Below, one piece after another: positions 1 to 64,000 of a stretch of DNA of 64,000 nt (positions are counted from its first letter, which is position 1; each line of letters starts with the position of its first letter). The translations under genes and the position numbers were made by a program. The notes beneath the pieces are model-generated. The model did no database searches and had not been told where the DNA came from. It saw only the letters and a program-made list of their open reading frames with translations. Source of the DNA: Bdellovibrionales bacterium (lineage in GTDB: Bacteria; Bdellovibrionota; Bdellovibrionia; Bdellovibrionales; UBA1609); the NCBI GenBank assembly GCA_019637855.1, contig JAHBUX010000002.1, positions 1 through 64,000 of the forward strand, read 5' to 3'.

Positions 1-120
1 ACGCCGTCTTTCGATCTCGCGCAAGTGATGCAATAGTTCGATCAAAGTGGAGCGTTCCCGATAAGCCAATTCTGAAGTTTTCTCTAACAGCACCTGATCG
101 CTTAGGTTTTTCAAATTCAT
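1..120 (-). CDS. HNH endonuclease family protein, N-terminal fragment
   Basis: Only the first 40 codons lie in the window; the gene runs off the left edge. The reverse strand reads MNLKNLSDQVLLEKTSELAY and continues through a helical stretch ending HHLREIERRR. I recognise this N-terminus from a large Bdellovibrio family of HNH endonuclease proteins in which a helical DUF222-like region precedes a C-terminal HNH nuclease; that assignment is from memory. The start is the ATG at 118-120, preceded by a GGGGGA Shine-Dalgarno at good spacing. The catalytic HNH part is outside the window, so function is not directly shown. Confidence 0.7.
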   Translation of the reverse strand, partial: MNLKNLSDQVLLEKTSELAYRERSTLIELLHHLREIERRR

Positions 121-127
121 ATGACGA

Positions 128-148
128 TCCCCCTTTTGCTAGAGGGGA
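128..148 (-). promoter_or_regulatory. Possible SD-sequestering hairpin before the HNH gene
   Basis: On the minus strand TCCCC and GGGGA flank a loop of about ten bases, forming a 5-bp GC-rich stem. The 3' arm is the Shine-Dalgarno of the HNH gene. Pairing would hide the ribosome site. It is short, so the role is an inference. Confidence 0.3.
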
Positions 149-410
149 CACTAACATGGGTTTTGAAAAGGAGAATTTCGCTTCATAAATAGTCCCCGCT
201 GAATTTTAGAAATGAAAACACGGCGGGGAGTATTTCATCAAAACAAAGTGAATAGCGATCAATGTTGAAGCAAAGAACACTACTGTAGAAGCGCTTTATA
301 TTTTCAATGTGCGCACATGATTCTAGCGGAAAACCTTGTCAAATATTTCTATCAATAACTATCAAATATTATTTATTTAACACGAGCTGCCATTTAGCTC
401 GCGACATCGC

Positions 411-503
411 TCAACTCACAACTCTACTCAACACGCGATTCAACTGGCGACACCATTCAACTCACAACTCTATTCAGCACACTATTTCAACTGACGCCAT
501 CAT
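411..503. repeat. Imperfect tandem repeat, period 46 bp, two copies
   Basis: TCAACTCACAACTCTA at 411 recurs at 457, and the following roughly 30 bases stay alignable (TTCAACTG then GCGAC/ACGCC then CCAT). A third, more decayed relative with CATTCAAAACACCACTCAAAA follows to about 550. The plus strand is almost free of G. No function is recognised. Confidence 0.6.
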
Positions 504-694
504 CAGTACACGCCATCATTCAAAACACCACTCAAAACGCGACACCATCTATCTCTCACCGGATATCACCCTGAAAGGTGTTTCGTTCTCGTTATCAAAC
601 CCGCACCCCACACGAAGAGCTCGTCCAAGTCCGGACATGCTCACGCCATACAGACAGATGTAGATACAGATAAAGAGGAAGACCAAAGGGGTCC

Positions 695-868
695 ACCCGT
701 CGCGCAACGGGTACTTAAGCTAAGCTAAGTTAAGTTGAGCTATGCGAAGTCTTCCATCCCGCGACAAAGAGTAATTCCAACACCCGTCGCGCAACAGGCA
801 CTACGCGAAGAACTCCTCACGCCCACCACGACAAATCGATTCCAACACCCGTCGCGCGACGGGTGTTG
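695..868. repeat. Three copies of an ACCCGTCGCGC palindromic repeat
   Basis: Copies start near 695, 778 and 843. The third is a perfect 26-bp palindrome (843-868) centred on GCGC. The first pairs ACCCGT with ACGGGT around CGCGCA. The second has a decayed right arm (CAACAGG). Copies two and three share the preceding bases ATTCCAACACCCGTCGCGC. This looks like a small extragenic palindrome family; whether other copies exist in the genome cannot be seen here. Confidence 0.65.
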
Positions 869-1061
869 TACCGCAGAGCTTTACGTCTGCTGCTGAGCTG
901 CGCCCGCTAAGTGAGGCAACCGTCCTGACCTATCGAGCGACGTCCGAATCCCGGACGATCGAAAAAAATCGGGCGCTCGCACTTGTTCGAGTACGTACTC
1001 ACTCAAGTACGCACCCACTCAAGTACGTAAGCCCGCCTTCACGCCCGCATTCACTCACTTC

Positions 1062-1400
1062 CTACACACCCCGCGAAGGCTCCTCCTTCACTCCCACCGA
1101 CACATTCGGCGGCGCGGCCGTCTCCACACCTCGGTGTGTCGCGTGATCCATCACCCTCGTTACCCGATCAATCTGATCCACAATATCAATCTCTCCACGC
1201 TCAAACTCTCCCGAACTAACCGGAGTCGCGGACTCAGTTCCCATTCCGCCCATCACCCGATCATCACTTGTCGTCTCGTCTTGATCGCTAATGATATCCA
1301 TCTCATCTTCACTGCTCTCAACACCTTCGACTTTGGTGAACGAGGCCCTGCCTGACACTCCTTCATCCATTCGCGAAAAGTACATTTGACGCTGGAACAT
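1062..1400 (-). CDS. Small acidic orphan protein
   Basis: 112 aa, no family recognised. A strong Shine-Dalgarno (AAGGAGGGACATC) sits directly before the ATG at 1398-1400, the best argument that it is real. The N-terminal third is mixed. Residues about 24-45 are very acidic (ESSEDEMDIISDQDE), and residues about 65-90 may form a helix with IVDQIDRVTRVMDHA. It has no signal peptide, membrane segment or cysteine. It is divergent from the CoA-binding protein gene, with about 40 bp between starts, and its 3' end faces the repeat-rich spacer. It is probably cytoplasmic; function unknown. Confidence 0.6.
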   Translation of the reverse strand: MFQRQMYFSRMDEGVSGRASFTKVEGVESSEDEMDIISDQDETTSDDRVMGGMGTESATPVSSGEFERGEIDIVDQIDRVTRVMDHATHRGVETAAPPNVSVGVKEEPSRGV

Positions 1401-1440
1401 GATGTCCCTCCTTGTGTTTACAATTCACCGCCTTTATACC

Positions 1441-1812
1441 ATGGAAATGAGTCATAAGGTCGCTATCCTAGGTGCATCACAGAAACCCGAGCGCTACGCC
1501 TATAAGGCATTTCAAATGTTGCGGGAGTATGGACACACACCCATTCCGGTCACGCCGAAGTTTGCGCAACTGGACGGAGTACGTGCGTACTCGCGCCTTG
1601 CCGAAATCAAGGACAAGGTGGACACGCTAACGATGTATGTGAGTCCAGCGATTTCATCTCAGCTCGCGCAGGAAATTCTGAATCTTAAACCTGGAAGAGT
1701 GATTTTCAATCCGGGCAGTGAAAATCCTGATCTCGCTCAACAACTCAAGATAGCGGGCATACCATATCAAGAGGCATGCACTCTTGTCCTCTTACGCACC
1801 AACCAGTTCTAA
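1441..1812 (+). CDS. CoA-binding domain protein (YccU-like)
   Basis: 124 aa from the ATG at 1441; the ATG two codons later is equally possible and neither has a strong ribosome site. The sequence begins MEMSHKVAILGASQKPERYA, the Rossmann GxS nucleotide loop of the CoA_binding_2 family. It continues with SRLAEIKDKVDTLTMYVSP and ends with the usual GRVIFNPGSEN segment and a conserved late cysteine (EACTLVLL). Length matches the stand-alone family (about 120-140 aa). Members are thought to bind CoA or a related nucleotide in the cytoplasm; no reaction is known. Divergent from the acidic small protein. Confidence 0.8.
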   Translation: MEMSHKVAILGASQKPERYAYKAFQMLREYGHTPIPVTPKFAQLDGVRAYSRLAEIKDKVDTLTMYVSPAISSQLAQEILNLKPGRVIFNPGSENPDLAQQLKIAGIPYQEACTLVLLRTNQF

Positions 1813-1856
1813 GCCGCCGCTTGACGAGACACCTATAGATTGCTGCAATTGTTCAT

Positions 1857-2207
1857 ATGATTGCATTTCAAACGATCGGCCTTTTGCTTCTTAGCAATAT
1901 CTTTATGACCATCGCTTGGTACGGACACCTTAAGTTCAAGGACTCGCCTTTGCTTTGGGTCATATTGATTTCTTGGGGTATCGCCTTCTTCGAATACTGT
2001 CTCCAAATCCCTGCCAACCGCATCGGGCACACGCAATTCACGGCGCCGCAGCTTAAGATCATTCAAGAGGTGATCACGTTTGCGGTGTTCGCCGTGTTCA
2101 GCGTGGTTTATCTCAAAGAGCGGCCGACTCTTTACGATGCGGCCGCCTTTGGACTGATTGTATTGGCTGTGGGTATCAGTGTGTTTCAGCCCTCGACCCG
2201 CATTTAG
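1857..2207 (+). CDS. DMT family membrane protein (DUF486)
   Basis: 116 aa, the typical length of DUF486 proteins, a short branch of the drug/metabolite transporter superfamily. Four hydrophobic segments are visible near residues 3-21, 29-47, 70-87 and 94-112. The conserved blocks NIFMTIAWYGHLKF, FEYCLQIPANRIGH and PQLKIIQEVITFAVF are typical of the family. It should sit in the inner membrane, probably as a dimer; its substrate is unknown. The 3' end overlaps the convergent gene at 2204 by 4 bp. The start has no clear ribosome site, but no alternative fits the family N-terminus. Confidence 0.85.
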   Translation: MIAFQTIGLLLLSNIFMTIAWYGHLKFKDSPLLWVILISWGIAFFEYCLQIPANRIGHTQFTAPQLKIIQEVITFAVFAVFSVVYLKERPTLYDAAAFGLIVLAVGISVFQPSTRI

Positions 2208-2524
2208 TGATGCGTGTCGGAGGATGGGCGGACCCGCGGTTCGCGGCGGGCGCTGCTGCTTAGTCCCCGGGCCGCGAAGAAGGCCAGTCCGGCCAAAGCG
2301 GCGACTTGCAGAGGATGACGGCGAGTGTAGTCAGCCGCTTTCTTCCACAGATCCACTCCACTTAAACCAAAGGCGCTGAGCGCGCTGATGATGGTCGCGA
2401 AGTTTTCCGGTGTCTGCTCCTCGTTGAATTTGGCAAGGGCACCACGCAGAGCTTCGGCCAATTGATTGAAGCCTTCGCCCGCGGCGGTGGATTTTGTCTC
2501 CAAAGCAGTTTCTGATGCATTCAT
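2204..2524 (-). CDS. Small membrane-anchored protein, ElaB/DUF883-like
   Basis: 106 aa. The start is the ATG at 2522-2524 because a textbook AGGAGGAG lies 7 bases upstream; the longer open frame has arginine-rich composition and overlaps the upstream gene. The N-terminal 60 residues are helical and polar (FNQLAEALRGALAKFNEEQTPENF). The C-terminus has RRHPLQVAALAGLAFFAARGL, like the C-terminal membrane anchor of ElaB/DUF883 proteins. Such proteins are often linked to stress and ribosome hibernation at the membrane, but the match is to layout only. Confidence 0.65.
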   Translation of the reverse strand: MNASETALETKSTAAGEGFNQLAEALRGALAKFNEEQTPENFATIISALSAFGLSGVDLWKKAADYTRRHPLQVAALAGLAFFAARGLSSSARREPRVRPSSDTHH

Positions 2525-2595
2525 ATTGAGTCTCCTCCTGAGGACTTCAAAGAGCAAAAGCGGGACCAGAGCACGACGGCGGTTCAACGCCGCTG

Positions 2596-3444
2596 TTAGG
2601 ACTTGGCCAGGTTCCAAATCTCCAGGTCGGGGGGCAAACTTCCCGTCTGGGAGGTGAGCTGATGCACGCGTGCCGCCTCTGTCAGAAAGTGAAAAATGCG
2701 GCGTTGAGCGCGCACCAGCGGCAGAAACTCGGGGTGCCATTGCACGCCTAAAACAAAAGGCAGATCGGTGTGCTCAATCGCTTGCACAACTCCGTTCATC
2801 TCACGTGCGCTGACACGTAAGCCTTTGCCTAGAACATTCACCGATTGATTGTGCAGAGAGTTCACAAACGTGCACCTATTCTCCAGCAGACGCGCCAGCG
2901 TGGTCCCGCTTTCGATCTGCACAAGCTTGCGCGGCCGCAGAGTGCGTAGATTAGGTTTCTCGACATAGAAGCCGGAGATATCTTGGTGCAAGGAGCCACC
3001 GAAGTAGACATTGATCAGCTGCCCGCCGCGACAAATCCCCAGCACTGGCATACGTGCTTCGACGGCTTCGCGCAAAAGCACAAACTCCAAAGCATCGCGC
3101 GCAATATCTTGCCGGCGCGAGGTTGATACCACGCTGAACACGCGCCGTAAAAGCCATAGAATCACGCTCATGGTAAACTGGGCCCAGCGGCGATGCACTC
3201 GCTTTGATTCGGTTTTGATGGTGGCCAAAATCTCTTCGTTGTAGCGCGAAGGATGGATATCGGCGCCACCGCCAATCACTAAGGCATGCCAGGGCTCGCG
3301 CGGTCGCCGCCGTTTCGGCGTCAGTCGGACGGCTTGAGCTCCGGATAGCCACAGCAAAAGGCGAATGCAAATCCAAGATGGCCATCCCCCTTCATCCGGT
3401 CCGGTCACTCCAATTCGGGGCCGACCGCCGGAGAATTTAGACAT
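2596..3444 (-). CDS. Class I glutamine amidotransferase / gamma-glutamyl hydrolase family (peptidase C26)
   Basis: 282 aa. The nucleophile motif PVLGICRGGQLINVYFGG lies in the middle and the catalytic His-Glu motif VLGVQWHPEFLP near residue 240, as in PuuD-type enzymes that cleave gamma-glutamyl amide bonds. An early GGGADIHPSRY also fits the family. Residues 80-110 (WAQFTMSVILWLLRRVF) form an unusual hydrophobic insert. The gene overlaps the end of the amidoligase gene by 8 bp, so the two are co-translated. Known amidoligase systems often carry such an amidotransferase; the natural substrate is not evident. The N-terminal 40 residues are less conserved. Confidence 0.85.
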   Translation of the reverse strand: MSKFSGGRPRIGVTGPDEGGWPSWICIRLLLWLSGAQAVRLTPKRRRPREPWHALVIGGGADIHPSRYNEEILATIKTESKRVHRRWAQFTMSVILWLLRRVFSVVSTSRRQDIARDALEFVLLREAVEARMPVLGICRGGQLINVYFGGSLHQDISGFYVEKPNLRTLRPRKLVQIESGTTLARLLENRCTFVNSLHNQSVNVLGKGLRVSAREMNGVVQAIEHTDLPFVLGVQWHPEFLPLVRAQRRIFHFLTEAARVHQLTSQTGSLPPDLEIWNLAKS

Positions 3445-4453
3445 GCAGCCAATCTCGCGTTTTCTCTACCCACTTGTTGCGTGTGAATAGAAGGGTGTCC
3501 TCGTGCACATGAATATAGTCATGGCTCATCTCGCGCATGCGCAGCGGATCGCAAGCCAAGCGCTCAATTTCTACCCATTTGTTCCAGTCCGCCGCCACAC
3601 TCCATTCGGGATCATCGACCTGACTGTTGGGCAGACGATAGTGAAAAGTGGGACGGCTCTTTACCAGGTCACGTTCCACCGCGTAGGAAAAAACTTTATG
3701 TGGATTGATGTGAGCAAACAACGGCAACATATCGAGAGGACGATTGCGTGTCGGATTCATTGTCAGATAGTCGGTCATGAGCTCATCCAAGTCGGGACGG
3801 TAGGAAGGATTCAAAACCATGTCGACGTATTCGTTGGGAAAGCGATGAATGTACGGAGCGACCCGGCGGGTGAGAGTGACGTCGGACTCTACGAACAACC
3901 AATCGTAAAGTAAGAAGAAAGCGCGCAGATAACTCAGCAAGGTTTCCGGCTCCTTGTCGGGAACTTCGGGGTTAAATTGCATGCCGAGCGCCATGAACAG
4001 AGCCGTGCGTGATCCTTTGGCCGAATGTGCCTGCAGCGCCGCCCGCACTTGATCGACAGGTTCGAGTCGATTGATCGGCATCGGCGGCATCACCACTTCA
4101 AAGGGAATCAAAGTTCCGGCTAAGGAAGCCAAAGCCTCTTCGACTCCTCCGGCTAAAACCGAATCCGTGGGATCCAGACCGAGTGCTTTGAAGTATCTTT
4201 CGAACTTACGTTCTTTTAGAAAGTTCGAATCCGCTTCGAGCTGGAACTCGCCAAGATGAGTGGGAACTTTGTAAATGTAGGGATTTACACGAATGACACT
4301 GCCGCCGAAGAGATCAATAAGAATCTGCGCAGTCTCTTCCAAATCGAGTCCGCCAAACTCCATCTCGAATCCCACCATTCGCGTTTCACCGTGTTCGTTC
4401 TTGATTCTGGATGGTAAGAAAAAATTCATGAACATGGGGCATGCATGCCCCAT
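3437..4453 (-). CDS. Amidoligase family protein (COOH-NH2 ligase)
   Basis: 338 aa. It has the glutamine-synthetase-like amidoligase signature: GFEMEFGGLDLEETA near residue 28, THLGEFQLEADSNFL near 66, and a late RKTWVEKTRDWL-type helix. Members join a carboxylate to an amine with ATP, probably making small peptide-like or gamma-glutamyl products. It forms an operon with the overlapping C26 amidotransferase downstream, a pairing described for this family. The ATG at 4451-4453 is at the edge of a 20-bp palindrome. ATGs 7 and 9 codons in are alternatives and none has a clear ribosome site. Confidence 0.8.
   Translation of the reverse strand: MGHACPMFMNFFLPSRIKNEHGETRMVGFEMEFGGLDLEETAQILIDLFGGSVIRVNPYIYKVPTHLGEFQLEADSNFLKERKFERYFKALGLDPTDSVLAGGVEEALASLAGTLIPFEVVMPPMPINRLEPVDQVRAALQAHSAKGSRTALFMALGMQFNPEVPDKEPETLLSYLRAFFLLYDWLFVESDVTLTRRVAPYIHRFPNEYVDMVLNPSYRPDLDELMTDYLTMNPTRNRPLDMLPLFAHINPHKVFSYAVERDLVKSRPTFHYRLPNSQVDDPEWSVAADWNKWVEIERLACDPLRMREMSHDYIHVHEDTLLFTRNKWVEKTRDWLHV
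4434..4453. promoter_or_regulatory. 20-bp perfect palindrome at the amidoligase start codon
   Basis: ATGGGGCATG followed by its exact reverse complement. The outer ATG is the predicted start codon, so in RNA the start lies in a 7-bp stem around AUGCAU. It could be a dimeric-regulator operator or a translation-controlling hairpin. It has no T-run, so it does not look like a terminator. Confidence 0.5.
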
Positions 4454-4638
4454 ACCAGGTCTAGTTTACAATTTAAGAGGCCCAGGCAAAAAACCTAAGG
4501 TCGAAAATGGCTGTAAGAGGAAAGTAGCCACGGCAAGGAATCCCGAAGGTGTCCGGCGACATAACGGGCCGTGGCCACGCGTGCTCTTGACGTCATTACT
4601 AACGTCATTGGATGATACGCGCGGGGTTCGGGGGAATC

Positions 4639-5295
4639 ATGAAAAGCGTAAAAATTTTGTTGGCTATCGTTGTCCTTGTCGCGGCCGCAATTTTGGTGGC
4701 TCGCCAGATGCGGCCATCTACGAATATATATAGTGAACCGAATTCCGAATCGCGCGCGGCGGTGATTGGTTTGCCACCACACTCTGAAACCGCCCCGCGC
4801 CAAGAAGCTGACCCTGAACTCAGTAAAGCTCCGCCCGCCGGTCAGGCCTTCCAGGCTTGGCTTACGGAGGAAGCTCGACAAATGGACCTTCCGCATTCGG
4901 ATTCTACGCGCAAGGAGCGCGAGATGACTACGATCGCCACGAAGATGAATGCTCCGCAACGACGCGCTCTGCTCAAAACGGCGCAAGATGCAAAAGCTCC
5001 AGCTGGGGAAAAAATCCTCGCCGCCTATTTGCTCGTGCAAACAGGCGCGGCGGGAACAGAAGAGTTGAAAGAGCTCATCACCTCACCAGTCGCTGTCGGC
5101 GGCGAGGCCCATTCGTTGGCAGAGATGGAATCGATGCGCGATAAAACCCTGCGCATTATGGCTCTTGATGGCCTGTCCAGTCGAGCGCGGGGCGATGACA
5201 AAGCGCGAGCCGCATTAGCGAAGACGATTTCAGAGATACAGGATCCTTATATAAAGAGCTATGCAGAGAGCCAGCTCTCACAAATAAGCGAATGA
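4639..5295 (+). CDS. Membrane-anchored helical protein, unknown function
   Basis: 218 aa from the ATG at 4639, chosen because GGGGGAATC precedes it. Residues 4-24 form one hydrophobic segment (VKILLAIVVLVAAAILVA), an uncleaved anchor or signal, followed by a polar proline-rich linker to about residue 60. The rest is alpha-helical with repeats of about 35 residues (ALLKTAQDAKAPAGEKILAAYLLVQ, then TLRIMALDGLSSRAR), resembling HEAT-like helices in the periplasm. No family is recognised. It is followed 80 bp later by a secreted protein on the same strand. Confidence 0.7.
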   Translation: MKSVKILLAIVVLVAAAILVARQMRPSTNIYSEPNSESRAAVIGLPPHSETAPRQEADPELSKAPPAGQAFQAWLTEEARQMDLPHSDSTRKEREMTTIATKMNAPQRRALLKTAQDAKAPAGEKILAAYLLVQTGAAGTEELKELITSPVAVGGEAHSLAEMESMRDKTLRIMALDGLSSRARGDDKARAALAKTISEIQDPYIKSYAESQLSQISE

Positions 5296-5375
5296 CAGAA
5301 TTCTTAAGAAAATTCTCGTAGCCCTTTCGAATGGCGCGTGTTCCGATTTCCCCGGGGAAAAATAGGGGAGGGGAA

Positions 5376-6737
5376 ATGAGGTTCACAGGGTGGATCTGTT
5401 CATTTGTTCTAATGACGATGGCTGCATCCGTGTACGCCGCAGACAATTGTATCGCGGCTGCCGAAATGCGCGAGATCGCTCGACACTTCACACAGTTTGA
5501 AGGGTTGGCAAAAAAAGGCGAGTTCTGTTTTGACGACACGCCGACGGCCCATCTCTTAGCCGGCATTATGTTCATGCGTAAAACGGACTTTGGTTCGACC
5601 CAGCCAGTGAGTCGCGATGAGCTGTTCTCGGGGCGGTTCAAAAACGATTGGTATGGTTACTTGGTGGGTCGGATTAGTGATTTCCAAATCGATCAAGACT
5701 GTCCTCCCGGAGTGGTGGCTTACGTTTCGTTCTTTAGTACCAGCATGTATGTTTGCCCGTTGGCTCTGACTCCCAGCTTCACCGCTTTGGATCGTGCCAG
5801 TGTGTTTATGCACGAGGCTCGTCACTTGGATGGTTATCCGCATGTGACCTGCTCGCATGGAGCACGTGAGGGCCTGCGCGGCGCCTGTGACACACGTATA
5901 TCGGACGGTGGCTCCTATGCAGTGACGGTTGAGACGTACGCACAGATCTCCAAGTATGCAGGCGGACTGCACCCCGCGTTGCGTGCCTATGCGCGGTCAG
6001 CGGCGATCATTCATGCTGAGGAGACATTTGAAGAACCTGTGCGCATAGATCGTACGGCGCAATTCTTAGTCCTGAGCAAAGATCGTCAGTTTCACTCGCT
6101 GAGCTTGAATGCGGACACCGTGCAGACAAAAGAGCTAGGCAGTCTGCCGGGGTTAGGGCGCATCAATATGCGAGGCCCGTATATGGTCCAATTTCCCGAC
6201 GATAAAACGCAAACCGCCGGTTATGTGTTCTCTCGTAACGAAGGTGAGACCGAACAGCAGGCCGGCGATTTGGTTATCGGCTACAACAAGTCGACGGTAG
6301 CGGAACGCACGGAGTTTATGGAAATGCACTCTAGCGCCCAGTGGAATGCCCAGCTGATGAAGGGGAGCGTTCGTTTCCTCTGTGATCCGCAAAATAAAAC
6401 TCCCACTGAACTGGCATTGAGTGAAGAGCCCGTCGGTTTTATCTATCCGACCGGTTACGATCGGGCCGCGTACACAGTGCAGTTGATGAGTGAGAGCGGG
6501 CGTATCTATGATATCGGCTGCAGCCAGCGCCGGCCTTTCGTGCGCGCCTCACTGCTGGCTTTTGATCAGCCTTACAGGCGTGTTCTTAAAGTCGGTGCCG
6601 ATGTGATTGCTCTGCGCAAAGACGGGCGTTTGTTCCGTCTGAACGGTGCGACCGCGACGCCATTGAACACACCGTTCGATGGGCGTGTGTATGAGTTGGT
6701 TCCGAATCAGCACGTGGAGTTTTTGGACGCCAATTAA
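5376..6737 (+). CDS. Secreted protein with HExxH motif
   Basis: 453 aa. The ATG at 5376 follows GGGGAGGGG, and the first 21 residues are a clean signal peptide ending SVYAAD. Residues 146-150 read HEARH inside FMHEARHLDGYPH, a zinc-protease type HExxH, followed by a Cys pair and a GSYAVTVETYAQ segment that could supply further ligands. The C-terminal half (about 230-450) is beta-rich with repeated short strands, like a propeller or sandwich. Six or more cysteines agree with export. Function is inferred from the motif alone. The last 4 bp overlap the convergent FHA gene. Confidence 0.75.
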   Translation: MRFTGWICSFVLMTMAASVYAADNCIAAAEMREIARHFTQFEGLAKKGEFCFDDTPTAHLLAGIMFMRKTDFGSTQPVSRDELFSGRFKNDWYGYLVGRISDFQIDQDCPPGVVAYVSFFSTSMYVCPLALTPSFTALDRASVFMHEARHLDGYPHVTCSHGAREGLRGACDTRISDGGSYAVTVETYAQISKYAGGLHPALRAYARSAAIIHAEETFEEPVRIDRTAQFLVLSKDRQFHSLSLNADTVQTKELGSLPGLGRINMRGPYMVQFPDDKTQTAGYVFSRNEGETEQQAGDLVIGYNKSTVAERTEFMEMHSSAQWNAQLMKGSVRFLCDPQNKTPTELALSEEPVGFIYPTGYDRAAYTVQLMSESGRIYDIGCSQRRPFVRASLLAFDQPYRRVLKVGADVIALRKDGRLFRLNGATATPLNTPFDGRVYELVPNQHVEFLDAN

Positions 6738-7606
6738 TTGGACTGAGCAGGCTTACGTTTGAAGGTTTGAGCCTGCTCATTTAAGACCTGCAGCTGTTCG
6801 CTGAACTTCTGCAGGCGAGCGTTGGATTTGGGATCTTTCTTCTCTGCGACGTCCGCCATGGCGGTCACTTGGCCGATGAGAGCGGTGATAAGCTGGCGGG
6901 TATTGTCCAATTTTCTTCTTTCAAATTCTGTTTGGCCACGCACAGCGCCCAAGCGTGTTTGCACACGGCCGAGAGTGGGCAAGAGCTCTTGACGTAGTAG
7001 GCGGGCAAGCTGTTTCTCCGGCAGTTTTCCGCTCTGATGGTCACTGCCGATCTGGCGATAGCGATCAAAAACCGCGCGCACTTCTTTGTCCACAATATCC
7101 ATTGGAGATTCGACTTGCGTTGGCGCCGGCGTTTTAGCTTGCAGGCTTGCGCGTTTCTCACGCATCTCGGCCACCTGATTGGCGAAGCGAGTGCCAAAGA
7201 AGATGGTAAGGATGCCTAAAATCCACGGCAGTGCTTGCATAAATCCGGAGGGCGGTGGCGCTGACTTTTTGTTGCGCCGTCGCAACTTGCGTGCGTGCCC
7301 GGCCTCTTGCAGCTTAAAAGTCTGTGCGCCGATTTCGAGGGTATGGCCAGCTTTAAAAGTGAAAACGGTTTCAGGCGTAAGGCGCTGACCATCCACGGTC
7401 GTACCGTTGGCTGAATTCATATCGTGGATGGCCAAACCCTGTGGAGTCATAACGATGCGGCAGTGTTGGTTGGAAAGTTTACTGTCGTTGGGGAAAAGCA
7501 AATCACCAGAAGTGCGGCCTATCACCACTTCCTCCGTGGACACCGGATAGCGTTGACCGGTCTCCATATGAACCAAATAGAATTTAACCCTCGGAACTGC
7601 GCCCAT
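6734..7606 (-). CDS. FHA domain protein with membrane segment and coiled coil
   Basis: 290 aa. Residues 8-95 form a forkhead-associated domain: EVVIGRTSGDLLFPNDSKLSNQHCRI carries the conserved GR, S and xxH positions, and MNSANGTTVDGQRL the NGT motif. FHA domains bind phosphothreonine peptides. A basic linker (RKLRRRNKKS) is followed by one membrane segment near residues 123-140 (LPWILGILTIFFGTRF) and a long helical region to the end, probably periplasmic. It is likely a signal adaptor anchored in the inner membrane. No kinase gene is adjacent. Divergent from the secreted protein at 7711. Confidence 0.88.
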   Translation of the reverse strand: MGAVPRVKFYLVHMETGQRYPVSTEEVVIGRTSGDLLFPNDSKLSNQHCRIVMTPQGLAIHDMNSANGTTVDGQRLTPETVFTFKAGHTLEIGAQTFKLQEAGHARKLRRRNKKSAPPPSGFMQALPWILGILTIFFGTRFANQVAEMREKRASLQAKTPAPTQVESPMDIVDKEVRAVFDRYRQIGSDHQSGKLPEKQLARLLRQELLPTLGRVQTRLGAVRGQTEFERRKLDNTRQLITALIGQVTAMADVAEKKDPKSNARLQKFSEQLQVLNEQAQTFKRKPAQSN

Positions 7607-7710
7607 CCTCTAGGCTTTTCGGAAAGGTCGGGATCGGTCTCGCTGGGCCAAGGTCCAAGATCTTATCCCCAAACTAAAGTCTTAGGAGGAAAGTCCCGAA
7701 ACACTAGACG

Positions 7711-8163
7711 ATGATCCTAGCGCTCGTTCTTGTCATGCTGTCTCCGTTTGCCTGGCCCGCGTATGGACAAACGTCCTGCTTGCCGGAGTTCACGTCGTTG
7801 CAAGTATTGGAAACGGTGAGCGCCGAGCATCCGCGTACGCTGATTTACCCACTGCTGGCGGAGAGACCGAATGGGCGCTTTAGCACTCACGCGCGCTTGC
7901 TTGCTGTACCCAGCACGGACCCTCACTTTCTGCAAATGAAGGTGGCGTTCGATCCGGACTTCGATGGAGTGAGCCTGGCGTACAACCTCTATGCGGTGCA
8001 AGTGCTGATCGATGGTGTCCCGACTTACTTTGAAGACCTCACCCGCGGCTGTCGCTCGTTCGGCGCCAGTATTTTCCCGGGTGGAGAAATCCGTCTGCCG
8101 GTCATTAAACTCATTGGCGACGGTCCACAAAGGTTGCAAATTATGGTGTGGGGAAAACTTTAG
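7711..8163 (+). CDS. Secreted protein, unknown function
   Basis: 150 aa with an N-terminal signal peptide (LALVLVMLSPFAWPAYGQ). The mature part is beta-rich with two cysteines likely to pair. An AGGAGG lies about 20 bases before the ATG, unusually far, but an in-frame stop at 7705 excludes an upstream start. The end overlaps the next gene by 16 bp, so the two proteins are probably made together. The partner is a DUF4421-like beta-barrel, and a role on the cell surface with it is an inference. Confidence 0.7.
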   Translation: MILALVLVMLSPFAWPAYGQTSCLPEFTSLQVLETVSAEHPRTLIYPLLAERPNGRFSTHARLLAVPSTDPHFLQMKVAFDPDFDGVSLAYNLYAVQVLIDGVPTYFEDLTRGCRSFGASIFPGGEIRLPVIKLIGDGPQRLQIMVWGKL

Positions 8164-9110
8164 CCGTTCTTGTCCTCTGTCTACTCAGTTTGAGTCAGGC
8201 CCAGGCTCAGGAAGAAAATCTGCCATTCGAAGAGTTGAAGTCGCCGTGGCTGGCGCAAGCTGTTTTAGAATTTCCATTCTATAGTTTTTATTTAGGGGCG
8301 CCAGCGGTCAAGGGAGTAGCCTACCTGCCGAATTTCGCTCCTCGTTTGGGACCGCGCGTGATCTATCGTGATGTGGGCGCGACCCTCACGTTCTCGCTGC
8401 CGATTCCAGACAATGAGCGCACTCGGCGCGGCGACTCCAAGGCACAAAGCCTGATCATCAACAGCTATTGGCGCCAGTTCGCGTTCGATCTTTACTATCA
8501 GCGCTACAAAAGTTTCTATGTGGCCAGTCCCTGGACAGAGGTGAGCGTGAACAAGCCGGCCCGCTATGCTCAGTTGCCGGATGCACAGGTTCTGAACTAT
8601 GGTTTGAATGCCTATCTGATTTTGCGGCCCGAGCGCTACAGTTTGAAGGCCGCTTTCGATCAGACCGAAATTCAGAGTCAGAGCGGCGGCAGCTGGCTAG
8701 TGGCCCCGTTTTACAATCATCTCGAGATGTTTTTAGGCGGAAAGTTCGTGCCTGGCAGTGACACGAGTTCTTTCCGTGTGCCTCCGAATCTAGCGTCGAG
8801 TCGCTTTGACACTCTCGGTGCCGGTTTCGGTTACGGTTACACTTATGTGAAACGCCGATACTTTTTGAATGGACAAGTGGCTTACGGCCCAGGCTTTCAA
8901 TCGCAGCGCCTGCAACGCGAAGACGGTGACAATTCGGCGGTGTACAGTTTGGCTGCCAAACTCAATGTCAACGCGTCCACCGGTTGGAATTATCCTGAGT
9001 ATGTCGGCGGGGCTAAATTGTTGGTGGATTCGGTATGGGCCCGCGTCCAGGACACGCAGGTGACGTCAACCCTTGTTAGCCTGCAGTTCTTTTTCGGGCG
9101 CCGTTTCTAA
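8148..9110 (+). CDS. DUF4421-like outer membrane beta-barrel protein
   Basis: 320 aa, starting at GTG 8148 inside the previous gene. Residues 1-20 are a signal peptide ending AQAQ. The body has alternating strands ending in aromatics, for example YWRQFAFDLYYQRYKSFYV, YLILRPERYSLKAAFDQ and FGYGYTYVKRRYFLNGQVAYGPG, and the protein ends in LVSLQFFFGRRF, an outer-membrane C-terminal strand. The pattern fits DUF4421. It is clearly related to the protein at 39472-40419 (shared F-D-YYQRYKS/FVFYSRYKG, PERFSL, GYGYT-V-RRYFL). Ligand unknown. It ends 4 bp into the convergent carbonic anhydrase gene. Confidence 0.8.
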   Translation: MGKTLAVLVLCLLSLSQAQAQEENLPFEELKSPWLAQAVLEFPFYSFYLGAPAVKGVAYLPNFAPRLGPRVIYRDVGATLTFSLPIPDNERTRRGDSKAQSLIINSYWRQFAFDLYYQRYKSFYVASPWTEVSVNKPARYAQLPDAQVLNYGLNAYLILRPERYSLKAAFDQTEIQSQSGGSWLVAPFYNHLEMFLGGKFVPGSDTSSFRVPPNLASSRFDTLGAGFGYGYTYVKRRYFLNGQVAYGPGFQSQRLQREDGDNSAVYSLAAKLNVNASTGWNYPEYVGGAKLLVDSVWARVQDTQVTSTLVSLQFFFGRRF

Positions 9111-9745
9111 ACGTCGAGAGTTTCAAACACACCGGTGGCGTCGTTCAATCCCAACAAGTGACCGGATTCGATATCGAAGTAGGCGCCGATCACCTGCATT
9201 CCACGCTCTTGTTCGGCTTTGCGCACAAAGGGGAAAGTACGCAGATTTTCCAGTGAAATCTTGATGGCTTCGCGCTCACAATGCATGCACAGGCTTTCCA
9301 TATCGGCCTCGGGATGAGCGGCCAAAGCGCGGAAATGAGCGGGGCGGGCAATGGCTACCCAACGATCGACGAAGCTATCGCTCTCGCCGTGGAGACCCGA
9401 GACCAGAGCGCGAATGCCACCGCACTGACGGTGACCCAGCACGATGATGTTTTCGACCTTCAGGTTGACCACCGCGAATTCGATGGCGGCACTGACCCCG
9501 TGATGGCCGCCACCGGTCTCAAAAGGCGGAACCAAGTTGGCCACGTTGCGCACCACGAACAGTTCGCCAGGGCCAGAGGAGGTGATGATGGCTGGATCGA
9601 CGCGCGAATCGCTGCACCCGATGATCAATGTTTTTGGCGATTGGCCATTCGATAGACGTGAGTAGGTGGAGTTTTCCACCTCGAAGTATTTTTCCCGGAA
9701 GCGGCGAAATCCGGCCACCAAACGCCACAAAGCTTTTTGACTCAT
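9107..9745 (-). CDS. Beta-class carbonic anhydrase
   Basis: 212 aa. Interconverts CO2 and bicarbonate. The zinc ligands are visible: Cys and Asp in IIGCSDSRVDP, then His and Cys in VLGHRQCGGI, with the usual ELFVVRNVANLVPP and HHGVSAAIEFAV blocks between. The ATG at 9743-9745 was chosen over a longer frame because the family starts here and GAAGAAGAG precedes it. Cytoplasmic, no signal peptide. It is divergent from the FMN reductase gene and converges on the DUF4421 gene. Confidence 0.93.
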   Translation of the reverse strand: MSQKALWRLVAGFRRFREKYFEVENSTYSRLSNGQSPKTLIIGCSDSRVDPAIITSSGPGELFVVRNVANLVPPFETGGGHHGVSAAIEFAVVNLKVENIIVLGHRQCGGIRALVSGLHGESDSFVDRWVAIARPAHFRALAAHPEADMESLCMHCEREAIKISLENLRTFPFVRKAEQERGMQVIGAYFDIESGHLLGLNDATGVFETLDV

Positions 9746-9878
9746 GAACTCTTCTTCTAACGGAGCAATCCCGCCGTGTCCAGGATTGGGGCGAGCGCCG
9801 GACCTGTTTCGCCCCGCGCCGAACGCACCACGCTTGAACTGCTGAGTCGGTTGCGCTCCTAAGGAGGCTTCGTATAGG

Positions 9879-10436
9879 ATGCCCACGATGAAGGTACTTT
9901 GCTTTGCAGGCTCTTTACGTCAGGGCTCATACAACAAGAAATATGTGCGTGTCGCACACAAAATCTTGCAGACTTTTGCTGGCGTTGAGTCCGAATACCT
10001 CGATCTGTTGGACTATCCACTGCCGGTTTACAACGGTGATATCGAAAGCAAAGAGTTCCCTCAGGCGGCGCGCCAACTAGCTGCCAAGGTCAAAGATTGT
10101 GATGCGGTGGTGATCTCTTCGCCCGAAAACAACGGCGCCATGGCCGCGGCTCTTAAAAACACCATCGACTGGATGTCGCGTGTGCCGGGTGAAGATCCGT
10201 GGCCGGGCAAATGGATTTTGTTATTGGGTGCCTCGCCAGGCGCCTTGGGCGCTGTACGTGGGCTGTGGCATACGCGAGTGCCATTTGAGGCGCTCAACGC
10301 GATCGTTTATCCCACGATGTCCGGCCTGCCACGGGCGCACGAAGCCTTTGCTGCCGATGGTGCGCTTAAAGACAGCGGTGCACATGAGCGGCTAAATACG
10401 TTGATTGGAAAATTCGTCGAGCAGATCAGAAAATAG
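9879..10436 (+). CDS. NADPH-dependent FMN reductase / flavodoxin-like oxidoreductase
   Basis: 185 aa, typical for the NADPH_red family. The FMN-phosphate loop FAGSLRQGSYNKKY opens the protein and SPENNGAMAAALKNTIDWMSR near residue 90 is the second signature. GASPGALGAVRG follows as in azoreductase/chromate-reductase members. It should reduce FMN or quinone-like substrates with NADPH; the substrate is not predictable. AAGGAGG lies 11 bases before the ATG at 9879; an internal ATG at 9888 is an alternative. Confidence 0.9.
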   Translation: MPTMKVLCFAGSLRQGSYNKKYVRVAHKILQTFAGVESEYLDLLDYPLPVYNGDIESKEFPQAARQLAAKVKDCDAVVISSPENNGAMAAALKNTIDWMSRVPGEDPWPGKWILLLGASPGALGAVRGLWHTRVPFEALNAIVYPTMSGLPRAHEAFAADGALKDSGAHERLNTLIGKFVEQIRK

Positions 10437-10437
10437 C

Positions 10438-11466
10438 TCAGTCGATCTCGCGCATGGCTGCGTACACTTGGTTGCGCGCCCACTCGTCACACTTGCGTTT
10501 ATGGCCATGCTCATCCTCGAGAGCGGTCAACACTTTAGAGAAATCTTGTGAATTCCAACCGGCGCGTTTGTCGATCTCGATATGATTTGGCAGCTCGAGC
10601 CATGGCGCCAAGCTACGACCGCCTAGGTATTCGAGAACGTCGTAACCATCGGCAAAGCTATGAGTGTTGGCCCTGGTCCCCTGCGCCGTCATTAGTTCTG
10701 CCAAATGCTCATTGAGGCCGGGCACATAAACATCCAGCATACGCACCAGCACATTGGCTCCATAGGCAAGCACGGGTAGAGTGGAAACGTAGTTCACACC
10801 GGCGATGTACTTGCTGGCGTTTGCGGTCATGCGTGCGCGCACGGCCTTGCGCACGTCGAGGCTATGCGATTCAAAACGATCTGCGGTCAATATGCGTTCG
10901 GCGATCTGAGCTAACTCTTCCGTCGAGCGGCCCAGAGCCTTTTCGACCTCCAAACGGAAATAGGTGTAGGCGGCATTTTGCGGATCTTCGGTCTCTAGAT
11001 CCAGAAGTAAGCGCCGCGCCTCTTCATACAGGGGGAAGACAAGCTTCTTGACGGTGCTGCCTTCCAATTGGCCTGAGAGAACCATGGCTTGCATGAAGCG
11101 CGCGTTGGCGGCGCTATAAGTTTGCTCGCTGGGATCGGTGAAGAAGGGACTGTGTGGGCCAACGAGTTCTTGTACAGGCCCGGGTTCATCAAGGTGCAGG
11201 CTGCGAATGAAATCTTCGCGGTGATCGGCGACATCCATTTCGATCACTTCGCAAAAACGATCGTCTTGCAAAAGTTGGAAATAAGATGCGGGCGGCGGTG
11301 GAGGCATGGGCTTTGCCTTTTTTTCGACTTTCGCACTTTGCGGCGCGCGTTCGATGAGGGGTTCTTGCCCGAGGCCACCGTCAGGTAAAAAGTCCGGCGC
11401 GCGCTGACGAATCAACGCTAAAGCCAAAACGGCAGAAATAAACAGAGCCCCTCTCCTCCACGTCAC
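10438..11466 (-). CDS. Membrane-anchored protein, unknown function
   Basis: 342 aa. It starts with GTG at 11464-11466 and a short N-terminal hydrophobic anchor (ALFISAVLALALI). A proline-rich linker (KAKPMPPPPPASYFQ) and a large helical domain of about 280 residues follow, likely periplasmic. No family is recognised; the segment YVPGLNEHLAELMTAQGTR may help find homologues. Only 9 bp separate its start from the first possible start of the divergent GNAT gene, and a small hairpin covers both. Confidence 0.65.
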   Translation of the reverse strand: MTWRRGALFISAVLALALIRQRAPDFLPDGGLGQEPLIERAPQSAKVEKKAKPMPPPPPASYFQLLQDDRFCEVIEMDVADHREDFIRSLHLDEPGPVQELVGPHSPFFTDPSEQTYSAANARFMQAMVLSGQLEGSTVKKLVFPLYEEARRLLLDLETEDPQNAAYTYFRLEVEKALGRSTEELAQIAERILTADRFESHSLDVRKAVRARMTANASKYIAGVNYVSTLPVLAYGANVLVRMLDVYVPGLNEHLAELMTAQGTRANTHSFADGYDVLEYLGGRSLAPWLELPNHIEIDKRAGWNSQDFSKVLTALEDEHGHKRKCDEWARNQVYAAMREID

Positions 11467-11478
11467 TCTTATAGAGTG
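11464..11478. promoter_or_regulatory. Symmetrical hairpin between two divergent start codons
   Basis: CACTCT-TAT-AGAGTG: a 6-bp stem. The outer GTG on the minus strand is the start of the 10438-11466 gene, and the GTG on the plus strand abuts the ATG at 11479. There is no room for separate promoters between the genes unless the true starts lie further in. Confidence 0.35.
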
Positions 11479-12027
11479 ATGGACTTCGCTGTGGCCCTCA
11501 AGTACAAAAATGGGATGGAACTTGAGCCAGTCACTTTAGCTCAATCCGATGTGATACTTTCGATCTTCGAAAGCTCGCCTTCCTACTTCCAACACGTCGA
11601 TGGAACCACGCCCACGTTAAAGACCGTGCAAGACACCTTTGCGAATCGTCCTAAACAAACGATTCCTGAGTATGGCAGCGAGTTTTTGCTTCTGCGTAAA
11701 GAGGGACGACCGGTGGGGCTTTGTGAGTTGCATGTGCATCATCCGGAGCGTGGAATAGTGTACCTAGGTCTTCTGCTTTTGCGCGAGGACTGTTGCGGCC
11801 GGGGTTGGGGACGCGAGGCCTATGAGCTTGTTGAGCGCTATTTGCAGACTCGTCACGCCTGTAGGCGCATCCGGTTAGGTGTTTCCGATGACAACGATGT
11901 TAGCGGATTTTGGAGCCGGGTCGGATTCAAGGCCAACGGCCGCTCCTACACCTGGATGGGCGAACGCAAAGCCAATCACGTGGTCGAATACGAAAAAACT
12001 TTGCCCGAAACGGCTGTGCACGCGTAG
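11479..12027 (+). CDS. GNAT family N-acetyltransferase
   Basis: 182 aa from ATG 11479; the ATG at 11515 (MELEPVTLAQSD) is a good alternative and would leave more space to the divergent gene. The GNAT core is clear: GIVYLGLLLLREDCCGRGWGREAYELVERYL contains the beta-4 strand and the R/QxxGxG/A acetyl-CoA loop in the variant GRGWGREA. RIRLGVSDDNDVSGFWSRVGFK is the usual C-terminal strand-helix. It transfers an acetyl group from acetyl-CoA to an unknown amine; cytoplasmic. It is followed 47 bp later by the sodC-like gene. Confidence 0.88.
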   Translation: MDFAVALKYKNGMELEPVTLAQSDVILSIFESSPSYFQHVDGTTPTLKTVQDTFANRPKQTIPEYGSEFLLLRKEGRPVGLCELHVHHPERGIVYLGLLLLREDCCGRGWGREAYELVERYLQTRHACRRIRLGVSDDNDVSGFWSRVGFKANGRSYTWMGERKANHVVEYEKTLPETAVHA

Positions 12028-12074
12028 TCTCCTGGGGTACACGAATTGCAAAAATCCATAGCCAGGAGGAATCT

Positions 12075-12587
12075 ATGCGTTCACTACGTTTTATTTTATC
12101 GGTGACGGCTTTGACCTTTATTGCCCACGTGGCAAATGCGGCCACCACCGTGGTGTTAAAGAACGCCAAGAATGAGTCCATCGGAACGGCGAAACTCACT
12201 GCCCTCACCAACGGTGTCAAAATCGATCTGGATTTGAAGAACGTTCCCGCCGGCGAACATGCTTTTCATTTTCACGAAACCGGTTCTTGCCAGGCTCCGA
12301 CCTTTGATTCTGCCGGGGGGCACTTTGCGCCGGCAAAAAATCCCCACGGTTTTGATGCGGCTCAAGGCCCGCATGCCGGTGATATGCCGAACTTGATGGT
12401 GCCGGCCGACGGAAAATTACGTCAAGAGATCATCAATACACAGGTGACGTTGGGCAAAGGGGCCAACTCTTTGCACAAAGCGGGTGGTACGGCGCTAGTT
12501 ATTCACGACAAAGCCGATGACTATAAATCGCAACCGTCGGGTAATGCAGGCGGGCGTTGGGCTTGCGGCGAGATCAAAGGCGAGTAG
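12075..12587 (+). CDS. sodC: Periplasmic Cu/Zn superoxide dismutase
   Basis: 170 aa. AGGAGGAA lies 5 bases before the ATG, and the first 24 residues are a signal peptide (ILSVTALTFIAHVANAA). Metal-site motifs are complete: HFHETGSC with the disulphide cysteine, GGHFAPAKNPHGF, PHAGDMPNL, and the end motif GGRWACGEI with the second disulphide cysteine and catalytic Arg. It converts superoxide to peroxide and oxygen in the periplasm, protecting against external oxidative stress. Length fits bacterial SodC. It converges on the GHKL-like gene with no spacer. Confidence 0.95.
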   Translation: MRSLRFILSVTALTFIAHVANAATTVVLKNAKNESIGTAKLTALTNGVKIDLDLKNVPAGEHAFHFHETGSCQAPTFDSAGGHFAPAKNPHGFDAAQGPHAGDMPNLMVPADGKLRQEIINTQVTLGKGANSLHKAGGTALVIHDKADDYKSQPSGNAGGRWACGEIKGE

Positions 12588-13430
12588 TTATCTAACGTTT
12601 ATGATTTCCAGAATAGCCCGCTGCGATTCAAAAATCTTATAGCGGCGGGTTTTCAAAAGTTTAATCAACACCGTGGTCTCTTCACCCGGATTGAAAATAA
12701 ACATCAGCTGCGCGGCCCAACGGAACACCATGTACAAGCCGATGCCGGCGCCCCCCGCACCCATGTTGACGGTGAGCTCTTCCACCGATGCTGATTTATA
12801 CAAGGATTTGAGCAAAGGATCGCGGTTGAACGTGCCGAACGGATCACGCACCTTGATCCAGGCGTACTTTTCGTCTTGGCCAAAAGAGGCTTCAACGGGT
12901 TTTTCTAAAGTGACCGGCGTGCGCCGATCGGTTTCGCGCGGGTTGCCTGCGGCATCGCGAGGCGCATTGTAAAAGGCATTGGTCAAAAGTTCAGAGGCCA
13001 CCGTCATACAAATCTCTTTAAAGTCGCCGAAGCAACCCATGCCGGCGGCGTATTCGCCGAACTCATTGATCACCTGCCAACGCTCCACACTCTGCAAAAG
13101 AGAGTAGTGCGCGGTGGCGGTCTTGTCGTCATGGCTGGCCAGGATGACTGAAGAGTTGGGCGACACTAAGACTTTGTTTAAAGTTGTGGCGCGGTCTTTT
13201 ATGTCTTCTTTTAGAGTCGCCGGGCGGATGGGTAGAACACATGTGACCGTGGGCCTATCGCGCAGGATTTCTAAATTCTCTTTGTCGGAAAGCTCAGAAA
13301 CAAGGGCGGCTCGGCCATCGGGTTGCTGGCTTGGCCCAGGTATAGGGCGCAATATATTGATCACCGCCGGAGAATGCGAAAGCAAAAGTTCGCGCAGTTC
13401 CTCGGTACTATAAACGATGGCAGGTTTCAC
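12588..13430 (-). CDS. GHKL-type ATPase-like signalling protein (paralogue A)
   Basis: 280 aa. The N-terminal half (1-130) is of unknown fold. The C-terminal half resembles a histidine-kinase/anti-sigma ATPase domain: N-box TVASELLTNAFYNAPRD, a modified G1 box KVRDPFGTFN instead of DxGxG, and G2 box MGAGGAGIGLYMVFRWA. It lacks a dimerisation histidine domain and a membrane segment. The same box variants occur in the protein at 14053-14940, so the two are paralogues. It is divergent from the STAS-like gene between them. A regulatory ATPase or kinase of the STAS-like protein is the best inference. Confidence 0.75.
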   Translation of the reverse strand: MKPAIVYSTEELRELLLSHSPAVINILRPIPGPSQQPDGRAALVSELSDKENLEILRDRPTVTCVLPIRPATLKEDIKDRATTLNKVLVSPNSSVILASHDDKTATAHYSLLQSVERWQVINEFGEYAAGMGCFGDFKEICMTVASELLTNAFYNAPRDAAGNPRETDRRTPVTLEKPVEASFGQDEKYAWIKVRDPFGTFNRDPLLKSLYKSASVEELTVNMGAGGAGIGLYMVFRWAAQLMFIFNPGEETTVLIKLLKTRRYKIFESQRAILEIINVR

Positions 13431-13576
13431 TGTCTCAACAACGTCCTTTTCCTTATTTTCGCAAGAATTTAATGGCTCTTGAACAGAAATCCTTGTTTCT
13501 CAAAATGGCGCTCCAGATTGAATGCTCTAGAGAGGGATTTGCTTCGTAGCGAGACGAGACTTCGGTATGATTGGGT

Positions 13577-14056
13577 ATGATCCGCCGCGAGCCCTTTGAA
13601 TTCGAAGTCCTAGAGGACGGCGAAACTATTGAGTATTCCCTGTCGGGCTCACTTGACGAACATGCCAAGCTCCCCGATTCGCGCCCGGCCGGCAAGGTTG
13701 TGATTCGCCTAGGTGGAGTCACCTCGCTGAACTCGCAGGGCACGCGCCTGTGGATCGGTTGGATTCAAAGGTTTCGTTCGCCGATCGAGGTGGTTTTAGA
13801 GGATTGCCCGGTGCTGTTCGTTAAAAACTTCAAACTAGTGAAGGGCTTTTTGCCTGAGCACTTTGTGGTGAATTCTTTTGTGCTGCCGTTTTACTCGGAA
13901 CGAACCCGTGAGCGGCGGGATGTTTTGATGGAGCGCGGAATCCACTACGGCATGAATCTTAAAATGAAAATTCCAGAGCAACAGGATTCGGCAGGTAACG
14001 TCATGGAAGTCGACGTCATCGAGAGCACCTATTTGGGCTTCCTAAAGGCGCGATGA
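13577..14056 (+). CDS. STAS-like (anti-anti-sigma type) protein
   Basis: 159 aa from ATG 13577; TTG 13571 is a possible start two codons earlier. The core GKVVIRLGGVTSLNSQGTRLWIGWIQ fits the beta-strand, loop and helix around the phosphorylated serine of STAS proteins (here NSQG), followed by IEVVLEDCPVLFVKNF. The C-terminal tail (YSERTRERRDVLMERG) is extra. The stop overlaps the ATG of the next gene (ATGA), so this protein and the GHKL paralogue B are translationally coupled. By analogy it is a binding partner switched by phosphorylation; no sigma factor is nearby. Confidence 0.7.
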   Translation: MIRREPFEFEVLEDGETIEYSLSGSLDEHAKLPDSRPAGKVVIRLGGVTSLNSQGTRLWIGWIQRFRSPIEVVLEDCPVLFVKNFKLVKGFLPEHFVVNSFVLPFYSERTRERRDVLMERGIHYGMNLKMKIPEQQDSAGNVMEVDVIESTYLGFLKAR

Positions 14057-14940
14057 AATCCGTATTTGAAGCCTATAAAGAGTTGTGGCCCGCTGACCGC
14101 CATGCGGTTTTGGAACCTTACCTAAATAAGATCGCGGTTTTGCGTTATCCGGAAGACCGAGCGATGTTGGGCAAAGTGCTGGCACCCTTTGTCGTGGTGG
14201 TGGCTCAAAAGGCCTCACTACGCGAGAATGTGGCCTTACTCGAGTCGGGCTTTCAACATATCGTGCAGCAGGATCGCGAAGATTTTCCGCAGGAGCTTTT
14301 GGCCGCCAGCCTGATGACCACTCGACCTGATGCTTTTCAGAAAAATCCGGTGCCTTTTTTCTTAAGCGATTTTCAGCCGGATATGTTGAAAGATCCCGAC
14401 AAGAATCTGGCGATGAAGTTTCACAAAAGCTCACAAAAAAGCCTGTTACTCGACTGGCTCAGCGCTTTTTTACAACAGAATCCGCAAACGTTCGCCATTC
14501 ACGACCTGTCTTTGCAAGCGGCCGATGAAATGCTGACCAACGCGTTCTTCAACGCTCCTATTCGTCCGGGGGGATTGCGCCCGTTTCAAAAGTTGCCGCG
14601 CGATGCGGAGGCTGAAATCTCCGCGGCGAAATCCGCGACCTTGTTCGCGACTGTCTCCGAACGCCGTATGATCGTGGGTTGCATGGACTCTTTCGGTTCC
14701 TTTTCGCAACCGAATCTTATGGAGCATTTACGCCATAACTTCAGTCAGGACAGCATTCGCACGCGGGAAGGCCAAAATGGTGCCGGGTTGGGTTTGCGCT
14801 ATCTGATCGAGAACGCCGCGAATTTTTACCTACTCTGCCATAAAGGAATTTCCTCTTTAGTAGCATGTGGCTTTGTGCTCGAAGGCCTTAAAGCAAATCT
14901 ATATAAGCCGAAACATATGCACATCTGTTTTTGGGAATAG
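14053..14940 (+). CDS. GHKL-type ATPase-like signalling protein (paralogue B)
   Basis: 295 aa. The N-terminal 150 residues are helical and unrecognised. The ATPase-like part has the N-box AADEMLTNAFFNAPIRPGG, the variant G1 box GCMDSFGSFS and the G2 box NGAGLGLRYLIENA, each matching paralogue A at 12588-13430. No histidine phosphoacceptor domain is seen. It is coupled by a 4-bp overlap to the STAS-like gene upstream, and a hybrid histidine kinase follows 50 bp downstream on the same strand. Serine kinase or ATP-dependent binder of the STAS partner is an inference. Confidence 0.75.
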   Translation: MKSVFEAYKELWPADRHAVLEPYLNKIAVLRYPEDRAMLGKVLAPFVVVVAQKASLRENVALLESGFQHIVQQDREDFPQELLAASLMTTRPDAFQKNPVPFFLSDFQPDMLKDPDKNLAMKFHKSSQKSLLLDWLSAFLQQNPQTFAIHDLSLQAADEMLTNAFFNAPIRPGGLRPFQKLPRDAEAEISAAKSATLFATVSERRMIVGCMDSFGSFSQPNLMEHLRHNFSQDSIRTREGQNGAGLGLRYLIENAANFYLLCHKGISSLVACGFVLEGLKANLYKPKHMHICFWE

Positions 14941-14990
14941 GTTTCCTGCCAACGCTTGCTTTCGGCGCGGCCCCCCATTAAATACGACTA

Positions 14991-16991
14991 ATGGTTCGTT
15001 GGTGGAAAGACCTGTCCGTCTCTAAGAAGCTATATGCAGTTGTCGGCGTTTTGGCCGTGTTGATTGCCACCGAACTCTTCACTTTGCTTTTTGCCATGGA
15101 CGTTCTCTCGGCCGTTCGCACCTTCGTGCACGGTGAGGGATTGTGGTCCAAAGGGCAGAAAAACGCCGCCTATTCTTTGCACCGTTACGCCTTCACCGGC
15201 GACGAGAAATTCTTCGAAGAGTTTAAACGCAGCTTGGAAATTCCGGCTGGAGATCGAGCCGCGCGTATCGAGCTAGAAAAGCCCGACTATGACTATCACA
15301 AGGTGGAAGAAGGTTTCGCACGTGGGCAGGTGTCGCGTGAGGACGTGCCGGGTCTGGTGAATTTGATTCGTCGCTTTTACTGGGCGCCTTATATCTCACA
15401 GGCTCTTGTCGTTTGGCGTGCGGCTGATGCGGGGATTGATGACCTGGTGGCGGCGGGCAACGATCTGCGTACGGCCATGCTGGCTGGCGCTAGCCGAGCC
15501 GAGGTGGAACGGCGCTTGGTGAAAATCGATGCGGTCAATGAACGGCTCGAGCGCCTTGAGGTCGAGTTCTCGCAAGTGTTGGGCGAAGGCTCGCGTTGGC
15601 TCGAGAATCTGTTGATGGTCATATTGGTCATCGCGGTGCTGACCGTGGAAAGCACGGGTTTGTTTTTAACCATCTCTTTCAGCAGGAGCTTGAATCGCTC
15701 GCTGCACGAACTGATGGACGCTGCACAGGAAGTGGGCCGGGGCAATTTTGATCAGAAGGCACCGGTGCGTTCGAATGATGAGCTGGGCAAGCTTGCCATG
15801 GCCATCAATAAGATGAGCGTCGATCTTAAGACCAATCAGGGATTAAGGCAGCAGGCCGAGTCGGCGAGTCAGTACAAAAGCCAGTTTCTGGCCAATATGA
15901 GCCACGAAATCCGCACTCCGTTGAGCGTGATCCTTGGTCTTACGGAAGTCCTGCGTGATGATCGCCTGTCGCGTGAAGAGCAGTTGCGCTACATCGATAC
16001 GATTGAGCGTACCGGTGGAAATTTGATTCGCATTATTAACGACATCTTGGATTTATCAAAAGTGGAAGCAGATCATCTCGAAATTGAGTGCACGCGATTT
16101 TCTTTGCCAGAGTTTGTTAATGAACTGCAAAACATGCTTTCCGTACAAGCGCGCAAGGCCGAAAACTCATTGCGGTTCATGGCCGTTGGCGCGCCACCGA
16201 GTGAGGTGATCACAGATCGCACGCGGTTGCGCCAGATTCTGGTTAATCTGTTGAATAACTCGCTGAAGTACACGCGCAACGGAATTGTGACATTGACCTA
16301 TTGGCAGGATGGCAATCACCTGGCATTTGAAATCAGCGATACCGGACGCGGCATCGACGAAGAAGACCGCGCCAAACTGTTTGCGCCATTTACACGGACG
16401 GCGGCGGAAAACGCGGCGAATTCTGAGGGTACGGGTCTGGGCTTGATGTTGGCCAAACGTTTGGCCGCGGCGTTGGGAGGTGGTGTTGAACTGCGCTCCA
16501 CTCAGATAGGTAAAGGATCAACCTTTCGCGCATGGGTGCGTCCGCAAGGCATGTTCACCGCCGTTCCCGAGCAGGTTGAAGGCAGATTCTCTGGTCCGCA
16601 AGACAACAGCTGTTTGCGGGGACGTCGCGTGCTGGTGGTTGAAGATTCCGAAGACAATCAGCTCTTGGTCAAACTTCTGCTGACCCGCGTGGGCGTCTTA
16701 AGCGACTTTGCCAACAATGGACAAGAGGCTGTTGAAATGGCCCTGCCGGGAAAATACGATTTTATTTTGATGGATATGCAGATGCCGGTGAAGGATGGCT
16801 ATGCGGCCACCCGTGAATTGCGGCAGAAGGGCTATAAGAAGCCAATCATCGCGCTCACCGCGCATGCAATGAAGGAAGACAGGGCCCGTTGTTTAGAGGC
16901 AGGCTGTTCGGACTATTTGACCAAGCCCATTGATTCACGCCTGCTCTTCTCGACTTTGCAAAAGCATGCGGCTCAGCTCGGTGCCAGCTAG
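14991..16991 (+). CDS. Hybrid sensor histidine kinase with C-terminal receiver
   Basis: 666 aa. Membrane segments near 14-36 and 205-230 enclose a mostly helical periplasmic sensor. HAMP follows (SRSLNRSLHELMDAAQEVGRGNFD), then HisKA with phosphoacceptor H305 in NMSHEIRTPLS. The ATPase domain has QILVNLLNNSLKYT, DTGRGID and GTGLGLML. The receiver starts near 545 with VLVVEDSEDNQ and has phosphoacceptor D595 in LMDMQMPVKDG and conserved K in DYLTKPID. All catalytic residues are present. It may feed the GHKL/STAS genes just upstream, but its partner is not shown. Confidence 0.95.
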   Translation: MVRWWKDLSVSKKLYAVVGVLAVLIATELFTLLFAMDVLSAVRTFVHGEGLWSKGQKNAAYSLHRYAFTGDEKFFEEFKRSLEIPAGDRAARIELEKPDYDYHKVEEGFARGQVSREDVPGLVNLIRRFYWAPYISQALVVWRAADAGIDDLVAAGNDLRTAMLAGASRAEVERRLVKIDAVNERLERLEVEFSQVLGEGSRWLENLLMVILVIAVLTVESTGLFLTISFSRSLNRSLHELMDAAQEVGRGNFDQKAPVRSNDELGKLAMAINKMSVDLKTNQGLRQQAESASQYKSQFLANMSHEIRTPLSVILGLTEVLRDDRLSREEQLRYIDTIERTGGNLIRIINDILDLSKVEADHLEIECTRFSLPEFVNELQNMLSVQARKAENSLRFMAVGAPPSEVITDRTRLRQILVNLLNNSLKYTRNGIVTLTYWQDGNHLAFEISDTGRGIDEEDRAKLFAPFTRTAAENAANSEGTGLGLMLAKRLAAALGGGVELRSTQIGKGSTFRAWVRPQGMFTAVPEQVEGRFSGPQDNSCLRGRRVLVVEDSEDNQLLVKLLLTRVGVLSDFANNGQEAVEMALPGKYDFILMDMQMPVKDGYAATRELRQKGYKKPIIALTAHAMKEDRARCLEAGCSDYLTKPIDSRLLFSTLQKHAAQLGAS

Positions 16992-16995
16992 GGTT

Positions 16996-18213
16996 TTAGA
17001 TATCCAAAGAAAATTCGCTGTGCAGGGCCCGGGCGGCATCGTCGAGCCGATCCCGATCAATGATTGCGCTGATTTTGATTTCCGAGGTGGTTACTAATTG
17101 CACTTGAATCCCTTTGTCCGCCAGAACGCTAAAGAAGCGTGCGGCCACACCGGGGTGATTGCGCATACCTACGCCGACCGTGGAGATCTTGGCTACATCA
17201 TTCAATGTCTCCACCTTCACTTCTGATGGTAAGAAAGCGGCGAGTACGTTTTTAACCAATGGCTCATCTTCGGCGGTCACAGAAAATGCCAAGCGATAGC
17301 CGCGCTCAAGCTGGCTCTGCGAGATGATATCGACGCTGACACCTTTCTCAGACAGCACCGAGAATAGCTTGGCGATAAAGGCCGTTTCACCGGGAATTGG
17401 CGCGAGCTTGAAGACTACGGTAGCGGCGTCATGGGTGACGGCGCTGACTACAGGATTTTCCATGATTTCTCCCTCGGGCACGATCCACGTGCCTTCTCTA
17501 TCTTGAAAGGTGTGGCGCACATGAATGCGTACACCGTGTTTAGCGCCAATCTCCACGCTGCGCACGTGCAGCACTTTGGAGCCTAAAGACGCCATCTCCA
17601 TCATCTCTTCAAACGACAGGCGTGGAATCTCTCGCGCCTTTGGAACTAAGCGCGGATCGGCCGAGAACACGGCCGGAACATCGGTGTAGATCTCGCAAGC
17701 GCCCAGTTGTAGAGCGGCGGCGACCGCGACTGCCGAAGTGTCTGAACCGCCGCGCCCAAGCGTCGTGATATTGTACTCTTCATCCACGCCTTGGAAACCC
17801 GCGATCACCGGCACTACACCAGCCACTAGGGTGGCTTCGAGCTCTTTGGTGCGGATGCTTTTGATGCGGGCTTTTGAATACACGCTGTCGGTTTCAATAC
17901 CCAGTTGATAGGCCAAGAGAGGCTTGGCCGGCACTCCGAGTTTTGCCAGGGCGATCACAATCAGCGCGATCGACACCTGTTCACCGCTGGCCACCAGCAT
18001 ATCGTAAGCGGGGCCGCGATAGGAGGGGTCGATCTGATTGCCCAAGGCCACCAGGCGATTGGTCTCTCCCGACATGGCCGAGGCCACCACTACGGGCAAT
18101 CGGCCCTGCGCACGTTCGCGCGCGACAAGGGCCGCCACGTGTTCGATTCTCTCGATCGAGCCTACACTGGTGCCACCGAATTTTTTTACGATAATTCTGT
18201 CGCGAAACTCCAC
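16996..18213 (-). CDS. lysC: Aspartate kinase
   Basis: 405 aa. Phosphorylates aspartate in the first step to lysine, threonine, methionine and diaminopimelate. VKKFGGTSVGS at the N-terminus and TLGRGGSDTSAVAVAAAL near residue 165 are kinase signatures. Two ACT domains end the protein (ETAFIAKLFSVLSEKGVSVDIIS and VGVGMRNHPGVAARFFSVLADKGI), the usual feedback site. GTG at 18211-18213 gives the family length and N-terminus; the longer frame starts inside the neighbouring gene. The GTG lies in a 9-bp hairpin and lacks a normal ribosome site. Confidence 0.93.
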   Translation of the reverse strand: MEFRDRIIVKKFGGTSVGSIERIEHVAALVARERAQGRLPVVVASAMSGETNRLVALGNQIDPSYRGPAYDMLVASGEQVSIALIVIALAKLGVPAKPLLAYQLGIETDSVYSKARIKSIRTKELEATLVAGVVPVIAGFQGVDEEYNITTLGRGGSDTSAVAVAAALQLGACEIYTDVPAVFSADPRLVPKAREIPRLSFEEMMEMASLGSKVLHVRSVEIGAKHGVRIHVRHTFQDREGTWIVPEGEIMENPVVSAVTHDAATVVFKLAPIPGETAFIAKLFSVLSEKGVSVDIISQSQLERGYRLAFSVTAEDEPLVKNVLAAFLPSEVKVETLNDVAKISTVGVGMRNHPGVAARFFSVLADKGIQVQLVTTSEIKISAIIDRDRLDDAARALHSEFSLDI

Positions 18214-18232
18214 GCCGTTAGATGGCGTGGAG
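18208..18232 (-). promoter_or_regulatory. Hairpin containing the lysC start codon
   Basis: CTCCACGCC pairs perfectly with GGCGTGGAG across a 7-base loop. The GTG start is in the 3' arm on the coding strand. TTGACA occurs at 18243-18248 on the minus strand, but no good -10 box follows at 17 bp. It may be a leftover terminator of the upstream gene or a translation control element for lysC. Confidence 0.45.
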
Positions 18233-18251
18233 GCGCGAGAACTGTCAACTC

Positions 18252-19025
18252 TTAACGAAAAATTTCGCGGAAGAAGTTCTGCATGGCGATCCATGACCGG
18301 GCATCGGCCTCGGCATTGTAGGCCACACCCTTAGATGGGTCGTTACCGGCCTCAGGCTCAGTGAACGCATGCACCGCTTTTGAATACTTCACTAATTCCC
18401 AATCGACGCCAGCGGCGCGCATTTCGTTTTCAAAGGCCGTCACTTGTTCTAGTGGGACATGCTTGTCATCGGCGCCATGCAGGACCAGCACTTTGGCTTT
18501 GATATTCTTCGCATCCGCCGGACTCGGCGTGTCCAGTCCGCCATGGAAGCTCACCACACCTAGCGTATCCGCGCCCGAGCGGGCCAGCTCCAATACCGCT
18601 GTGCCACCAAAACAGTAGCCGATGGCCGCCGTCTTCGCGCCGTTTACAGTTTTATGTTTGCGCAACTCCTCCAGAGCCAGATTGACCCGACGGCGCATTT
18701 TAGCCCGATCATTTTTATAAGCGGAAGACATGGCTCCGGCCTCTTTGGAGTCCTTGGGCCGCATGTCTTTTCCGTAAATGTCAGCGGCGAAGGCAGTGTA
18801 ACCGAGCTTAGCCAATTCCTCCGTGCGTTGCTTGACGAAGGGACCAATACCTTTCCAAGCGTGCACCACCACCACGCCCGGGCGCTTGGCCGCTCGTTTG
18901 GAATCATAGGCCAGATAGCCTTCGAGCACGGTATCGCCGTCTTTGTATTCGATGGTCTCTTTGCGAATCTCTGCTTGAGCACTGATTCCGAGGAGAGTGG
19001 TCATCAGCAAAACTAAACTTTTCAT
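18252..19025 (-). CDS. Dienelactone hydrolase family protein, exported
   Basis: 257 aa with a signal peptide (LVLLMTTLLGISAQAE). Alpha/beta hydrolase fold: GVVVVHAWKGIG oxyanion region, nucleophile cysteine in AAIGYCFGGTAVLELA, aspartate in VLVLHGADDKHVP and histidine in SKAVHAFTEP. This Cys-Asp-His triad is typical of dienelactone hydrolases. An exported enzyme of this type hydrolyses an unknown ester or lactone in the periplasm. It lies 39 bp upstream of lysC on the same strand; a functional link is unlikely. Confidence 0.9.
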   Translation of the reverse strand: MKSLVLLMTTLLGISAQAEIRKETIEYKDGDTVLEGYLAYDSKRAAKRPGVVVVHAWKGIGPFVKQRTEELAKLGYTAFAADIYGKDMRPKDSKEAGAMSSAYKNDRAKMRRRVNLALEELRKHKTVNGAKTAAIGYCFGGTAVLELARSGADTLGVVSFHGGLDTPSPADAKNIKAKVLVLHGADDKHVPLEQVTAFENEMRAAGVDWELVKYSKAVHAFTEPEAGNDPSKGVAYNAEADARSWIAMQNFFREIFR

Positions 19026-19131
19026 AGGTACTCCCGAGTTAGGCCCGCGATTATAGAGCGCGCCCGGACAGGATCAAGAGTCGTCGACATAGTCGATTGC
19101 GTTGTGCAGCAATTTGACCTACAACCATGTG

Positions 19132-20208
19132 ATGGGTACTTGGGATCGCCGTCATGTTTTCAAAATTATAGTGATAACCTCTTTTTGGCTGGCCTTTGCG
19201 GTGTTGTTCTTACCGTTTTACGCAGAGGTTTTATTGGCCGCGATTTTCGCCTTTGCGATGGAGCCCACTCTCGGGCGTCTGCTGCAAAAACGCCATATGA
19301 AGTGGCGTACCTCTGTGGCCGTCATCCTGACGGCTATGTTTGTGGCGCTGGCGATACCGATCACGGTGGTTTGTTACAAGCTCTACGCCTATGTGGTTGA
19401 GATTTCTAAAACCGGATTTCAGAACACGACGTTTTATCAAAAAATATTGGGTCTTAAAGACAAGTTGATTGAGTTGGCCAACAATCTGATGACCCGTTTC
19501 GGTTTCAGTGAGAGCCCGGATCTTTCCAGCCTTGGCAGTGAGAGTTTGGGACAGGCGGCCAACACGATTCTGACGTTCTTAACGGCCTTTGTTTATAAGG
19601 TGCCGAGCATCCTGCTTTCTCTTTTTGTGTTTTGCGCGGCCCTTTACTTTTTCTTGGCCGAGGCCGGCCCGCTCAAGCGCGTCTTTCAGCGGCAGAAGGT
19701 TTTAAGTCCGGTGGAGAGCAAGCGTTTTATCGAGATCCTGCAAAAGAGCAGCTTCAACACCGTTGTGAGCTCCGTGGTGATCGCCGCCATGCAAGCCACC
19801 ATAGTCAGCATTGGTGCGCTGATTTTAGGGAGCGGTGATTTCACCGTGGTGTGGGTGGTGACGTTCTTCTGTTCGTTCATTCCGGTGATCGGTGCAGGCC
19901 CGGTGGCTCTGGCATTGGCAGTGGGTGATCTATTGATGGGGCAATACGGAACAGCCGTTGGTTTTGTGGTGGTGGCGGTGATCGCCGGCACGATGGACAA
20001 TTTGGCGCGTCCCTATCTGATCGCTTCGGGTGACGAGGACATGCATCCGGTGGTCAGCCTGTTGGCGATTATCGGAGCTTTGATTCTGTTCGGCATGCCG
20101 GGTCTTTTTTTAGGACCGGTGATTGCCAGTGTCGCCTTTAAAATTATTCCGGCTCTGCAAAACGAACCGGAACCGGCCGTCACTGCAAGCGGGAAGGATC
20201 CGGTTTAA
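19132..20208 (+). CDS. AI-2E family transporter
   Basis: 358 aa from ATG 19132 (GTG 19102 would add 10 polar residues; no ribosome site at either). About seven to eight membrane helices are visible, starting VFKIIVITSFWLAFAVLFLPF. There is a long soluble-looking loop between residues 85 and 150, and the family C-terminal block GAGPVALALAVGDLL and PGLFLGPVIASVAFKI is present. Members export autoinducer-2 or act as Na+/H+ antiporters; this one cannot be assigned. The end overlaps the convergent hslO gene by 29 bp. Confidence 0.9.
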   Translation: MGTWDRRHVFKIIVITSFWLAFAVLFLPFYAEVLLAAIFAFAMEPTLGRLLQKRHMKWRTSVAVILTAMFVALAIPITVVCYKLYAYVVEISKTGFQNTTFYQKILGLKDKLIELANNLMTRFGFSESPDLSSLGSESLGQAANTILTFLTAFVYKVPSILLSLFVFCAALYFFLAEAGPLKRVFQRQKVLSPVESKRFIEILQKSSFNTVVSSVVIAAMQATIVSIGALILGSGDFTVVWVVTFFCSFIPVIGAGPVALALAVGDLLMGQYGTAVGFVVVAVIAGTMDNLARPYLIASGDEDMHPVVSLLAIIGALILFGMPGLFLGPVIASVAFKIIPALQNEPEPAVTASGKDPV

Positions 20209-21049
20209 ACAAACCACGCACCCGCTCGGCTGACAACTTGTACTCCGTTCGGCAAAAGTCACAGGTGATGGTCATGATCGGATCGTCAGCCAGGGCTTCA
20301 AGAGTGTCTTCTTTACCAGTTAAAAGCAGAGCGCGTTCGATACGTTCTTGGCTGCAAGTGCAGAAGGATGTGAGCGTGGTTGTCTCCATGGCTTGAAATC
20401 GCCGGCCTTGTAAGGCGCTCGACAACTGTCCTTCGAAACTATCTGTTGTAGTGAGAGCGGCCAGTTCGCGCAATTGTTGAACGGGCAGCGAGCGAATGGC
20501 ATCCAGTTCTTCGGCTGTAGCGCCGCCCAGGGCCTGTACCAAAACGCCGCGAGTCTCTAGCGTCTCGCCTAAGTGCACATGCAAACCTACGCGCGACACC
20601 AGTTGCTCGCTGTCACGATAGTATTCATTAATAGCATCATCCAAGTGGCCGGTGGAGATAGAGACCATGCCGGTGTAAGGCGATTTACCTTCGAAGTTTT
20701 TGGTGTAGAGGACTGAGAGCACACCCGGGCCCCAGCCTTCCGCTCCCGCACTTTCGCCTTCCTCGGGGCCTCGCAAAAGTCCGCGCACGCGGCCTTCAGG
20801 GGAAGCGTCAACCATCACATGGCGATAGCTGCCGGCATCACTTTGCGCATTCAGATTGATCGACTCGTTGGATTTATGAGCGGAGGCAATCAGCAGAGCA
20901 CCGGCGATGGCCTCGCAAAATCCCCGGCGAGCGGGCCCGTCTACTTTTTGTTGTGAACACAGTTCATGGGCCACCGCGCCGACTTCCAGGGCCACGACAC
21001 GGATATTTCCCGGTTGCGAGATGTACTTGCGCCATTGTGAGGATTGCAT
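20180..21049 (-). CDS. hslO: Hsp33 redox-regulated chaperone
   Basis: 289 aa. The C-terminal zinc switch is intact: CTC in LTSFCTCSQERIE and CDFC in ITCDFCRTEYKLS, giving the CxC...CxxC set that releases zinc on oxidation and activates chaperone binding. The N-terminal domain shows the family pattern (LLIASAHKSNESINLNAQSD, VRGLLRGP). Cytoplasmic. Together with sodC, dps and msrB it adds to the oxidative-stress content of the window. The ATG at 21049 gives the family length. Confidence 0.93.
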   Translation of the reverse strand: MQSSQWRKYISQPGNIRVVALEVGAVAHELCSQQKVDGPARRGFCEAIAGALLIASAHKSNESINLNAQSDAGSYRHVMVDASPEGRVRGLLRGPEEGESAGAEGWGPGVLSVLYTKNFEGKSPYTGMVSISTGHLDDAINEYYRDSEQLVSRVGLHVHLGETLETRGVLVQALGGATAEELDAIRSLPVQQLRELAALTTTDSFEGQLSSALQGRRFQAMETTTLTSFCTCSQERIERALLLTGKEDTLEALADDPIMTITCDFCRTEYKLSAERVRGLFKPDPSRLQ

Positions 21050-21296
21050 AGGCGCAAAGTACAGTTCCAGTGGCCGTCGGTCAACCGGCGGCGATATCTA
21101 CAAAATCAATTTAGGCGGGGGAGGTTTTGCGGATTAACCGCCCTTCATGCCCCGACCCGTTATGCGTGGCTTCCACAGCGGAAGAGGCGTCGCGTCCCGG
21201 TTTGAGACACGCATCGTCCAGAAAATCTGGCCGTATTGACGTTTTTTGGAATTTTTGGAGTTTGAGATACAGGCTTTCTCCGATAAGCTACCTACT

Positions 21297-21953
21297 ATGC
21301 GTTTCATTCTGATGATGCTCGTTGCCGCGATTCTCTTAGACATTCCGGCGTATGCCCAAGAATTGCCTATCGAAGCGGTGATGGAAGAAGAAGCTGCCGA
21401 CGTGGAGGTCTGCCAAGACTTCATTTGCACGCGTTTGCGCCAGGAGATCCTGGTGGAAGCCTCGAAATGCAGACCTTTGGCCAGCTTCAAGCGTCGCCGC
21501 ATGCGGGTGAAGCGCACGAAGGCCGCCAATTCCTGCAAATTGTTCAATGACGCCAATTACAAACAGAGCAAAGGCAAATGCTCAGCCGCTGTGCGCAGCG
21601 CCTGTGAGCGCGCCGGCGTGGACGCGGGTTACCTGCAGCACAACGCCTACGATCTGCAAAAGCGCGGTCTGATGGAAAAGGCCGGCTTTGTAAACATGAT
21701 CTGGAAGTACAACGAGAAGAGTGCCCCGTTGGGTGCGGTTCTTATTTATGTCGGTGGCGTGGGCCATCGTTACGGTCATGTGGAAGTGCGCGTAAATCCC
21801 AATCTCTATTGCAGCGATTACTGCAACTCTCACCCGGTCAGCGCCCAGAGCGTGGCCACCAGCCGGGGTTTCAAGCTGGTCGGCGTTTACTTGCCATTCA
21901 CCAGCAGCATTCAAATCACCTCGACAAACGAAGGCAAATCGGGACATAACTAA
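21297..21953 (+). CDS. Secreted CHAP/NlpC-like cysteine hydrolase
   Basis: 218 aa. Signal peptide residues 1-20 ([18 protein letters not shown]). A cysteine-rich basic middle ([16 protein letters not shown]) precedes a papain-like fold: probable nucleophile in [17 protein letters not shown], then [22 protein letters not shown] with the catalytic histidine in GHVEV. This layout fits CHAP/amidase-like peptidoglycan hydrolases of the periplasm. The start is the ATG at 21297, the first giving a signal peptide. A cell-wall role, its own or prey, is an inference. Confidence 0.75.
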
Positions 21954-21985
21954 CGCGGAGTATCGGGTAACGATGCCCCGCGGGT

Positions 21986-22003
21986 CGCGCTCTGAAGAGC
22001 GCG
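21986..22003 (+). terminator. Hairpin after the CHAP-like gene
   Basis: CGCGCTC-TGAA-GAGCGCG, a 7-bp GC-rich stem with a tetraloop, 32 bp after the stop. The following bases TCTATTA are only weakly T-rich. It is probably a terminator separating this gene from dps. Confidence 0.5.
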
Positions 22004-22086
22004 TCTATTACCCCATAGTCGTAATCGAATGGACCCGGCATTTGCATTGCGATAGAGCTTTCCATGTTTGGAAGAGGAGTTACACA

Positions 22087-22563
22087 ATGGAACCTAAAGT
22101 AAATATCGGTATCCCGGAACCGCAACGCGAAGAGATCGCCAAAGGCCTATCGCGTTTCTTGGCTGACACCTACACGCTCTATCTCAAGACTCATAACTTT
22201 CACTGGAATGTGACTGGCCCGATGTTCAACACGCTTCACACTATGTTTGAAACTCAGTACACCGAGCTGTGGGCGGCGGTGGATGAAGTCGCAGAGCGTA
22301 TTCGCGCTTTGGATGAAGTGGCGCCTGGCACTTACAGCGATTTCGCGAAGCTGACTTCGATCAAAGAAGCCACGGGTGTTCCGCATGCTAAAGACATGAT
22401 TGCGCAGCTGCTGGAAGGCCATGAGGCCGTGATCCGCACCGCGCGCTCCGTGCATCCGATCGCCGAAAAGGGCAACGACGACGTGACCCTTGATCTGCTG
22501 AATGCTCGTATGCAAGTGCATGAGAAAACCGCGTGGATGCTGCGTTCCCTCTTGCGGGATTAA
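22087..22563 (+). CDS. dps: Dps family DNA-protection/ferritin-like protein
   Basis: 158 aa, a normal Dps length. The ATG at 22087 follows GAGGAG. The ferroxidase segment [28 protein letters not shown] carries the conserved His and acidic residues, followed by [12 protein letters not shown]. It stores iron, detoxifies peroxide and can bind DNA as a dodecamer. The N-terminus is short, without a lysine-rich tail, so DNA binding is less certain. It likely has its own promoter in the 22005-22085 region, but no clear OxyR or Fur site was seen. Confidence 0.95.
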
Positions 22564-22835
22564 TTTCCGAATTCAATGAGTTGACTGAGGCGCGCGACTT
22601 CGAAGGCGCCGAGGAACTCTTATCCGGCGCGCTCAGCGCCTCGTCTCAGTATGAGGCGTTCCTGCATTTCCAGCTGGGGCGCCTCTACACTCAATGGAAC
22701 AAAATGACCTCGGCCGTGAACCATCTCTCCAGAGCCAGTGAGTTGGCTTTTGCAGCTAGCGATCACATTCTTCTACTGCAGATTTCAGAAGAGTTGAAAA
22801 CCGCGAAACGCCGCCAAGCAGGGCAGCGTCCTTAA
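22533..22835 (+). CDS. Small TPR-like protein
   Basis: 100 aa, starting at GTG 22533 inside dps, or possibly at a TTG further in, so the N-terminus is uncertain. The pattern [53 protein letters not shown] fits two tetratricopeptide-like helical pairs. No catalytic motif. Overlap with dps suggests co-translation. Function unknown, perhaps protein binding. Confidence 0.5.
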
Positions 22836-23057
22836 GCGCTAGAAGGCTCGAAACTCTTTAACTTTACTCCTTAATATGTCTCACTTTCTGCCGATGAGGG
22901 AAGAGTGAGCGGATTCCTATAAATCTCATTCTGAGAATTGTTGGCGAGTCTGTCGACAGTGACTGAAAACTTGACGCCCGAAACTTCTATAGACACTTCC
23001 CGGGGCGGTTCGGGTTTGCAGTTAAGCAGTAGACGAACGTTTTCGAAGGGGTCGTAA

Positions 23058-25970
23058 ATGAAGGGTCGTATCAAGCTGGGTCGTCGTGGCCTAATCGCTT
23101 TCTGGCTGGGCCTGAGTTTTACCGTCGCTAGTTACTACAATGCTTGTGGACAAGTGAGCTTCGATCAATCTTCCAGCGCGCGCCTGCAGAATATGATGGA
23201 AACGGCGCAGATGCTGATCAATAACAACGACCAGTTCACCAATAGTGACTTGGTGAATCTCTCGCTGACCAGTCAGCAGTCTGACGAAGTCTACGTTACC
23301 AATGATCCTTCCTGCTTGAATGGCGGCCAATGGTCGCCCCTGAACCCGCAGCAGAATTGGACGCTGGGGCAGCTTAATACTCAGGCCCGCGTTTACGCCA
23401 AATTTCGCAACACACGCGAAGGTTTGGAGACTAGCTGTATTAATGACGACATCATTCACGATGACGTGAAGCCAGAGGTGCTTTTGGCTTCTGCTACGGC
23501 CGCCACCAATATTGCGGTGCCGATCGTGGCCTTCGTGGCCACCGACACGCTGTCGGGTTTGGACAAACAGTTTTGTGAGTGGCCGGGGCAACCTGTTGGC
23601 AACTGTAACTTTTCGACCTCAAATGGCAATTTGGCTGAAGGTCGTTATTTAGTGAAAATTTCAGCCAGCGATCGCGCCGGCAACGTTTCTGATCCCAAAG
23701 TGCATGATCTGATTGTCGATCGCACGCCGCCGGTAATCACGATCTTGTCGTCTCCTGCTGCCATCAGCAGCAACACCATGGCCAACTATTCGTTCAACGT
23801 GACGGACGACCGTTCGGGCGTAAAGAGTGTTGAGTGTTCATGGGAAAACAACACGTCCTATGCGGCCTGCGCTTCGCCGTTGGCTAAGAACGTGGGAGAT
23901 GGTTCTCACCAGCTGTTTATTCGCGCCACCGATAAGGCGGGCAATAGCAGCGAAATCTCGCATAGCTTTGCTGTGGACGTGACCGCGCCTACGGTAACGA
24001 TCACTAAAGGGCCGCCGGACTTCTCAAACGTGAAGACAGCTACTTTTGAGTTCATCGGTAAAGACGGTACAGTGGACATCACCAAGTTCGAATGTCGTCT
24101 CGACAATTCGGTCTATGCCTCTTGCTCCAGCCCGCATAGCTATAGCGGTCTGGCAGACGGTATTCACAAGTTCGAAGTGCGCGGCTTTGACGACGTCAAC
24201 AATCCCTCGGCGCCCGCTTCGCGCAGCTGGTATGTGGACACCACACCGCCAGCTATCACTTTCGTAAAAACACCGCCGGCTCTGTCCAACTCGACGAGCG
24301 CCGAATTCAAGTACACCATTACTGACGCGGGATCGGGCGTAGACAAGGCTCAGTGCAGTCTGAATGGCGCTGCGTATGTGGATTGCCCGTTGGATGGTAT
24401 GAGCTACAGTGGTTTGGCTGCCGGCAACCACACGTTCCAAGTGAAAGGTTTCGACAAGGCTGGAAACAGCGCTTTGAGCACGCAAGTGAAGTTCACTATC
24501 GATCTGGCTAAGCCCACACTTCAGTTCACCGACACGCCTGCGGCCATTTCGAATTTGGATCAGTTCAACTTTAAGTTCTTGGCTACGGACGCCAACGGTA
24601 TCGACAAGATGGAATGCCGTTTGGATGCGGGCTCGTTTGTCGCTTGTTCGACGTTAACCAATCATTTGGTAACCGGGCTTACGGATGGCAATCACCAGTT
24701 CACTATCCGCGCCACGGACAAAGCGGGTAATGTTTCTGATCCGCTGACTTACAAATGGTTAGTTGATCTGCAGCCGCCGGTTATTGCTTACTACCAAAGC
24801 CCGCCGGCCTCATTGCTCTCGACTCAGCCGTTGGTATTCGGTTTTACCACGGATGATCCGGGAGGCTCAGGCGTGCAAAGCACGAGCTGTACCCTGAACG
24901 GTGCGGCCTTGGCTTGCCAGTCGGGTGTGTTGATCAATCAAACTTTGCCCGCGGGCACTTACACTGTGGTTATCACGGCCACGGACAAAGCTGGCAACGT
25001 GGCTACCGATACCAAGACCATCGTCATCAGTGCACCCGTGTTGAAGACGGAAAACATCACCATCAACTCGAATCCGAAAGTGGACGTCTTGGTGGTTATG
25101 GATAACTCGGGTTCCATGGACGGCGAAATGGCCAACATGGCTTCACGTATGCAGAACTTTATGGCTCAGTTGAACGGCTTGGAATGGCAACTCGGTATTG
25201 TCACCACCGACACAGCGAGCAACGCGGCTTTGAAAGACGGGCGTATGGTGCCGTTGAAGGACAATCCTTCGCAGTACCTGCTCGACTACAGCATGAATCC
25301 GACGACGGCGAAAAACAGCTTTGCCGCAACGATCAAAATGCCGACCAATGGTTCGGGTAATGAGAACGGCTTCAAGGCGACCATTCGTGCGCTTGAGCGC
25401 TCGCGTGACCCCAGCACCAGCGTGAACGCGCCCAACGTCGCTCTGTTCCGCAATGATGCGGCTTTGGCCGTGATTGTAGTTTCTGACTCCTATGACTCGA
25501 GCGGGACAACGCCTGAGCAGGTGATCGCCAAGGTGAAGAGCTACTGGCCGACCAAAGCTTTCGCCTTCCACTCGATCGTGGTGCCTGAAAGCCAGTACAC
25601 CGATCCGAATGCCACTCGAATCATCTCAGGCGATCCGTGCGGCAGCTATCGCGAGAGTGTTCAGGCTGATGGCCGCGACTATCATCGTTTGTCGGGACTG
25701 ACCGGTGGTATTAAGGGAACGGTGTGTTCAGACGACTACGGCTCACAGTTGAGTGCCATGGGCGAAGTGACTGCGGATCTCGTAAAATCTGTAAGCCTGG
25801 CGTGCCAACCGCTGGATTCCAACGGCGATGGTAAAGTCGATGGTGGTGATGTGACCGTAACTGGTTCCGCCGGTGCGATCACAGGTTTCACCGTGTCGGG
25901 CAATAAGCTGACATTCAACAATGCCTTGCCTGTGGGCAGTGTTAAGTTCGACTACTACTGTATCAACTAG
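23058..25970 (+). CDS. Large lipoprotein: six Ig-like repeats plus vWA domain
   Basis: 970 aa. The N-terminus has a signal segment and a relaxed lipobox (SYYNACGQVSF). About six Ig-like repeats of 86-88 aa begin near residues 136, 221, 307, 394, 482 and 570. Each carries DxxPP at the start and a D.AGN.S motif at the end, plus a Cys pair in most. The vWA domain follows with MIDAS residues D682, S684 and S686 in VVMDNSGSMDG. The C-terminal 200 residues (VCSDDYG, ACQPLD, KLTFNNALP) match the TSR/vWA lipoprotein at 44884-46680. It is likely a surface adhesin; adhesion is an inference. Confidence 0.85.
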   Translation: MKGRIKLGRRGLIAFWLGLSFTVASYYNACGQVSFDQSSSARLQNMMETAQMLINNNDQFTNSDLVNLSLTSQQSDEVYVTNDPSCLNGGQWSPLNPQQNWTLGQLNTQARVYAKFRNTREGLETSCINDDIIHDDVKPEVLLASATAATNIAVPIVAFVATDTLSGLDKQFCEWPGQPVGNCNFSTSNGNLAEGRYLVKISASDRAGNVSDPKVHDLIVDRTPPVITILSSPAAISSNTMANYSFNVTDDRSGVKSVECSWENNTSYAACASPLAKNVGDGSHQLFIRATDKAGNSSEISHSFAVDVTAPTVTITKGPPDFSNVKTATFEFIGKDGTVDITKFECRLDNSVYASCSSPHSYSGLADGIHKFEVRGFDDVNNPSAPASRSWYVDTTPPAITFVKTPPALSNSTSAEFKYTITDAGSGVDKAQCSLNGAAYVDCPLDGMSYSGLAAGNHTFQVKGFDKAGNSALSTQVKFTIDLAKPTLQFTDTPAAISNLDQFNFKFLATDANGIDKMECRLDAGSFVACSTLTNHLVTGLTDGNHQFTIRATDKAGNVSDPLTYKWLVDLQPPVIAYYQSPPASLLSTQPLVFGFTTDDPGGSGVQSTSCTLNGAALACQSGVLINQTLPAGTYTVVITATDKAGNVATDTKTIVISAPVLKTENITINSNPKVDVLVVMDNSGSMDGEMANMASRMQNFMAQLNGLEWQLGIVTTDTASNAALKDGRMVPLKDNPSQYLLDYSMNPTTAKNSFAATIKMPTNGSGNENGFKATIRALERSRDPSTSVNAPNVALFRNDAALAVIVVSDSYDSSGTTPEQVIAKVKSYWPTKAFAFHSIVVPESQYTDPNATRIISGDPCGSYRESVQADGRDYHRLSGLTGGIKGTVCSDDYGSQLSAMGEVTADLVKSVSLACQPLDSNGDGKVDGGDVTVTGSAGAITGFTVSGNKLTFNNALPVGSVKFDYYCIN

Positions 25971-25984
25971 TTATTTTAAGAATT

Positions 25985-26010
25985 GAAGCCGTTCGGATGC
26001 GAACGGCTTC
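25985..26010. terminator. Strong hairpin between convergent genes
   Basis: GAAGCCGTTCG-GATG-CGAACGGCTTC: a perfect 11-bp stem with a 4-base loop, placed between the convergent ends of the Ig/vWA gene and icd. Flanks are AT-rich rather than pure T-runs on both strands. It is probably a shared bidirectional terminator. Confidence 0.75.
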
Positions 26011-26024
26011 AGTTGAAAGCGATG

Positions 26025-27254
26025 TTAGTTTTTCCACTTCTCGCGCAAATTGCGATCAAGCAGATCTAGGAAGTCTTCAGTGTTCAGATACTGACCCTCT
26101 TTGACGTCGTTGCCAAAGGCCAGCATTGCCAAATCCTTAGTCATCTTGCCGCTCTCCACTGTCTCTACGCACACTTTCTCAAGTGTTTCGGCAAAGCGGA
26201 TAAGATCCGTGTTGCCATCGAGTTTGCCACGGAACGCGAGGCCACGTGTCCAGGCATAGATAGAAGCGATAGGGTTGGTTGAGGTTTTCTTGCCCTGCTG
26301 ATGCTGGCGATAGTGGCGAGTGACTGTGCCGTGAGCGGCTTCGGCCTCCATCACTTTGCCGTCGGGAGTGAGCAAGGTCGAGGTCATCAGGCCGAGGGAG
26401 CCGAACCCTTGAGCCACCGTATCGCTCTGCACATCGCCGTCGTAGTTCTTACAGGCCCATACGAAAGCACCGCTCCACTTCAAGGCCGAGGCCACCATAT
26501 CGTCAATCAGACGATGCTCATAGGTGATGCCTGCTGCTGTGAATTTGGCTTTGTAGTCTTTCTCGTAGATCTCGGCGAAGATATCTTTGAAGCGACCATC
26601 ATACTTTTTCAGGATGGTGTTCTTGGTCGACAAATACAGCGGCCATTTTTTCATCAGGGCTACATTGAAACAGCTATGCGCGAAACCGCGGATCGACTCG
26701 TCGGTGTTGTACATGGCCAAAGCCACGCCATCGCCTTTGAAGTTGTACACTTCGTAGGACTGCGCTTCACCGCCTCCTTCGGGGGCGAAAGTGATCGTCA
26801 GCTTACCTTTGCCTTTGGTGACGAAGTCGGTGGCGCGATACTGATCGCCGAAGGCATGGCGGCCGATACAGATCGGTTGCGTCCAGCCGGGTACCAGGCG
26901 CGGAATATTGTCACAAATGATCGGTTCACGAAAAACGGTGCCATCCAAAATGTTGCGAATGGTGCCGTTCGGTGATTTCCACATCTGCTTAAGGCCGAAT
27001 TCCTTCACGCGCTCTTCATCCGGCGTGATGGTTGCGCATTTAACACCGACGCCGTACTTGCGAATGGCTTCGGCGGCTTCGACCGTCACTTTGTCTTCGG
27101 TCTTGTCGCGGTTCTCCATGCCCAGATCGTAGTACTTAAGATCGATTTCCAAGTAAGGCAGGATCAGTTTTTTCTTGATAAAGTCCCAGATGATGCGGGT
27201 CATTTCGTCGCCGTCGAGTTCGACGACCGGGTTTTTCACCACGATTTTCTTCAT
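26025..27254 (-). CDS. icd: NADP-dependent isocitrate dehydrogenase (eukaryotic-type)
   Basis: 409 aa from the ATG at 27252-27254, preceded by GGAGGAG. The sequence [17 protein letters not shown] near the start and [19 protein letters not shown] are characteristic of the homodimeric NADP-IDH type shared by eukaryotes and some bacteria, not of the E. coli Icd type. [31 protein letters not shown] is also family-specific. It oxidises isocitrate to 2-oxoglutarate with NADPH formation in the TCA cycle. Cytoplasmic. Confidence 0.95.
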
Positions 27255-27330
27255 TGTGTAACTCCTCCGGATTGGCACTGGATTGTGTAATCCCGAGGAG
27301 TTACGGTCAACGTTCCGTGTGATTGACGCG

Positions 27331-27711
27331 CTACTTCTTGAGGCTGTCGCGGATTTCGCGCAACAGCAGCACCTCTTCCGAAGTGGGAGGCTTAGCGTCG
27401 CTGTGCAGGTGCAAGCGATTAAGCACCTTGATGATCATAAAAAGAGCCCAGGCCACGATGATGAAGTTCACCACCGCTTGCACAAACACACCATAGGTGA
27501 TGGGCACCACTTGGTCGCCGGCCGGCAGGTTGATCGAGAGTTTGGAGAAGTCCACGCCGCCGATCAGCCAGCCGAGTGGCGGCATCAGGATGTTTTCCAC
27601 CAACGCGTTGACCACTTTGTTGACGGCGGCGCCCAGGATCACGGCGGCGGCAAGGTCTACGACATTGCCTTTCAGGGCGAAGGCTTTAAACTCATTCCAG
27701 TAATTCATCAT
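27331..27711 (-). CDS. mscL: Large-conductance mechanosensitive channel
   Basis: 126 aa. The family N-terminus ([33 protein letters not shown]) and TM1 are clear. [20 protein letters not shown] is TM2 and a charged helix ends the protein. MscL opens in the inner membrane at high tension and releases solutes in hypo-osmotic shock. The start ATG at 27709-27711 overlaps the stop of the upstream gene (ATGATGA), and GGAGAAG precedes it, so translation is coupled. A swelling or bursting prey cell is a plausible shock source, but that is inference. Confidence 0.96.
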
Positions 27712-28739
27712 AACTTCTCCGGTGTGACGGGGTAGGTGATGTTGATGACAACCATGTGGATCTGTTGCGCACGATCGACCAGCTGCGGTTGGATCTTCAG
27801 CTTGTAGTCGTAACCGAACGAGGCCCAATCGGTGACTTTCGAGGTCAGCTTGAAAAATCCATCCACGTTGGTCAGGCGCCAAGCATCGCGGCGATCGCCG
27901 GCGGCTTTGTTGTTGATAAACGGAGTCAGAGTATCCGCGCCCAGCTCATAGGTGGTTTTCTCATCCACCTTGCCTTTGACAGAAAGACCGGCTTCAAGAC
28001 CCGCCTGACTGACGTTCTCAAGTTCCTTCACTTCCACTTCACCGGCGGCGTTCACGCCACTCACGGCGTACTGACCATTGGCGGCGATTTGCTGGCCGGC
28101 AAAACCAAGACGGGTTTCCACATGCAGCTTTTCGTTATGTACGGGGCGATAGAAAAAGCCGACGGCCTCTTTAGTGGTCAGGGGTTTGAAACCATCGGTT
28201 AGGCGCAGGCTGGTGCCGCTGGTCACGCTGTCTGGGGATGAGGCGTCCAGATGCTTGAGGCGATAGGTTTTCACATCTGCCCGCACGTCCTCACCTTTGA
28301 AGATCGGAGCTGCCGCTTCGGCGCGCACATATGGGCCGATCTTGGGATTGCTGGGTAGGAAGTACAGATACATGCTGGTCAACTTCATCTCGTCGTCCGA
28401 CTTTACGAAGCGTGGCACGTTGGGAGTCTTGGTAGTGGATTGGCGCAAGGCCAATTCGTTCTTCCACTCGTCGACTTCGCGCAGATGATTGAGGTTGCCT
28501 TTGATTTGCGAACCATAAGTTTGGCTGGAGCCATTGGTCTGACCCACCACATCTTGGCTCGACGACAATGAGATATTGACGCCCAAAGAACCGCTTCTGG
28601 ACCAGCCTAAAACCCGAGGGCCGTCTGCGGCCGAGGGATCGCGAAAAACACTTTCACGGCTACCGGCAATATTTGTTTGGGCCCAAGCAGGGGCCGAGAG
28701 TGCGAGAACGACGAAGGCAGTAGAGAGTAATCGGTACAC
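27708..28739 (-). CDS. Secreted, probably beta-barrel protein, unknown function
   Basis: 343 aa with GTG start and AAAGGAGCTCCTC before it. Residues 1-20 are a signal peptide (LLSTAFVVLALSAPAWAQ). The mature part has alternating strands (SGSLGVNISLSSSQDVV, YVRAEAAAPIF, FFYRPVHNEKLHVETRLGFAG) and ends in IHMVVINITYPVT, compatible with an outer-membrane barrel that has a DUF3078-like look. No firm family. It is translationally coupled to mscL downstream, an unusual pairing that suggests an envelope-stress role. Confidence 0.65.
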   Translation of the reverse strand: MYRLLSTAFVVLALSAPAWAQTNIAGSRESVFRDPSAADGPRVLGWSRSGSLGVNISLSSSQDVVGQTNGSSQTYGSQIKGNLNHLREVDEWKNELALRQSTTKTPNVPRFVKSDDEMKLTSMYLYFLPSNPKIGPYVRAEAAAPIFKGEDVRADVKTYRLKHLDASSPDSVTSGTSLRLTDGFKPLTTKEAVGFFYRPVHNEKLHVETRLGFAGQQIAANGQYAVSGVNAAGEVEVKELENVSQAGLEAGLSVKGKVDEKTTYELGADTLTPFINNKAAGDRRDAWRLTNVDGFFKLTSKVTDWASFGYDYKLKIQPQLVDRAQQIHMVVINITYPVTPEKL

Positions 28740-28852
28740 GAGGAGCTCCTTTTGTCGGCCTGTGAAGTAGGCTGTCTTGCAGCACGTGTCAATAGTCAGG
28801 AATTGCCCTTGTCATATTGACCGCGTCGTTCCCTTTTTGGGACAAAGAACGA

Positions 28853-29716
28853 ATGTCTGTCGTCATAGAAACCAAAGGCTTATCGCGAGAATACAAATCC
28901 TATCGCCGGGAAGAGGGCGCCTGGAACGCAGTGAAGGGTTTTTTCAAGCGCCAGTATGAGATCAAGCCGGCGTTGAAGCCAACCACTCTCACCATTGAAG
29001 GTGGCCAAATCGTGGGTTTGGTGGGCGCCAATGGGGCAGGGAAAACCACACTGCTGAAGATTTTATCTGGATTGATTTATCCCACCGGCGGCGAAGTTTC
29101 GGTGCTCGGTTATAAACCGTTTGAACGCAAATCGGAATTTTTACGGCAGATTTCGATCCTGCTCGGCCAGAAGGCGCAACTGTGGTGGGACTTACCGGCG
29201 GCTGATAGCTTCAATCTTCTGGCCAATATCTATGGTTTAGACCGCATCCAGGCCAAAAAAGACTGGCTGCATTTGGCCGAACAACTCGATTGCAGTGCAC
29301 AGCTTCACACGCAGCTACGTCGACTTTCGCTCGGTGAACGTATGAAGATGGAGATCATCGGCAGTCTTTTGCATAGGCCGAAGGTTTTGTTTTTAGACGA
29401 GCCCACCATTGGTTTGGATGTGCTAGCGCAAAACACGATCCGCGTTTTCTTAGCGGAATATGTAAAAGAGCATCAGCCGACCATCATCCTGACCAGCCAC
29501 TATATGGACGATATTTCTCGTCTTGCCGATCGCTTGCTGCTGATCGGCCGTGGAGAGATTGTGTACGATGGCACGGTGGACGGCTTCGTCCGCCATGCCG
29601 AGCAGCATTTGAAATTGGATATCCAGAGCGAGGAAACGGACTTTGAACAGGTCATTCACAAATTTTTTGAGAAGGAATCTAGCGGCCGCACGGCTCGCCG
29701 TCCTCTCCCAACTTGA
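28853..29716 (+). CDS. ABC-2 type exporter, ATP-binding protein
   Basis: 287 aa from ATG 28853. Walker A GLVGANGAGKTTLLKIL, signature LRRLSLGERMKMEIIGSLL (LSxGxRMK is typical of the ABC-2 viologen-exporter-like subfamily), Walker B VLFLDEPTIGLD and the H-loop TSHYMDDI are all present. The N-terminal KSYRREEGAWNAVKGFFKRQY insert is also typical. It powers the two permeases downstream. The C-terminal 24 codons overlap the next gene by 74 bp in a different frame. Confidence 0.93.
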   Translation: MSVVIETKGLSREYKSYRREEGAWNAVKGFFKRQYEIKPALKPTTLTIEGGQIVGLVGANGAGKTTLLKILSGLIYPTGGEVSVLGYKPFERKSEFLRQISILLGQKAQLWWDLPAADSFNLLANIYGLDRIQAKKDWLHLAEQLDCSAQLHTQLRRLSLGERMKMEIIGSLLHRPKVLFLDEPTIGLDVLAQNTIRVFLAEYVKEHQPTIILTSHYMDDISRLADRLLLIGRGEIVYDGTVDGFVRHAEQHLKLDIQSEETDFEQVIHKFFEKESSGRTARRPLPT

Positions 29717-30461
29717 ATACCGCATCAACTTTTTAATTGATGCGGTTTTGCAGCCCGTGATCAGCTCGGCCATCGAAGTCACGCTATGGGCCGCGATTTT
29801 AAGTGGTATGGGCACCCATCAATTGGGCGGTTATGGGCGCGAGTACTATTTGGCCTACGCGCTGTGGGCGACCTTTGTCGGCCGCGTGACGATCAACTGG
29901 ATGTATGAGTTCCTCATGTTGGACGAGATCGACAGCGGGCGAGTGAATGCCATTTTGATGCGCCCGATTTCGTTCTACGAATTCTATCTATCGCAGTTCG
30001 TAGGTTATAAGCTGTTCACCGCTGGCGTGGGTTTGTTCTTGCCGTTTGTCATCTGTCTCACCATGGGGTTGCCGCTAGAGATTTCGCGTATCCCGTGGAT
30101 GCTGGTCTCGATCTTTTATTATTTGGTTTTTGTTCATACACTCTCGTTCACTGTTGCATGCTGCGCGTTTTTCTTAAATCGTGCACATTCTTTTACCGGT
30201 ATCAAGAACATGGCGATCTGGGTTTTGGCCGGCGAGTTGATTCCTCTCGATCTCTACCCCGAGCCGTTTCGCACCTGGTTGATTCACTCTCCCTTCGCTT
30301 CCGGTGTTTATATTCCAGTGGGCTATGTTACCGGCCGCATCGGTCATGAGTTATTCATGCAGAGTTTTCTGAGCATCACCGCTGGGACTGTTGTGGCCGG
30401 CGGAATGGGCGTTTGGCTCTGGCGACGTGGCTTAAGAGCTTATACGGGGACAGGCGCATGA
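29643..30461 (+). CDS. ABC-2 type permease, subunit 1
   Basis: About 272 aa if TTG 29643 is the start; the TTG near 29664 (TTG AGA AGG) is as good, and no ATG is available early. Six membrane helices are visible, from FLIDAVLQPVISSAIEVTLWAAIL to AGTVVAGGMGVWLWRRGL. This is the DUF990-type permease that pairs with a second one (DUF990/DUF991-like). The stop overlaps the ATG of subunit 2 (ATGA). It sits in the inner membrane; the substrate is unknown. Confidence 0.85.
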   Translation: MNRSFTNFLRRNLAAARLAVLSQLEYRINFLIDAVLQPVISSAIEVTLWAAILSGMGTHQLGGYGREYYLAYALWATFVGRVTINWMYEFLMLDEIDSGRVNAILMRPISFYEFYLSQFVGYKLFTAGVGLFLPFVICLTMGLPLEISRIPWMLVSIFYYLVFVHTLSFTVACCAFFLNRAHSFTGIKNMAIWVLAGELIPLDLYPEPFRTWLIHSPFASGVYIPVGYVTGRIGHELFMQSFLSITAGTVVAGGMGVWLWRRGLRAYTGTGA

Positions 30462-31246
30462 GAAGATATTTTCGCCTTTGGTTGTCGTTCTTAAGAGCCA
30501 GTGCGCTGGCCGACTTCGAGTACCGTGCCAATATTTCGGTGCGGATTTTCGGCGAGATCGTTTGGTACACCACGCAGCTGAGCGTGTTCGAAGTTTTATA
30601 TACCCATACCAACACCATCAGCGGCTGGGATGTGAACGCCATGCGGGTGTTTATGGGCACGTTGTTTCTGGTCGACAATCTCTACATGGTTTTGTTCCAT
30701 GAGAACATGGACGGATTGAACTCTCTGGTGCGTAAAGGCGATTTGGATTTGTACCTGGTCAAACCCATCAGTTCACAGTTTATGGTGAGCTGTCGCAAGG
30801 TGAGTGTGGCCTACGTGATTAATCTGATGCTAATTACCGCCTATCTGACTTGGGCCATTTCAGGATTGGCGCATCCGATAACCGCCTGGCAGGTGCTGAG
30901 CTACGTGGTCTTGGTTTTGTTCGGCCTCGGCACCTACTATGGCCTACGCTTTATGTTCGGTACCTTAGTGATTCTGTTGCAAGACGCGGGTAATGTGCAA
31001 TTCGTCTGGCATCAACTGTTTCGCTTGGCCACGCGGCCTGATCCCATTTATTCGTCTTACCTGCGTTTTATCGTGCTGACATTTTTCCCCGTGGCTTTTA
31101 TGGCCAGTGTGCCATCCCGTGTTTTGGTCGAAGGCATTTCGCTTCCGTTGATGTTTACGGCGGCGGGATTAGCGGTGTTTTTGGTCTGGCTCTCGCACTG
31201 GTTCTGGGAGACCGCTCTCAAACGCTACAGCTCCGCCAGTAGCTAA
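30458..31246 (+). CDS. ABC-2 type permease, subunit 2
   Basis: 262 aa, ATG 30458 overlapping the previous stop by 4 bp. About six membrane segments, with an amphipathic N-terminal helix (RYFRLWLSFLRASALADFEYRANI in two parts) like that of subunit 1. LNSLVRKGDLDLYLVKPIS is the cytosolic motif typical of this permease family. With the ATPase and subunit 1 it makes a complete three-gene exporter. The operon likely ends here; a Usp gene with its own ribosome site follows 65 bp later. Confidence 0.9.
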   Translation: MRRYFRLWLSFLRASALADFEYRANISVRIFGEIVWYTTQLSVFEVLYTHTNTISGWDVNAMRVFMGTLFLVDNLYMVLFHENMDGLNSLVRKGDLDLYLVKPISSQFMVSCRKVSVAYVINLMLITAYLTWAISGLAHPITAWQVLSYVVLVLFGLGTYYGLRFMFGTLVILLQDAGNVQFVWHQLFRLATRPDPIYSSYLRFIVLTFFPVAFMASVPSRVLVEGISLPLMFTAAGLAVFLVWLSHWFWETALKRYSSASS

Positions 31247-31311
31247 TGGGCACGGCGGGACGCCCCCGCGCTTGGAACTCTTCTTGCTCTACTCAAGGTG
31301 TGGAGGAGTTT

Positions 31312-32265
31312 ATGGCAAAGAAACGCGCAACCATTCGTACTACGGTCAAAAATGTCTCAAAACCCACAGGGAAAAAATGGCTTTTGGCCGTCGATCCGTT
31401 TGCGGATTTCGACATGGTTCCCTGGCTAACGCTTACACAGCGGTTAGCGGCCAACACTGGAGCCAAGGTAGTGGCTGGCTATGTTTTGGCTCCCGCCAGC
31501 TTCAACTGGACAGGAGAATTCTCAGGCCCCTGGTTGAACAAGTACAAGCCAGCGGCTGAAGAAAAAATGCAGGAGCTGTTCGCCTCCACGACTGTCCAGC
31601 CGACGGTGATTCCATGTCGACATGCGGGGCTGCGCGCTTCCGTGCAGTGCTTGAGCAAGTTTGCACAAAAAATCAAAGCAGAAATGATCGTCATCTCGAC
31701 TCATGCTCGCTCTGGTTTGGAGCGTCTCGCTCTTGGTAGCTTTGCTGAGAGTTTGATTTTGACCAGCAAAGTTCCAGTGCTGGTAATCAACCCCTCTCAT
31801 CCAATTCCGAGCGATGTGCGCCGCATTCTGGTGCCCACGGATTTGAGCCGCGAAAGCGCCAAATACGTGAAGATGAATGCCGTTCTGGCCAAGCGTCTGC
31901 ACGCGGCGGTGACCTTGCTTTACAAGCAGCCGGATCCGTTAGATCCGATGATTCAGCAGGGTATTTACACCTTGGGCGGCGGCTGGGTAAGCGTACAAAA
32001 TTTCATCAGTGAGGATGTCGAAGTGAAGCGTAAGCAGCTTGAGAAACTGGAGCAGTCCGTGCGTCGCATGGGCGTGCAGGTGAATTCGGTGATCGATTCG
32101 ACGTCTGAAGGTCTGGTGGACAGCATCAATATGGCCGCGAAAACTCAGCATGCCGATATGATCGGAGTGTGGACGCATTCAGGTGCGATGTCGGCCGCCA
32201 TCCTTGGAAGCGTTGCGCGCGGTTTGGTGCGCACGGCGGAAGCGCCGCTCTTAGTCCGTCGCTGA
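31312..32265 (+). CDS. Tandem universal stress protein
   Basis: 317 aa, strong GGAGGAG before ATG 31312. Two Usp domains: residues about 18-160 and 165-317. The first ends IVISTHARSGLERLALGSFAESLI, the classic GxxGxxxxS nucleotide-binding motif in slightly degenerate form. The second has RRILVPTDLSRESAKYVK and ends MIGVWTHSGAMSAAILGSVARGLVR. It probably binds ATP and acts in stress or nutrient response. The N-terminus is basic (MAKKRATIRTTVK). The 3' end overlaps the convergent pdeM-like gene by 15 bp. Confidence 0.9.
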   Translation: MAKKRATIRTTVKNVSKPTGKKWLLAVDPFADFDMVPWLTLTQRLAANTGAKVVAGYVLAPASFNWTGEFSGPWLNKYKPAAEEKMQELFASTTVQPTVIPCRHAGLRASVQCLSKFAQKIKAEMIVISTHARSGLERLALGSFAESLILTSKVPVLVINPSHPIPSDVRRILVPTDLSRESAKYVKMNAVLAKRLHAAVTLLYKQPDPLDPMIQQGIYTLGGGWVSVQNFISEDVEVKRKQLEKLEQSVRRMGVQVNSVIDSTSEGLVDSINMAAKTQHADMIGVWTHSGAMSAAILGSVARGLVRTAEAPLLVRR

Positions 32266-32895
32266 GTGGGGAATTTCGACCACCCCTTGGCCATTCGAAA
32301 CAAAGATGCGCTCGCGGCGACGCGGGCGGATTTCAAAACCACCAGTAAAAGCGCCAAAGGAGGGCAGCAGCAAGCGTCTCTCTCCCACGACAAAGCACGG
32401 CAGGCGCAGACGTTCCCGTCCACGGCCAAATTTATGCACTGGATGCACATGCCCATTCACACTGGGTTGATCGCTTTGCGCCTCGTCGTGACAAAACACC
32501 AGTCCGTCCTCTCGCACTTCCGTCACGATTTGATCAAAACCCCAGGCTTGCAGTTTTTCTTTTCCCCTGTGGTCATGATTGCCTAACGCGAGTATCCATT
32601 GTCGATCGCCATGCAAATCGCGAAAGGCAGAAGCCAACTCGGGGTGCTCAAACCGGTTGGAGTGCACGAAGTCGCCTAGGATAAAAATGCGTCGAGGCGT
32701 ATGCATCTTCAATAGCGCTTCAAGCCGCGTGAGGTCCTCGTAGTGAATACTCGATGGCACCGGAATACCCAAAGTTTGAAATTCTTGCGCTTTACCCAAA
32801 TGCAAATCGGAAAGGATCAAGGTCTTACGCTCTTGCCAAAATAACGCGCGATCGGGCAAGAGCCTCCAGGTTTGAGCGTTCCAAGTTAAGTCCAC
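32251..32895 (-). CDS. pdeM: Ligase-associated metallophosphoesterase (PdeM/MPE)
   Basis: 214 aa from GTG 32893-32895, which gives the family N-terminus (DLTWNAQTWRLLPDRALFW) and overlaps the helicase stop; GTG at 32904 is also possible. Metal-binding motifs: LILSDLHLGKA, FILGDFVHSNRF, LALGNHDHRGK and NGHVHPVHKFG. The MPE of this cluster is a Mn-dependent phosphodiesterase/nuclease. It is the last gene of the exonuclease-ligase-helicase-MPE DNA repair operon. Confidence 0.92.
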   Translation of the reverse strand: MDLTWNAQTWRLLPDRALFWQERKTLILSDLHLGKAQEFQTLGIPVPSSIHYEDLTRLEALLKMHTPRRIFILGDFVHSNRFEHPELASAFRDLHGDRQWILALGNHDHRGKEKLQAWGFDQIVTEVREDGLVFCHDEAQSDQPSVNGHVHPVHKFGRGRERLRLPCFVVGERRLLLPSFGAFTGGFEIRPRRRERIFVSNGQGVVEIPHSATD

Positions 32896-35291
32896 TGGCT
32901 CCACTCTTTCTTCATGCGCTCCATGCGTTCGGCCAAGGTCTCTGTGGTGAGATGGGCGGCGTTCATTTCGGCCCAGATCGGTAAGGCCAAGGGAGAGGGA
33001 CGTGAAGTTTCCACCCACACGGGCCTTAAGGTCTGCAAGCGCTCGAGCGTGCGGCGCAGGCGTTCGATCTCGAGTTGTTGGAAAAGCACCTCTTCTTGCG
33101 CCTGCTTGAACAAAAGACTTTCGGGATCATGTTTGCGAAACACTTCGAACAGGAGACTTGAACTGATCTGCATCTGCCTTCCGTTTTTGCGTGCTGATGG
33201 GTAACCAGAGAACACCAGGCCCGCGGTCTGAGCCACTCCACGAAACCGGCGCAAGGCCATCTCAGTCATATTCAGTGTTCGAGTGATTTGCTCCTCCAGA
33301 TGGGTGGTGGAAAAAAATCCCGGTGTGATGAGTTCGTAGTAGGGAAACTGTTTTGGACCGACAATCTGCACCCCGTAGTCATTCACCGAAAAGGAGAAGG
33401 TCGCTTTGACCTGAATGCCGAGACGGTATGTCCACAGGGCCGCTAAGCCTTCGTGCACCGACCTGCCACCGAACGGATACACGTAGAGATAGCGGCCGTC
33501 GCGGGCGTCCCACTGTTCGATAAGAAGCTCGTCCTCGCGCGGTCGATGTGACAGACGCTCTTGCGCTTCGAGCAACGGCTTGATCTGCGGGGTCGGAGGT
33601 TGTGCCAGCTGATGTCGAAAGTAACCGCTCAGTGACTCCGAGAGCGGCAGCTGAGTGCCGGCCCAACTCGGTGTAGACACGCTTTCTTTCTTGGAGACAC
33701 GAACATAGGCTTTCATATCTTTGAGAAACATAAACTCAAGCCTTCGGCCGGTGAAATAGAACACATCGCCACGTTTGAGTTTAGAAACAAATGACTCTTC
33801 GATACTGCCGATGCGCTTGCGATTGGCTAAATGCAGCGAGAGCTGTTGACTGCTCGTGATGGTGCCAATCGACATACGATGCTGACGCGCCATCATGGTG
33901 TTGCGAATGCGGAACACGCCATCCTCATCCAGAAAGATTTTTTGATATTGCGGATAGGCTTTTAAAGAAGTGCCGCCGTAACGGATAAACTGAACCGTCC
34001 AATCCCATTCCTCTTGGCTCAATGTGCGATAGGAGTGGGCGGCGCGCACCTCCTCAAACATCTCTGCGCGAAAGCCGTCGCCACAGGCCAGCGTTACCAG
34101 ATGTTGAACTAAAACATCCATTGGTTTTCTGAGCGGTCGTCGAGGTTCGATCACGCCTTCATCCAAGGCGTGACGGGCGGCTTCAAGTTCGACCAGCTCC
34201 CACGAGTTGGTCGGTAAATAAAGTAGGTGGGACGGCTCCCCCGGCCGATGACGGCTGCGGCCGGCACGTTGAACCAAACGGGCCAGGGATTTTGCCGATC
34301 CGATTTGCACGCACTGTTCCACCTTCTGAAAATCGACGCCTAAATCAAGCGATGAGGTGCAAACGACCCATTTGATCTCGCCACTGCGCAATCCGTCTTC
34401 CACCATCTCGCGATCCTCGCGATCGACAGCGCTATGGTGAATGGCAATTCGATCAGCCATCTCCGGGAGGGTCGCCTGTAAAGCTCCGTGCCAGCGTTCG
34501 GCTTGCGATCGAGTGTTGGTAAAAATCAAAGTGGATTTGTGGGGCGAAAGCTTTTCAACCAACTGCGGTAGGAGTTTTAAACCAAGATGCCCAGCCCAAG
34601 GAAACGAGTCGAGTTGCTTGGGATATATAGGATCTAGTTCGATCTCTTTGGGCAGATGAGCGCGGATCAGCTGTGCACCTTTGCCTGCCAAGGACTCCGC
34701 CGCTTCTTGTAAATTGCCGAGAGTGGCGGATAAGCCCCAAATGCGCAGCTCGGGACGAATGGCTTTTAGTCGCGAGAGCCCGAGTTGGGTTTGCACGCCA
34801 CGCTTGCTGGCGATGAGCTCGTGCCATTCATCCACGATGACCGCTCTTAGACCGCCGAACATTTTCTCTGCGCCCGGATAGGACAGCATCAGACTCAAGG
34901 ACTCTGGAGTTGTGAAGAGGATGGCCGGCGTCTTTTTCAGCTGCCGCGCTTTGGCTGAGGCGCTGGTGTCTCCGGTGCGGCATTCGACTTTGAAGTCAGC
35001 TCCCATCTCTTGCAAAACGATTTGCAGTGATTGACTCAAATCGCGCGTCAAAGCCTTTAAAGGAGAAATGTAGAGCAGAAACATTCCCGCGGGTGGCTCC
35101 AGGAGCGCTTCACCTACCGCTCCTAGAGTGGCGGCTAAGGTTTTTCCGTAGCCGGTTGGGACGCTGATCAAACCGCTCTTACCTTGCGCGTAGGCCCGCC
35201 AAGCTTGCTCTTGGTAAGGAAATGGTCTCCAGCGCCGTTTTTTAAACCAAGCGCGTATTTTATTTATACCGGCGCTGCGATCAGCTTCCAT
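32886..35291 (-). CDS. Ligase-associated DEXH-box DNA helicase (Lhr-Core type)
   Basis: 801 aa. Q/Walker A segment FPYQEQAWRAYAQGKSGLISVPTGYGKT in pieces near residue 22-47, DEWHE Walker B box, SATLGNLQEAAESL motif III, and the helicase C-terminal block LVQRAGRSRHRPGEP. A winged-helix and Lhr-type beta-barrel tail follow. This is the length of the Lhr-Core/LHR helicase, a 3'-5' ssDNA-dependent ATPase that translocates and unwinds RNA:DNA. The start lies within the ligase gene (28-bp overlap), so the operon is tightly coupled. Confidence 0.95.
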   Translation of the reverse strand: MEADRSAGINKIRAWFKKRRWRPFPYQEQAWRAYAQGKSGLISVPTGYGKTLAATLGAVGEALLEPPAGMFLLYISPLKALTRDLSQSLQIVLQEMGADFKVECRTGDTSASAKARQLKKTPAILFTTPESLSLMLSYPGAEKMFGGLRAVIVDEWHELIASKRGVQTQLGLSRLKAIRPELRIWGLSATLGNLQEAAESLAGKGAQLIRAHLPKEIELDPIYPKQLDSFPWAGHLGLKLLPQLVEKLSPHKSTLIFTNTRSQAERWHGALQATLPEMADRIAIHHSAVDREDREMVEDGLRSGEIKWVVCTSSLDLGVDFQKVEQCVQIGSAKSLARLVQRAGRSRHRPGEPSHLLYLPTNSWELVELEAARHALDEGVIEPRRPLRKPMDVLVQHLVTLACGDGFRAEMFEEVRAAHSYRTLSQEEWDWTVQFIRYGGTSLKAYPQYQKIFLDEDGVFRIRNTMMARQHRMSIGTITSSQQLSLHLANRKRIGSIEESFVSKLKRGDVFYFTGRRLEFMFLKDMKAYVRVSKKESVSTPSWAGTQLPLSESLSGYFRHQLAQPPTPQIKPLLEAQERLSHRPREDELLIEQWDARDGRYLYVYPFGGRSVHEGLAALWTYRLGIQVKATFSFSVNDYGVQIVGPKQFPYYELITPGFFSTTHLEEQITRTLNMTEMALRRFRGVAQTAGLVFSGYPSARKNGRQMQISSSLLFEVFRKHDPESLLFKQAQEEVLFQQLEIERLRRTLERLQTLRPVWVETSRPSPLALPIWAEMNAAHLTTETLAERMERMKKEWSQWT

Positions 35292-36871
35292 GCATCTTCC
35301 AAACGATCCGCGTCGGGCGGCTTCTTGTCCTTGCGCCAGCGCAGAATGCGCGGAAAGCGCACGGCGATCCCCGATTTGTGGCGCGGTGAGGGCGCGATAC
35401 CTTCGAAGGCGATTTCAAAAACCTGCTCCAAATTCAAAGAGCGCACCGGACCGAACTTCTCCTTGGTGTTGCGCCGAATCCAACGATCGAGCTCTTCGAT
35501 CTCTTTATTGTCCAAACCCGAGTACGCCTTCGCGAAAGGCACTAACTCTTGATCACGCCATAGGGCGAATGTGTAGTCGGTAAAGAGGTTGGAACGTTTT
35601 CCAGAGCCCGCCTGCGCATAGAGTAAAACAGCGTCCAAGGTGTAGGGTTCGACTTTGAATTTCCACCATACGCCGCGCTTACGGCCACCCGTGTAGTCGG
35701 CGGACTTCCGCTTGAGCATCAAGCCTTCTGCTCCACGCTCGCGAGCGGTCTGTTGCAGGTTTTTGAGTTCCTGCCAGCTCTGAAATGAAATCAGAGGCGA
35801 AAGCCGGAGGCGATCGCGTGGATTCTCACCGACAAAGCGTTCTAAATGCCTGCGGCGCAATTCCAGGGGAAGATGCGTGAGATCTTCGCCGTTCAAATGC
35901 AGAAAATCATAGGCCACGAAAGTGGCCGGCGCCTCTTTGAGGATAGCCGAAGTGATTTTGCTGCGACCCAGACGTCTTTGCAGAAGGTGAAAGTCTTTAG
36001 GATGATCGTCACCCCACACCAACATCTCACCGTCCAGAATGGTGTCTTCAGGCCAGGAGCCAGCCATTTGCGCGATCTCGGGAAAGGACTCGGTGATCAT
36101 ATCTTCGCCCCGCGACCAGATCCACACCTTGTCGGCCTTTTTAATAATCTGCGCGCGGATGCCATCCCATTTCCATTCGGCAAAATAGCTTTCAGGCTGT
36201 TCCGACTCGAAGAATGCGTTGTCGAGGGGAGCAGCTAGGCAGAATGGTACCGCCTGCAATGTCTCGCGCCGCGGAGCTTGGCCCAGGAATACGCGTTTCA
36301 ACTCTTCAAAGTCACGCTCGCTTTTACCGAGCAGCCACTGATGCCATACGGCTTCACTCTCACCGCTGCTTTGAGCCAACGCTTTTAGTACCAGTCGGTC
36401 CGATACGCCGACGCGGAAGGCTCCAGTCAAAATTTTATTGAGTAAAAAACGATGCTCGGGTCGGGTAGAGGACCAAAACTGCAAAAGCTTGTCATCCAAC
36501 GATTGATCGTCGAGCTGCCGCAGTCCCGGACACTCTTCCGTCAACCATTGGTGCAGACTGCGTTCCTGCGTCCCTCCGCCCAGTTTCATAATTCCAGAGC
36601 TCATCAACAGCGCCAGTGTCTCCCCGGTGTCGCCCACATGGGCATAGCACTCGTCGAGCAACCATTGCGGCGCTTGGCTTAAGCGAGCGAAAGAGGCCCG
36701 CAGTGCTCGCGAGGTTAGAGGGGTTTGCTTGATACGACCGCGCAGCAGAAGCACAGCCCAGATTTTTTCCTCAATAGGTTCTTGTCGAAAATATTCGGCC
36801 ATCGCCGCTATCTTCTCATTGATGCCGGTGGTCTGATCCACGCGTTCAAACATTTTAGCGAAACGTTCCAT
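35264..36871 (-). CDS. ATP-dependent DNA ligase, repair-associated
   Basis: 535 aa. The adenylated lysine is K234 in AEWKWDGIRAQ (KxDG). Other nucleotidyltransferase motifs include IWSRGEDMITESFPEI, ILDGEMLVW, EGLMLKRKSADY and VWWKFKVEPYTLDAVLLYA. An N-terminal helical domain (1-200) precedes it and an OB domain follows. It seals DNA nicks with ATP, distinct from the NAD-dependent housekeeping ligase. The ATG shares one base with the stop of the exonuclease gene (TGATG). Confidence 0.95.
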   Translation of the reverse strand: MERFAKMFERVDQTTGINEKIAAMAEYFRQEPIEEKIWAVLLLRGRIKQTPLTSRALRASFARLSQAPQWLLDECYAHVGDTGETLALLMSSGIMKLGGGTQERSLHQWLTEECPGLRQLDDQSLDDKLLQFWSSTRPEHRFLLNKILTGAFRVGVSDRLVLKALAQSSGESEAVWHQWLLGKSERDFEELKRVFLGQAPRRETLQAVPFCLAAPLDNAFFESEQPESYFAEWKWDGIRAQIIKKADKVWIWSRGEDMITESFPEIAQMAGSWPEDTILDGEMLVWGDDHPKDFHLLQRRLGRSKITSAILKEAPATFVAYDFLHLNGEDLTHLPLELRRRHLERFVGENPRDRLRLSPLISFQSWQELKNLQQTARERGAEGLMLKRKSADYTGGRKRGVWWKFKVEPYTLDAVLLYAQAGSGKRSNLFTDYTFALWRDQELVPFAKAYSGLDNKEIEELDRWIRRNTKEKFGPVRSLNLEQVFEIAFEGIAPSPRHKSGIAVRFPRILRWRKDKKPPDADRLEDAWKLIAAPV

Positions 36872-37863
36872 CAGGCCTCAGCCTCACCTTCGAACTGAGT
36901 CAGCAGTGGTCGCGCGTCCAAACGTAACTCCTCGTTCAGGTAGCGTTGTAAGACCTCGGTACTGCCATGAGTGAGAAAGATCCTGCGTGCACCGGTGTCT
37001 TGGATAGTGGAGATCAAGTCCTGCCAGTCGGCATGATCCGACATCACAAAGCCGCGCTCATAGCCGCGTCGTCGGCGGTTACCGCGAATCTGCATCCAGC
37101 CGGAGGCAAACGCTGTCTGCGGAGCTTTAAAGCGTTTCATCCACGCGGAACGATGCGCACTGGGCGGAGCCAAAATCAATTGCCCAGAAAAATCAAAGTC
37201 CTTCGTTTGCTCACTGACCAATTCAGTCGGTGAAAGTTCGACGCCGCTGGCGCGATAGATTTTCGTCAGCTCATGACAGGCACCATGGAGGTAAATAGTA
37301 CGATCGGTAAGTTTCACCAGTTCGGCCAAAATGCGCTGGGTTTTACCGAAGGCGTATCCGAATAATAACGAAGGTCCTTCGGGATAACTGTTCCACCATT
37401 CCAAAATCTCGCGGGCAAGGGAGGCACTGGTCGGCCAGCTATAGACGGGCAGAGCGAAGGTAGCTTCTGAGATAAACACGTCGCAAGGCACGACTTCAAA
37501 AGGCTCGCACGAAGGGTCCGGTGAGCGTTTGTAGTCGCCGGAGATAACCCACACCTCGCCGCCGACTTCGATCCGCACTTGCGCCGAACCGAGAACATGA
37601 CCGGCCGGGTGGAACGAAACATAAGCGTTGCCCAGCTGGAATTTCTCTCCATACCTCTTCGCGGTGAGGCGTATATCCTGACCTAAACGATGGCGCAGAA
37701 TCGGTTCGCAAGTGGGAGTGCAGAAGTACTGGTCGGCACCCATCCGCGCATGATCGGCGTGTCCATGAGTAATGAGCGCACGTTCGACCGGTCGCCAGGG
37801 ATCGATATAGAAGTCACCGGCAGAACAGTACAGACCCTCGTTTGTCAGTTCGACCAGGTTCAT
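36871..37863 (-). CDS. Ligase-associated DNA exonuclease (MBL fold)
   Basis: 330 aa. Beta-lactamase fold metal site: ALITHGHADHARMG near residue 30, FHPAGHVLGSAQVRI near 84 and VISGDYKRSPDPSCEPFE near 108. The beta-CASP-like late block FVMSDHADWQDLISTI and FLTHGS follow. The exonuclease of this operon resembles SNM1/PSO2-type nucleases. It is the first gene of the four-gene repair operon, and its start is divergent from the OmpA lipoprotein, with 135 bp for promoters. Confidence 0.93.
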   Translation of the reverse strand: MNLVELTNEGLYCSAGDFYIDPWRPVERALITHGHADHARMGADQYFCTPTCEPILRHRLGQDIRLTAKRYGEKFQLGNAYVSFHPAGHVLGSAQVRIEVGGEVWVISGDYKRSPDPSCEPFEVVPCDVFISEATFALPVYSWPTSASLAREILEWWNSYPEGPSLLFGYAFGKTQRILAELVKLTDRTIYLHGACHELTKIYRASGVELSPTELVSEQTKDFDFSGQLILAPPSAHRSAWMKRFKAPQTAFASGWMQIRGNRRRRGYERGFVMSDHADWQDLISTIQDTGARRIFLTHGSTEVLQRYLNEELRLDARPLLTQFEGEAEA

Positions 37864-37998
37864 TGCCCCGGTTTACCACAATCTGTGTTGCTGTCTGCGT
37901 GGAAAATTGCCCCTGGACTTTGCTGCGGCCGATGCGAATTGCAGATGGCGTCGGCACGAGAGGTGCTTTGCACGCGTAGCAGGGAAAAGGAGTTTACC

Positions 37999-39327
37999 AT
38001 GCGCACGTCGTATTTTTTCACCTTAGTTTTGGCATGCACACTGACCGCTTGTAGCACGCCTCCACGCGAGGATTATCCAAAGGATGCCAATTCAGGGCGT
38101 GAGATTTCGCGTTTGGAGATGGGCTTGCAGAAGGCTAAAGCGCGCCAGTACGATCTACTGGCACCGTATGAGTTCGCTAAGAGCGAAGAGTATCTCAACG
38201 AAGCGCGCGCGGCCCGCGCCCGCGACACAAACCTCGATAAAACGTGGCGCAATCTCAGTTATTCGCGTGGTTACTTCAAACTGGGCGAACAGCGCGTGCG
38301 GGAACGCAAAGATAAAGTTGAAGATGTGTTGACCGCTCGAGCTGGTGCGCTGAATGCAGGAGCCCATCGTCACATGCGGTCCGAGAAATCTTTGGAAGCG
38401 CTTGATGCACGTTTTAGACAAAGGGCTAAAAATCTCGATGGCAATCGTGATGAAAGCTTCTGGGTAGCGATGAAAAACAACTACGCCAACGTTGAGGTCG
38501 AAGCCGTGCAAGAGGCTCGACTTGGTAACGCTCGTCGCTTGGTCACGGAGGCTCGTTCCAACGGAGCCTCCACCTACGCCCCCCGCGCTTTAAAACAAAC
38601 TTATGAAGTTTTGGCCGCGGCCGATCGTGCTATTGCTGCCAATCCGCGCCGTGAAGACGGGTATAAAGATCAAGTTGAAGCCGCCAACGATGCGGCCCGC
38701 TGGTTGACTGCCGTGAACGCCACGGCACGTTCAACGACCCAACAAACGGCCGAACAAATTGCGCGCGGCGTGGTAGAGCGCAACAACCGCATGGCCGATA
38801 TGAAGGCCGAGCTGACAGGAACGGCTCTTGAAGCCGAAGTGAATCGTCGCGCTCTGGCCACTTCCGCGGCCGATTTGCGTCGGCTCAAGAATGAAGTGAG
38901 CAATGAGCGTGAGCTCGAGCAGGCTGTGGCCAATGTGCGTGAAAAGTTCACCGCCGACGAAGCTGATATCTATCGCGACGGCGATCGCCTGTTGATTCAG
39001 TTGAAGCAGATTGGCTTTCAGCCCGGAAGTGCGCAGGTGCCGGAGGGTTCCAAGCCCTTGCTCACCAAAGTGAAGGCGGTGATTGAAGGTCTTCATCCGC
39101 AAGAGTTGGTGGTACAGGGACATGCCGATGCAACTGGCTCGGCCAACACCAATAAAAAGATTTCGGCGGAGCGTGCGTCGGTGGTGGCCGATTATTTAGG
39201 AGATGTGGTGGAAGGTGTTGAGACCGAGGGACTTTCGGATGGCAGGCCTATTCGCTCCAATAAAACATCCAACGGTCGCGCCGTGAATCGGCGTGTGGAT
39301 CTAATTGTGACACCGACTTTTAAATAA
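37999..39327 (+). CDS. OmpA-family outer membrane lipoprotein
   Basis: 442 aa; AAAAGGAG is 6 bases before ATG 37999. Lipobox LTAC with lipidated C18. Residues 30-310 are long alpha-helices rich in Arg/Ala/Glu, probably coiled and partly repetitive (DUF4398-like). The C-terminal OmpA domain starts near residue 325 (LLIQLKQIGFQPGSAQVPEGSKPLL) and has VVQGHADATGSANTNKKISAERASVVADYL, which binds peptidoglycan diaminopimelate. It should link outer membrane and cell wall, and the helical part may span the periplasm. Confidence 0.9.
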   Translation: MRTSYFFTLVLACTLTACSTPPREDYPKDANSGREISRLEMGLQKAKARQYDLLAPYEFAKSEEYLNEARAARARDTNLDKTWRNLSYSRGYFKLGEQRVRERKDKVEDVLTARAGALNAGAHRHMRSEKSLEALDARFRQRAKNLDGNRDESFWVAMKNNYANVEVEAVQEARLGNARRLVTEARSNGASTYAPRALKQTYEVLAAADRAIAANPRREDGYKDQVEAANDAARWLTAVNATARSTTQQTAEQIARGVVERNNRMADMKAELTGTALEAEVNRRALATSAADLRRLKNEVSNERELEQAVANVREKFTADEADIYRDGDRLLIQLKQIGFQPGSAQVPEGSKPLLTKVKAVIEGLHPQELVVQGHADATGSANTNKKISAERASVVADYLGDVVEGVETEGLSDGRPIRSNKTSNGRAVNRRVDLIVTPTFK

Positions 39328-39344
39328 AAAATATAGGTAAGAAA

Positions 39345-39419
39345 TGGTGCGAACGACAGGGATTGAACCTGTGACCCCGTCCGTGTGAAGGACGTGCTCT
39401 ACCGCTGAGCTACGTTCGC
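39345..39419 (-). tRNA. tRNA-Val (CAC)
   Basis: 75 nt with encoded CCA. Acceptor GCGAACG pairs with CGTTCGC, followed by A-CCA. The D-arm is GCTC...GAGC with AGCGGTAG, and the anticodon stem CGTCC/GGACG holds loop TTCACAC with anticodon CAC, reading GUG. The T-arm is ACAGG-TTCAATC-CCTGT. All stems pair. It lies between the OmpA-lipoprotein stop and the 3' end of the minus-strand folE operon. Confidence 0.97.
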
Positions 39420-39471
39420 AAGAAAGCTAGTAGATAGGCGGTCTGCGGCCGAAAGGCAAGCCGAAGTTGCC

Positions 39472-40419
39472 TCAGAAGCGGACGCCAAAAAAGGCCCCGC
39501 CGTTTACCAAGGATGTGCGGATTTCGGCCTTTTTGGCCTGATAGGTCGCGGTAAAAGTGTTGGCGCTAAAACCGGTGAAGAAACGTTCGCCGTTATAGCC
39601 GGCGATAACGTAAGCCTCGACGATGTTTAAGCCAAGGCGCAAGATGGAGTAGTCTTCCGTTGGCGTGCTGATGCGCACCTGTTGTGGGCCCGCAGCGATT
39701 GTTCCTAAAACTGTGAGAAAATAACGACGACGGTACACATCGGTATAGCCATAGCCGATCTTAGCACTAAGGGCACGCACGCGACCCTCATACATTTCGG
39801 CATCTTCCGCATAGGTGTCTTTCACTTGAAAGGGGATCACCGCTCCATCCGAGCGAAACAAAGTTTCGGTGGCAGCTAGGCCGAATAGCAAGGAGCCACC
39901 CGATTTGATTTGCCGCTCGCTTAAATCCATAATTGCGGCCAGAGAAAAGCGCTCGGGTTGATACACCCACGTCAGGTTGACGCCCATGTTCTGAGTGAAC
40001 AGATCGGGAAACACAATATAGGGATTGGCACTGGTCAGTGTAGAGTCGATGGAGCTCGAATTCTCCAGGTACATGCCCTTGTAACGGGAGTAAAATACAA
40101 ACACATTGAATTGACGGTAGGGAAAGTTAAAGCGGAAGTCTTGAAAGTCCGTGTTGCCGCGTTTGCGCTCATCATCGGTAAGCCCCTGACGAGCGCCGTA
40201 ACTAAATCCCCCTATACCTGCATAGTTGACCGAGAAGACGGTGAGCGAACCCATATTGGGCGCGTACGTAAGACCGTTTCCACCCGCCAGATTAAAGCTG
40301 TAGCTCTGAGCCTGAGTGCCGATACCTAAAGACAGTTTGCGTGCAAATTCCTCATGTGCGGGCATTTCGGCCCCGACGATCATTGGCGCCAGGAGCGCTA
40401 AGAGCACGAGATATTTCAT
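39472..40419 (-). CDS. DUF4421-like outer membrane beta-barrel protein (paralogue 2)
   Basis: 315 aa. Signal peptide residues 1-18 (YLVLLALLAPMIVGAE). Strong alternating strands with aromatic girdle: FPYRQFNVFVFYSRYKGMYLE, LTWVYQPERFSLAAIMDLSE, IGYGYTDVYRRRYFLTVLGTIA; it ends GGAFFGVRF. It aligns along its length with the protein at 8148-9110, so the window encodes two paralogues. The start overlaps the stop of the 2OG-oxygenase-like gene (ATGA). It is the last gene of the folE operon, so coupling to the metabolic genes is odd for a porin-like protein. Confidence 0.82.
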   Translation of the reverse strand: MKYLVLLALLAPMIVGAEMPAHEEFARKLSLGIGTQAQSYSFNLAGGNGLTYAPNMGSLTVFSVNYAGIGGFSYGARQGLTDDERKRGNTDFQDFRFNFPYRQFNVFVFYSRYKGMYLENSSSIDSTLTSANPYIVFPDLFTQNMGVNLTWVYQPERFSLAAIMDLSERQIKSGGSLLFGLAATETLFRSDGAVIPFQVKDTYAEDAEMYEGRVRALSAKIGYGYTDVYRRRYFLTVLGTIAAGPQQVRISTPTEDYSILRLGLNIVEAYVIAGYNGERFFTGFSANTFTATYQAKKAEIRTSLVNGGAFFGVRF

Positions 40420-41051
40420 ACTTCGTAATTGAAGCTGATGCTTAAGCGCGGCAGCTTCCCGCGATGAGGCGGTACTTCATGGCGCATCCAGCTTTCGAAC
40501 AGAATAAACTCTCCGGCTTTGGGCTGAATATGCAGATAGTTTTGCTGATTGGCGGGCGCGGACGTTTTGCGCGGTGGGGCGGCCATCAAGAATCCCATGC
40601 GCGGATCCTCAATCTTAAATGGGGGAGAACCTGCGGGAAGATTTACGTAATAAACGCCGCTGATCACGCTCATCGGATGCAGGTGCAGAGTGTGATGCGT
40701 GCCCTGGCCCATGGAGTTGGCCCAGCATGTGGTCATGCGCAATTTACGCCCCTTCATGTCCCATTTCAGAGCTTTGATGAAACGGGCAACATGTGGTTCG
40801 AGTCGCTCTTTCAAATCGCCAAAGTGAGGCGACGTGAGATGTAGGTTGGAAAGTGACGAGTACGACGAATAGCCATTCACATAGTGAGTGCGACTCCACT
40901 CGCGGCCGTAGTGATCCATTTCCTCAAGCTGTGAGATCTCTTTAGTGAAAGCACGATTGAGACCCGGCGCACCTGCAATGCGGCCACGATATATGTAGCT
41001 AGGAAAAACCATTTCAACGCGAGAGGAAGCCATGTCTCCCGAAACTTTCAT
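40416..41051 (-). CDS. 2OG-Fe(II) oxygenase-like protein (TIGR02466 type)
   Basis: 211 aa. VEMVFPSYIYRGRI near the start and NSMGQGTHHTLHLHPMSVISGVYYVNLP near residue 112 are typical of TIGR02466-type putative oxygenases; HLH supplies iron ligands. Late blocks AGEFILFESWMRHEVPPHRGKLPRLSISFNYEV add the third histidine and the 2-oxoglutarate arginine. It should hydroxylate an unknown substrate. ATG at 41049-41051 was chosen (AAGAG seven bases upstream); ATG 41033 is possible. Part of the folE operon. Confidence 0.85.
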   Translation of the reverse strand: MKVSGDMASSRVEMVFPSYIYRGRIAGAPGLNRAFTKEISQLEEMDHYGREWSRTHYVNGYSSYSSLSNLHLTSPHFGDLKERLEPHVARFIKALKWDMKGRKLRMTTCWANSMGQGTHHTLHLHPMSVISGVYYVNLPAGSPPFKIEDPRMGFLMAAPPRKTSAPANQQNYLHIQPKAGEFILFESWMRHEVPPHRGKLPRLSISFNYEV

Positions 41052-41066
41052 GATCTGGCTCTTAAG

Positions 41067-41810
41067 TCAAAAGGTGAAAAACCAGTTGGCAAGGAGCTCA
41101 TGATCGACCGCGCTTTCCTGCCCAGGGGAGTTGATACGGTCGGCGGCGGCGCGAACAGCCTCAGGCATCTGCCAGGCCGCAAACAGGGCCGAGCAGAATG
41201 GATCATAGTCTTGGCGTCCCGTGCGCTTACAGGCGTTCAGCACGATGGCCTTCAGGTATTTCAATAGATGCAGAGGATGGGAGTTCATATCCGCCATCAG
41301 ATAGTTTAGTTCGTGTTGAAACGATTCTTCTTGCGAAAGCGTGTGAAGGCGGGACATCTCCTGGGCGAGTAGGCGGAAGAAGCGCTGTTGACCGCGCTGA
41401 AGAAGCGGCTCTCCGAAAAACTTATGGGCGTGTTCCAGATCATGTAGCAAGAACTCGAGAGCGCCTTTGTGGCGACCGTAGCGTACAAACTGCTGCTCCG
41501 GCCTTTGCATCAACGTGACGTAGCGACGACCGCGGCACTGAACTTCCAACATCTCATGAGGCGAAGGGATATCCTCGCGCAGATCCAAGGGGTAGCGTCC
41601 CTCAAGCCAGCCTAACAATCCGGCTTGCGAATCGCGACCAACACCCTTCAGCTGGTAGTGGCGCAGAAGCTCTGCGGCGGGCAAGGCCTCGACCTCGCCG
41701 GGCTCCAGACGTAGGCTGCCCTGGACGCGGCTGCCCCGCCATAAGCGCGGGTCACGTGACTTTAGGTGCGCGAACACATAGGCCGCAGTGAATTCCGCGT
41801 TTTCAGTCAT
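41067..41810 (-). CDS. Conserved hypothetical protein, soluble
   Basis: 247 aa, no confident family. No signal peptide or membrane segment. The motif LEFLLHDLEHAHKFFGEP near residue 120 contains two histidines and two acids that could bind metal. The rest is mainly helical and Leu/Gln-rich. Its start overlaps the end of the RluA-type gene by 8 bp, and the oxygenase gene starts 16 bp after its stop. It may work with the oxygenase, but that is inference. Confidence 0.7.
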   Translation of the reverse strand: MTENAEFTAAYVFAHLKSRDPRLWRGSRVQGSLRLEPGEVEALPAAELLRHYQLKGVGRDSQAGLLGWLEGRYPLDLREDIPSPHEMLEVQCRGRRYVTLMQRPEQQFVRYGRHKGALEFLLHDLEHAHKFFGEPLLQRGQQRFFRLLAQEMSRLHTLSQEESFQHELNYLMADMNSHPLHLLKYLKAIVLNACKRTGRQDYDPFCSALFAAWQMPEAVRAAADRINSPGQESAVDHELLANWFFTF

Positions 41811-42669
41811 GGCGATCCGATTTGGTAAAACGATAAGTCTGGTTGTTCAGAGTGAAGGTGAGCTCAACGCACTCCAATCCAAACGTCTCTGCCGGCTCTC
41901 CGCCGTACTGAGTGTCTCCAAGCAAAGGCGCGCCCAAAGCCGTCAGTTGCGCGCGAATCTGATGCGTCTTTCCGGTCAGTAGGCGAATGCGATGGCGAAA
42001 TCCTTCGGCTAGCGCCAAAGGTTCGTCTTCCACGGACAGGCGACACTCCCACCATCCCGTGTGGGGACTGGTGGAGACTGTGCGCGGAACATGGGTCTCA
42101 GGATCTATAAAATGAGTGTAATCGCCTGCAGCCACTTTGTACCGGCTATAAGCGTGATAGATCTTTGTCACCAAACCACGAGCGAAGAGCTTGTTCAGTC
42201 CGCGCTGACACTCCGGCGTTTTCGCGATCAGCAATAGGCCAGAGGTGGGAATGTCGAGACGATGAGTGGTGTAGAGCGAACATCCAAGTTCACGCTCAAG
42301 AACATACTTTGCATTCTCCACAAAGTTATCCAGAGTGGCGTGCGTGGGTAGTCCGCTTGGCTTATTGAACACCAAAAACTCATCATTCTCCGCCACCACC
42401 CGCTGCCGCCATCCGCCCAGGTCCGCTGCTGGATAGCGTTTGCGCCGAGTGTGCAGACGTATCACCTGACCGTCCCTCACGTCGCGATCGATTAGCGCCC
42501 GCTCGCCATCGACATATACGGAACCGTGGGCAATCCAGTCGGCCGCCAGGTCCCGGGTGGGAAAAATTCCTAGCTCATGGATATCGACGGAAGACAAAAA
42601 TGACTTCAATGCTGTGGTTTGCGAAACGCGAAAATGGCAGATGCCGGTTTCGCTGCGGATCTGTTTCAT
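41803..42669 (-). CDS. RluA-family RNA pseudouridine synthase
   Basis: 288 aa from ATG 42667-42669, which overlaps the upstream stop by 4 bp. An S4-like N-terminal region (LGIFPTRDLAADWIAHGSVYVDGERA) precedes the catalytic domain with NKPSGLPTHA and the active-site Asp in TTHRLDIPTSGLLLIAKT. GKTHQIRAQLTALGAPLLGDTQYGG is the family C-terminal motif. It isomerises uridine in rRNA or tRNA; the exact site cannot be assigned. Confidence 0.93.
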   Translation of the reverse strand: MKQIRSETGICHFRVSQTTALKSFLSSVDIHELGIFPTRDLAADWIAHGSVYVDGERALIDRDVRDGQVIRLHTRRKRYPAADLGGWRQRVVAENDEFLVFNKPSGLPTHATLDNFVENAKYVLERELGCSLYTTHRLDIPTSGLLLIAKTPECQRGLNKLFARGLVTKIYHAYSRYKVAAGDYTHFIDPETHVPRTVSTSPHTGWWECRLSVEDEPLALAEGFRHRIRLLTGKTHQIRAQLTALGAPLLGDTQYGGEPAETFGLECVELTFTLNNQTYRFTKSDRHD

Positions 42670-43145
42670 CGGGTTGTGGAGTAACTCACGCTCTGGCCGC
42701 GCGTCTCCTCCACATTGACTTGCAGCGCAGTCCAATAGGGCAGGTTCTTCATTTGCCCCACCAGTTGCTCACTCGCCCAACGGGCCAACTCTTCGCTGGT
42801 GATATTGGCTAAGGGCAGGGACAGCACATCCCCGATCGGAAAACTGTAGTGGCGATCCAAAAAGTCCACGTCGATCTGACGGTCAGACGGCGTGACCTTA
42901 AGGTAAGGCGACTGCAAGGGAATCAAAATTCGCTCGTCCAGCTGATCGCACAGAGCGCGGATCAACGGTTTGACCTCGTTGAAGTCAAACGCCAAACCAA
43001 GCTTGGGGTCTACATCGCTGACTTCGATGTCCACGCGCACTTGATAATTGTGACCGTGCAGTCGTTCGGCCCGATCGGGCGCAAGAATCGTAAAGTGGGA
43101 ACAAGAGAATTTAAAAGGCTCTTTGGCCAAGTGAACGGTGAACAT
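42666..43145 (-). CDS. 6-pyruvoyl-tetrahydropterin synthase family, PTPS-III-like
   Basis: 159 aa. Zinc histidines H17, H30 and H32 are visible (SCSHFTIL and ERLHGHNYQV). The usual catalytic Cys, four positions before HGH in QueD, is Ala (A26). E27 instead gives an ExxHGH pattern, which I recall as the hallmark of PTPS-III enzymes that replace dihydroneopterin aldolase in folate synthesis. It starts one base after the folE stop, matching that role. QueD or PTPS-II remain alternatives. Cytoplasmic. Confidence 0.85.
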   Translation of the reverse strand: MFTVHLAKEPFKFSCSHFTILAPDRAERLHGHNYQVRVDIEVSDVDPKLGLAFDFNEVKPLIRALCDQLDERILIPLQSPYLKVTPSDRQIDVDFLDRHYSFPIGDVLSLPLANITSEELARWASEQLVGQMKNLPYWTALQVNVEETRGQSVSYSTTR

Positions 43146-43802
43146 TTAACGACTCGCCGCTACGGCCAAAAACTCGCTGCGGGTGCGCGCATCTTCACGA
43201 AAGGCTCCGCGCAGATCGCTGGTCACCGTGACGGAACCGGCGTCTTCAACGCCACGTTGAACCACGCAGTAATGTTTAGCATGGATGTAAACAGCCACAT
43301 CGTCCGTCTCCAAAGCCTGTGTGAGGCAATCCGCAATCTGTTTTGTCAGACGCTCTTGCACTTGCGGGCGCCGCGAGAAAAATTTGGCAATACGATTGAT
43401 CTTCGAAAGTCCAATGACTTTGTCTTTGGGGATATAAGCAATGGTGGCACGACCATCGATGGTCACAAAGTGATGTTCACATACCGAGATGATCGAAATA
43501 TCTTTGACGGTCACCATCTCGTTGTAGCCGAGTTTGTTTTCGATACTGGTGAGCGACGGAAAAGATTCAGGCGACAGACCCGAAAACATCTCGCGCACGT
43601 ACATCTTGGCCACCCGTTGGGGCGTGTTACGCAAGCTATCGTCCTCTAGGTCCAAACCCAGGGTGAGCATGATATCGCGGAAACAGTTGCTGATCTTAGC
43701 GATCTTCTCTTCGTCCGAGAGGCCGTTTTGCACCATGGGTGTCGGCCGCACGCGCGAGAGGATCTCCTCCACCAGCGGGTCGATTTTCACCTTCTTGCTC
43801 AT
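43146..43802 (-). CDS. folE: GTP cyclohydrolase I
   Basis: 218 aa, normal length. Converts GTP to dihydroneopterin triphosphate, entry to folate and tetrahydropterin pathways. Conserved blocks are NTPQRVAKMYVREMF, VKDISIISVCEHHFVTIDGRATIAYIPKDKVIGLSKI with zinc Cys and substrate His, RRPQVQERLTKQIAD and VYIHAKHYCVVQRGVED. It starts a run of six genes to 39472 with almost no spacing, the next being the PTPS-like gene. Confidence 0.97.
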   Translation of the reverse strand: MSKKVKIDPLVEEILSRVRPTPMVQNGLSDEEKIAKISNCFRDIMLTLGLDLEDDSLRNTPQRVAKMYVREMFSGLSPESFPSLTSIENKLGYNEMVTVKDISIISVCEHHFVTIDGRATIAYIPKDKVIGLSKINRIAKFFSRRPQVQERLTKQIADCLTQALETDDVAVYIHAKHYCVVQRGVEDAGSVTVTSDLRGAFREDARTRSEFLAVAASR

Positions 43803-43816
43803 GGCCTAAACTCCCT

Positions 43817-44860
43817 TTAATGAGCTCGTTGCTTACGCGCCTCATGTATCGACGAATACAATGAGATGCCAATGATCACGGCGCCGACCAAACCGGTCAC
43901 CGCTTCCGGCACATGCATAAAGACATCCAATATCATAAATAGCGCCAGAGCGCCGATGGCATAAAATGCACCGTGCTCCAGATACGCGAACTGATTGAGC
44001 GTCTGCTTTTCCACCAGATGAATCGTCATAGAGCGAACGAACATGGCGCCGATACCAAGGCCGGCGGCGATAATAAACAGGTTGCTGGTCAAGGCAAAGG
44101 CCCCAATCACGCCGTCAAAGCTGAAGGAGGCATCCAAAACTTCCAGATACACGAACATCGCGGCGCTGGCCTTTTCGATATTCTGTCGTCCCGAATCGGG
44201 TAACTTCAAGAAGGCGCTGATGCCATCCACAAAGACATATGTGATCACGCCAAACATACCCGAACTTAGGAAAGTCATTTTTTTAACGTGATCGTCCAAG
44301 AACTGAGTCAATAGATAGAAGAAGAGCAGGCACAAGCCCATCTCGACCGCCTTGATACGGCCCAGCTGCGAAAACACTCGTTCAATCGGACCTAGCCAGT
44401 GATGGGTTTTTTCGGCGTCGAAAAAGAAGTTCAGCGCCACCATCATAAGGAAGGCGCCGCCGAAGCCAGCCAGGCCTAGGTGAGCACCTAACATAATACG
44501 GGCATATTCGGCCGGTTCTGTCGCTGCCAGAACAACGGCGCTCCAAGGATTGATCTTGGCGGCTAAGGACACCACCACCAACGGGAACACGATACGCATA
44601 CCGAAGACAGCGATTGCGATACCCCAAGTGATAAATCGGTGCCGCCATTTCGGCGTCATCTCTCTTAGCACCGAGGCGTTCACCACGGCGTTATCGAAGG
44701 ACAGTGAGATCTCTAAGACCGCAAGTACTGAAGTTAGAAACAGCGCCGAGAAAGCGCCGGCCCATGTTCCTGAGTAAGCATAGCCTATCCAAAAACCAAT
44801 GATGAGACCGATGAGTGTAACGAAGAAGGAGCTGTAATAGTACTTTAATGAGTCTTTCAC
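43817..44860 (-). CDS. DUF475 / TerC-like integral membrane protein
   Basis: 347 aa with about nine hydrophobic helices. The block VLAVLEISLSFDNAVVNASVLREMTPKWRHRFI and the later YLEVLDASFSFDGVIGAFALT are the paired SFDN/SFDG motifs of DUF475, a TerC relative whose acidic residues may bind metal ions. It sits in the inner membrane and could export metal ions, possibly manganese, by analogy to TerC. It is 14 bp upstream of folE on the same strand. Confidence 0.9.
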   Translation of the reverse strand: MKDSLKYYYSSFFVTLIGLIIGFWIGYAYSGTWAGAFSALFLTSVLAVLEISLSFDNAVVNASVLREMTPKWRHRFITWGIAIAVFGMRIVFPLVVVSLAAKINPWSAVVLAATEPAEYARIMLGAHLGLAGFGGAFLMMVALNFFFDAEKTHHWLGPIERVFSQLGRIKAVEMGLCLLFFYLLTQFLDDHVKKMTFLSSGMFGVITYVFVDGISAFLKLPDSGRQNIEKASAAMFVYLEVLDASFSFDGVIGAFALTSNLFIIAAGLGIGAMFVRSMTIHLVEKQTLNQFAYLEHGAFYAIGALALFMILDVFMHVPEAVTGLVGAVIIGISLYSSIHEARKQRAH

Positions 44861-44883
44861 AGCTCCTTATATGGCAGGGGATT

Positions 44884-46680
44884 TCAGTTCGGGCAAGTGT
44901 ACTTGATCGTCACCTGCGTATTTTCTGGTAGCGCTGGATTAAACTTCAACTGGTCTCCTGTGCGGGTCACTGTAGTGGTAAAGGATGGATTGAATGTCAC
45001 TATTGGGTTGTCGAGGGGCACGCATTGCAGCTGAATTCCGGGCATGCTATTCACCACGCGGTCTTTGATCAGCTTCATGTTGTTGCCGTAGTCGCTATCG
45101 CAGATGCTGGCGATCTGCCCATTGGTTTTGTTGGCCACTTGAGCCAGCAATACGCCTGGGAATGAAGGACTTGATTGCGAATCCTGTTGGGCTTCGCAGG
45201 CCGCGTCGCCCGGTTTCACGATGATGCTGTTCCAAATGAACGGTTTCACAAAACCGCTCGAGTCGAACACGCTGTGCACATAGTTGATCAAAGTGTCAGG
45301 CATGTTCTCATTGGTCAGAGGTTTGTACTGAGCTTGGCTCAACGAGGCATTGCCGCCAACGCTGCGTTCATCTTCATCCGAGATCGCAATCACCGTCAGC
45401 GTGGATTTGTCGCGGAAGCAGCCAGCGTTGGAGGCGCCCGAGTTGGGGCCGAAGTCTTTGATCATCAGGTACGTGGATTTGATCGGCTGCTCGTCCGAGC
45501 TGTATTCCGCTCCGAGCGCGTCCACAGTATTCTTAAACACGGTGTCTTTATTGGCGGTATTTTTATTCAACACGAATTGGCCGCTGGTCCAACGAACCGG
45601 GCTGCCTTTGTAGTAATTCACGTCGGTTGTCGTTAAACAGATTTGGTAGTCGATGTTCAAGGCATCCAGATCGTTTACAAACTGAATCAGTCGACTGGCC
45701 AGTTTGTTCTGGTCTTCTTTCATCGAGGCTGAGTCATCCACGACCAGAATGACGTCCAACAGGTTTTGTGCGGGCGTGACCGTCGCGGTTTGATTTACGG
45801 GTGTGCCTCCCGCCGGGCAGTCTTTCTCTTTGCATGTCTCTTGCGTCGATGGCTTGGCCGTGGCGGCGCAATAGGCAGCGTCGACATAGGCCCCATCGTT
45901 ACGTTTACAGGCGACCGAGCGTGTGCGAATTCCAGGTCCACAATCTTTTGAGCACACCGACCAGGGCTGTGGTTCCCAGGCATAGGTGTAGGGGGTCGGC
46001 GGGCAAGTTTCTTCACCGCAAGTACGGGTGGTGCTTGGTTTTGGCGCGGGACAGAAGCTGTCTGCGACCGTCGAACCATCGCTTTTTTTGCAGGTCACGG
46101 TATCGGTGGCAGTGCCGCCTCCGCACTGAACGGAGCAGGCGCCGGGTTTTACGTCCCACGCGTAAGTGGCCGTGCCGCCACAAACATCGGTGTTGCAAGT
46201 GGCGGAAGTGGCGGGTTTGGGGGAAGAACAGAAGCTATCCGCCACAGTCGTGCCGCTTGAGTTGTTTTGGCAGAGCACGGTGCGCGCCTTCGTACCGCCG
46301 CCGCAGGTTTTGCTGCAGGTGCCGTAGTCGCCGATGTTCCAGCTGTAGGTCGACGAAGTGCAAGCTTGCATTTGGCAAGAGCGTACTCCGGTGGGGCGCG
46401 TGCCGTTGCAGTAGCTATCCGACACGGTCACGCCGTCGGAGGTGCGACGACATTCCGTGGGCGCGATTTGCGAGCCGCCGCCGCACGGCTTGGAGCACAT
46501 GCCGTAGTCGCCGGTGTACCAGTAGTACGTTTCATTACCGCCGCCGGGAGGGCAGTTGCTATTGCCTTCACAGGTCTTGCCGCCGGTGCCGTCGCCTGTC
46601 GGCGAGCGGAAGTCCACCTTGGAGCATGAACCAGTGACAACCACCATAGCGAGCAGTAAGAGCGCATGAATGAAACGCAT
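44884..46680 (-). CDS. Lipoprotein with four thrombospondin type-1 repeats and a vWA domain
   Basis: 598 aa; GGGGGACC precedes the ATG. Lipobox TGSC, lipidated C19. Four repeats of about 60 aa each have six cysteines: 62/66/77/91/102/107, 122/126/137/151/162/167, 182/186/197/210/221/226 and 243/247/258/271/283/288. Each has a Trp (54, 114, 175, 235) before CSxxCGGG or CSxxCGPG, and a KP or RP before the fifth Cys, the layout of TSR group 1. The vWA domain starts near 308 with MIDAS D315, S317, S319 (VVDDSASM). The C-terminus matches the Ig/vWA lipoprotein at 23058. Probable outer surface adhesin; binding partner unknown. Confidence 0.9.
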   Translation of the reverse strand: MRFIHALLLLAMVVVTGSCSKVDFRSPTGDGTGGKTCEGNSNCPPGGGNETYYWYTGDYGMCSKPCGGGSQIAPTECRRTSDGVTVSDSYCNGTRPTGVRSCQMQACTSSTYSWNIGDYGTCSKTCGGGTKARTVLCQNNSSGTTVADSFCSSPKPATSATCNTDVCGGTATYAWDVKPGACSVQCGGGTATDTVTCKKSDGSTVADSFCPAPKPSTTRTCGEETCPPTPYTYAWEPQPWSVCSKDCGPGIRTRSVACKRNDGAYVDAAYCAATAKPSTQETCKEKDCPAGGTPVNQTATVTPAQNLLDVILVVDDSASMKEDQNKLASRLIQFVNDLDALNIDYQICLTTTDVNYYKGSPVRWTSGQFVLNKNTANKDTVFKNTVDALGAEYSSDEQPIKSTYLMIKDFGPNSGASNAGCFRDKSTLTVIAISDEDERSVGGNASLSQAQYKPLTNENMPDTLINYVHSVFDSSGFVKPFIWNSIIVKPGDAACEAQQDSQSSPSFPGVLLAQVANKTNGQIASICDSDYGNNMKLIKDRVVNSMPGIQLQCVPLDNPIVTFNPSFTTTVTRTGDQLKFNPALPENTQVTIKYTCPN

Positions 46681-46794
46681 ATATAGGTCCCCCTAAATAT
46701 GTTTTCGGTCTTTTTGAGACAGATATGGATGTGTTGTTAATAAGTCCGTGCTTTGGTCGAGCGCTTCTCCCGACCAAAGGCTAGAGGCCAGCGC

Positions 46795-47391
46795 CTAGTG
46801 GGAGAGGTGGCGGCGATAGGTCTCGCTGTAGTAAGGAGTGAGCAGCCGGTTGGTATGGTCGATGCCGAGTTTGAGATTCTTGCGCGAAGCAGGTTTCTCG
46901 GGGCTTTCAAAAAAGCCTAAGAAAGCGTTCGAGGACAGCAGCACCGAATCGGTAAGTTCCTTGAGTTCGTCGGCGGAAGCTTCCCCGCGCATCCACCCCG
47001 CCTTGCGCCACTGTATATAATTTAACTTTAGTAGGCGGAAGCAGCGATTCAGATGCCCCTTCCATAGGCGCGACAATGCAGGGTCCTGACGTCGTAGGTG
47101 ATACATTTCGCGATGAAAGAAACGAAATGTCCAAAAAACTTCGAAGGCCTGTTGCAAGAATGCGAAAGGCGCCAGGTTCTGTTTGGGATCCCAGGCGCGA
47201 TAAGTTTCCGTGCGCAAACGGTCAAACAGCTCGCGAATAATTTGCTCTTTGTCATCGAAGTGAAAGTACAGATTCCCGGGACTGATCTTCAAGTGCCTGG
47301 CAATATGATTGGTCGTGATGTCGATGGTTCCCGATTGATTGAAGAGATCAATACTGGCGTCAAGAATGCGCTGGCGGTTACCTGTTTTCAT
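46795..47391 (-). CDS. TetR family transcriptional regulator
   Basis: 198 aa, GGAGGG before the ATG at 47389-47391. Helix-turn-helix RQRILDASIDLFNQSGTIDITTNHIARHLKISPGNLYFHFDDKEQIIRELF matches the TetR N-terminal domain (shown in parts). The ligand-binding half is helical. It lies 115 bp upstream of the TSR/vWA gene on the same strand and could regulate it; no palindromic operator was seen in the gap. Target and ligand unknown. Confidence 0.9.
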   Translation of the reverse strand: MKTGNRQRILDASIDLFNQSGTIDITTNHIARHLKISPGNLYFHFDDKEQIIRELFDRLRTETYRAWDPKQNLAPFAFLQQAFEVFWTFRFFHREMYHLRRQDPALSRLWKGHLNRCFRLLKLNYIQWRKAGWMRGEASADELKELTDSVLLSSNAFLGFFESPEKPASRKNLKLGIDHTNRLLTPYYSETYRRHLSH

Positions 47392-47488
47392 TTACCCTCC
47401 GCAACGTAGAGCCCTGACTCTAAGTACCGAGTGTAAACGGGGGCGACAAGCAAAATCGCCACTCCGACGCAGCAATAGAGCTCAAGCT

Positions 47489-48073
47489 CTATTTAGGGGT
47501 GGGGCAGTTTTCCGCTTGCAGCTGGGTGATGAAATCGTAATGTGTGTTCTCGGCGCCGCTTGAAGTGGTGAAGTGGCCGCGATAAGCCAGGCGCCCGTCT
47601 GTGCCGAACACCAGCCCGAACGGCACGGCTCTCCACTCCTCGAAAATCAGAGCGTCCGTTTTGTTGCGAGTCCGCACCAGAGCGTAATAGTCTTTATCAA
47701 GATAGATGGCTTGCGCCGCCTCCATGGGAATGCCGAAACCGGGCAGTTCTTCGCGCATGAACTTGTCAAAAGTTTTGCGATCCTCGATCCCCTCCTTGCG
47801 GTAGGCGATCAGAAACAAATGCACTTTGTCTTTGTTCCATGTGCCGTTCTGAAAGAACGATCCGATGCGCCTGAGATCTTCTTTGCAAAACGGGCAGTTG
47901 ATGCGCATCAAGCGCACGACCACGACTTTGCCCGGCGCGGGTTGGAAGTTGAGTGGCTCCAAATCGGCGGCCTTTACCGGCGTGTCCTCACACTTTGCGG
48001 CCAGAATCGTCGGTTTAGGTGCGGAGCTACAAGCGCTGAGAAGAAAAACGGCGAGTAGAATGAGCGGGCGCAT
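47489..48073 (-). CDS. Thioredoxin-fold lipoprotein (TlpA/ResA-like)
   Basis: 194 aa. Signal with lipobox LLSAC (C15). Thioredoxin-like fold with the redox motif INCPFCKEDLRRI near residue 58, then VHLFLIAYRKEGIEDRK. AVPFGLVFGTDGRLAYRGHF supplies the cis-Pro region. An additional Cys is near the C-terminus (AENCPTP). Probably a periplasmic thiol-disulphide exchange protein tethered to a membrane. AGAGGT precedes the ATG. Confidence 0.85.
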   Translation of the reverse strand: MRPLILLAVFLLSACSSAPKPTILAAKCEDTPVKAADLEPLNFQPAPGKVVVVRLMRINCPFCKEDLRRIGSFFQNGTWNKDKVHLFLIAYRKEGIEDRKTFDKFMREELPGFGIPMEAAQAIYLDKDYYALVRTRNKTDALIFEEWRAVPFGLVFGTDGRLAYRGHFTTSSGAENTHYDFITQLQAENCPTPK

Positions 48074-48085
48074 GGGACCTCTTTT

Positions 48086-49204
48086 TCACGACCAATATTT
48101 GGCCAACATAAAAACGGAGCTGAACAGGCGCTTCCATAAGGGTAAGTGTGACCAGCTGCTACTGTCAAAAGGTTGTGACATTCTCTGATCTTCGACAAAG
48201 CCGTCGAGTATGCGCTGACGATTGTCCTCGTGAGTGATGACCACGTCCATCTCTAAGTCATGCAGAAAACTGCGGTGATTGAGATTGGTCGAACCCACGC
48301 TGATCCAGTCGTCGGCGATAAACAGCTTTTGATGTGAGAAGCGTGGTTCATAGACATACACTTTGACGCCTTTTTTGCACAGTCCGCGCAACAGAGGGAC
48401 ACTCATCCACTTCATGATCCACACGTCGTTCTTGCTCGGAATGATCAAGCGCACATCCAATCCTTGGCGCGCTCTCCGAACGAGCAGACGGTACAGATGG
48501 CCGACTGGTACGAAGTAGGGAGTGGCGAGCCACACTCTTTGTGTGGCCTTTTTGATGCGAGTCACATGCTCCAAGCGGGTACGGCGTTTATGCAGGAAGG
48601 AGTCGTTCAAGAGCAAAAGTTTAGGGCTGCGGGCCGGCCAGTTGAGCGCCGTCCATCCGCGCCAGGCGCGATTGAAGGCGCGAAAGGCATAGCGAATATC
48701 GGGACCACGTACGCATACGCCAGTGTCCTTCCAGGCCTCATCGCCGTGGACTTCGCGCAAGTGCACGTCCGAAACATTGAAGCTGCCGACCCAAAGTTCG
48801 TTCTTGTCGAGCAAACAGAATTTGCGGTGATTGCCGCGGTTCATTTGTCGCAAGCGCAGGGCCAGACGCTGCCACAGGCTGGCCGGATCGCCGGGCAAAC
48901 GTTTGATGATCCACGGAAAGACGCGGAAGAAACGCACGCGCGCGCCGCTTTGCCGCAAGCGCGGCCAATAGTCGTCCACAAAACCAGGTGAACCCAGGCC
49001 GTCGACGATCAGGCGCACGCGCACGCCTCGCCCAGCAGCCGCACAAAGTGCGGTCACCAAGCGATCGGCCAAAACGCCGCGTTCGAAAATATAGGATTCC
49101 ATTTCAATACTGGTCGAAGAATTTTCGATAGAGCGAAGGAGACCGGCGAAGTAGTCATCGCCGGTCGTATAGAGTGTTTCCTTCTCCCACTTCAGACTAT
49201 CCAT
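48086..49204 (-). CDS. Phospholipase D / cardiolipin synthase family protein
   Basis: 372 aa. Two HKD motifs: NHRKFCLLDKNELWVGSFNVSD near residue 125 and FSHQKLFIADDWISVGSTNLNHRS near 295, giving the paired active site. YIFERGVLADRLVTAL precedes the first. There is no N-terminal membrane segment, unlike the long E. coli ClsA, so it is closer to ClsB. It likely joins phosphatidylglycerols or acts on other phospholipids. The ATG at 49202-49204 lacks a ribosome site and lies in a 9-bp hairpin. Confidence 0.92.
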   Translation of the reverse strand: MDSLKWEKETLYTTGDDYFAGLLRSIENSSTSIEMESYIFERGVLADRLVTALCAAAGRGVRVRLIVDGLGSPGFVDDYWPRLRQSGARVRFFRVFPWIIKRLPGDPASLWQRLALRLRQMNRGNHRKFCLLDKNELWVGSFNVSDVHLREVHGDEAWKDTGVCVRGPDIRYAFRAFNRAWRGWTALNWPARSPKLLLLNDSFLHKRRTRLEHVTRIKKATQRVWLATPYFVPVGHLYRLLVRRARQGLDVRLIIPSKNDVWIMKWMSVPLLRGLCKKGVKVYVYEPRFSHQKLFIADDWISVGSTNLNHRSFLHDLEMDVVITHEDNRQRILDGFVEDQRMSQPFDSSSWSHLPLWKRLFSSVFMLAKYWS

Positions 49205-49216
49205 AGGGGATAGTCT
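49194..49216 (-). promoter_or_regulatory. Hairpin containing the PLD gene start codon
   Basis: AGACTATCC-ATAGG-GGATAGTCT on the plus strand, a perfect 9-bp stem with a 5-base loop. The start codon of the PLD gene bridges loop and arm. It lies just after the stop of the XRE/PAS gene and could double as its terminator. Confidence 0.45.
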
Positions 49217-49225
49217 AGTGTGTGG

Positions 49226-49942
49226 TTAGACCGCTTTCAATTGCGGATAGAGTTCCATGAACTGTTGATAACCGTTCAGGATCTCTTTTAGACGATGTCC
49301 TTCTTCGTCGAGCGTCTTGCGATCGAAAAAGATGCAGTGAAGCTGTTCATCGACGCCATTGGCATCCTGCTTAGCTTTCACGACCGCCATCATCGGGATC
49401 GGGAAGGCCGGAGGTTGCGTACGGAACGTAACGATAAACGGTTTGGACACCTGCTCGGCAACGTGATGCTTGATCAGTTCATCAAATTGCGAGGCACTCT
49501 CGTTGATCAGCAAGTTTTGAATGGGCTTGCCGTTCAAATCGGGAGCGGACCTGTACCCCAACGTCTTAAACAACTTTTCATTGATCTGTTCGATCATCTT
49601 AGTGCGGCAATTGATCACCACGAAGCCGGCGTGTCCGCCTTCAACGAAGTGGTGAAAAAGCGCGCCCCAGTTGTCATGGGCGTTGGTGTCCTTGAACCCG
49701 GAGAGCAAATCCAAGCAGGCGTCCAAGTTAAAAGGGCGGCTGACCTTGTCCAGGTTATAGAACTTGACCAGCTTCATTAGGGTATCGAGACGCAGGTTGA
49801 TCTTGCCGCCCTCGATGTTTTGATAGTGCCGGTAATCGATACGCATGTTCTGCGCCGCGGTTACTTGCGACAGGCCCATCTGCTTACGCGTCTGCTTGAG
49901 CGTTCGTCCGAATTCTTTTAAGAACTGCTCCATTTCCATCAT
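49226..49942 (-). CDS. XRE-type regulator with PAS-like sensor domain
   Basis: 238 aa; GGGGCCTAAA precedes the ATG. The N-terminal helix-turn-helix is FGRTLKQTRKQMGLSQVTAAQNMRIDYRHYQNIEGGK (in parts), the lambda-repressor-like XRE fold. Residues about 95-215 resemble a PAS domain (GFVVINCRTKMIEQINEKLFKTLGYRSAPDLNGKPIQNLL). It is likely a one-component DNA-binding sensor. The PLD gene follows 21 bp downstream. Ligand unknown. Confidence 0.85.
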   Translation of the reverse strand: MMEMEQFLKEFGRTLKQTRKQMGLSQVTAAQNMRIDYRHYQNIEGGKINLRLDTLMKLVKFYNLDKVSRPFNLDACLDLLSGFKDTNAHDNWGALFHHFVEGGHAGFVVINCRTKMIEQINEKLFKTLGYRSAPDLNGKPIQNLLINESASQFDELIKHHVAEQVSKPFIVTFRTQPPAFPIPMMAVVKAKQDANGVDEQLHCIFFDRKTLDEEGHRLKEILNGYQQFMELYPQLKAV

Positions 49943-50250
49943 TTTAGGCCCCTTGTTTAAGGTTTCTTGAACACATTTTTAGTCCCATTTTCCTTTGATT
50001 TCAATAGGTTCCCTCTTAATAAAAATTCATGACTACAAATTCCTAAACAAAACAGGGGCTTAACCAAACGTATTAAATTGGACACGGTGAGTATAGCGAA
50101 AGAAACACTGTTACCTAACTAACGGCGGCATAAAGACGCGTAGACCTTAGACGGTGCCCAGAAAGTTTCCAGCCGCGACTACGGTATTTGGTTCCCGGGC
50201 GGGCGCGGGCTTGCATCCTTGGAGGGCGAGGGGTTCTTGTGGGGTGGGAA
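49943..50250. other. Intergenic region between divergent genes
   Basis: About 308 bp. Bases 49950-50110 are AT-rich and probably hold the promoters of the XRE/PAS gene and the TPR/winged-helix gene. Bases 50180-50250 are G-rich. No consensus sigma-70 pair, repeat or RNA structure was convincing. Confidence 0.4.
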
Positions 50251-51762
50251 ATGGGAACGGGTATGGGTAATGGGTATGCGCTCAATGCTGAGACACTGAT
50301 TAAAACCTGCGAACAACTGATCCGAAACGGCCAGCCGCGCGAAGCGGCCCGGCGTTTAAGTCTGCTCAACACTCAAGATTTGCCACGCCCCGCGCGTGCG
50401 CCGCTGGCGGCTCTATGCCGGCGTTCGGGATTAAATCGTCTAGGTTTAAAGCTGCTCAATCCAGTGGTGCAGGTGGCCAGCCGTAATTATTTGGGGCCGG
50501 CCCGTCCACAAGAATTAGCTGAGTATGCCGCCTTGCTAGAGCGCAAAGGCGCGGTTAAGGAAGCATTGTTTATATTGAACGACATTGATGCCGCTCAAGT
50601 CCCGGCGGTCTATTTTCATCGCGCCTCCTGTTACACCGCTTTATGGGAGCCGGGTCGCGCGGCCGAGGCCCTGCAGGCTTTTTTGCTCTGTCCTTTGGAG
50701 CCCTATGCGCTTTTCATGGGCCGGGTTCATTTGGCGCAAGCCTTGGTCACACTCGAGGATTTCGAAAACGCCATGCCCTTGATCATGCGGAATATCGCTG
50801 AAGCCGTGGAGCAAGGCTACAATCGCCTTTTGGTCAGCTGCTATCATCTTAAGGCGCAGGTTCACGTGATGCGAGGTGAGTTCAAAGAGGCCCGCGTGGA
50901 GTTGGACCGAGCTTTGAAGGTCGCCCGCAGCGGCGCCGGCGATGCTTTGGATGAATTGATCGGCCGTAAATGGCGGGCGGTGATGAGTGCGCGCGAGCAA
51001 AATTGCGTGCAGCCCTTGCGTCTCTTTCGTGAGGAGGCCCTGCGCTTTGGCCACTGGGAAAGTGTGCGTGAAGCCGATCTCTATAGTTTAAAAGTGAAGT
51101 TTGAGCGTTCGCGTTTGGACCACCTTTTGTTTGGAACTCCGTTTGAGGCCTATCGCGAACATGTGCGCCGCGAGCTGAAGCACGGGCCTTCTTGTGGCCA
51201 AAGTGTATTCGGAAGCACGTCAGGCCCGCAGATCGATGTGTTTGCCGGCTCTTACTCCGCTGGGGTACGCGCCCCGACTCGCAAAGTGCGACAGCTGATA
51301 TCGATTTTGCTGCGTGATTTTTATCGCCCCTTTGGTGTGGGTGGGATGTTCGGCGGCCTTTTTCCGGAAGAGTGTTTCAATATCGTCTCTTCCCCGCATC
51401 GTGTGCACCAGGTGGTGTATCGTGCGCGGGCATGGCTTGCCGCTAACGGCATTCCCGCCGAGATCCGGGAGCATGAGGGTAAGTTCAGTCTGCGCTTGAC
51501 GGGGGAGTGCGGTTTTGTGGTTCCGTATGAAACCAAGCCGCTGAGTAAATCACTTTCGCTTTTAGCTGATCTGCATCGCCACTTCGGAGTGCAGGCCGAA
51601 TTCACTGCGGCGCAGGCGCGCCGACAGCTGGGATTGGCCCTGACGTCGTTTAATCGTTTGCTGAATGAGCTGCTGGCGCAAAAGCATGTGTTTAAGGTTG
51701 GTGGCGGGACCTATACGCGCTATTTATTGGCGGTGCCGCAGGCGGCCTCGCGGGCGGCCTGA
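50251..51762 (+). CDS. TPR protein with C-terminal winged-helix domains
   Basis: 503 aa from ATG 50251 (GGGTGGGAA before it; ATG 50263 possible). Residues 10-300 are helical pairs of TPR type (AAEALQAFLLCPLEPYALFMGRVHLAQALVTLEDFENAMPLI in parts). Residues about 355-430 look like an OmpR/SARP winged helix (LISILLRDFYRPFGVGGMFGGLFPEECFN and VVYRARAWLAANGIPAEIREHEGKFSLRL). A second small winged helix ends the protein (AQARRQLGLALTSFNRLL). Probably a DNA-binding regulator; target unknown. Confidence 0.7.
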   Translation: MGTGMGNGYALNAETLIKTCEQLIRNGQPREAARRLSLLNTQDLPRPARAPLAALCRRSGLNRLGLKLLNPVVQVASRNYLGPARPQELAEYAALLERKGAVKEALFILNDIDAAQVPAVYFHRASCYTALWEPGRAAEALQAFLLCPLEPYALFMGRVHLAQALVTLEDFENAMPLIMRNIAEAVEQGYNRLLVSCYHLKAQVHVMRGEFKEARVELDRALKVARSGAGDALDELIGRKWRAVMSAREQNCVQPLRLFREEALRFGHWESVREADLYSLKVKFERSRLDHLLFGTPFEAYREHVRRELKHGPSCGQSVFGSTSGPQIDVFAGSYSAGVRAPTRKVRQLISILLRDFYRPFGVGGMFGGLFPEECFNIVSSPHRVHQVVYRARAWLAANGIPAEIREHEGKFSLRLTGECGFVVPYETKPLSKSLSLLADLHRHFGVQAEFTAAQARRQLGLALTSFNRLLNELLAQKHVFKVGGGTYTRYLLAVPQAASRAA

Positions 51763-51903
51763 CTATCCTAAAATGTGATTCGTAAGATTCCGCGATTGGC
51801 GAGAAGCTAGATCTATAAGATCACCTCGGGCTCGGCGCGTAGCAGCCCTTGAACTTCTCGACCCAGTTCGAGGTACTAGGCGCGCCGGGCTCAAACCTTT
51901 TCT

Positions 51904-52848
51904 TTAAATCCGCGCGGACGAAGCGCGCTCGATACGATCCCAAATCGCTTCCCAATCCGGCCCTGAGTTGGCGGCGATCTGTTGCACGACAATCGCGCCC
52001 GGTTGCTCAGACAGCCGGCGGAACTCAGCGTATAAGGTACGAGCGGCGAGTTCGGGAGTGGCCGGCAGGATGAGGGTGTGAACGCGTTCAAGCGGTCGGC
52101 TTAAAGCGTGTTCGATGGGGGCTTTGTCCTCTGGGATAGGCCCGCGCACGATCACCACCGGATTGGTGGGCTGATAGTGCGCTTTTAAGTGGCCTGGTGA
52201 GGCTACGGAGTGCAATCGTTCGATTTCGACTTTGTATTTTGGTTCGAGTACGGCTTGTAGCTGCGCCCGACTCACTCCACCGGGACGAAGAATCCCGATC
52301 TTCCACGTGTCGCCTTGCCGCTGAGCTTGAATGACTGTGCTCTCAAGGCCGATTTCGCATGGCCCGCCGTCGACCACCGACACTTCGTCAACGAACTCAT
52401 CTTTGACGTCTTGTGCGCGCGTGGGACTGGTGCGGCCAAAGCGATTGGCTGAGGGACCGGCCAGAGGTACGCCCACTTGGCGAATGATCTCCAGCGCCAG
52501 TTGATGACGAGGGCAGCGCAGAGCCACCGTGTCCAAACCGGAAGTGATCAACGAGGACACCGCATCGGTTTTGGGTGCCACCAGTGTCAGAGGGCCCGGC
52601 CAGAAGGCGCGTGCCAGATCATCAAAGATCTCAGGCCATTCGGCGGTGAGCGCGCGAGCTTGCGCCAGCTCGGCCACATGTACGATCAGTGGATCAAAGA
52701 AAGGCCTTTGTTTCACGGCAAAGATTTGTCGCAGAGTTTGCTCGCGATCAATTCGCCCGGCCAGTCCATAAACCGTCTCAGTAGGGATGGCCACCACATC
52801 ACCGGCTCGCAAAGCCGCTACGGCCTCTTTCAAATCAACAATCGACAT
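51904..52848 (-). CDS. tsaC: L-threonylcarbamoyladenylate synthase (Sua5/TsaC)
   Basis: 314 aa from ATG 52846-52848. It makes threonylcarbamoyl-AMP for the t6A37 tRNA modification. YrdC domain: GDVVAIPTETVYGLAG, VKQRPFFDPLIVHV, LAGPSANRFGRTSPT. The protein has the extra C-terminal Sua5 domain (about residues 215-314), so it is the long Sua5 type. GTGGGG precedes the ATG. It is downstream of a perfect 57-nt palindrome. Confidence 0.93.
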   Translation of the reverse strand: MSIVDLKEAVAALRAGDVVAIPTETVYGLAGRIDREQTLRQIFAVKQRPFFDPLIVHVAELAQARALTAEWPEIFDDLARAFWPGPLTLVAPKTDAVSSLITSGLDTVALRCPRHQLALEIIRQVGVPLAGPSANRFGRTSPTRAQDVKDEFVDEVSVVDGGPCEIGLESTVIQAQRQGDTWKIGILRPGGVSRAQLQAVLEPKYKVEIERLHSVASPGHLKAHYQPTNPVVIVRGPIPEDKAPIEHALSRPLERVHTLILPATPELAARTLYAEFRRLSEQPGAIVVQQIAANSGPDWEAIWDRIERASSARI

Positions 52849-52891
52849 CCCCACAGGATATAGACGCCCCACCCCCGCTTTGTCGAGAGCT

Positions 52892-52948
52892 GTCCGAAGG
52901 TACCAGCTTCCTTTCCGATATTCGGAAAGGAAGCTGGTACCTTCGGAC
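52892..52948. terminator. Perfect 57-nt inverted repeat (27-bp arms, 3-nt loop)
   Basis: GTCCGAAGGTACCAGCTTCC... and its exact complement around TAT, lying 3 bp past the stop of the PIG-L gene and 44 bp before tsaC. Each arm is 27 bp with no mismatch, far longer than a usual terminator. No T-run follows on either strand. It may be a terminator, or a mobile/extragenic palindrome copy. Confidence 0.6.
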
Positions 52949-52950
52949 GC

Positions 52951-53622
52951 TTAAAACGGGCGTTCTTGGATTTGGCGACGGAATTCTTCTAGGTAGGGGT
53001 GAAACCAAGCGTAGGTTTTTAAAGCGTCAGGTTTCGGTAAGGGGGCGCCGGTGAGAAAATCATACATGCGTTCGACTTCATCGAGGCCGACCCGCACATA
53101 GCCTTCGTGATTGTACGCGGGCAGGTAGCGGGCGAAACGATGAGTTTCCGAGAAATAAACGCTTGAGAGGATCTCGCACTTTTGGGCGTAGGCGCGATGA
53201 GGAACGCGAAAGATTTTCTCAGCGAAGCAGTTGTAGGCCACGCTCCACACAGGCGTACCTTTGGAGAAGGCGCGATGGGCGGCAAGACTTACGTCTTGAT
53301 GATGGGGGTGGCCGTATTCTCCCAAAATGCCATGCGTGAACACTTCGCTAGGAGTCTCGGCGCTCAGTTTGTCTACTAGTGTGCGCACGTCCAGGCGGCT
53401 GTCGTAGCGGTCAGGGAACTCCCACATTTCACAGGTTTTCACGCGCATCTTGTCGCAGGCGTTAAATAAATCCCGTTTGCGCTTCTCGCCCTGGCCGTCG
53501 GCATTGCCGTCAGTCACGCACACGACCTTCCACGGTTTGCGGCGGTAGACCTGCAGAAGGCCGCCGAAGAAGATGGTTTCGTCGTCTGGATGCGCTACAA
53601 GCAGAAGGTTATACTTTTTCAT
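52951..53622 (-). CDS. PIG-L family deacetylase
   Basis: 223 aa from ATG 53620-53622; the longer frame antisense to the neighbouring gene is rejected. LLVAHPDDETIFFGGLLQ near the start is the AHPDDE zinc motif of GlcNAc-type deacetylases, and HGILGEYGHPHHQDVSLAAHRAF gives the HxxH zinc histidine. It probably deacetylates N-acetylglucosamine-containing molecules. Divergent from the NagB-like gene with 27 bp between starts, which fits amino-sugar use. Confidence 0.9.
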   Translation of the reverse strand: MKKYNLLLVAHPDDETIFFGGLLQVYRRKPWKVVCVTDGNADGQGEKRKRDLFNACDKMRVKTCEMWEFPDRYDSRLDVRTLVDKLSAETPSEVFTHGILGEYGHPHHQDVSLAAHRAFSKGTPVWSVAYNCFAEKIFRVPHRAYAQKCEILSSVYFSETHRFARYLPAYNHEGYVRVGLDEVERMYDFLTGAPLPKPDALKTYAWFHPYLEEFRRQIQERPF

Positions 53623-53649
53623 CGCACACTCTCTGGCTATGATCATATT

Positions 53650-54252
53650 ATGCAGACTCTTGTTGGCAAGGATGACAGCGATTGGGTGCGTTTGGCCTGG
53701 ACCTGGATTCACTCCGAGGTCGAGAACGGGCAACGCGTGTTCGTTCCCGCGGGGGGCACACCGACCCCCCTTTACCGCCGTTTGTGCGAAGAACCCACTT
53801 CCTTGTGGCGCAGTCTTAAGCTCATACAAATTGATGAGATTCTTAACGGCCCCAAGCGCGGTATCTTCCGCGGTTTTTTCGAAGCCGAACTCAAGCCCTT
53901 CCTGGCGCAGATGGAATGGATTGGCGATGCGGATCGAGCGGCCGACGTGGCCATCCTCGGTGTGGGCATAAACGGGCACGTGGCGTTTCATGAGCCACAG
54001 CTGCCACGCCATTTCGGTTCGGGTTGTGTGCGTCTGAGCCAAGAGACGTTGAGTTACCTAGATCTCAAAGATCCCACATGGGGCGTGACCTATGGAGTGG
54101 CCGCCTTCGCGCGCGCTAAGAAAATTCTGGTGTTGGCGCAGGGTGAAGCTAAACAGAGAGTGCTCAGGCAGGCATTAATCAAACGCGATTTGCCGGTGTC
54201 GTGGATTCTCGAACATCCAAACGTGACGCTGATCTCGAACTTCGCTCTCTAA
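53650..54252 (+). CDS. Glucosamine-6-phosphate deaminase-like sugar isomerase
   Basis: 200 aa, shorter than NagB (about 260). It has RVFVPAGGTPTPLYRRLCEE (the phosphate loop) and VAILGVGINGHVAFHEP, the NagB signature with the catalytic His. The NagB Asp/Glu pair is partly recognisable in IQIDEILNG. 6-phosphogluconolactonase is the other option, but GINGHVAFHEP favours NagB-like deamination of glucosamine-6-phosphate to fructose-6-phosphate. Divergent from the PIG-L deacetylase. Confidence 0.8.
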   Translation: MQTLVGKDDSDWVRLAWTWIHSEVENGQRVFVPAGGTPTPLYRRLCEEPTSLWRSLKLIQIDEILNGPKRGIFRGFFEAELKPFLAQMEWIGDADRAADVAILGVGINGHVAFHEPQLPRHFGSGCVRLSQETLSYLDLKDPTWGVTYGVAAFARAKKILVLAQGEAKQRVLRQALIKRDLPVSWILEHPNVTLISNFAL

Positions 54253-54308
54253 AAAGTTCAAAATTGCCTCACAAAAAGGACTAAACACGATCCCGGCTTG
54301 CCTAGACC

Positions 54309-54608
54309 ATGGCACTCGTGTTGCTGTTAATCCTTATCGTTATGGTAGAAACCAACTCACCACCGTTTTTTGAAACGCCTGAATTTGCCGATCTTATCGG
54401 TCGTGGCCTGGCCATGGCGGCGTTGTTTGGCTCACTGGTGGCGATGTCCGGTTTGGTAGATTCCATGCGCCTGCGGCTGGAGATGAAACCGTTGATCACT
54501 TCGTACACAATCTCATGCTCGCCAGAGAAAAAAGAGACTGTCGATCAGGCGGGTGAAGGTTGTCACCACACCACCTCGGCCGATGAGCAATTGGCCGCGC
54601 GCAACTAA
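54309..54608 (+). CDS. Small membrane protein, unknown function
   Basis: 99 aa. Two hydrophobic segments, residues 2-13 (ALVLLLILIVMV) and about 29-50 (GRGLAMAALFGSLVAMSGLVD), then a polar tail with two Cys and several His (SCSPEKK, GCHHTTSADEQ). No family recognised and the ribosome site is weak. A strong hairpin terminator follows. Confidence 0.5.
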   Translation: MALVLLLILIVMVETNSPPFFETPEFADLIGRGLAMAALFGSLVAMSGLVDSMRLRLEMKPLITSYTISCSPEKKETVDQAGEGCHHTTSADEQLAARN

Positions 54609-54635
54609 GCGCCAGTAATTCCACCCTCCAGAAAG

Positions 54636-54668
54636 ACAAAGGCCCTGAGGGTTACTCAAGGCCTTTGT
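54636..54668. terminator. Bidirectional terminator hairpin
   Basis: ACAAAGGCC pairs with GGCCTTTGT, with an inner TGAG/CTCA stem around GGTTA. T-rich bases follow on the plus strand (TCGTTT) and TTTC on the minus. It sits between the convergent small membrane gene and the RRM gene. Confidence 0.8.
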
Positions 54669-54691
54669 TCGTTTAGCTAAGTCTAGGAGGC

Positions 54692-55042
54692 TTAGTAGCG
54701 ATTGCCGCCACCACCGCCGCGGCCACCAAAGCCACGGGGACCACCGCCGCCACCACCACGGGGGCCGCCACGACCGCCGCCGCCTTCGCGGGGAGCTTGG
54801 GGGCGAGCTTCGGAAACGGTCAAGTTACGACCGCCCATGCTCTGGCCATTCAAGCTTTCGATCGCTTTGTTGGCTTCTTCGTCAGAAGACATTTCGACGA
54901 AACCGAAGCCTTTGCTACGACCGGTATCACGATCTGTGATCACGCGCGCCGATTCAACTTTGCCGAATGCGGAGAATTGGCTCTCCAAAGCGGCATCGTC
55001 GGTCGAGTAGGGCAGGTTGCCTACATATAATTTTTTACCCAT
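54692..55042 (-). CDS. RRM RNA-binding protein with Gly/Arg-rich tail
   Basis: 116 aa; AAAAGGAG before the ATG at 55040-55042. One RRM: RNP2 is KLYVGNLPY and RNP1 is KGFGFVEM, with the usual betaalphabeta-betaalphabeta order to residue 80. The tail (about 85-116) is RGG/GGG repeats ending NRY, as in cyanobacterial-type Rbp cold-shock RNA-binding proteins. It should bind single-stranded RNA. An about 250-bp leader between typA and this gene contains a long hairpin and may hold the promoter. Confidence 0.93.
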   Translation of the reverse strand: MGKKLYVGNLPYSTDDAALESQFSAFGKVESARVITDRDTGRSKGFGFVEMSSDEEANKAIESLNGQSMGGRNLTVSEARPQAPREGGGGRGGPRGGGGGGPRGFGGRGGGGGNRY

Positions 55043-55174
55043 TTTAAATCTCCTTTTGGCCGAACTTAAAACCACGGAGAAAGACTGAAAGGCACCATGC
55101 ACTTAGCTTCTGTGGCGGACTCGGAACCAAAAACACTGAAAATAGGTTAGCGCACGTGGCTTAAATCCATCAAG

Positions 55175-55210
55175 GCAAATCCGCTGCCCGTGCGGCTTTG
55201 CCGGATTTGC
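55175..55210 (-). promoter_or_regulatory. Long hairpin upstream of the RRM gene
   Basis: GCAAATCCG pairs with CGGATTTGC over an inner GCC/GGC pairing. It is in the leader between typA and the RRM gene, about 130 bp before the ATG. It may be a transcript-stability or temperature-response structure; no known family matches. Confidence 0.35.
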
Positions 55211-55280
55211 AGGCGGGATTAAGAGTTCATAACACTGTAAACGTGTCTTGTAGGCTCAGCTCTAACCAATTGAAGCCTAG

Positions 55281-55297
55281 AGGGGCATTTCGCCCCT
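55281..55297 (-). terminator. Hairpin at the end of typA
   Basis: AGGGGC and GCCCCT pair around GAAAT on the minus strand, starting in the stop codon of typA. The bases after are CTAGGCTT, with no strong U-run. A weak terminator is the likely role. Confidence 0.5.
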
Positions 55298-57186
55298 TAG
55301 TCCTCGTCGTCTGAACGGCGCACGATGCTGCGCTGATTACCCTTAAGTACTTTTTTGCGCATGCGGATGGTCTTAGGTGTGACTTCGATCCATTCGTCCT
55401 GCTCGATCCACTCGATACATCGCTCTAAAGTCATCTCGCGGATGCCCTTTAAGGCGACGTAGTGGTCAGAGCCGGCGGCCCGAACGTTGGTGAGTTTCTT
55501 CTCACGGCAAGGATTCACATTGAGGTCGTTTTCTTTATTGAACTCCCCAATGATCATGCCTTCATACACTTCCACTCCTGGCTTCACGAACATCAGTCCG
55601 CGGTCGTCCAGGTTGATCAAAGCGTACTCAGTACAATAACCGTCACGATCGGCAATCAAGGCGCCGTTCAAACGGTGAAGCATTTCACCCTTCCACGGAG
55701 TGTAGCCAATCAGCTGCGAGGCGAAAAGACCTTCACCTTTGGTGGCCGTAAGGTACTTAGTCCGCATGCCGAGCAGGCCGCGGGTGGGGATCTCGAACTC
55801 TAAACGAATGCGATTTTGCGAACCGCTGGGGCCGGAGTGCGTGCCCACCACTTCGTAGGACATCAAGATGCCTTTACGCTCTTGGAACATGCGCGTAACG
55901 TCGCTGGCGAATTCTTCCGGCAGGTCCAGGGTGGCGCGTTCCAGCGGCTCTTCTTTGCCGCCTTCACCTTGGCGGATCAGCACTTCGGGACGGCCGACCA
56001 TAAACTCGCTGCCTTCACGGCGCATCTGTTCGATCAAAATGGCGAACTGCAGTTCACCACGACCCAGCACGCGGAATTGATCCGGCGAGCCTGTGTCTTC
56101 AAACTTCACGGCCACGTTGTGGCGCACTTCACGCAACAGGCGTTCACGCAGTTTGCGCGATTGAACAGCGTCGCCATCGCGACCAGAGAAGGGAGCCGTA
56201 TTGACCGAGAATATCATGGACAGAGAAGGCTTGTTCACTTCGATGCGAGCTTGGCGGGCCGTGGTCTCAGTTCCGGCCACAGTGTCGCCGATCTCGAAGT
56301 TTTCGCTGCCGGCCACCACGCCGACATCGCCGGCCTCCAGCCTTTTCACGTCGGTCATCGACAGGCCCGAGAAGCGGAACAGCTTGCTGACGTTAAAGCC
56401 TTCGGTGGTCTCTTTAAGGGTATCGTCCACGCCCAAGCGATAGGCGCGCTGGCCGACCTCTAGTGCACCGGACTTGATGCGACCGATAGCCAGGCGACCC
56501 ACAAAGTCGGACCAACCAATGTTGGCTACCATCATTTGGAAAGAATCTTCCGTGCCTTTGGAGGGCGGCGGAATGGTTTTAACAATCAAGTCGAACAGCG
56601 GTTGCAGCGAACCTTTTTTCTCTTTAGCGATCAGGGCGGGAACTTCATCCGGATCGGTCGTGCACCAACCTTCGCGGGCGCAGGCGTAAACGATCGGGAA
56701 GTCGGCTTGCTCTTCGCTGGCGCCCAAGTCGATGAAGAGGTCGAAGGCTTGGTTAACGACTTCTTTGGTGCGGATGCCGTCCTTACACTCGGGGCGATCC
56801 ACTTTGTTCACGCAAAGAATGATTTTATGGCCGCGCTCCAGGGCTTTTTGCAAAACAAAGCGGGTTTGTGGCAAAGGGCCTTCGGCTGCGTCAACTAGAA
56901 GTACAGCGCCATCAACCATGCCGAGGATACGCTCAACCTCTCCGCCAAAGTCGGCGTGTCCGGGAGTGTCCACGATATTGATGCGCGTTTCCTTGTACTG
57001 AATGGCGGCGTTTTTGGCCTGAATGGTGATCCCGCGTTCACGCTCCAGATCCATCGAGTCCATGACCCGTTCTTCGACCTGGGCGCGTTCCGAAAACGTG
57101 CCGGATTGACGTAAAAGGTGATCGACCAGCGTGGTTTTACCATGGTCGACGTGCGCGATAATGCAGATGTTTCTTATATTGTCCAT
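55297..57186 (-). CDS. typA: Translational GTPase TypA/BipA
   Basis: 629 aa. GTPase motifs: IAHVDHGKTTLVDHLL (P-loop), RERGITIQAKNAA, VDTPGHADFGGEVERILGMVDG, CVNKVDRPE. Domains II, III and V and the TypA-specific C-terminal domain follow (AGSDHYVALKGIREMTLERCIEWIEQDEWIEVTP). It binds the ribosome and helps 50S assembly and stress or cold growth. Length 629 versus about 610 in E. coli. The start is divergent from the YoaK-like gene with 79 bp between. Confidence 0.97.
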   Translation of the reverse strand: MDNIRNICIIAHVDHGKTTLVDHLLRQSGTFSERAQVEERVMDSMDLERERGITIQAKNAAIQYKETRINIVDTPGHADFGGEVERILGMVDGAVLLVDAAEGPLPQTRFVLQKALERGHKIILCVNKVDRPECKDGIRTKEVVNQAFDLFIDLGASEEQADFPIVYACAREGWCTTDPDEVPALIAKEKKGSLQPLFDLIVKTIPPPSKGTEDSFQMMVANIGWSDFVGRLAIGRIKSGALEVGQRAYRLGVDDTLKETTEGFNVSKLFRFSGLSMTDVKRLEAGDVGVVAGSENFEIGDTVAGTETTARQARIEVNKPSLSMIFSVNTAPFSGRDGDAVQSRKLRERLLREVRHNVAVKFEDTGSPDQFRVLGRGELQFAILIEQMRREGSEFMVGRPEVLIRQGEGGKEEPLERATLDLPEEFASDVTRMFQERKGILMSYEVVGTHSGPSGSQNRIRLEFEIPTRGLLGMRTKYLTATKGEGLFASQLIGYTPWKGEMLHRLNGALIADRDGYCTEYALINLDDRGLMFVKPGVEVYEGMIIGEFNKENDLNVNPCREKKLTNVRAAGSDHYVALKGIREMTLERCIEWIEQDEWIEVTPKTIRMRKKVLKGNQRSIVRRSDDED

Positions 57187-57265
57187 GTGAGCCTGTGACC
57201 TTACGGGAGGGCGCGATCTTATGCAATTGTTTTACAAGAGTTTGCCGGTCATCTAACATTTAAAT

Positions 57266-58009
57266 GTGATTTTCGGTAATGAAACGATCTCCACCTATAC
57301 CCGCAGCAATATCAGCATTTGGATGGTTTTGGCTTTCCAGGCCGGTCTGCTCAATATGGGCGGCTTTATGGCCTGCCATAGCTTCGTTTCGCATGTAACG
57401 GGTTATGCCACCCTGTTCGGGCAGGAGGTCAACCGGGCTGAGTTTAAATTCGCCCTGGGGATGCTGCTGGTGCCTCTGTTTTTCTTGGCTGGAGCCATGT
57501 TGAGCGGCGTTTTGGTTGATCTACAGATCAAGCTGCAGAAGAAGCCGCGTTACTACATCGTGTTTGGAGTGTTGTTTTCCTTGCTGCTGTTTGTGGTGGT
57601 GGGCGGCTTCAATGGGCTATTTGGCCATTTCGGTGAGCCGCTTGAGCAATCACGCGACTACACCTTGCTAGCTTTGCTGTGCCTGATCTGCGGGATTCAA
57701 AACGGTACGGTGAGCTTGGTGTCGCGGTCGATGGTACGAACTACTCACTTAACCGGGATCACCACTGATTTGGGTATCGGTTTGGTGCGCGTATTCAACC
57801 GCGATTTGCTCCACGGTAAGATAGACGATGAGTGGAAGGCCAACTTTATGCGTATCGGGATCATCGGTTTTTTCGCGTTGGGCTCGATCAGCGGATTTGC
57901 GGCCTTTAGAGATTTGGGTTTTCGGGGTTTCCTCTTTCCGTGCGCCATTTCTTTTACGCTGTTTGCGCTCACGGTTTATCACCAATTGATCAAACCTCGG
58001 ATGGCGTGA
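57266..58009 (+). CDS. DUF1275 (YoaK-like) membrane protein
   Basis: 247 aa, GTG start (ATG is out of frame). Six membrane helices, from VLAFQAGLLNMGGFMACHSFVSHVTGYATLFG onward. LICGIQNGTVSLVSRSMVRTTHLTGITTDLGIGL is the signature block of DUF1275 proteins. Inner membrane; transport of a small molecule has been suggested for relatives but is unproven. Divergent from typA. Confidence 0.9.
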   Translation: MIFGNETISTYTRSNISIWMVLAFQAGLLNMGGFMACHSFVSHVTGYATLFGQEVNRAEFKFALGMLLVPLFFLAGAMLSGVLVDLQIKLQKKPRYYIVFGVLFSLLLFVVVGGFNGLFGHFGEPLEQSRDYTLLALLCLICGIQNGTVSLVSRSMVRTTHLTGITTDLGIGLVRVFNRDLLHGKIDDEWKANFMRIGIIGFFALGSISGFAAFRDLGFRGFLFPCAISFTLFALTVYHQLIKPRMA

Positions 58010-58119
58010 CGCGGGAAATGTGTCTCAAGATGAGAATGTTGTTAAAAAGGTAAAAATAGTTCTCAACCTTTGGTCCAGTATCACCGAAGTAGATAATGGT
58101 ACGTTACTGGGAGTTGAAA

Positions 58120-58380
58120 ATGCGAGTGTTTATGGCCGGCCTTGCCTTGGTGGCAGGCGTGTTTAGTTCGTATGCGGCAGCCAATGACAACACTATCGAA
58201 GTTATCAGTGAAGAAACCGAAGTCCGCTTCTTAAAAAATTTCGACGCCAAAATCCAAGCTCTTGAAAACTACTCGGCCACCTTCGATGATGGTACGGTTG
58301 TGCGCAAGGCTGCTCGCCGCGCTCCCGCTGGTCGCGATAGCCTGCAGTTGAAGATGTTGCCGGCGAAGAAGAAATCCTAA
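58120..58380 (+). CDS. Small exported protein, unknown function
   Basis: 86 aa; GGGAGTTG precedes ATG 58120. Signal peptide residues 1-20 (VFMAGLALVAGVFSSYAAA) then a polar basic-acidic mature part with KNFDAKIQALENY and a basic Lys-rich end (LPAKKKS). No family. The 3' end overlaps a convergent coiled-coil gene by 4 bp. Confidence 0.6.
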   Translation: MRVFMAGLALVAGVFSSYAAANDNTIEVISEETEVRFLKNFDAKIQALENYSATFDDGTVVRKAARRAPAGRDSLQLKMLPAKKKS

Positions 58381-58655
58381 GCTAATTTTGTAAGAATTAA
58401 TTCGTAAAGTTGCGCGTAGCCGTCGAGCACGTACTTGTTACGCGCGTTCTGCTCTTCAACCAACAGCCCAATACGATGAAGCTCCGATTTGAGCGAACTG
58501 AGGTCTGCCCGCACGATGCTGAATTCGGCTTTTACTCGCTCGAAGCCGGCATTCATTTGGTGTTGGAGGCGGCCTTCCATTTCATATAGCATGGCGGCGG
58601 TGGCTGGAACGTCTGGGGAACGTACTGGTTTTCTTTGTGTCTTTTTCGTCGTCAT
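58377..58655 (-). CDS. Small coiled-coil protein
   Basis: 92 aa from ATG 58653-58655. An N-terminal basic stretch (TTKKTQRKPVR) is followed by a heptad-rich helix from about residue 20 to 90 (EGRLQHQMNAGFERVKAEFSIVRADLSSLKSELHRIGLLVEEQNARN in parts). No signal or membrane segment. It probably forms dimers; function unknown. Confidence 0.6.
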   Translation of the reverse strand: MTTKKTQRKPVRSPDVPATAAMLYEMEGRLQHQMNAGFERVKAEFSIVRADLSSLKSELHRIGLLVEEQNARNKYVLDGYAQLYELILTKLA

Positions 58656-58810
58656 GCTGGGCCAACTTAGCAAGGTCAGTGCCGGTCTTCCAGGCCAAAT
58701 TAGATGGTGCCAGGCATAAGCTTGCCCGCGGCACGGATGTTTTCGGCGGACGGACGCGGTGTTTCACGGCGGCGCGACCCGGGCCGGCCGGCGTGCTAGC
58801 GTGCGCAGGT

Positions 58811-60292
58811 ATGCTGACTATAAAGCGACTCAAAGAACACAGTTTACGGACGGCGCTGCTTCAGCAGGGACGTGCGCTCAACTATGGCGAGCTCGATACG
58901 TGGTCATCTGCGATCGCAGCCACCCTTCTTACAAATGGGTCTTTACAAAGCGGCACGCCGATCGGACTGCTGGCGCCGGCGAGCTTTGAATACTTCGCTG
59001 GCCTGCTTGGCATTTGGAAAGCCGGTGCTATGGCCGTGCCGTTACAGCCGGCGCATCCGCTCGAAGAGCTAAAGCATATTGTCGACGATGCAAGTATGTC
59101 GCTGATTCTGACCGCGCCGGCTCTGCAGGCACTTGGTGATCAACTGACTTCGCCTAAAACAGCGCTATGGCCGATCAAAAGCAGGCAAGAGCTCGATCGC
59201 ACGACGACTGAAAACATTCCAGTCGAGTGCCATGCCGGGGACGGGGCTCTGATGATCTACACCAGCGGCACGACGGGAAAGCCAAAGGGAGTGGTGACGA
59301 CCAGGGCTGCTCTAGAGGCACAAATTGAATCCCTATTGTCCGCTTGGCAGTGGAGTGAGAACGACAGCACGCTCAATGTTCTTCCTCTTCATCACGTGCA
59401 TGGAGTGGTGGTGCTGGCCTGCTGCGCGCTGACCGCCGGCGCGCGCATGGAAGTAGTCGAGAAGTTTCAGCCCGAACTGGTATGGAAACGTATTTCCACT
59501 CAAGCGATCAATGTATTTATGGCGGTGCCGACGGTGTACGCCAAACTTGTGCAACACTGGCAAACGCAAAATCCGGAGGTGCAGAAGCTATGGAGTGAGG
59601 GCGCCAAGAGAATGCGTTTGATGGTTTCGGGAAGTGCAGCTTTACCGGTGCCTTTGTTTGAAAGTTGGAAAAAGATCTCCTCGCAGCCCTTGCTCGAAAG
59701 ATATGGCATGACGGAAATGGGAATCGCACTTTCGAATCCTTACGCAGGCGTGCGCAAGGCCGGCTATGTAGGAAAACCACTTGCAGGTGTGGAAGTGCGT
59801 CTAGCTGACGAAGGTGGTGTGGTCCTCACCAACCCCAACAGCGCCGGTGAACTGCAAGTGCGCGGGCCGATCGTTTTTCGCGAGTATTGGCGCAAACCGG
59901 AGGCCACTGCTGAGAGCTTTACCGCCGATGGCTGGTTCAAAACCGGCGATATCGCAGAGTGCGATCACGACGGTGACTATAAAATCCTAGGCCGCAACTC
60001 GCAGGACATCATTAAAACCGGTGGTTACAAGGTTTCGGCTTTAGAAATCGAAAACGTTTTACTTGAACACCCCGTCGTCAAAGAGGTCGGCGTGGTCGGA
60101 GTCGCTGACGACACCTGGGGAGAGCGGGTTGCCGCGTTCATGGTTTGCGACAAGTCCATAACTGACGACGAACTGACCGCGTTTCTTCAGGCGAAACTGG
60201 CGCGCTATAAAATCCCCACTGTATGGCGACGGGTAGAGGCCTTGCCTCGCAATGCCATGGGAAAGGTTTTAAAGAAGAAGCTCGTGATCTAA
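58811..60292 (+). CDS. Acyl-CoA synthetase (MatB/ACSF3-like AMP-binding enzyme)
   Basis: 493 aa from ATG 58811. AMP-binding motif MIYTSGTTGKPKGVVTT near 150, ERYGMTEMG near 300, GWFKTGDIAECDHDGDYKILGRNSQDIIKTGGYKVS near 375, and PRNAMGKVLKK with the catalytic lysine at the end. Length and pattern fit malonyl-/acyl-CoA synthetases. It activates a carboxylate as acyl-AMP, then CoA ester. The exact acid is unknown. The ribosome site is weak. It overlaps the convergent hydrolase gene by 4 bp. Confidence 0.9.
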   Translation: MLTIKRLKEHSLRTALLQQGRALNYGELDTWSSAIAATLLTNGSLQSGTPIGLLAPASFEYFAGLLGIWKAGAMAVPLQPAHPLEELKHIVDDASMSLILTAPALQALGDQLTSPKTALWPIKSRQELDRTTTENIPVECHAGDGALMIYTSGTTGKPKGVVTTRAALEAQIESLLSAWQWSENDSTLNVLPLHHVHGVVVLACCALTAGARMEVVEKFQPELVWKRISTQAINVFMAVPTVYAKLVQHWQTQNPEVQKLWSEGAKRMRLMVSGSAALPVPLFESWKKISSQPLLERYGMTEMGIALSNPYAGVRKAGYVGKPLAGVEVRLADEGGVVLTNPNSAGELQVRGPIVFREYWRKPEATAESFTADGWFKTGDIAECDHDGDYKILGRNSQDIIKTGGYKVSALEIENVLLEHPVVKEVGVVGVADDTWGERVAAFMVCDKSITDDELTAFLQAKLARYKIPTVWRRVEALPRNAMGKVLKKKLVI

Positions 60293-61305
60293 ATCGCCAT
60301 CGTGTCTTCAAGCCAGCGCGCCACCACTTGGTCACTCCAGCGGACTTCGTCGTAGGTAGTACCCCAACCAAGAAAGCCCACATGGCCTCCGTGTGAAGTT
60401 AAAATGATGTCCACGTTGTCGCTGTGAGAGATCCTAGCCAAGGCGCGGCCGTCGACGACCGGGTCATCAACCGAACTTAAGATTAAGGTCGGCAGTTTGA
60501 TTTCCGGGATGTAGTTTATGGAGCTGCACTTTTCGTAGTACTCTTTGGCGTTGGCGAAGCCGGCGCGGTGGGTGGCGAAAAGCTCTTCGAAGGCGCGGAT
60601 AGTGTGCTCTTTGGGCAGGTCGAAGCGCTCTTCCGGGGGGAGGCGCTGCAAAATCTCTTTGGTGTCGGCCATCAAAGAACGCACGAAAACGTTTTCAAAT
60701 AAACGGTTCTCACGCAAACCCATACGCAACGAAGAGGCCTCTAAATCTACGGGTGGAGACACAGCCACCAGACTGTCTAGGTTTCCGCTCGGGCGCGAGC
60801 CGTCTTCTCCCGCCATCTTCAAAGTGATATTGCCGCCGAGGGAGAAGCCGATTTGCGTCACCGGAGAGTCGGGATACTTTTGCTTGATCCACTCGAGCAC
60901 CACGCGCGTGTCGCTGCTGACACCGCCGTGATAAGGATGGCGCGCCAAACCTTTGCCCGGACCGCAGTGGCGCAAGTTCAAGCGCAAAACCATATAGCCT
61001 TTGCGGTGCAAACGCCGGCACATGCGCTGCATGTACGTCGACTGATGCGATCCCGTCACACCATGCACCAAGAGCATGATGCGTGAGCCGCTCTTCCAAC
61101 CGATCGGGCGGTTCTCGGCCATCACTAGAATATCGCCGTCAGGCAACATCACATGATGGAAACAATCCGGTTTGGAGGGTTTGAGAATTGGCCAGTAGCT
61201 GCCATATACGGTTTGCAGATAGCCCGAGCGCGCAAAAGGAAACGGATAGAATTTGTTCAGCTTTAATTTTTTAAGAACTCGCTCGACCCGATCTTCTATA
61301 CCCAT
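60289..61305 (-). CDS. Alpha/beta hydrolase, YheT family
   Basis: 338 aa from ATG 61303-61305 (CAGGTAAAG before it; TTG 61332 possible). IMLLVHGVTGSHQSTYMQRMCRRLHRKGYMVLRLNLRHCG in parts is the oxyanion region, nucleophile Ser in IGFSLGGNITLKMAGE, Asp in LILSSVDDPVVDG and His in SHGGHVGF. Matches the YheT hydrolase family (about 340 aa), with SGYLQTVYGSYWP at the N-terminus. Substrate is an unknown ester. Confidence 0.92.
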   Translation of the reverse strand: MGIEDRVERVLKKLKLNKFYPFPFARSGYLQTVYGSYWPILKPSKPDCFHHVMLPDGDILVMAENRPIGWKSGSRIMLLVHGVTGSHQSTYMQRMCRRLHRKGYMVLRLNLRHCGPGKGLARHPYHGGVSSDTRVVLEWIKQKYPDSPVTQIGFSLGGNITLKMAGEDGSRPSGNLDSLVAVSPPVDLEASSLRMGLRENRLFENVFVRSLMADTKEILQRLPPEERFDLPKEHTIRAFEELFATHRAGFANAKEYYEKCSSINYIPEIKLPTLILSSVDDPVVDGRALARISHSDNVDIILTSHGGHVGFLGWGTTYDEVRWSDQVVARWLEDTMAI

Positions 61306-61437
61306 GCGCTTTACCTGTTTTACGATTGGCAAAATTTTAGAGGTGTAGAGCTAGTTTTGCCTAGAACGTTCTTAGACGTAAAGTCTGGATTCGAACAGTC
61401 AATTTTCGCATTGTGTAGGATTCGCGTTTCTTATGTG

Positions 61438-62319
61438 TCAGAGGGCGAAGCGCTCAAAACTGGTCTGGACTTGGGTGGGCTCGTACTTGCCCCCTTCGCT
61501 TTTTTGCACATGTGAACCGGATGCGTCAGGATCGTGGGTAAAAAACAGGATCCAGTCCTCAGCTACCGCTCTGGAATACACTTGTGTTTTCTCGTCGATC
61601 AGCTGCTCCGGAAAGCGGTCATAACCCATGGTGATCGGAATATGTACCCACGGTCGGCCAGGGATCAAATCTCCACAAAAGAACACTTTGCCACCACCAT
61701 CGCCCGTGAAAAGAGTGTGCATCTGGCCCGGCGTATGGCCCGCCGTTGTTATAAATTCCACGCGACCCACTAGGTCCTTAGGTAACGGGTCTTTAGGGAT
61801 ACGCAGCAAACGACCCGACCTTGCCAGTAGGTCGGTGAGCTCGGGAATAAATGAGGCTTTGTCACGCGAATGCGGATGCAAGGCCCGCTGCCAAGCCTCC
61901 TCGCCCACCAAAAACGTGGCCTTAGGGAAAACCAAATCGGTGTGGCCTGCAGATTTCTCGCTATAACTCGGCAGTAGACCACCGGCGTGATCGAAGTGCA
62001 GGTGAGAGAGAATCACGTAGTCGATGCTCTCCGGTGTGTGACCATGAGCCTCTAGGTTTTCAAGCAAGAGATGACGTTCTGGAGTCTGCACACCAAAGCG
62101 TTGCGCCATCTTAGGCTCAAAAAAAGCGCCGATGCCCGTTTCGCATAAAAGCTTTTTGCCATCGAACTCGATCAACAGGCAGCGGCAGGCCAGGGGAATA
62201 CGGCCGGCTTCATCGGGAGCGATCCATCTCTCCCATACCGCTCGCGGAGCATTGCCAAACATGGCGCCACCGTCGAGTTTTTGTCGATTGCCTTCAATCG
62301 AGGTGATGGTCGTGCTCAT
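61438..62319 (-). CDS. MBL-fold metallo-hydrolase
   Basis: 293 aa. Metal motif LSHLHFDHAGG near residue 105, TTAGHTPGQMHTLF near 196 and FFCGDLIPG near 218, all as in AHL-lactonase-like/quorum-quenching or glyoxalase II-like enzymes. Asp and His ligands are intact. The ATG overlaps the stop of the acuI-like gene (ATGA). No signal peptide. The substrate is unknown. Confidence 0.9.
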   Translation of the reverse strand: MSTTITSIEGNRQKLDGGAMFGNAPRAVWERWIAPDEAGRIPLACRCLLIEFDGKKLLCETGIGAFFEPKMAQRFGVQTPERHLLLENLEAHGHTPESIDYVILSHLHFDHAGGLLPSYSEKSAGHTDLVFPKATFLVGEEAWQRALHPHSRDKASFIPELTDLLARSGRLLRIPKDPLPKDLVGRVEFITTAGHTPGQMHTLFTGDGGGKVFFCGDLIPGRPWVHIPITMGYDRFPEQLIDEKTQVYSRAVAEDWILFFTHDPDASGSHVQKSEGGKYEPTQVQTSFERFAL

Positions 62320-63314
62320 TCTTCGCTCCGGATTTCCACCAGAATGCGGCCGTGCACGCGCCGGTGCAAGAGATCGTCGAAAGCGCCCATCAAATCTTTA
62401 AGGCCCACTGTGCGCGTAAGAGTTTGCTGCAGATGACGTGGTTTCCATTCACTCGCGAGTTTACGCCAGATCTCTTGGCGCAACGGCATCGGAGTATTGT
62501 TTGAACTTACGCCCAGCAAGCTTACTCCGCGCAGGATAAACGGCATCACCGTGGTGTTGAGCTCGGCTCGATCGGCCAAACCGATTGCCGCCACATTGCC
62601 CCACAGCTGCGTGTGCGCCAAAATCTGCGCCAATAAGCCACCGCCAACGTTGTCGACCGCACCTCCGTATTTCACGCTCTCGAGCGGACGTCTACCGAGC
62701 TGTAAATCGGCGGGAGTCAAAACCTCTTTCGCACCTAGAGTGTTGAGGTAGCGCACGGCTTCATGCTTGCCGCTGACCGCATGCACATCGTAACCGGCTT
62801 GAGAAAAAATCTGAACCGCGAAGCTGCCCACACCACCGCTTGCGCCAGTGACCAAAATCGGACCCATTTCGGGCCGCTGGTGATTGTTCTCCATTCGGCT
62901 TAACGCCAAGGCCGCAGTAAAGCCTGCGGTACCCAGAATCATCGCTTCTTTCAACGTCAGTCCCTCTGGCAGTGGCACGACAGACGAGGCCTTGACGCGA
63001 ATCAGTTCGGCATAACCGCCGTCATCGTTTTCACCAATTCCGCAACCGGTGACGATCACCTTTTGGCCGGGCTGAAAGCGCGGATCGCTAGATTCCAAAA
63101 CCATCCCGGCCGCATCAATACCGGCGTTCAACGGCGAGCGCCGTAAGATTTTGCCTTTGCCTGTGGCCCCGAGCGCGTCCTTGTAGTTCACGCTGGAGTA
63201 GTGCACGCCAATCAGAACCTCGCCGGCCGTGAGTTCATCTTGTGTCATTTGTTGCAGTTTGGCTGCTACGTCATCGCCATTGGTGTGAACTCGTAAAGCC
63301 CAAAAGGATTTCAT
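62316..63314 (-). CDS. acuI: Acrylyl-CoA reductase AcuI/YhdH family
   Basis: 332 aa. MDR-type medium-chain dehydrogenase/reductase. SSVNYKDALGATGKGKILRRSPLNAGIDAAG is the family N-terminal block, VTGASGGVGSFAVQI near 155 the NADPH loop, and GAVDNVGGGLLAQIL typical of AcuI. It reduces acryloyl-CoA with NADPH, detoxifying it. No zinc ligands. The start overlaps the LMW-PTP stop (ATGA). Confidence 0.93.
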   Translation of the reverse strand: MKSFWALRVHTNGDDVAAKLQQMTQDELTAGEVLIGVHYSSVNYKDALGATGKGKILRRSPLNAGIDAAGMVLESSDPRFQPGQKVIVTGCGIGENDDGGYAELIRVKASSVVPLPEGLTLKEAMILGTAGFTAALALSRMENNHQRPEMGPILVTGASGGVGSFAVQIFSQAGYDVHAVSGKHEAVRYLNTLGAKEVLTPADLQLGRRPLESVKYGGAVDNVGGGLLAQILAHTQLWGNVAAIGLADRAELNTTVMPFILRGVSLLGVSSNNTPMPLRQEIWRKLASEWKPRHLQQTLTRTVGLKDLMGAFDDLLHRRVHGRILVEIRSEE

Positions 63315-63793
63315 GCCGAAAGCTCCTTCTTCACATGCTGGAGCAGTTCGCGACAGGCGTCCTCGATTAAGTCGAGCACGTGTTCAAAGCCATCGGCCTC
63401 GCGATAATAGGGGTCGGGCACCTCTTGAACTGAGTGGATGCGGCAAAAGGAAACCAAGGGTTTCACCTTGTGGTGATGTTCTTTCTTCACGTCTAAGGCC
63501 AGCACGTTGCGTAGATTGGAGCTGTCCATGGTGAGAATGTAATCGTATTCGCTCAGGTCCTCAGGCGCACGGATCTGGCGTGCCTCCAAATCGCTGAGGT
63601 CATAACCGCGCTGACGTGCATGTTGGATCATGCGGCCATCGGGAGAGTCGCCTTCATGCCAGCCTCCGGTGCCGGCTGAATCGACTTTTATTTTTCCCTC
63701 TAGACCCGCCTGGCGGACCATATCGCGAAAAACACCTTCGGCAGCGGGTGAGCGACAGATATTTCCTAAACAAACGAACAAGACCTTCTTCAT
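63311..63793 (-). CDS. Low-molecular-weight protein tyrosine phosphatase
   Basis: 160 aa. Catalytic loop [19 protein letters not shown] (CX5R) near residue 8 and the general acid in [21 protein letters not shown]. Normal family length. It dephosphorylates tyrosine on proteins. The ATG overlaps the msrB stop (ATGA), making the second gene of the four-gene operon. Confidence 0.95.
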
Positions 63794-64000
63794 TTCTTAC
63801 CTTGAAACTTCAACGAGGCCGAATTGATACAGTAGCGTTGACCAGTGGGCCTGGGACCGTCTTCAAACACGTGACCTAGGTGCGCGCCGCAGTTGTGACA
63901 CAGCACTTCGATGCGTTCCATTCCCAATTTGTGATCCGGTTGGCTTTCAATTCGTGTTCCGTTAACGCCATCGATCGGTTGGTAAAAACTCGGCCAGCCT
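63790..64000 (-). CDS. msrB: Peptide-methionine (R)-S-oxide reductase, C-terminal part
   Basis: The last 69 codons lie in the window; the gene runs off the right edge. The reverse strand reads [12 protein letters not shown], then [20 protein letters not shown] with a zinc CxxC, then [16 protein letters not shown] with the catalytic Cys in RYCIN. It repairs methionine-R-sulfoxide in proteins. The stop overlaps the LMW-PTP ATG. Confidence 0.95.

Follow-up and report, generated by a model that had tools for sequence, protein, structure and literature searches.

The 64,000-nucleotide stretch of DNA analysed here (the window; positions 1 to 64,000 of contig JAHBUX010000002.1 of a Bdellovibrionales bacterium) encodes a predicted lipoprotein in which four thrombospondin type-1 repeats (TSRs) are placed ahead of a vWA domain with a MIDAS. 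On the sequence evidence, the protein is a member of the broad Bdellovibrio MIDAS adhesin family. Its TSR-stalked form is a real and conserved variant, so far undescribed in the literature searched; no paper on Bdellovibrio TSRs or on bacterial TSR-vWA proteins was found (search of non-subscription literature). The domain types used for movement and entry by the malaria parasite and Toxoplasma are, therefore, also joined in relatives of Bdellovibrio, with the head drawn from a family already tied to prey entry.

The features of the gene and its product are given in Table 1. The ORF starts with an ATG at 46680 and ends in a stop at 44884. Plus-strand ORFs overlapping the gene (e.g. 45801-46637) were rejected as shadows of the repeat coding, and contamination or misassembly was ruled out by the synteny in two other genomes and by the presence of the family in separate public assemblies.

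Table 1. Features of the TSR4-MIDAS lipoprotein gene, in positions of the window.
Feature	Residues	Position	Strand	Basis
TSR4-MIDAS lipoprotein gene, 598 aa		44884..46680	-	ORF, Pfam and NCBIfam matches, 11-member family alignment
Shine-Dalgarno-like AGGGGG upstream of ATG		46689..46694	-	Sequence
Predicted signal peptide and lipobox, Cys19 the putative lipidation site	1-19	46624..46680	-	
TSR 1	51-108	46357..46530	-	PF19030 stretch, family HMM
TSR 2	111-168	46177..46350	-	Best PF19030 match; W and R kept
TSR 3	172-227	46000..46167	-	PF19030 stretch, family HMM
TSR 4	232-289	45814..45987	-	PF19030, family HMM, THSD7A TSR alignment; W and R kept
Small beta-rich domain, N-side strand	292-304	45769..45807	-	Model strand 292-300
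vWA/MIDAS domain	305-548	45037..45768	-	AF2 model, NF052240
MIDAS DxSxS motif	315-319	45724..45738	-	Family invariance; Bd0875 alignment
MIDAS loop-3 SDEDERS	434-440	45361..45381	-	Invariant columns; E436 = Bd0875 E213
Small beta-rich domain, C-side	549-598	44887..45036	-	Model strands 560-597

The initial annotation had claimed four TSRs, each with six cysteines at near-constant spacing, and the spacings were exactly as claimed. All six cysteines were present in each of the four repeats, spaced x3/x10/x13/x10/x4 in two of them and x3/x10/x12/x10/x4 and x3/x10/x12/x11/x4 in the others. When the same 244 residues were shuffled 20,000 times, the six-cysteine pattern occurred 0.004 times on average and twice at most, as compared to the four occurrences observed. 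Four stretches were matched by Pfam TSP1_ADAMTS (PF19030; 150.7 bits vs cut-off 23.8, E 1.3e-44), and two by TSP_1 (PF00090; 35.9 bits vs cut-off 21.6, E 8.9e-9). The Pfam check proposed along with the claim was thus positive for the repeats, with both models above their cut-offs, but not for the vWA domain, for which none of the Pfam vWA models gave a match at E<=1. The W-R stack was also retained only in part: all four repeats have the leading Trp and three of the four the second aromatic, whereas the Arg of the stack (model column 22) is found in repeats 2 and 4 only, repeats 1 and 3 being without it. A cysteine co-loss test for disulphide pairing (expected as 1-5, 2-6 and 3-4) gave no signal; the sixth cysteine was often clipped by local alignments.

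The structural predictions agree with the three-stranded TSR fold. A separate AF2 model of the TSR region had a pLDDT of 83, and its top 16 Foldseek matches were all TSR-containing (THSD7A, properdin, thrombospondin-1, complement C6). The nearest solved sequences to the protein were THSD7A (E 6e-6) and thrombospondin-1. The model superposed on the Semaphorin-5A TSR at 2.2-2.3 Å across 47-48 residues, while comparison with 8oxr gave a VIA Z of 8.4 and an rmsd of 12.4 Å across two domains, indicating that the inter-domain angle differs. G+C content of the TSR part was 0.62, as compared to 0.48-0.59 around it; recent acquisition, judged by G+C, was not convincing, as only the TSR part was somewhat higher.

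A vWA domain with an intact MIDAS, the other half of the claim, is predicted downstream of the repeats. The vWA identity follows from the match to NCBIfam NF052240 (Bdellovibrio MIDAS adhesin; E 1.5e-31, 109.9 bits) and from the predicted fold. The AF2 model built from 11 natural homologues (pLDDT 78) showed a vWA fold at residues 305-548, the best fold matches of which by Z were BatB of bacteria (Z 14.7) and the I domains of integrins (Z 14.5; for 1aox, 194 residues at 3.4 Å). The placement of repeats relative to head in the models is not reliable (pTM 0.52 and 0.30). In the model, the vWA lies between strands 292-300 and 560-597, so that the head is set in a small beta-rich domain to which both flanks contribute, and the protein ends in beta strands (VTIKYTCPN) without a transmembrane tail. 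The DxSxS motif is D315-D-S-A-S319, and D315, S317, S319, S434-D435-E436 and E438-R439-S440 were, among others, invariant in the family alignment. When aligned with a Bd0875 orthologue (L155, its start taken six residues into the listed ORF, whereby D72 and E219 become D66 and E213), D315 corresponded to Bd0875 D66 and E436 to Bd0875 E213.

Normal prey entry depends on both of these Bd0875 residues, the MIDAS Asp and the loop-3 Glu, and Bd0875 is located at the predator-prey invasion junction (PMC11003981). Bd0767, Bd1483 and Bd3132 were also tested, but an invasion defect was obtained from Bd0875 only, and its authors tied the invasion role to the cap region (PMC11003981). The Bd0875-type cap insertion, visible in L155, is missing from the window protein. 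With the cap insertion missing and the phenotype limited to Bd0875, family membership alone is no predictor of an invasion role.

The protein is predicted to be lipidated and is probably surface-exposed, in line with the initial annotation. Cys19 lies after a hydrophobic segment and is invariant across the TSR-MIDAS family (11-member alignment), and several relatives possess canonical lipoboxes (LTSC, VISC, LAGC). The lipobox of the window copy (VTGSC) is weaker than those of its relatives. The residue at +2 after Cys19 is Ser, not Asp.

Relatives matching the MIDAS adhesin model were present in 144/144 genomes of the class. The stalk slot of these proteins, which separates their common lipobox-V-K-F start from the head, is variable: no stalk is present in L088, PKD-like stalks are present in L086, L090 and L095 (weak matches), and one to four TSRs are present in others. 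A second MIDAS vWA protein is encoded in the window itself (23058-25970, plus strand, 970 aa) and has an Ig-like (Big_13 / OmpL47-type) stalk. The net charge of the TSR regions was only -8 to +2, thereby leaving no strongly basic glycan-binding surface. Since the slot varies (PKD, Ig, none, TSR) and the TSRs are nearly uncharged, we read the TSRs as an interchangeable stalk, and the sequences favour a spacer role over direct binding by the TSRs. With 0, 1, 2 or 4 TSRs, or PKD/Ig in their place, the proteins offer a natural series for asking what effect the stalk has on a MIDAS adhesin.

A repeat-profile search found TSR(1, 2 or 4)-vWA lipoproteins, in three families, in 11/144 genomes of the class (G000, G003, G034, G062 with two genes, G078, G079, G096, G117 with two near-identical genes, G120, G122 and G137). 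A single-protein scan of the genome contigs gave no match, and the alignment-based scan recovered the family. The two one-TSR MIDAS gene copies of G117 (L047:978-2291 and 5244-6557), which are 4266 bp apart and have equal match scores to the window protein, may be either recent duplicates or a repeat in the assembly.

Three genomes (the present one, G003 and G137) had the same gene neighbours, among them genes named from their sequences as TerC-like, GTP cyclohydrolase I and phospholipase D-like. The tree of single TSRs (58 columns) resolved little beyond positional groups in the three syntenic orthologues, among which repeats 1 and 3, and less clearly 4, clustered by position. The shared neighbours and the position-wise clustering indicate vertical inheritance of the four-TSR array from before the split of the genera. 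The window protein is 56% identical to its G003 orthologue, as compared to 42-84% for the neighbours, several of which were at 64-84%, and the TSR-MIDAS gene thus ranks with those of the stretch that change faster. Fast change is common for surface proteins. In the three syntenic pairs, the TSR vs MIDAS parts had identities of 57 vs 61%, 55 vs 57% and 50 vs 61%. The vWA-part tree placed the TSR proteins together with Bdellovibrio MIDAS lipoproteins, including L088 of B. bacteriovorus kdesi, in a clade with 100/99 support. Two changes of the TSR label are needed on this tree, and the TSR-MIDAS fusion may have had a single origin.

TSRs are often called a eukaryotic domain. PF19030 was detected in 42/144 genomes of the class, 49/369 of the phylum, 9/195 of a Myxococcota-centred set and 0/14 controls, genuine TSRs being widespread in one bacterial class. 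In some cases the fusion partner is a probable type IV minor pilin, another surface device (L053:1503-3125, L040:1261-2844, L052:1941-3722 and 4566-6044); the L053 pilin carries an N_methyl motif (E 6.8e-7), and the N-termini of the L040 and L052 proteins resemble that of L053. A lipoprotein of about 930 aa that is widely kept in the order (L054:2927-5755 of the same genome, L161 of B. bacteriovorus kdesi) combines PKD domains with a single TSR, and its C-terminus gives a weak HINT/intein-like match (E 0.03-0.09). Long arrays of TSR-like repeats were also seen, with 5 repeats in L074:2228-6307 and about 12 in L167, several of the latter followed by an extra D-T-D-G Cys segment. In the Myxococcota-centred set, L165:1210-3162 (G524) and L166:151-3156 (G527) have the ADAMTS domain order, viz. 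reprolysin M12B protease, disintegrin, Cys-rich stretch and 3-6 TSRs. Since its product closes with a MYXO-CTERM-like tail, L166 looks like a true bacterial gene. A link of these ADAMTS-like proteins to the origin of bacterial TSRs is possible. None of the Myxococcota TSR loci examined had a MIDAS head fused to TSRs.

Adhesion is the likeliest function of the protein, as the initial annotation had also supposed, to judge by its membership in the MIDAS adhesin family and its retention of the MIDAS residues needed by Bd0875. We propose that it would act as an outer-membrane lipoprotein adhesin anchored through Cys19, in which the four TSRs would form a disulphide-braced stalk reaching past the surface layer of the cell itself. 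The stalk would lead to a small beta-rich hinge domain, built from the two sequences flanking the head, and the integrin-I-like (vWA) head, dependent on a metal, would lie outermost. A divalent metal at the MIDAS would most likely let the head bind its ligand, which would be carried by another cell or surface. The affinity of the head may shift with load, in the way proposed for Bd0875 at the junction between predator and prey. We consider this anatomy, a lipid-anchored TSR rod with a metal-dependent head, and the adhesive role to be probable. Metal and ligand binding and participation in prey attachment are predicted along with it, whereas a role in prey entry itself is put forward with less confidence. 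The source organism is probably predatory, given its relatedness to Bdellovibrio.

Two other assignments of function were considered. The TSRs might themselves bind prey LPS or glycans, and the vWA would then add a force-switched second contact, much like TRAP and MIC2, in which either domain type can touch the host. In animals and parasites, TSRs act as ligand-binding modules, up to four copies of them occur in the family, and in two of the three syntenic pairs the TSR part has diverged about as fast as the MIDAS part. The TSRs are, however, nearly neutral in comparison with the basic glycosaminoglycan-binding TSRs, and the number of TSRs and the type of stalk change while the head is kept, so that we regard binding by the TSRs as a minority possibility. 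Slightly less likely still is a function outside prey invasion, either in surface motility, as traction for gliding or twitching, or in contact between cells, like that of Myxococcus CglB or the MIDAS-related lipoprotein CglD. Related MIDAS lipoproteins from B. bacteriovorus and from the present genome do match the CglD model NF033765 (E 5e-8 to 8e-10, below cut-off), but the TSR4-MIDAS protein had no match to it at E<=1, and its conserved neighbours, judged from sequence, are not motility genes. CglB and CglD are likewise bacterial vWA surface proteins of gliding adhesion, and CglB, which has a vWA domain, mediates adhesion to the substrate during gliding (PMC13104615); they differ from the window protein in being without TSRs in the literature consulted.

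The initial annotation had further likened the domain set to that of apicomplexan invasion adhesins, leaving convergence and domain transfer side by side. Kinship with those adhesins was not supported. When the repeat profile was searched against PDB entries, to which this comparison is confined, the animal TSRs of THSD7A (E 3e-13) and thrombospondin-1 (E 2e-11) were matched over most or all of the domain, whereas those of TRAP (E 0.09) and MIC2 (E 0.43) were matched over fragments. It is thus very improbable that the protein is a true TRAP/MIC2 relative derived by domain transfer between parasite and bacterial predator, even though both domain types occur in one surface protein and the TSR superposes on that of P. 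vivax TRAP (4hqo; Z 3.5, 2.8 Å, 48 residues): besides the far closer animal TSRs, the vWA nests among bacterial MIDAS adhesins found in every genome of the class, the domain order is reversed, the anchor is a lipid and the tail is absent. The vWA domains of TRAP and MIC2 were absent among the best 50 matches listed for the whole model, which proves nothing. As the vWA half is native to the class, the TSRs are nearer to animal ones and order, anchor and tail differ, the pairing looks like convergence in domain choice from a shared toolkit; of the two origins left side by side, convergence is the better reading, in keeping with the reversed order, and apicomplexan transfer is disfavoured. A more specific form of convergence, in which an animal-type TSR crossed domains of life and was placed under an old bacterial MIDAS head, giving an equivalent of TRAP/MIC2 for force-sensitive predator-prey coupling, is speculative.

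Comparison of Bdellovibrio MIDAS proteins with TRAP/MIC2 has already been published for Bd0875, without TSRs (PMC11003981). The window protein resembles TRAP and MIC2 in having a MIDAS-bearing vWA and TSRs together in one surface protein, and in belonging to an organism that would enter other cells, in this case by relatedness to Bdellovibrio only. In TRAP/MIC2, however, the vWA precedes the TSR and a transmembrane span leads to a motor-linked cytoplasmic tail, whereas here the TSRs (51-289) precede the vWA (305-548), and the protein has a predicted lipid anchor and ends in beta strands. With the animal TSR proteins (THSD7A, thrombospondin-1, ADAMTS), it shares the six-cysteine TSR and, in part, the PF19030-type W...W...R pattern, THSD7A being the top match in both sequence and fold, but the animal proteins are without the MIDAS lipoprotein context. 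Animal TSRs are C-mannosylated and O-fucosylated. Bd0875 is similar in being a lipoprotein with DxSxS and a loop-3 acidic residue, a vWA between beta-rich halves and a C-x-x-V-K-F start. It differs in that the window protein scores 110 bits against the NF052240 equivalog cut-off of 700, is without the cap insertion and has a four-TSR stalk between anchor and head. The stalked MIDAS lipoproteins L086, L090 and L095, together with L088, have vWA heads 33-40% identical to that of the window protein within the one 100/99 clade, and differ from it in the stalk, which is PKD-like or absent in them and made of TSRs in the window protein.
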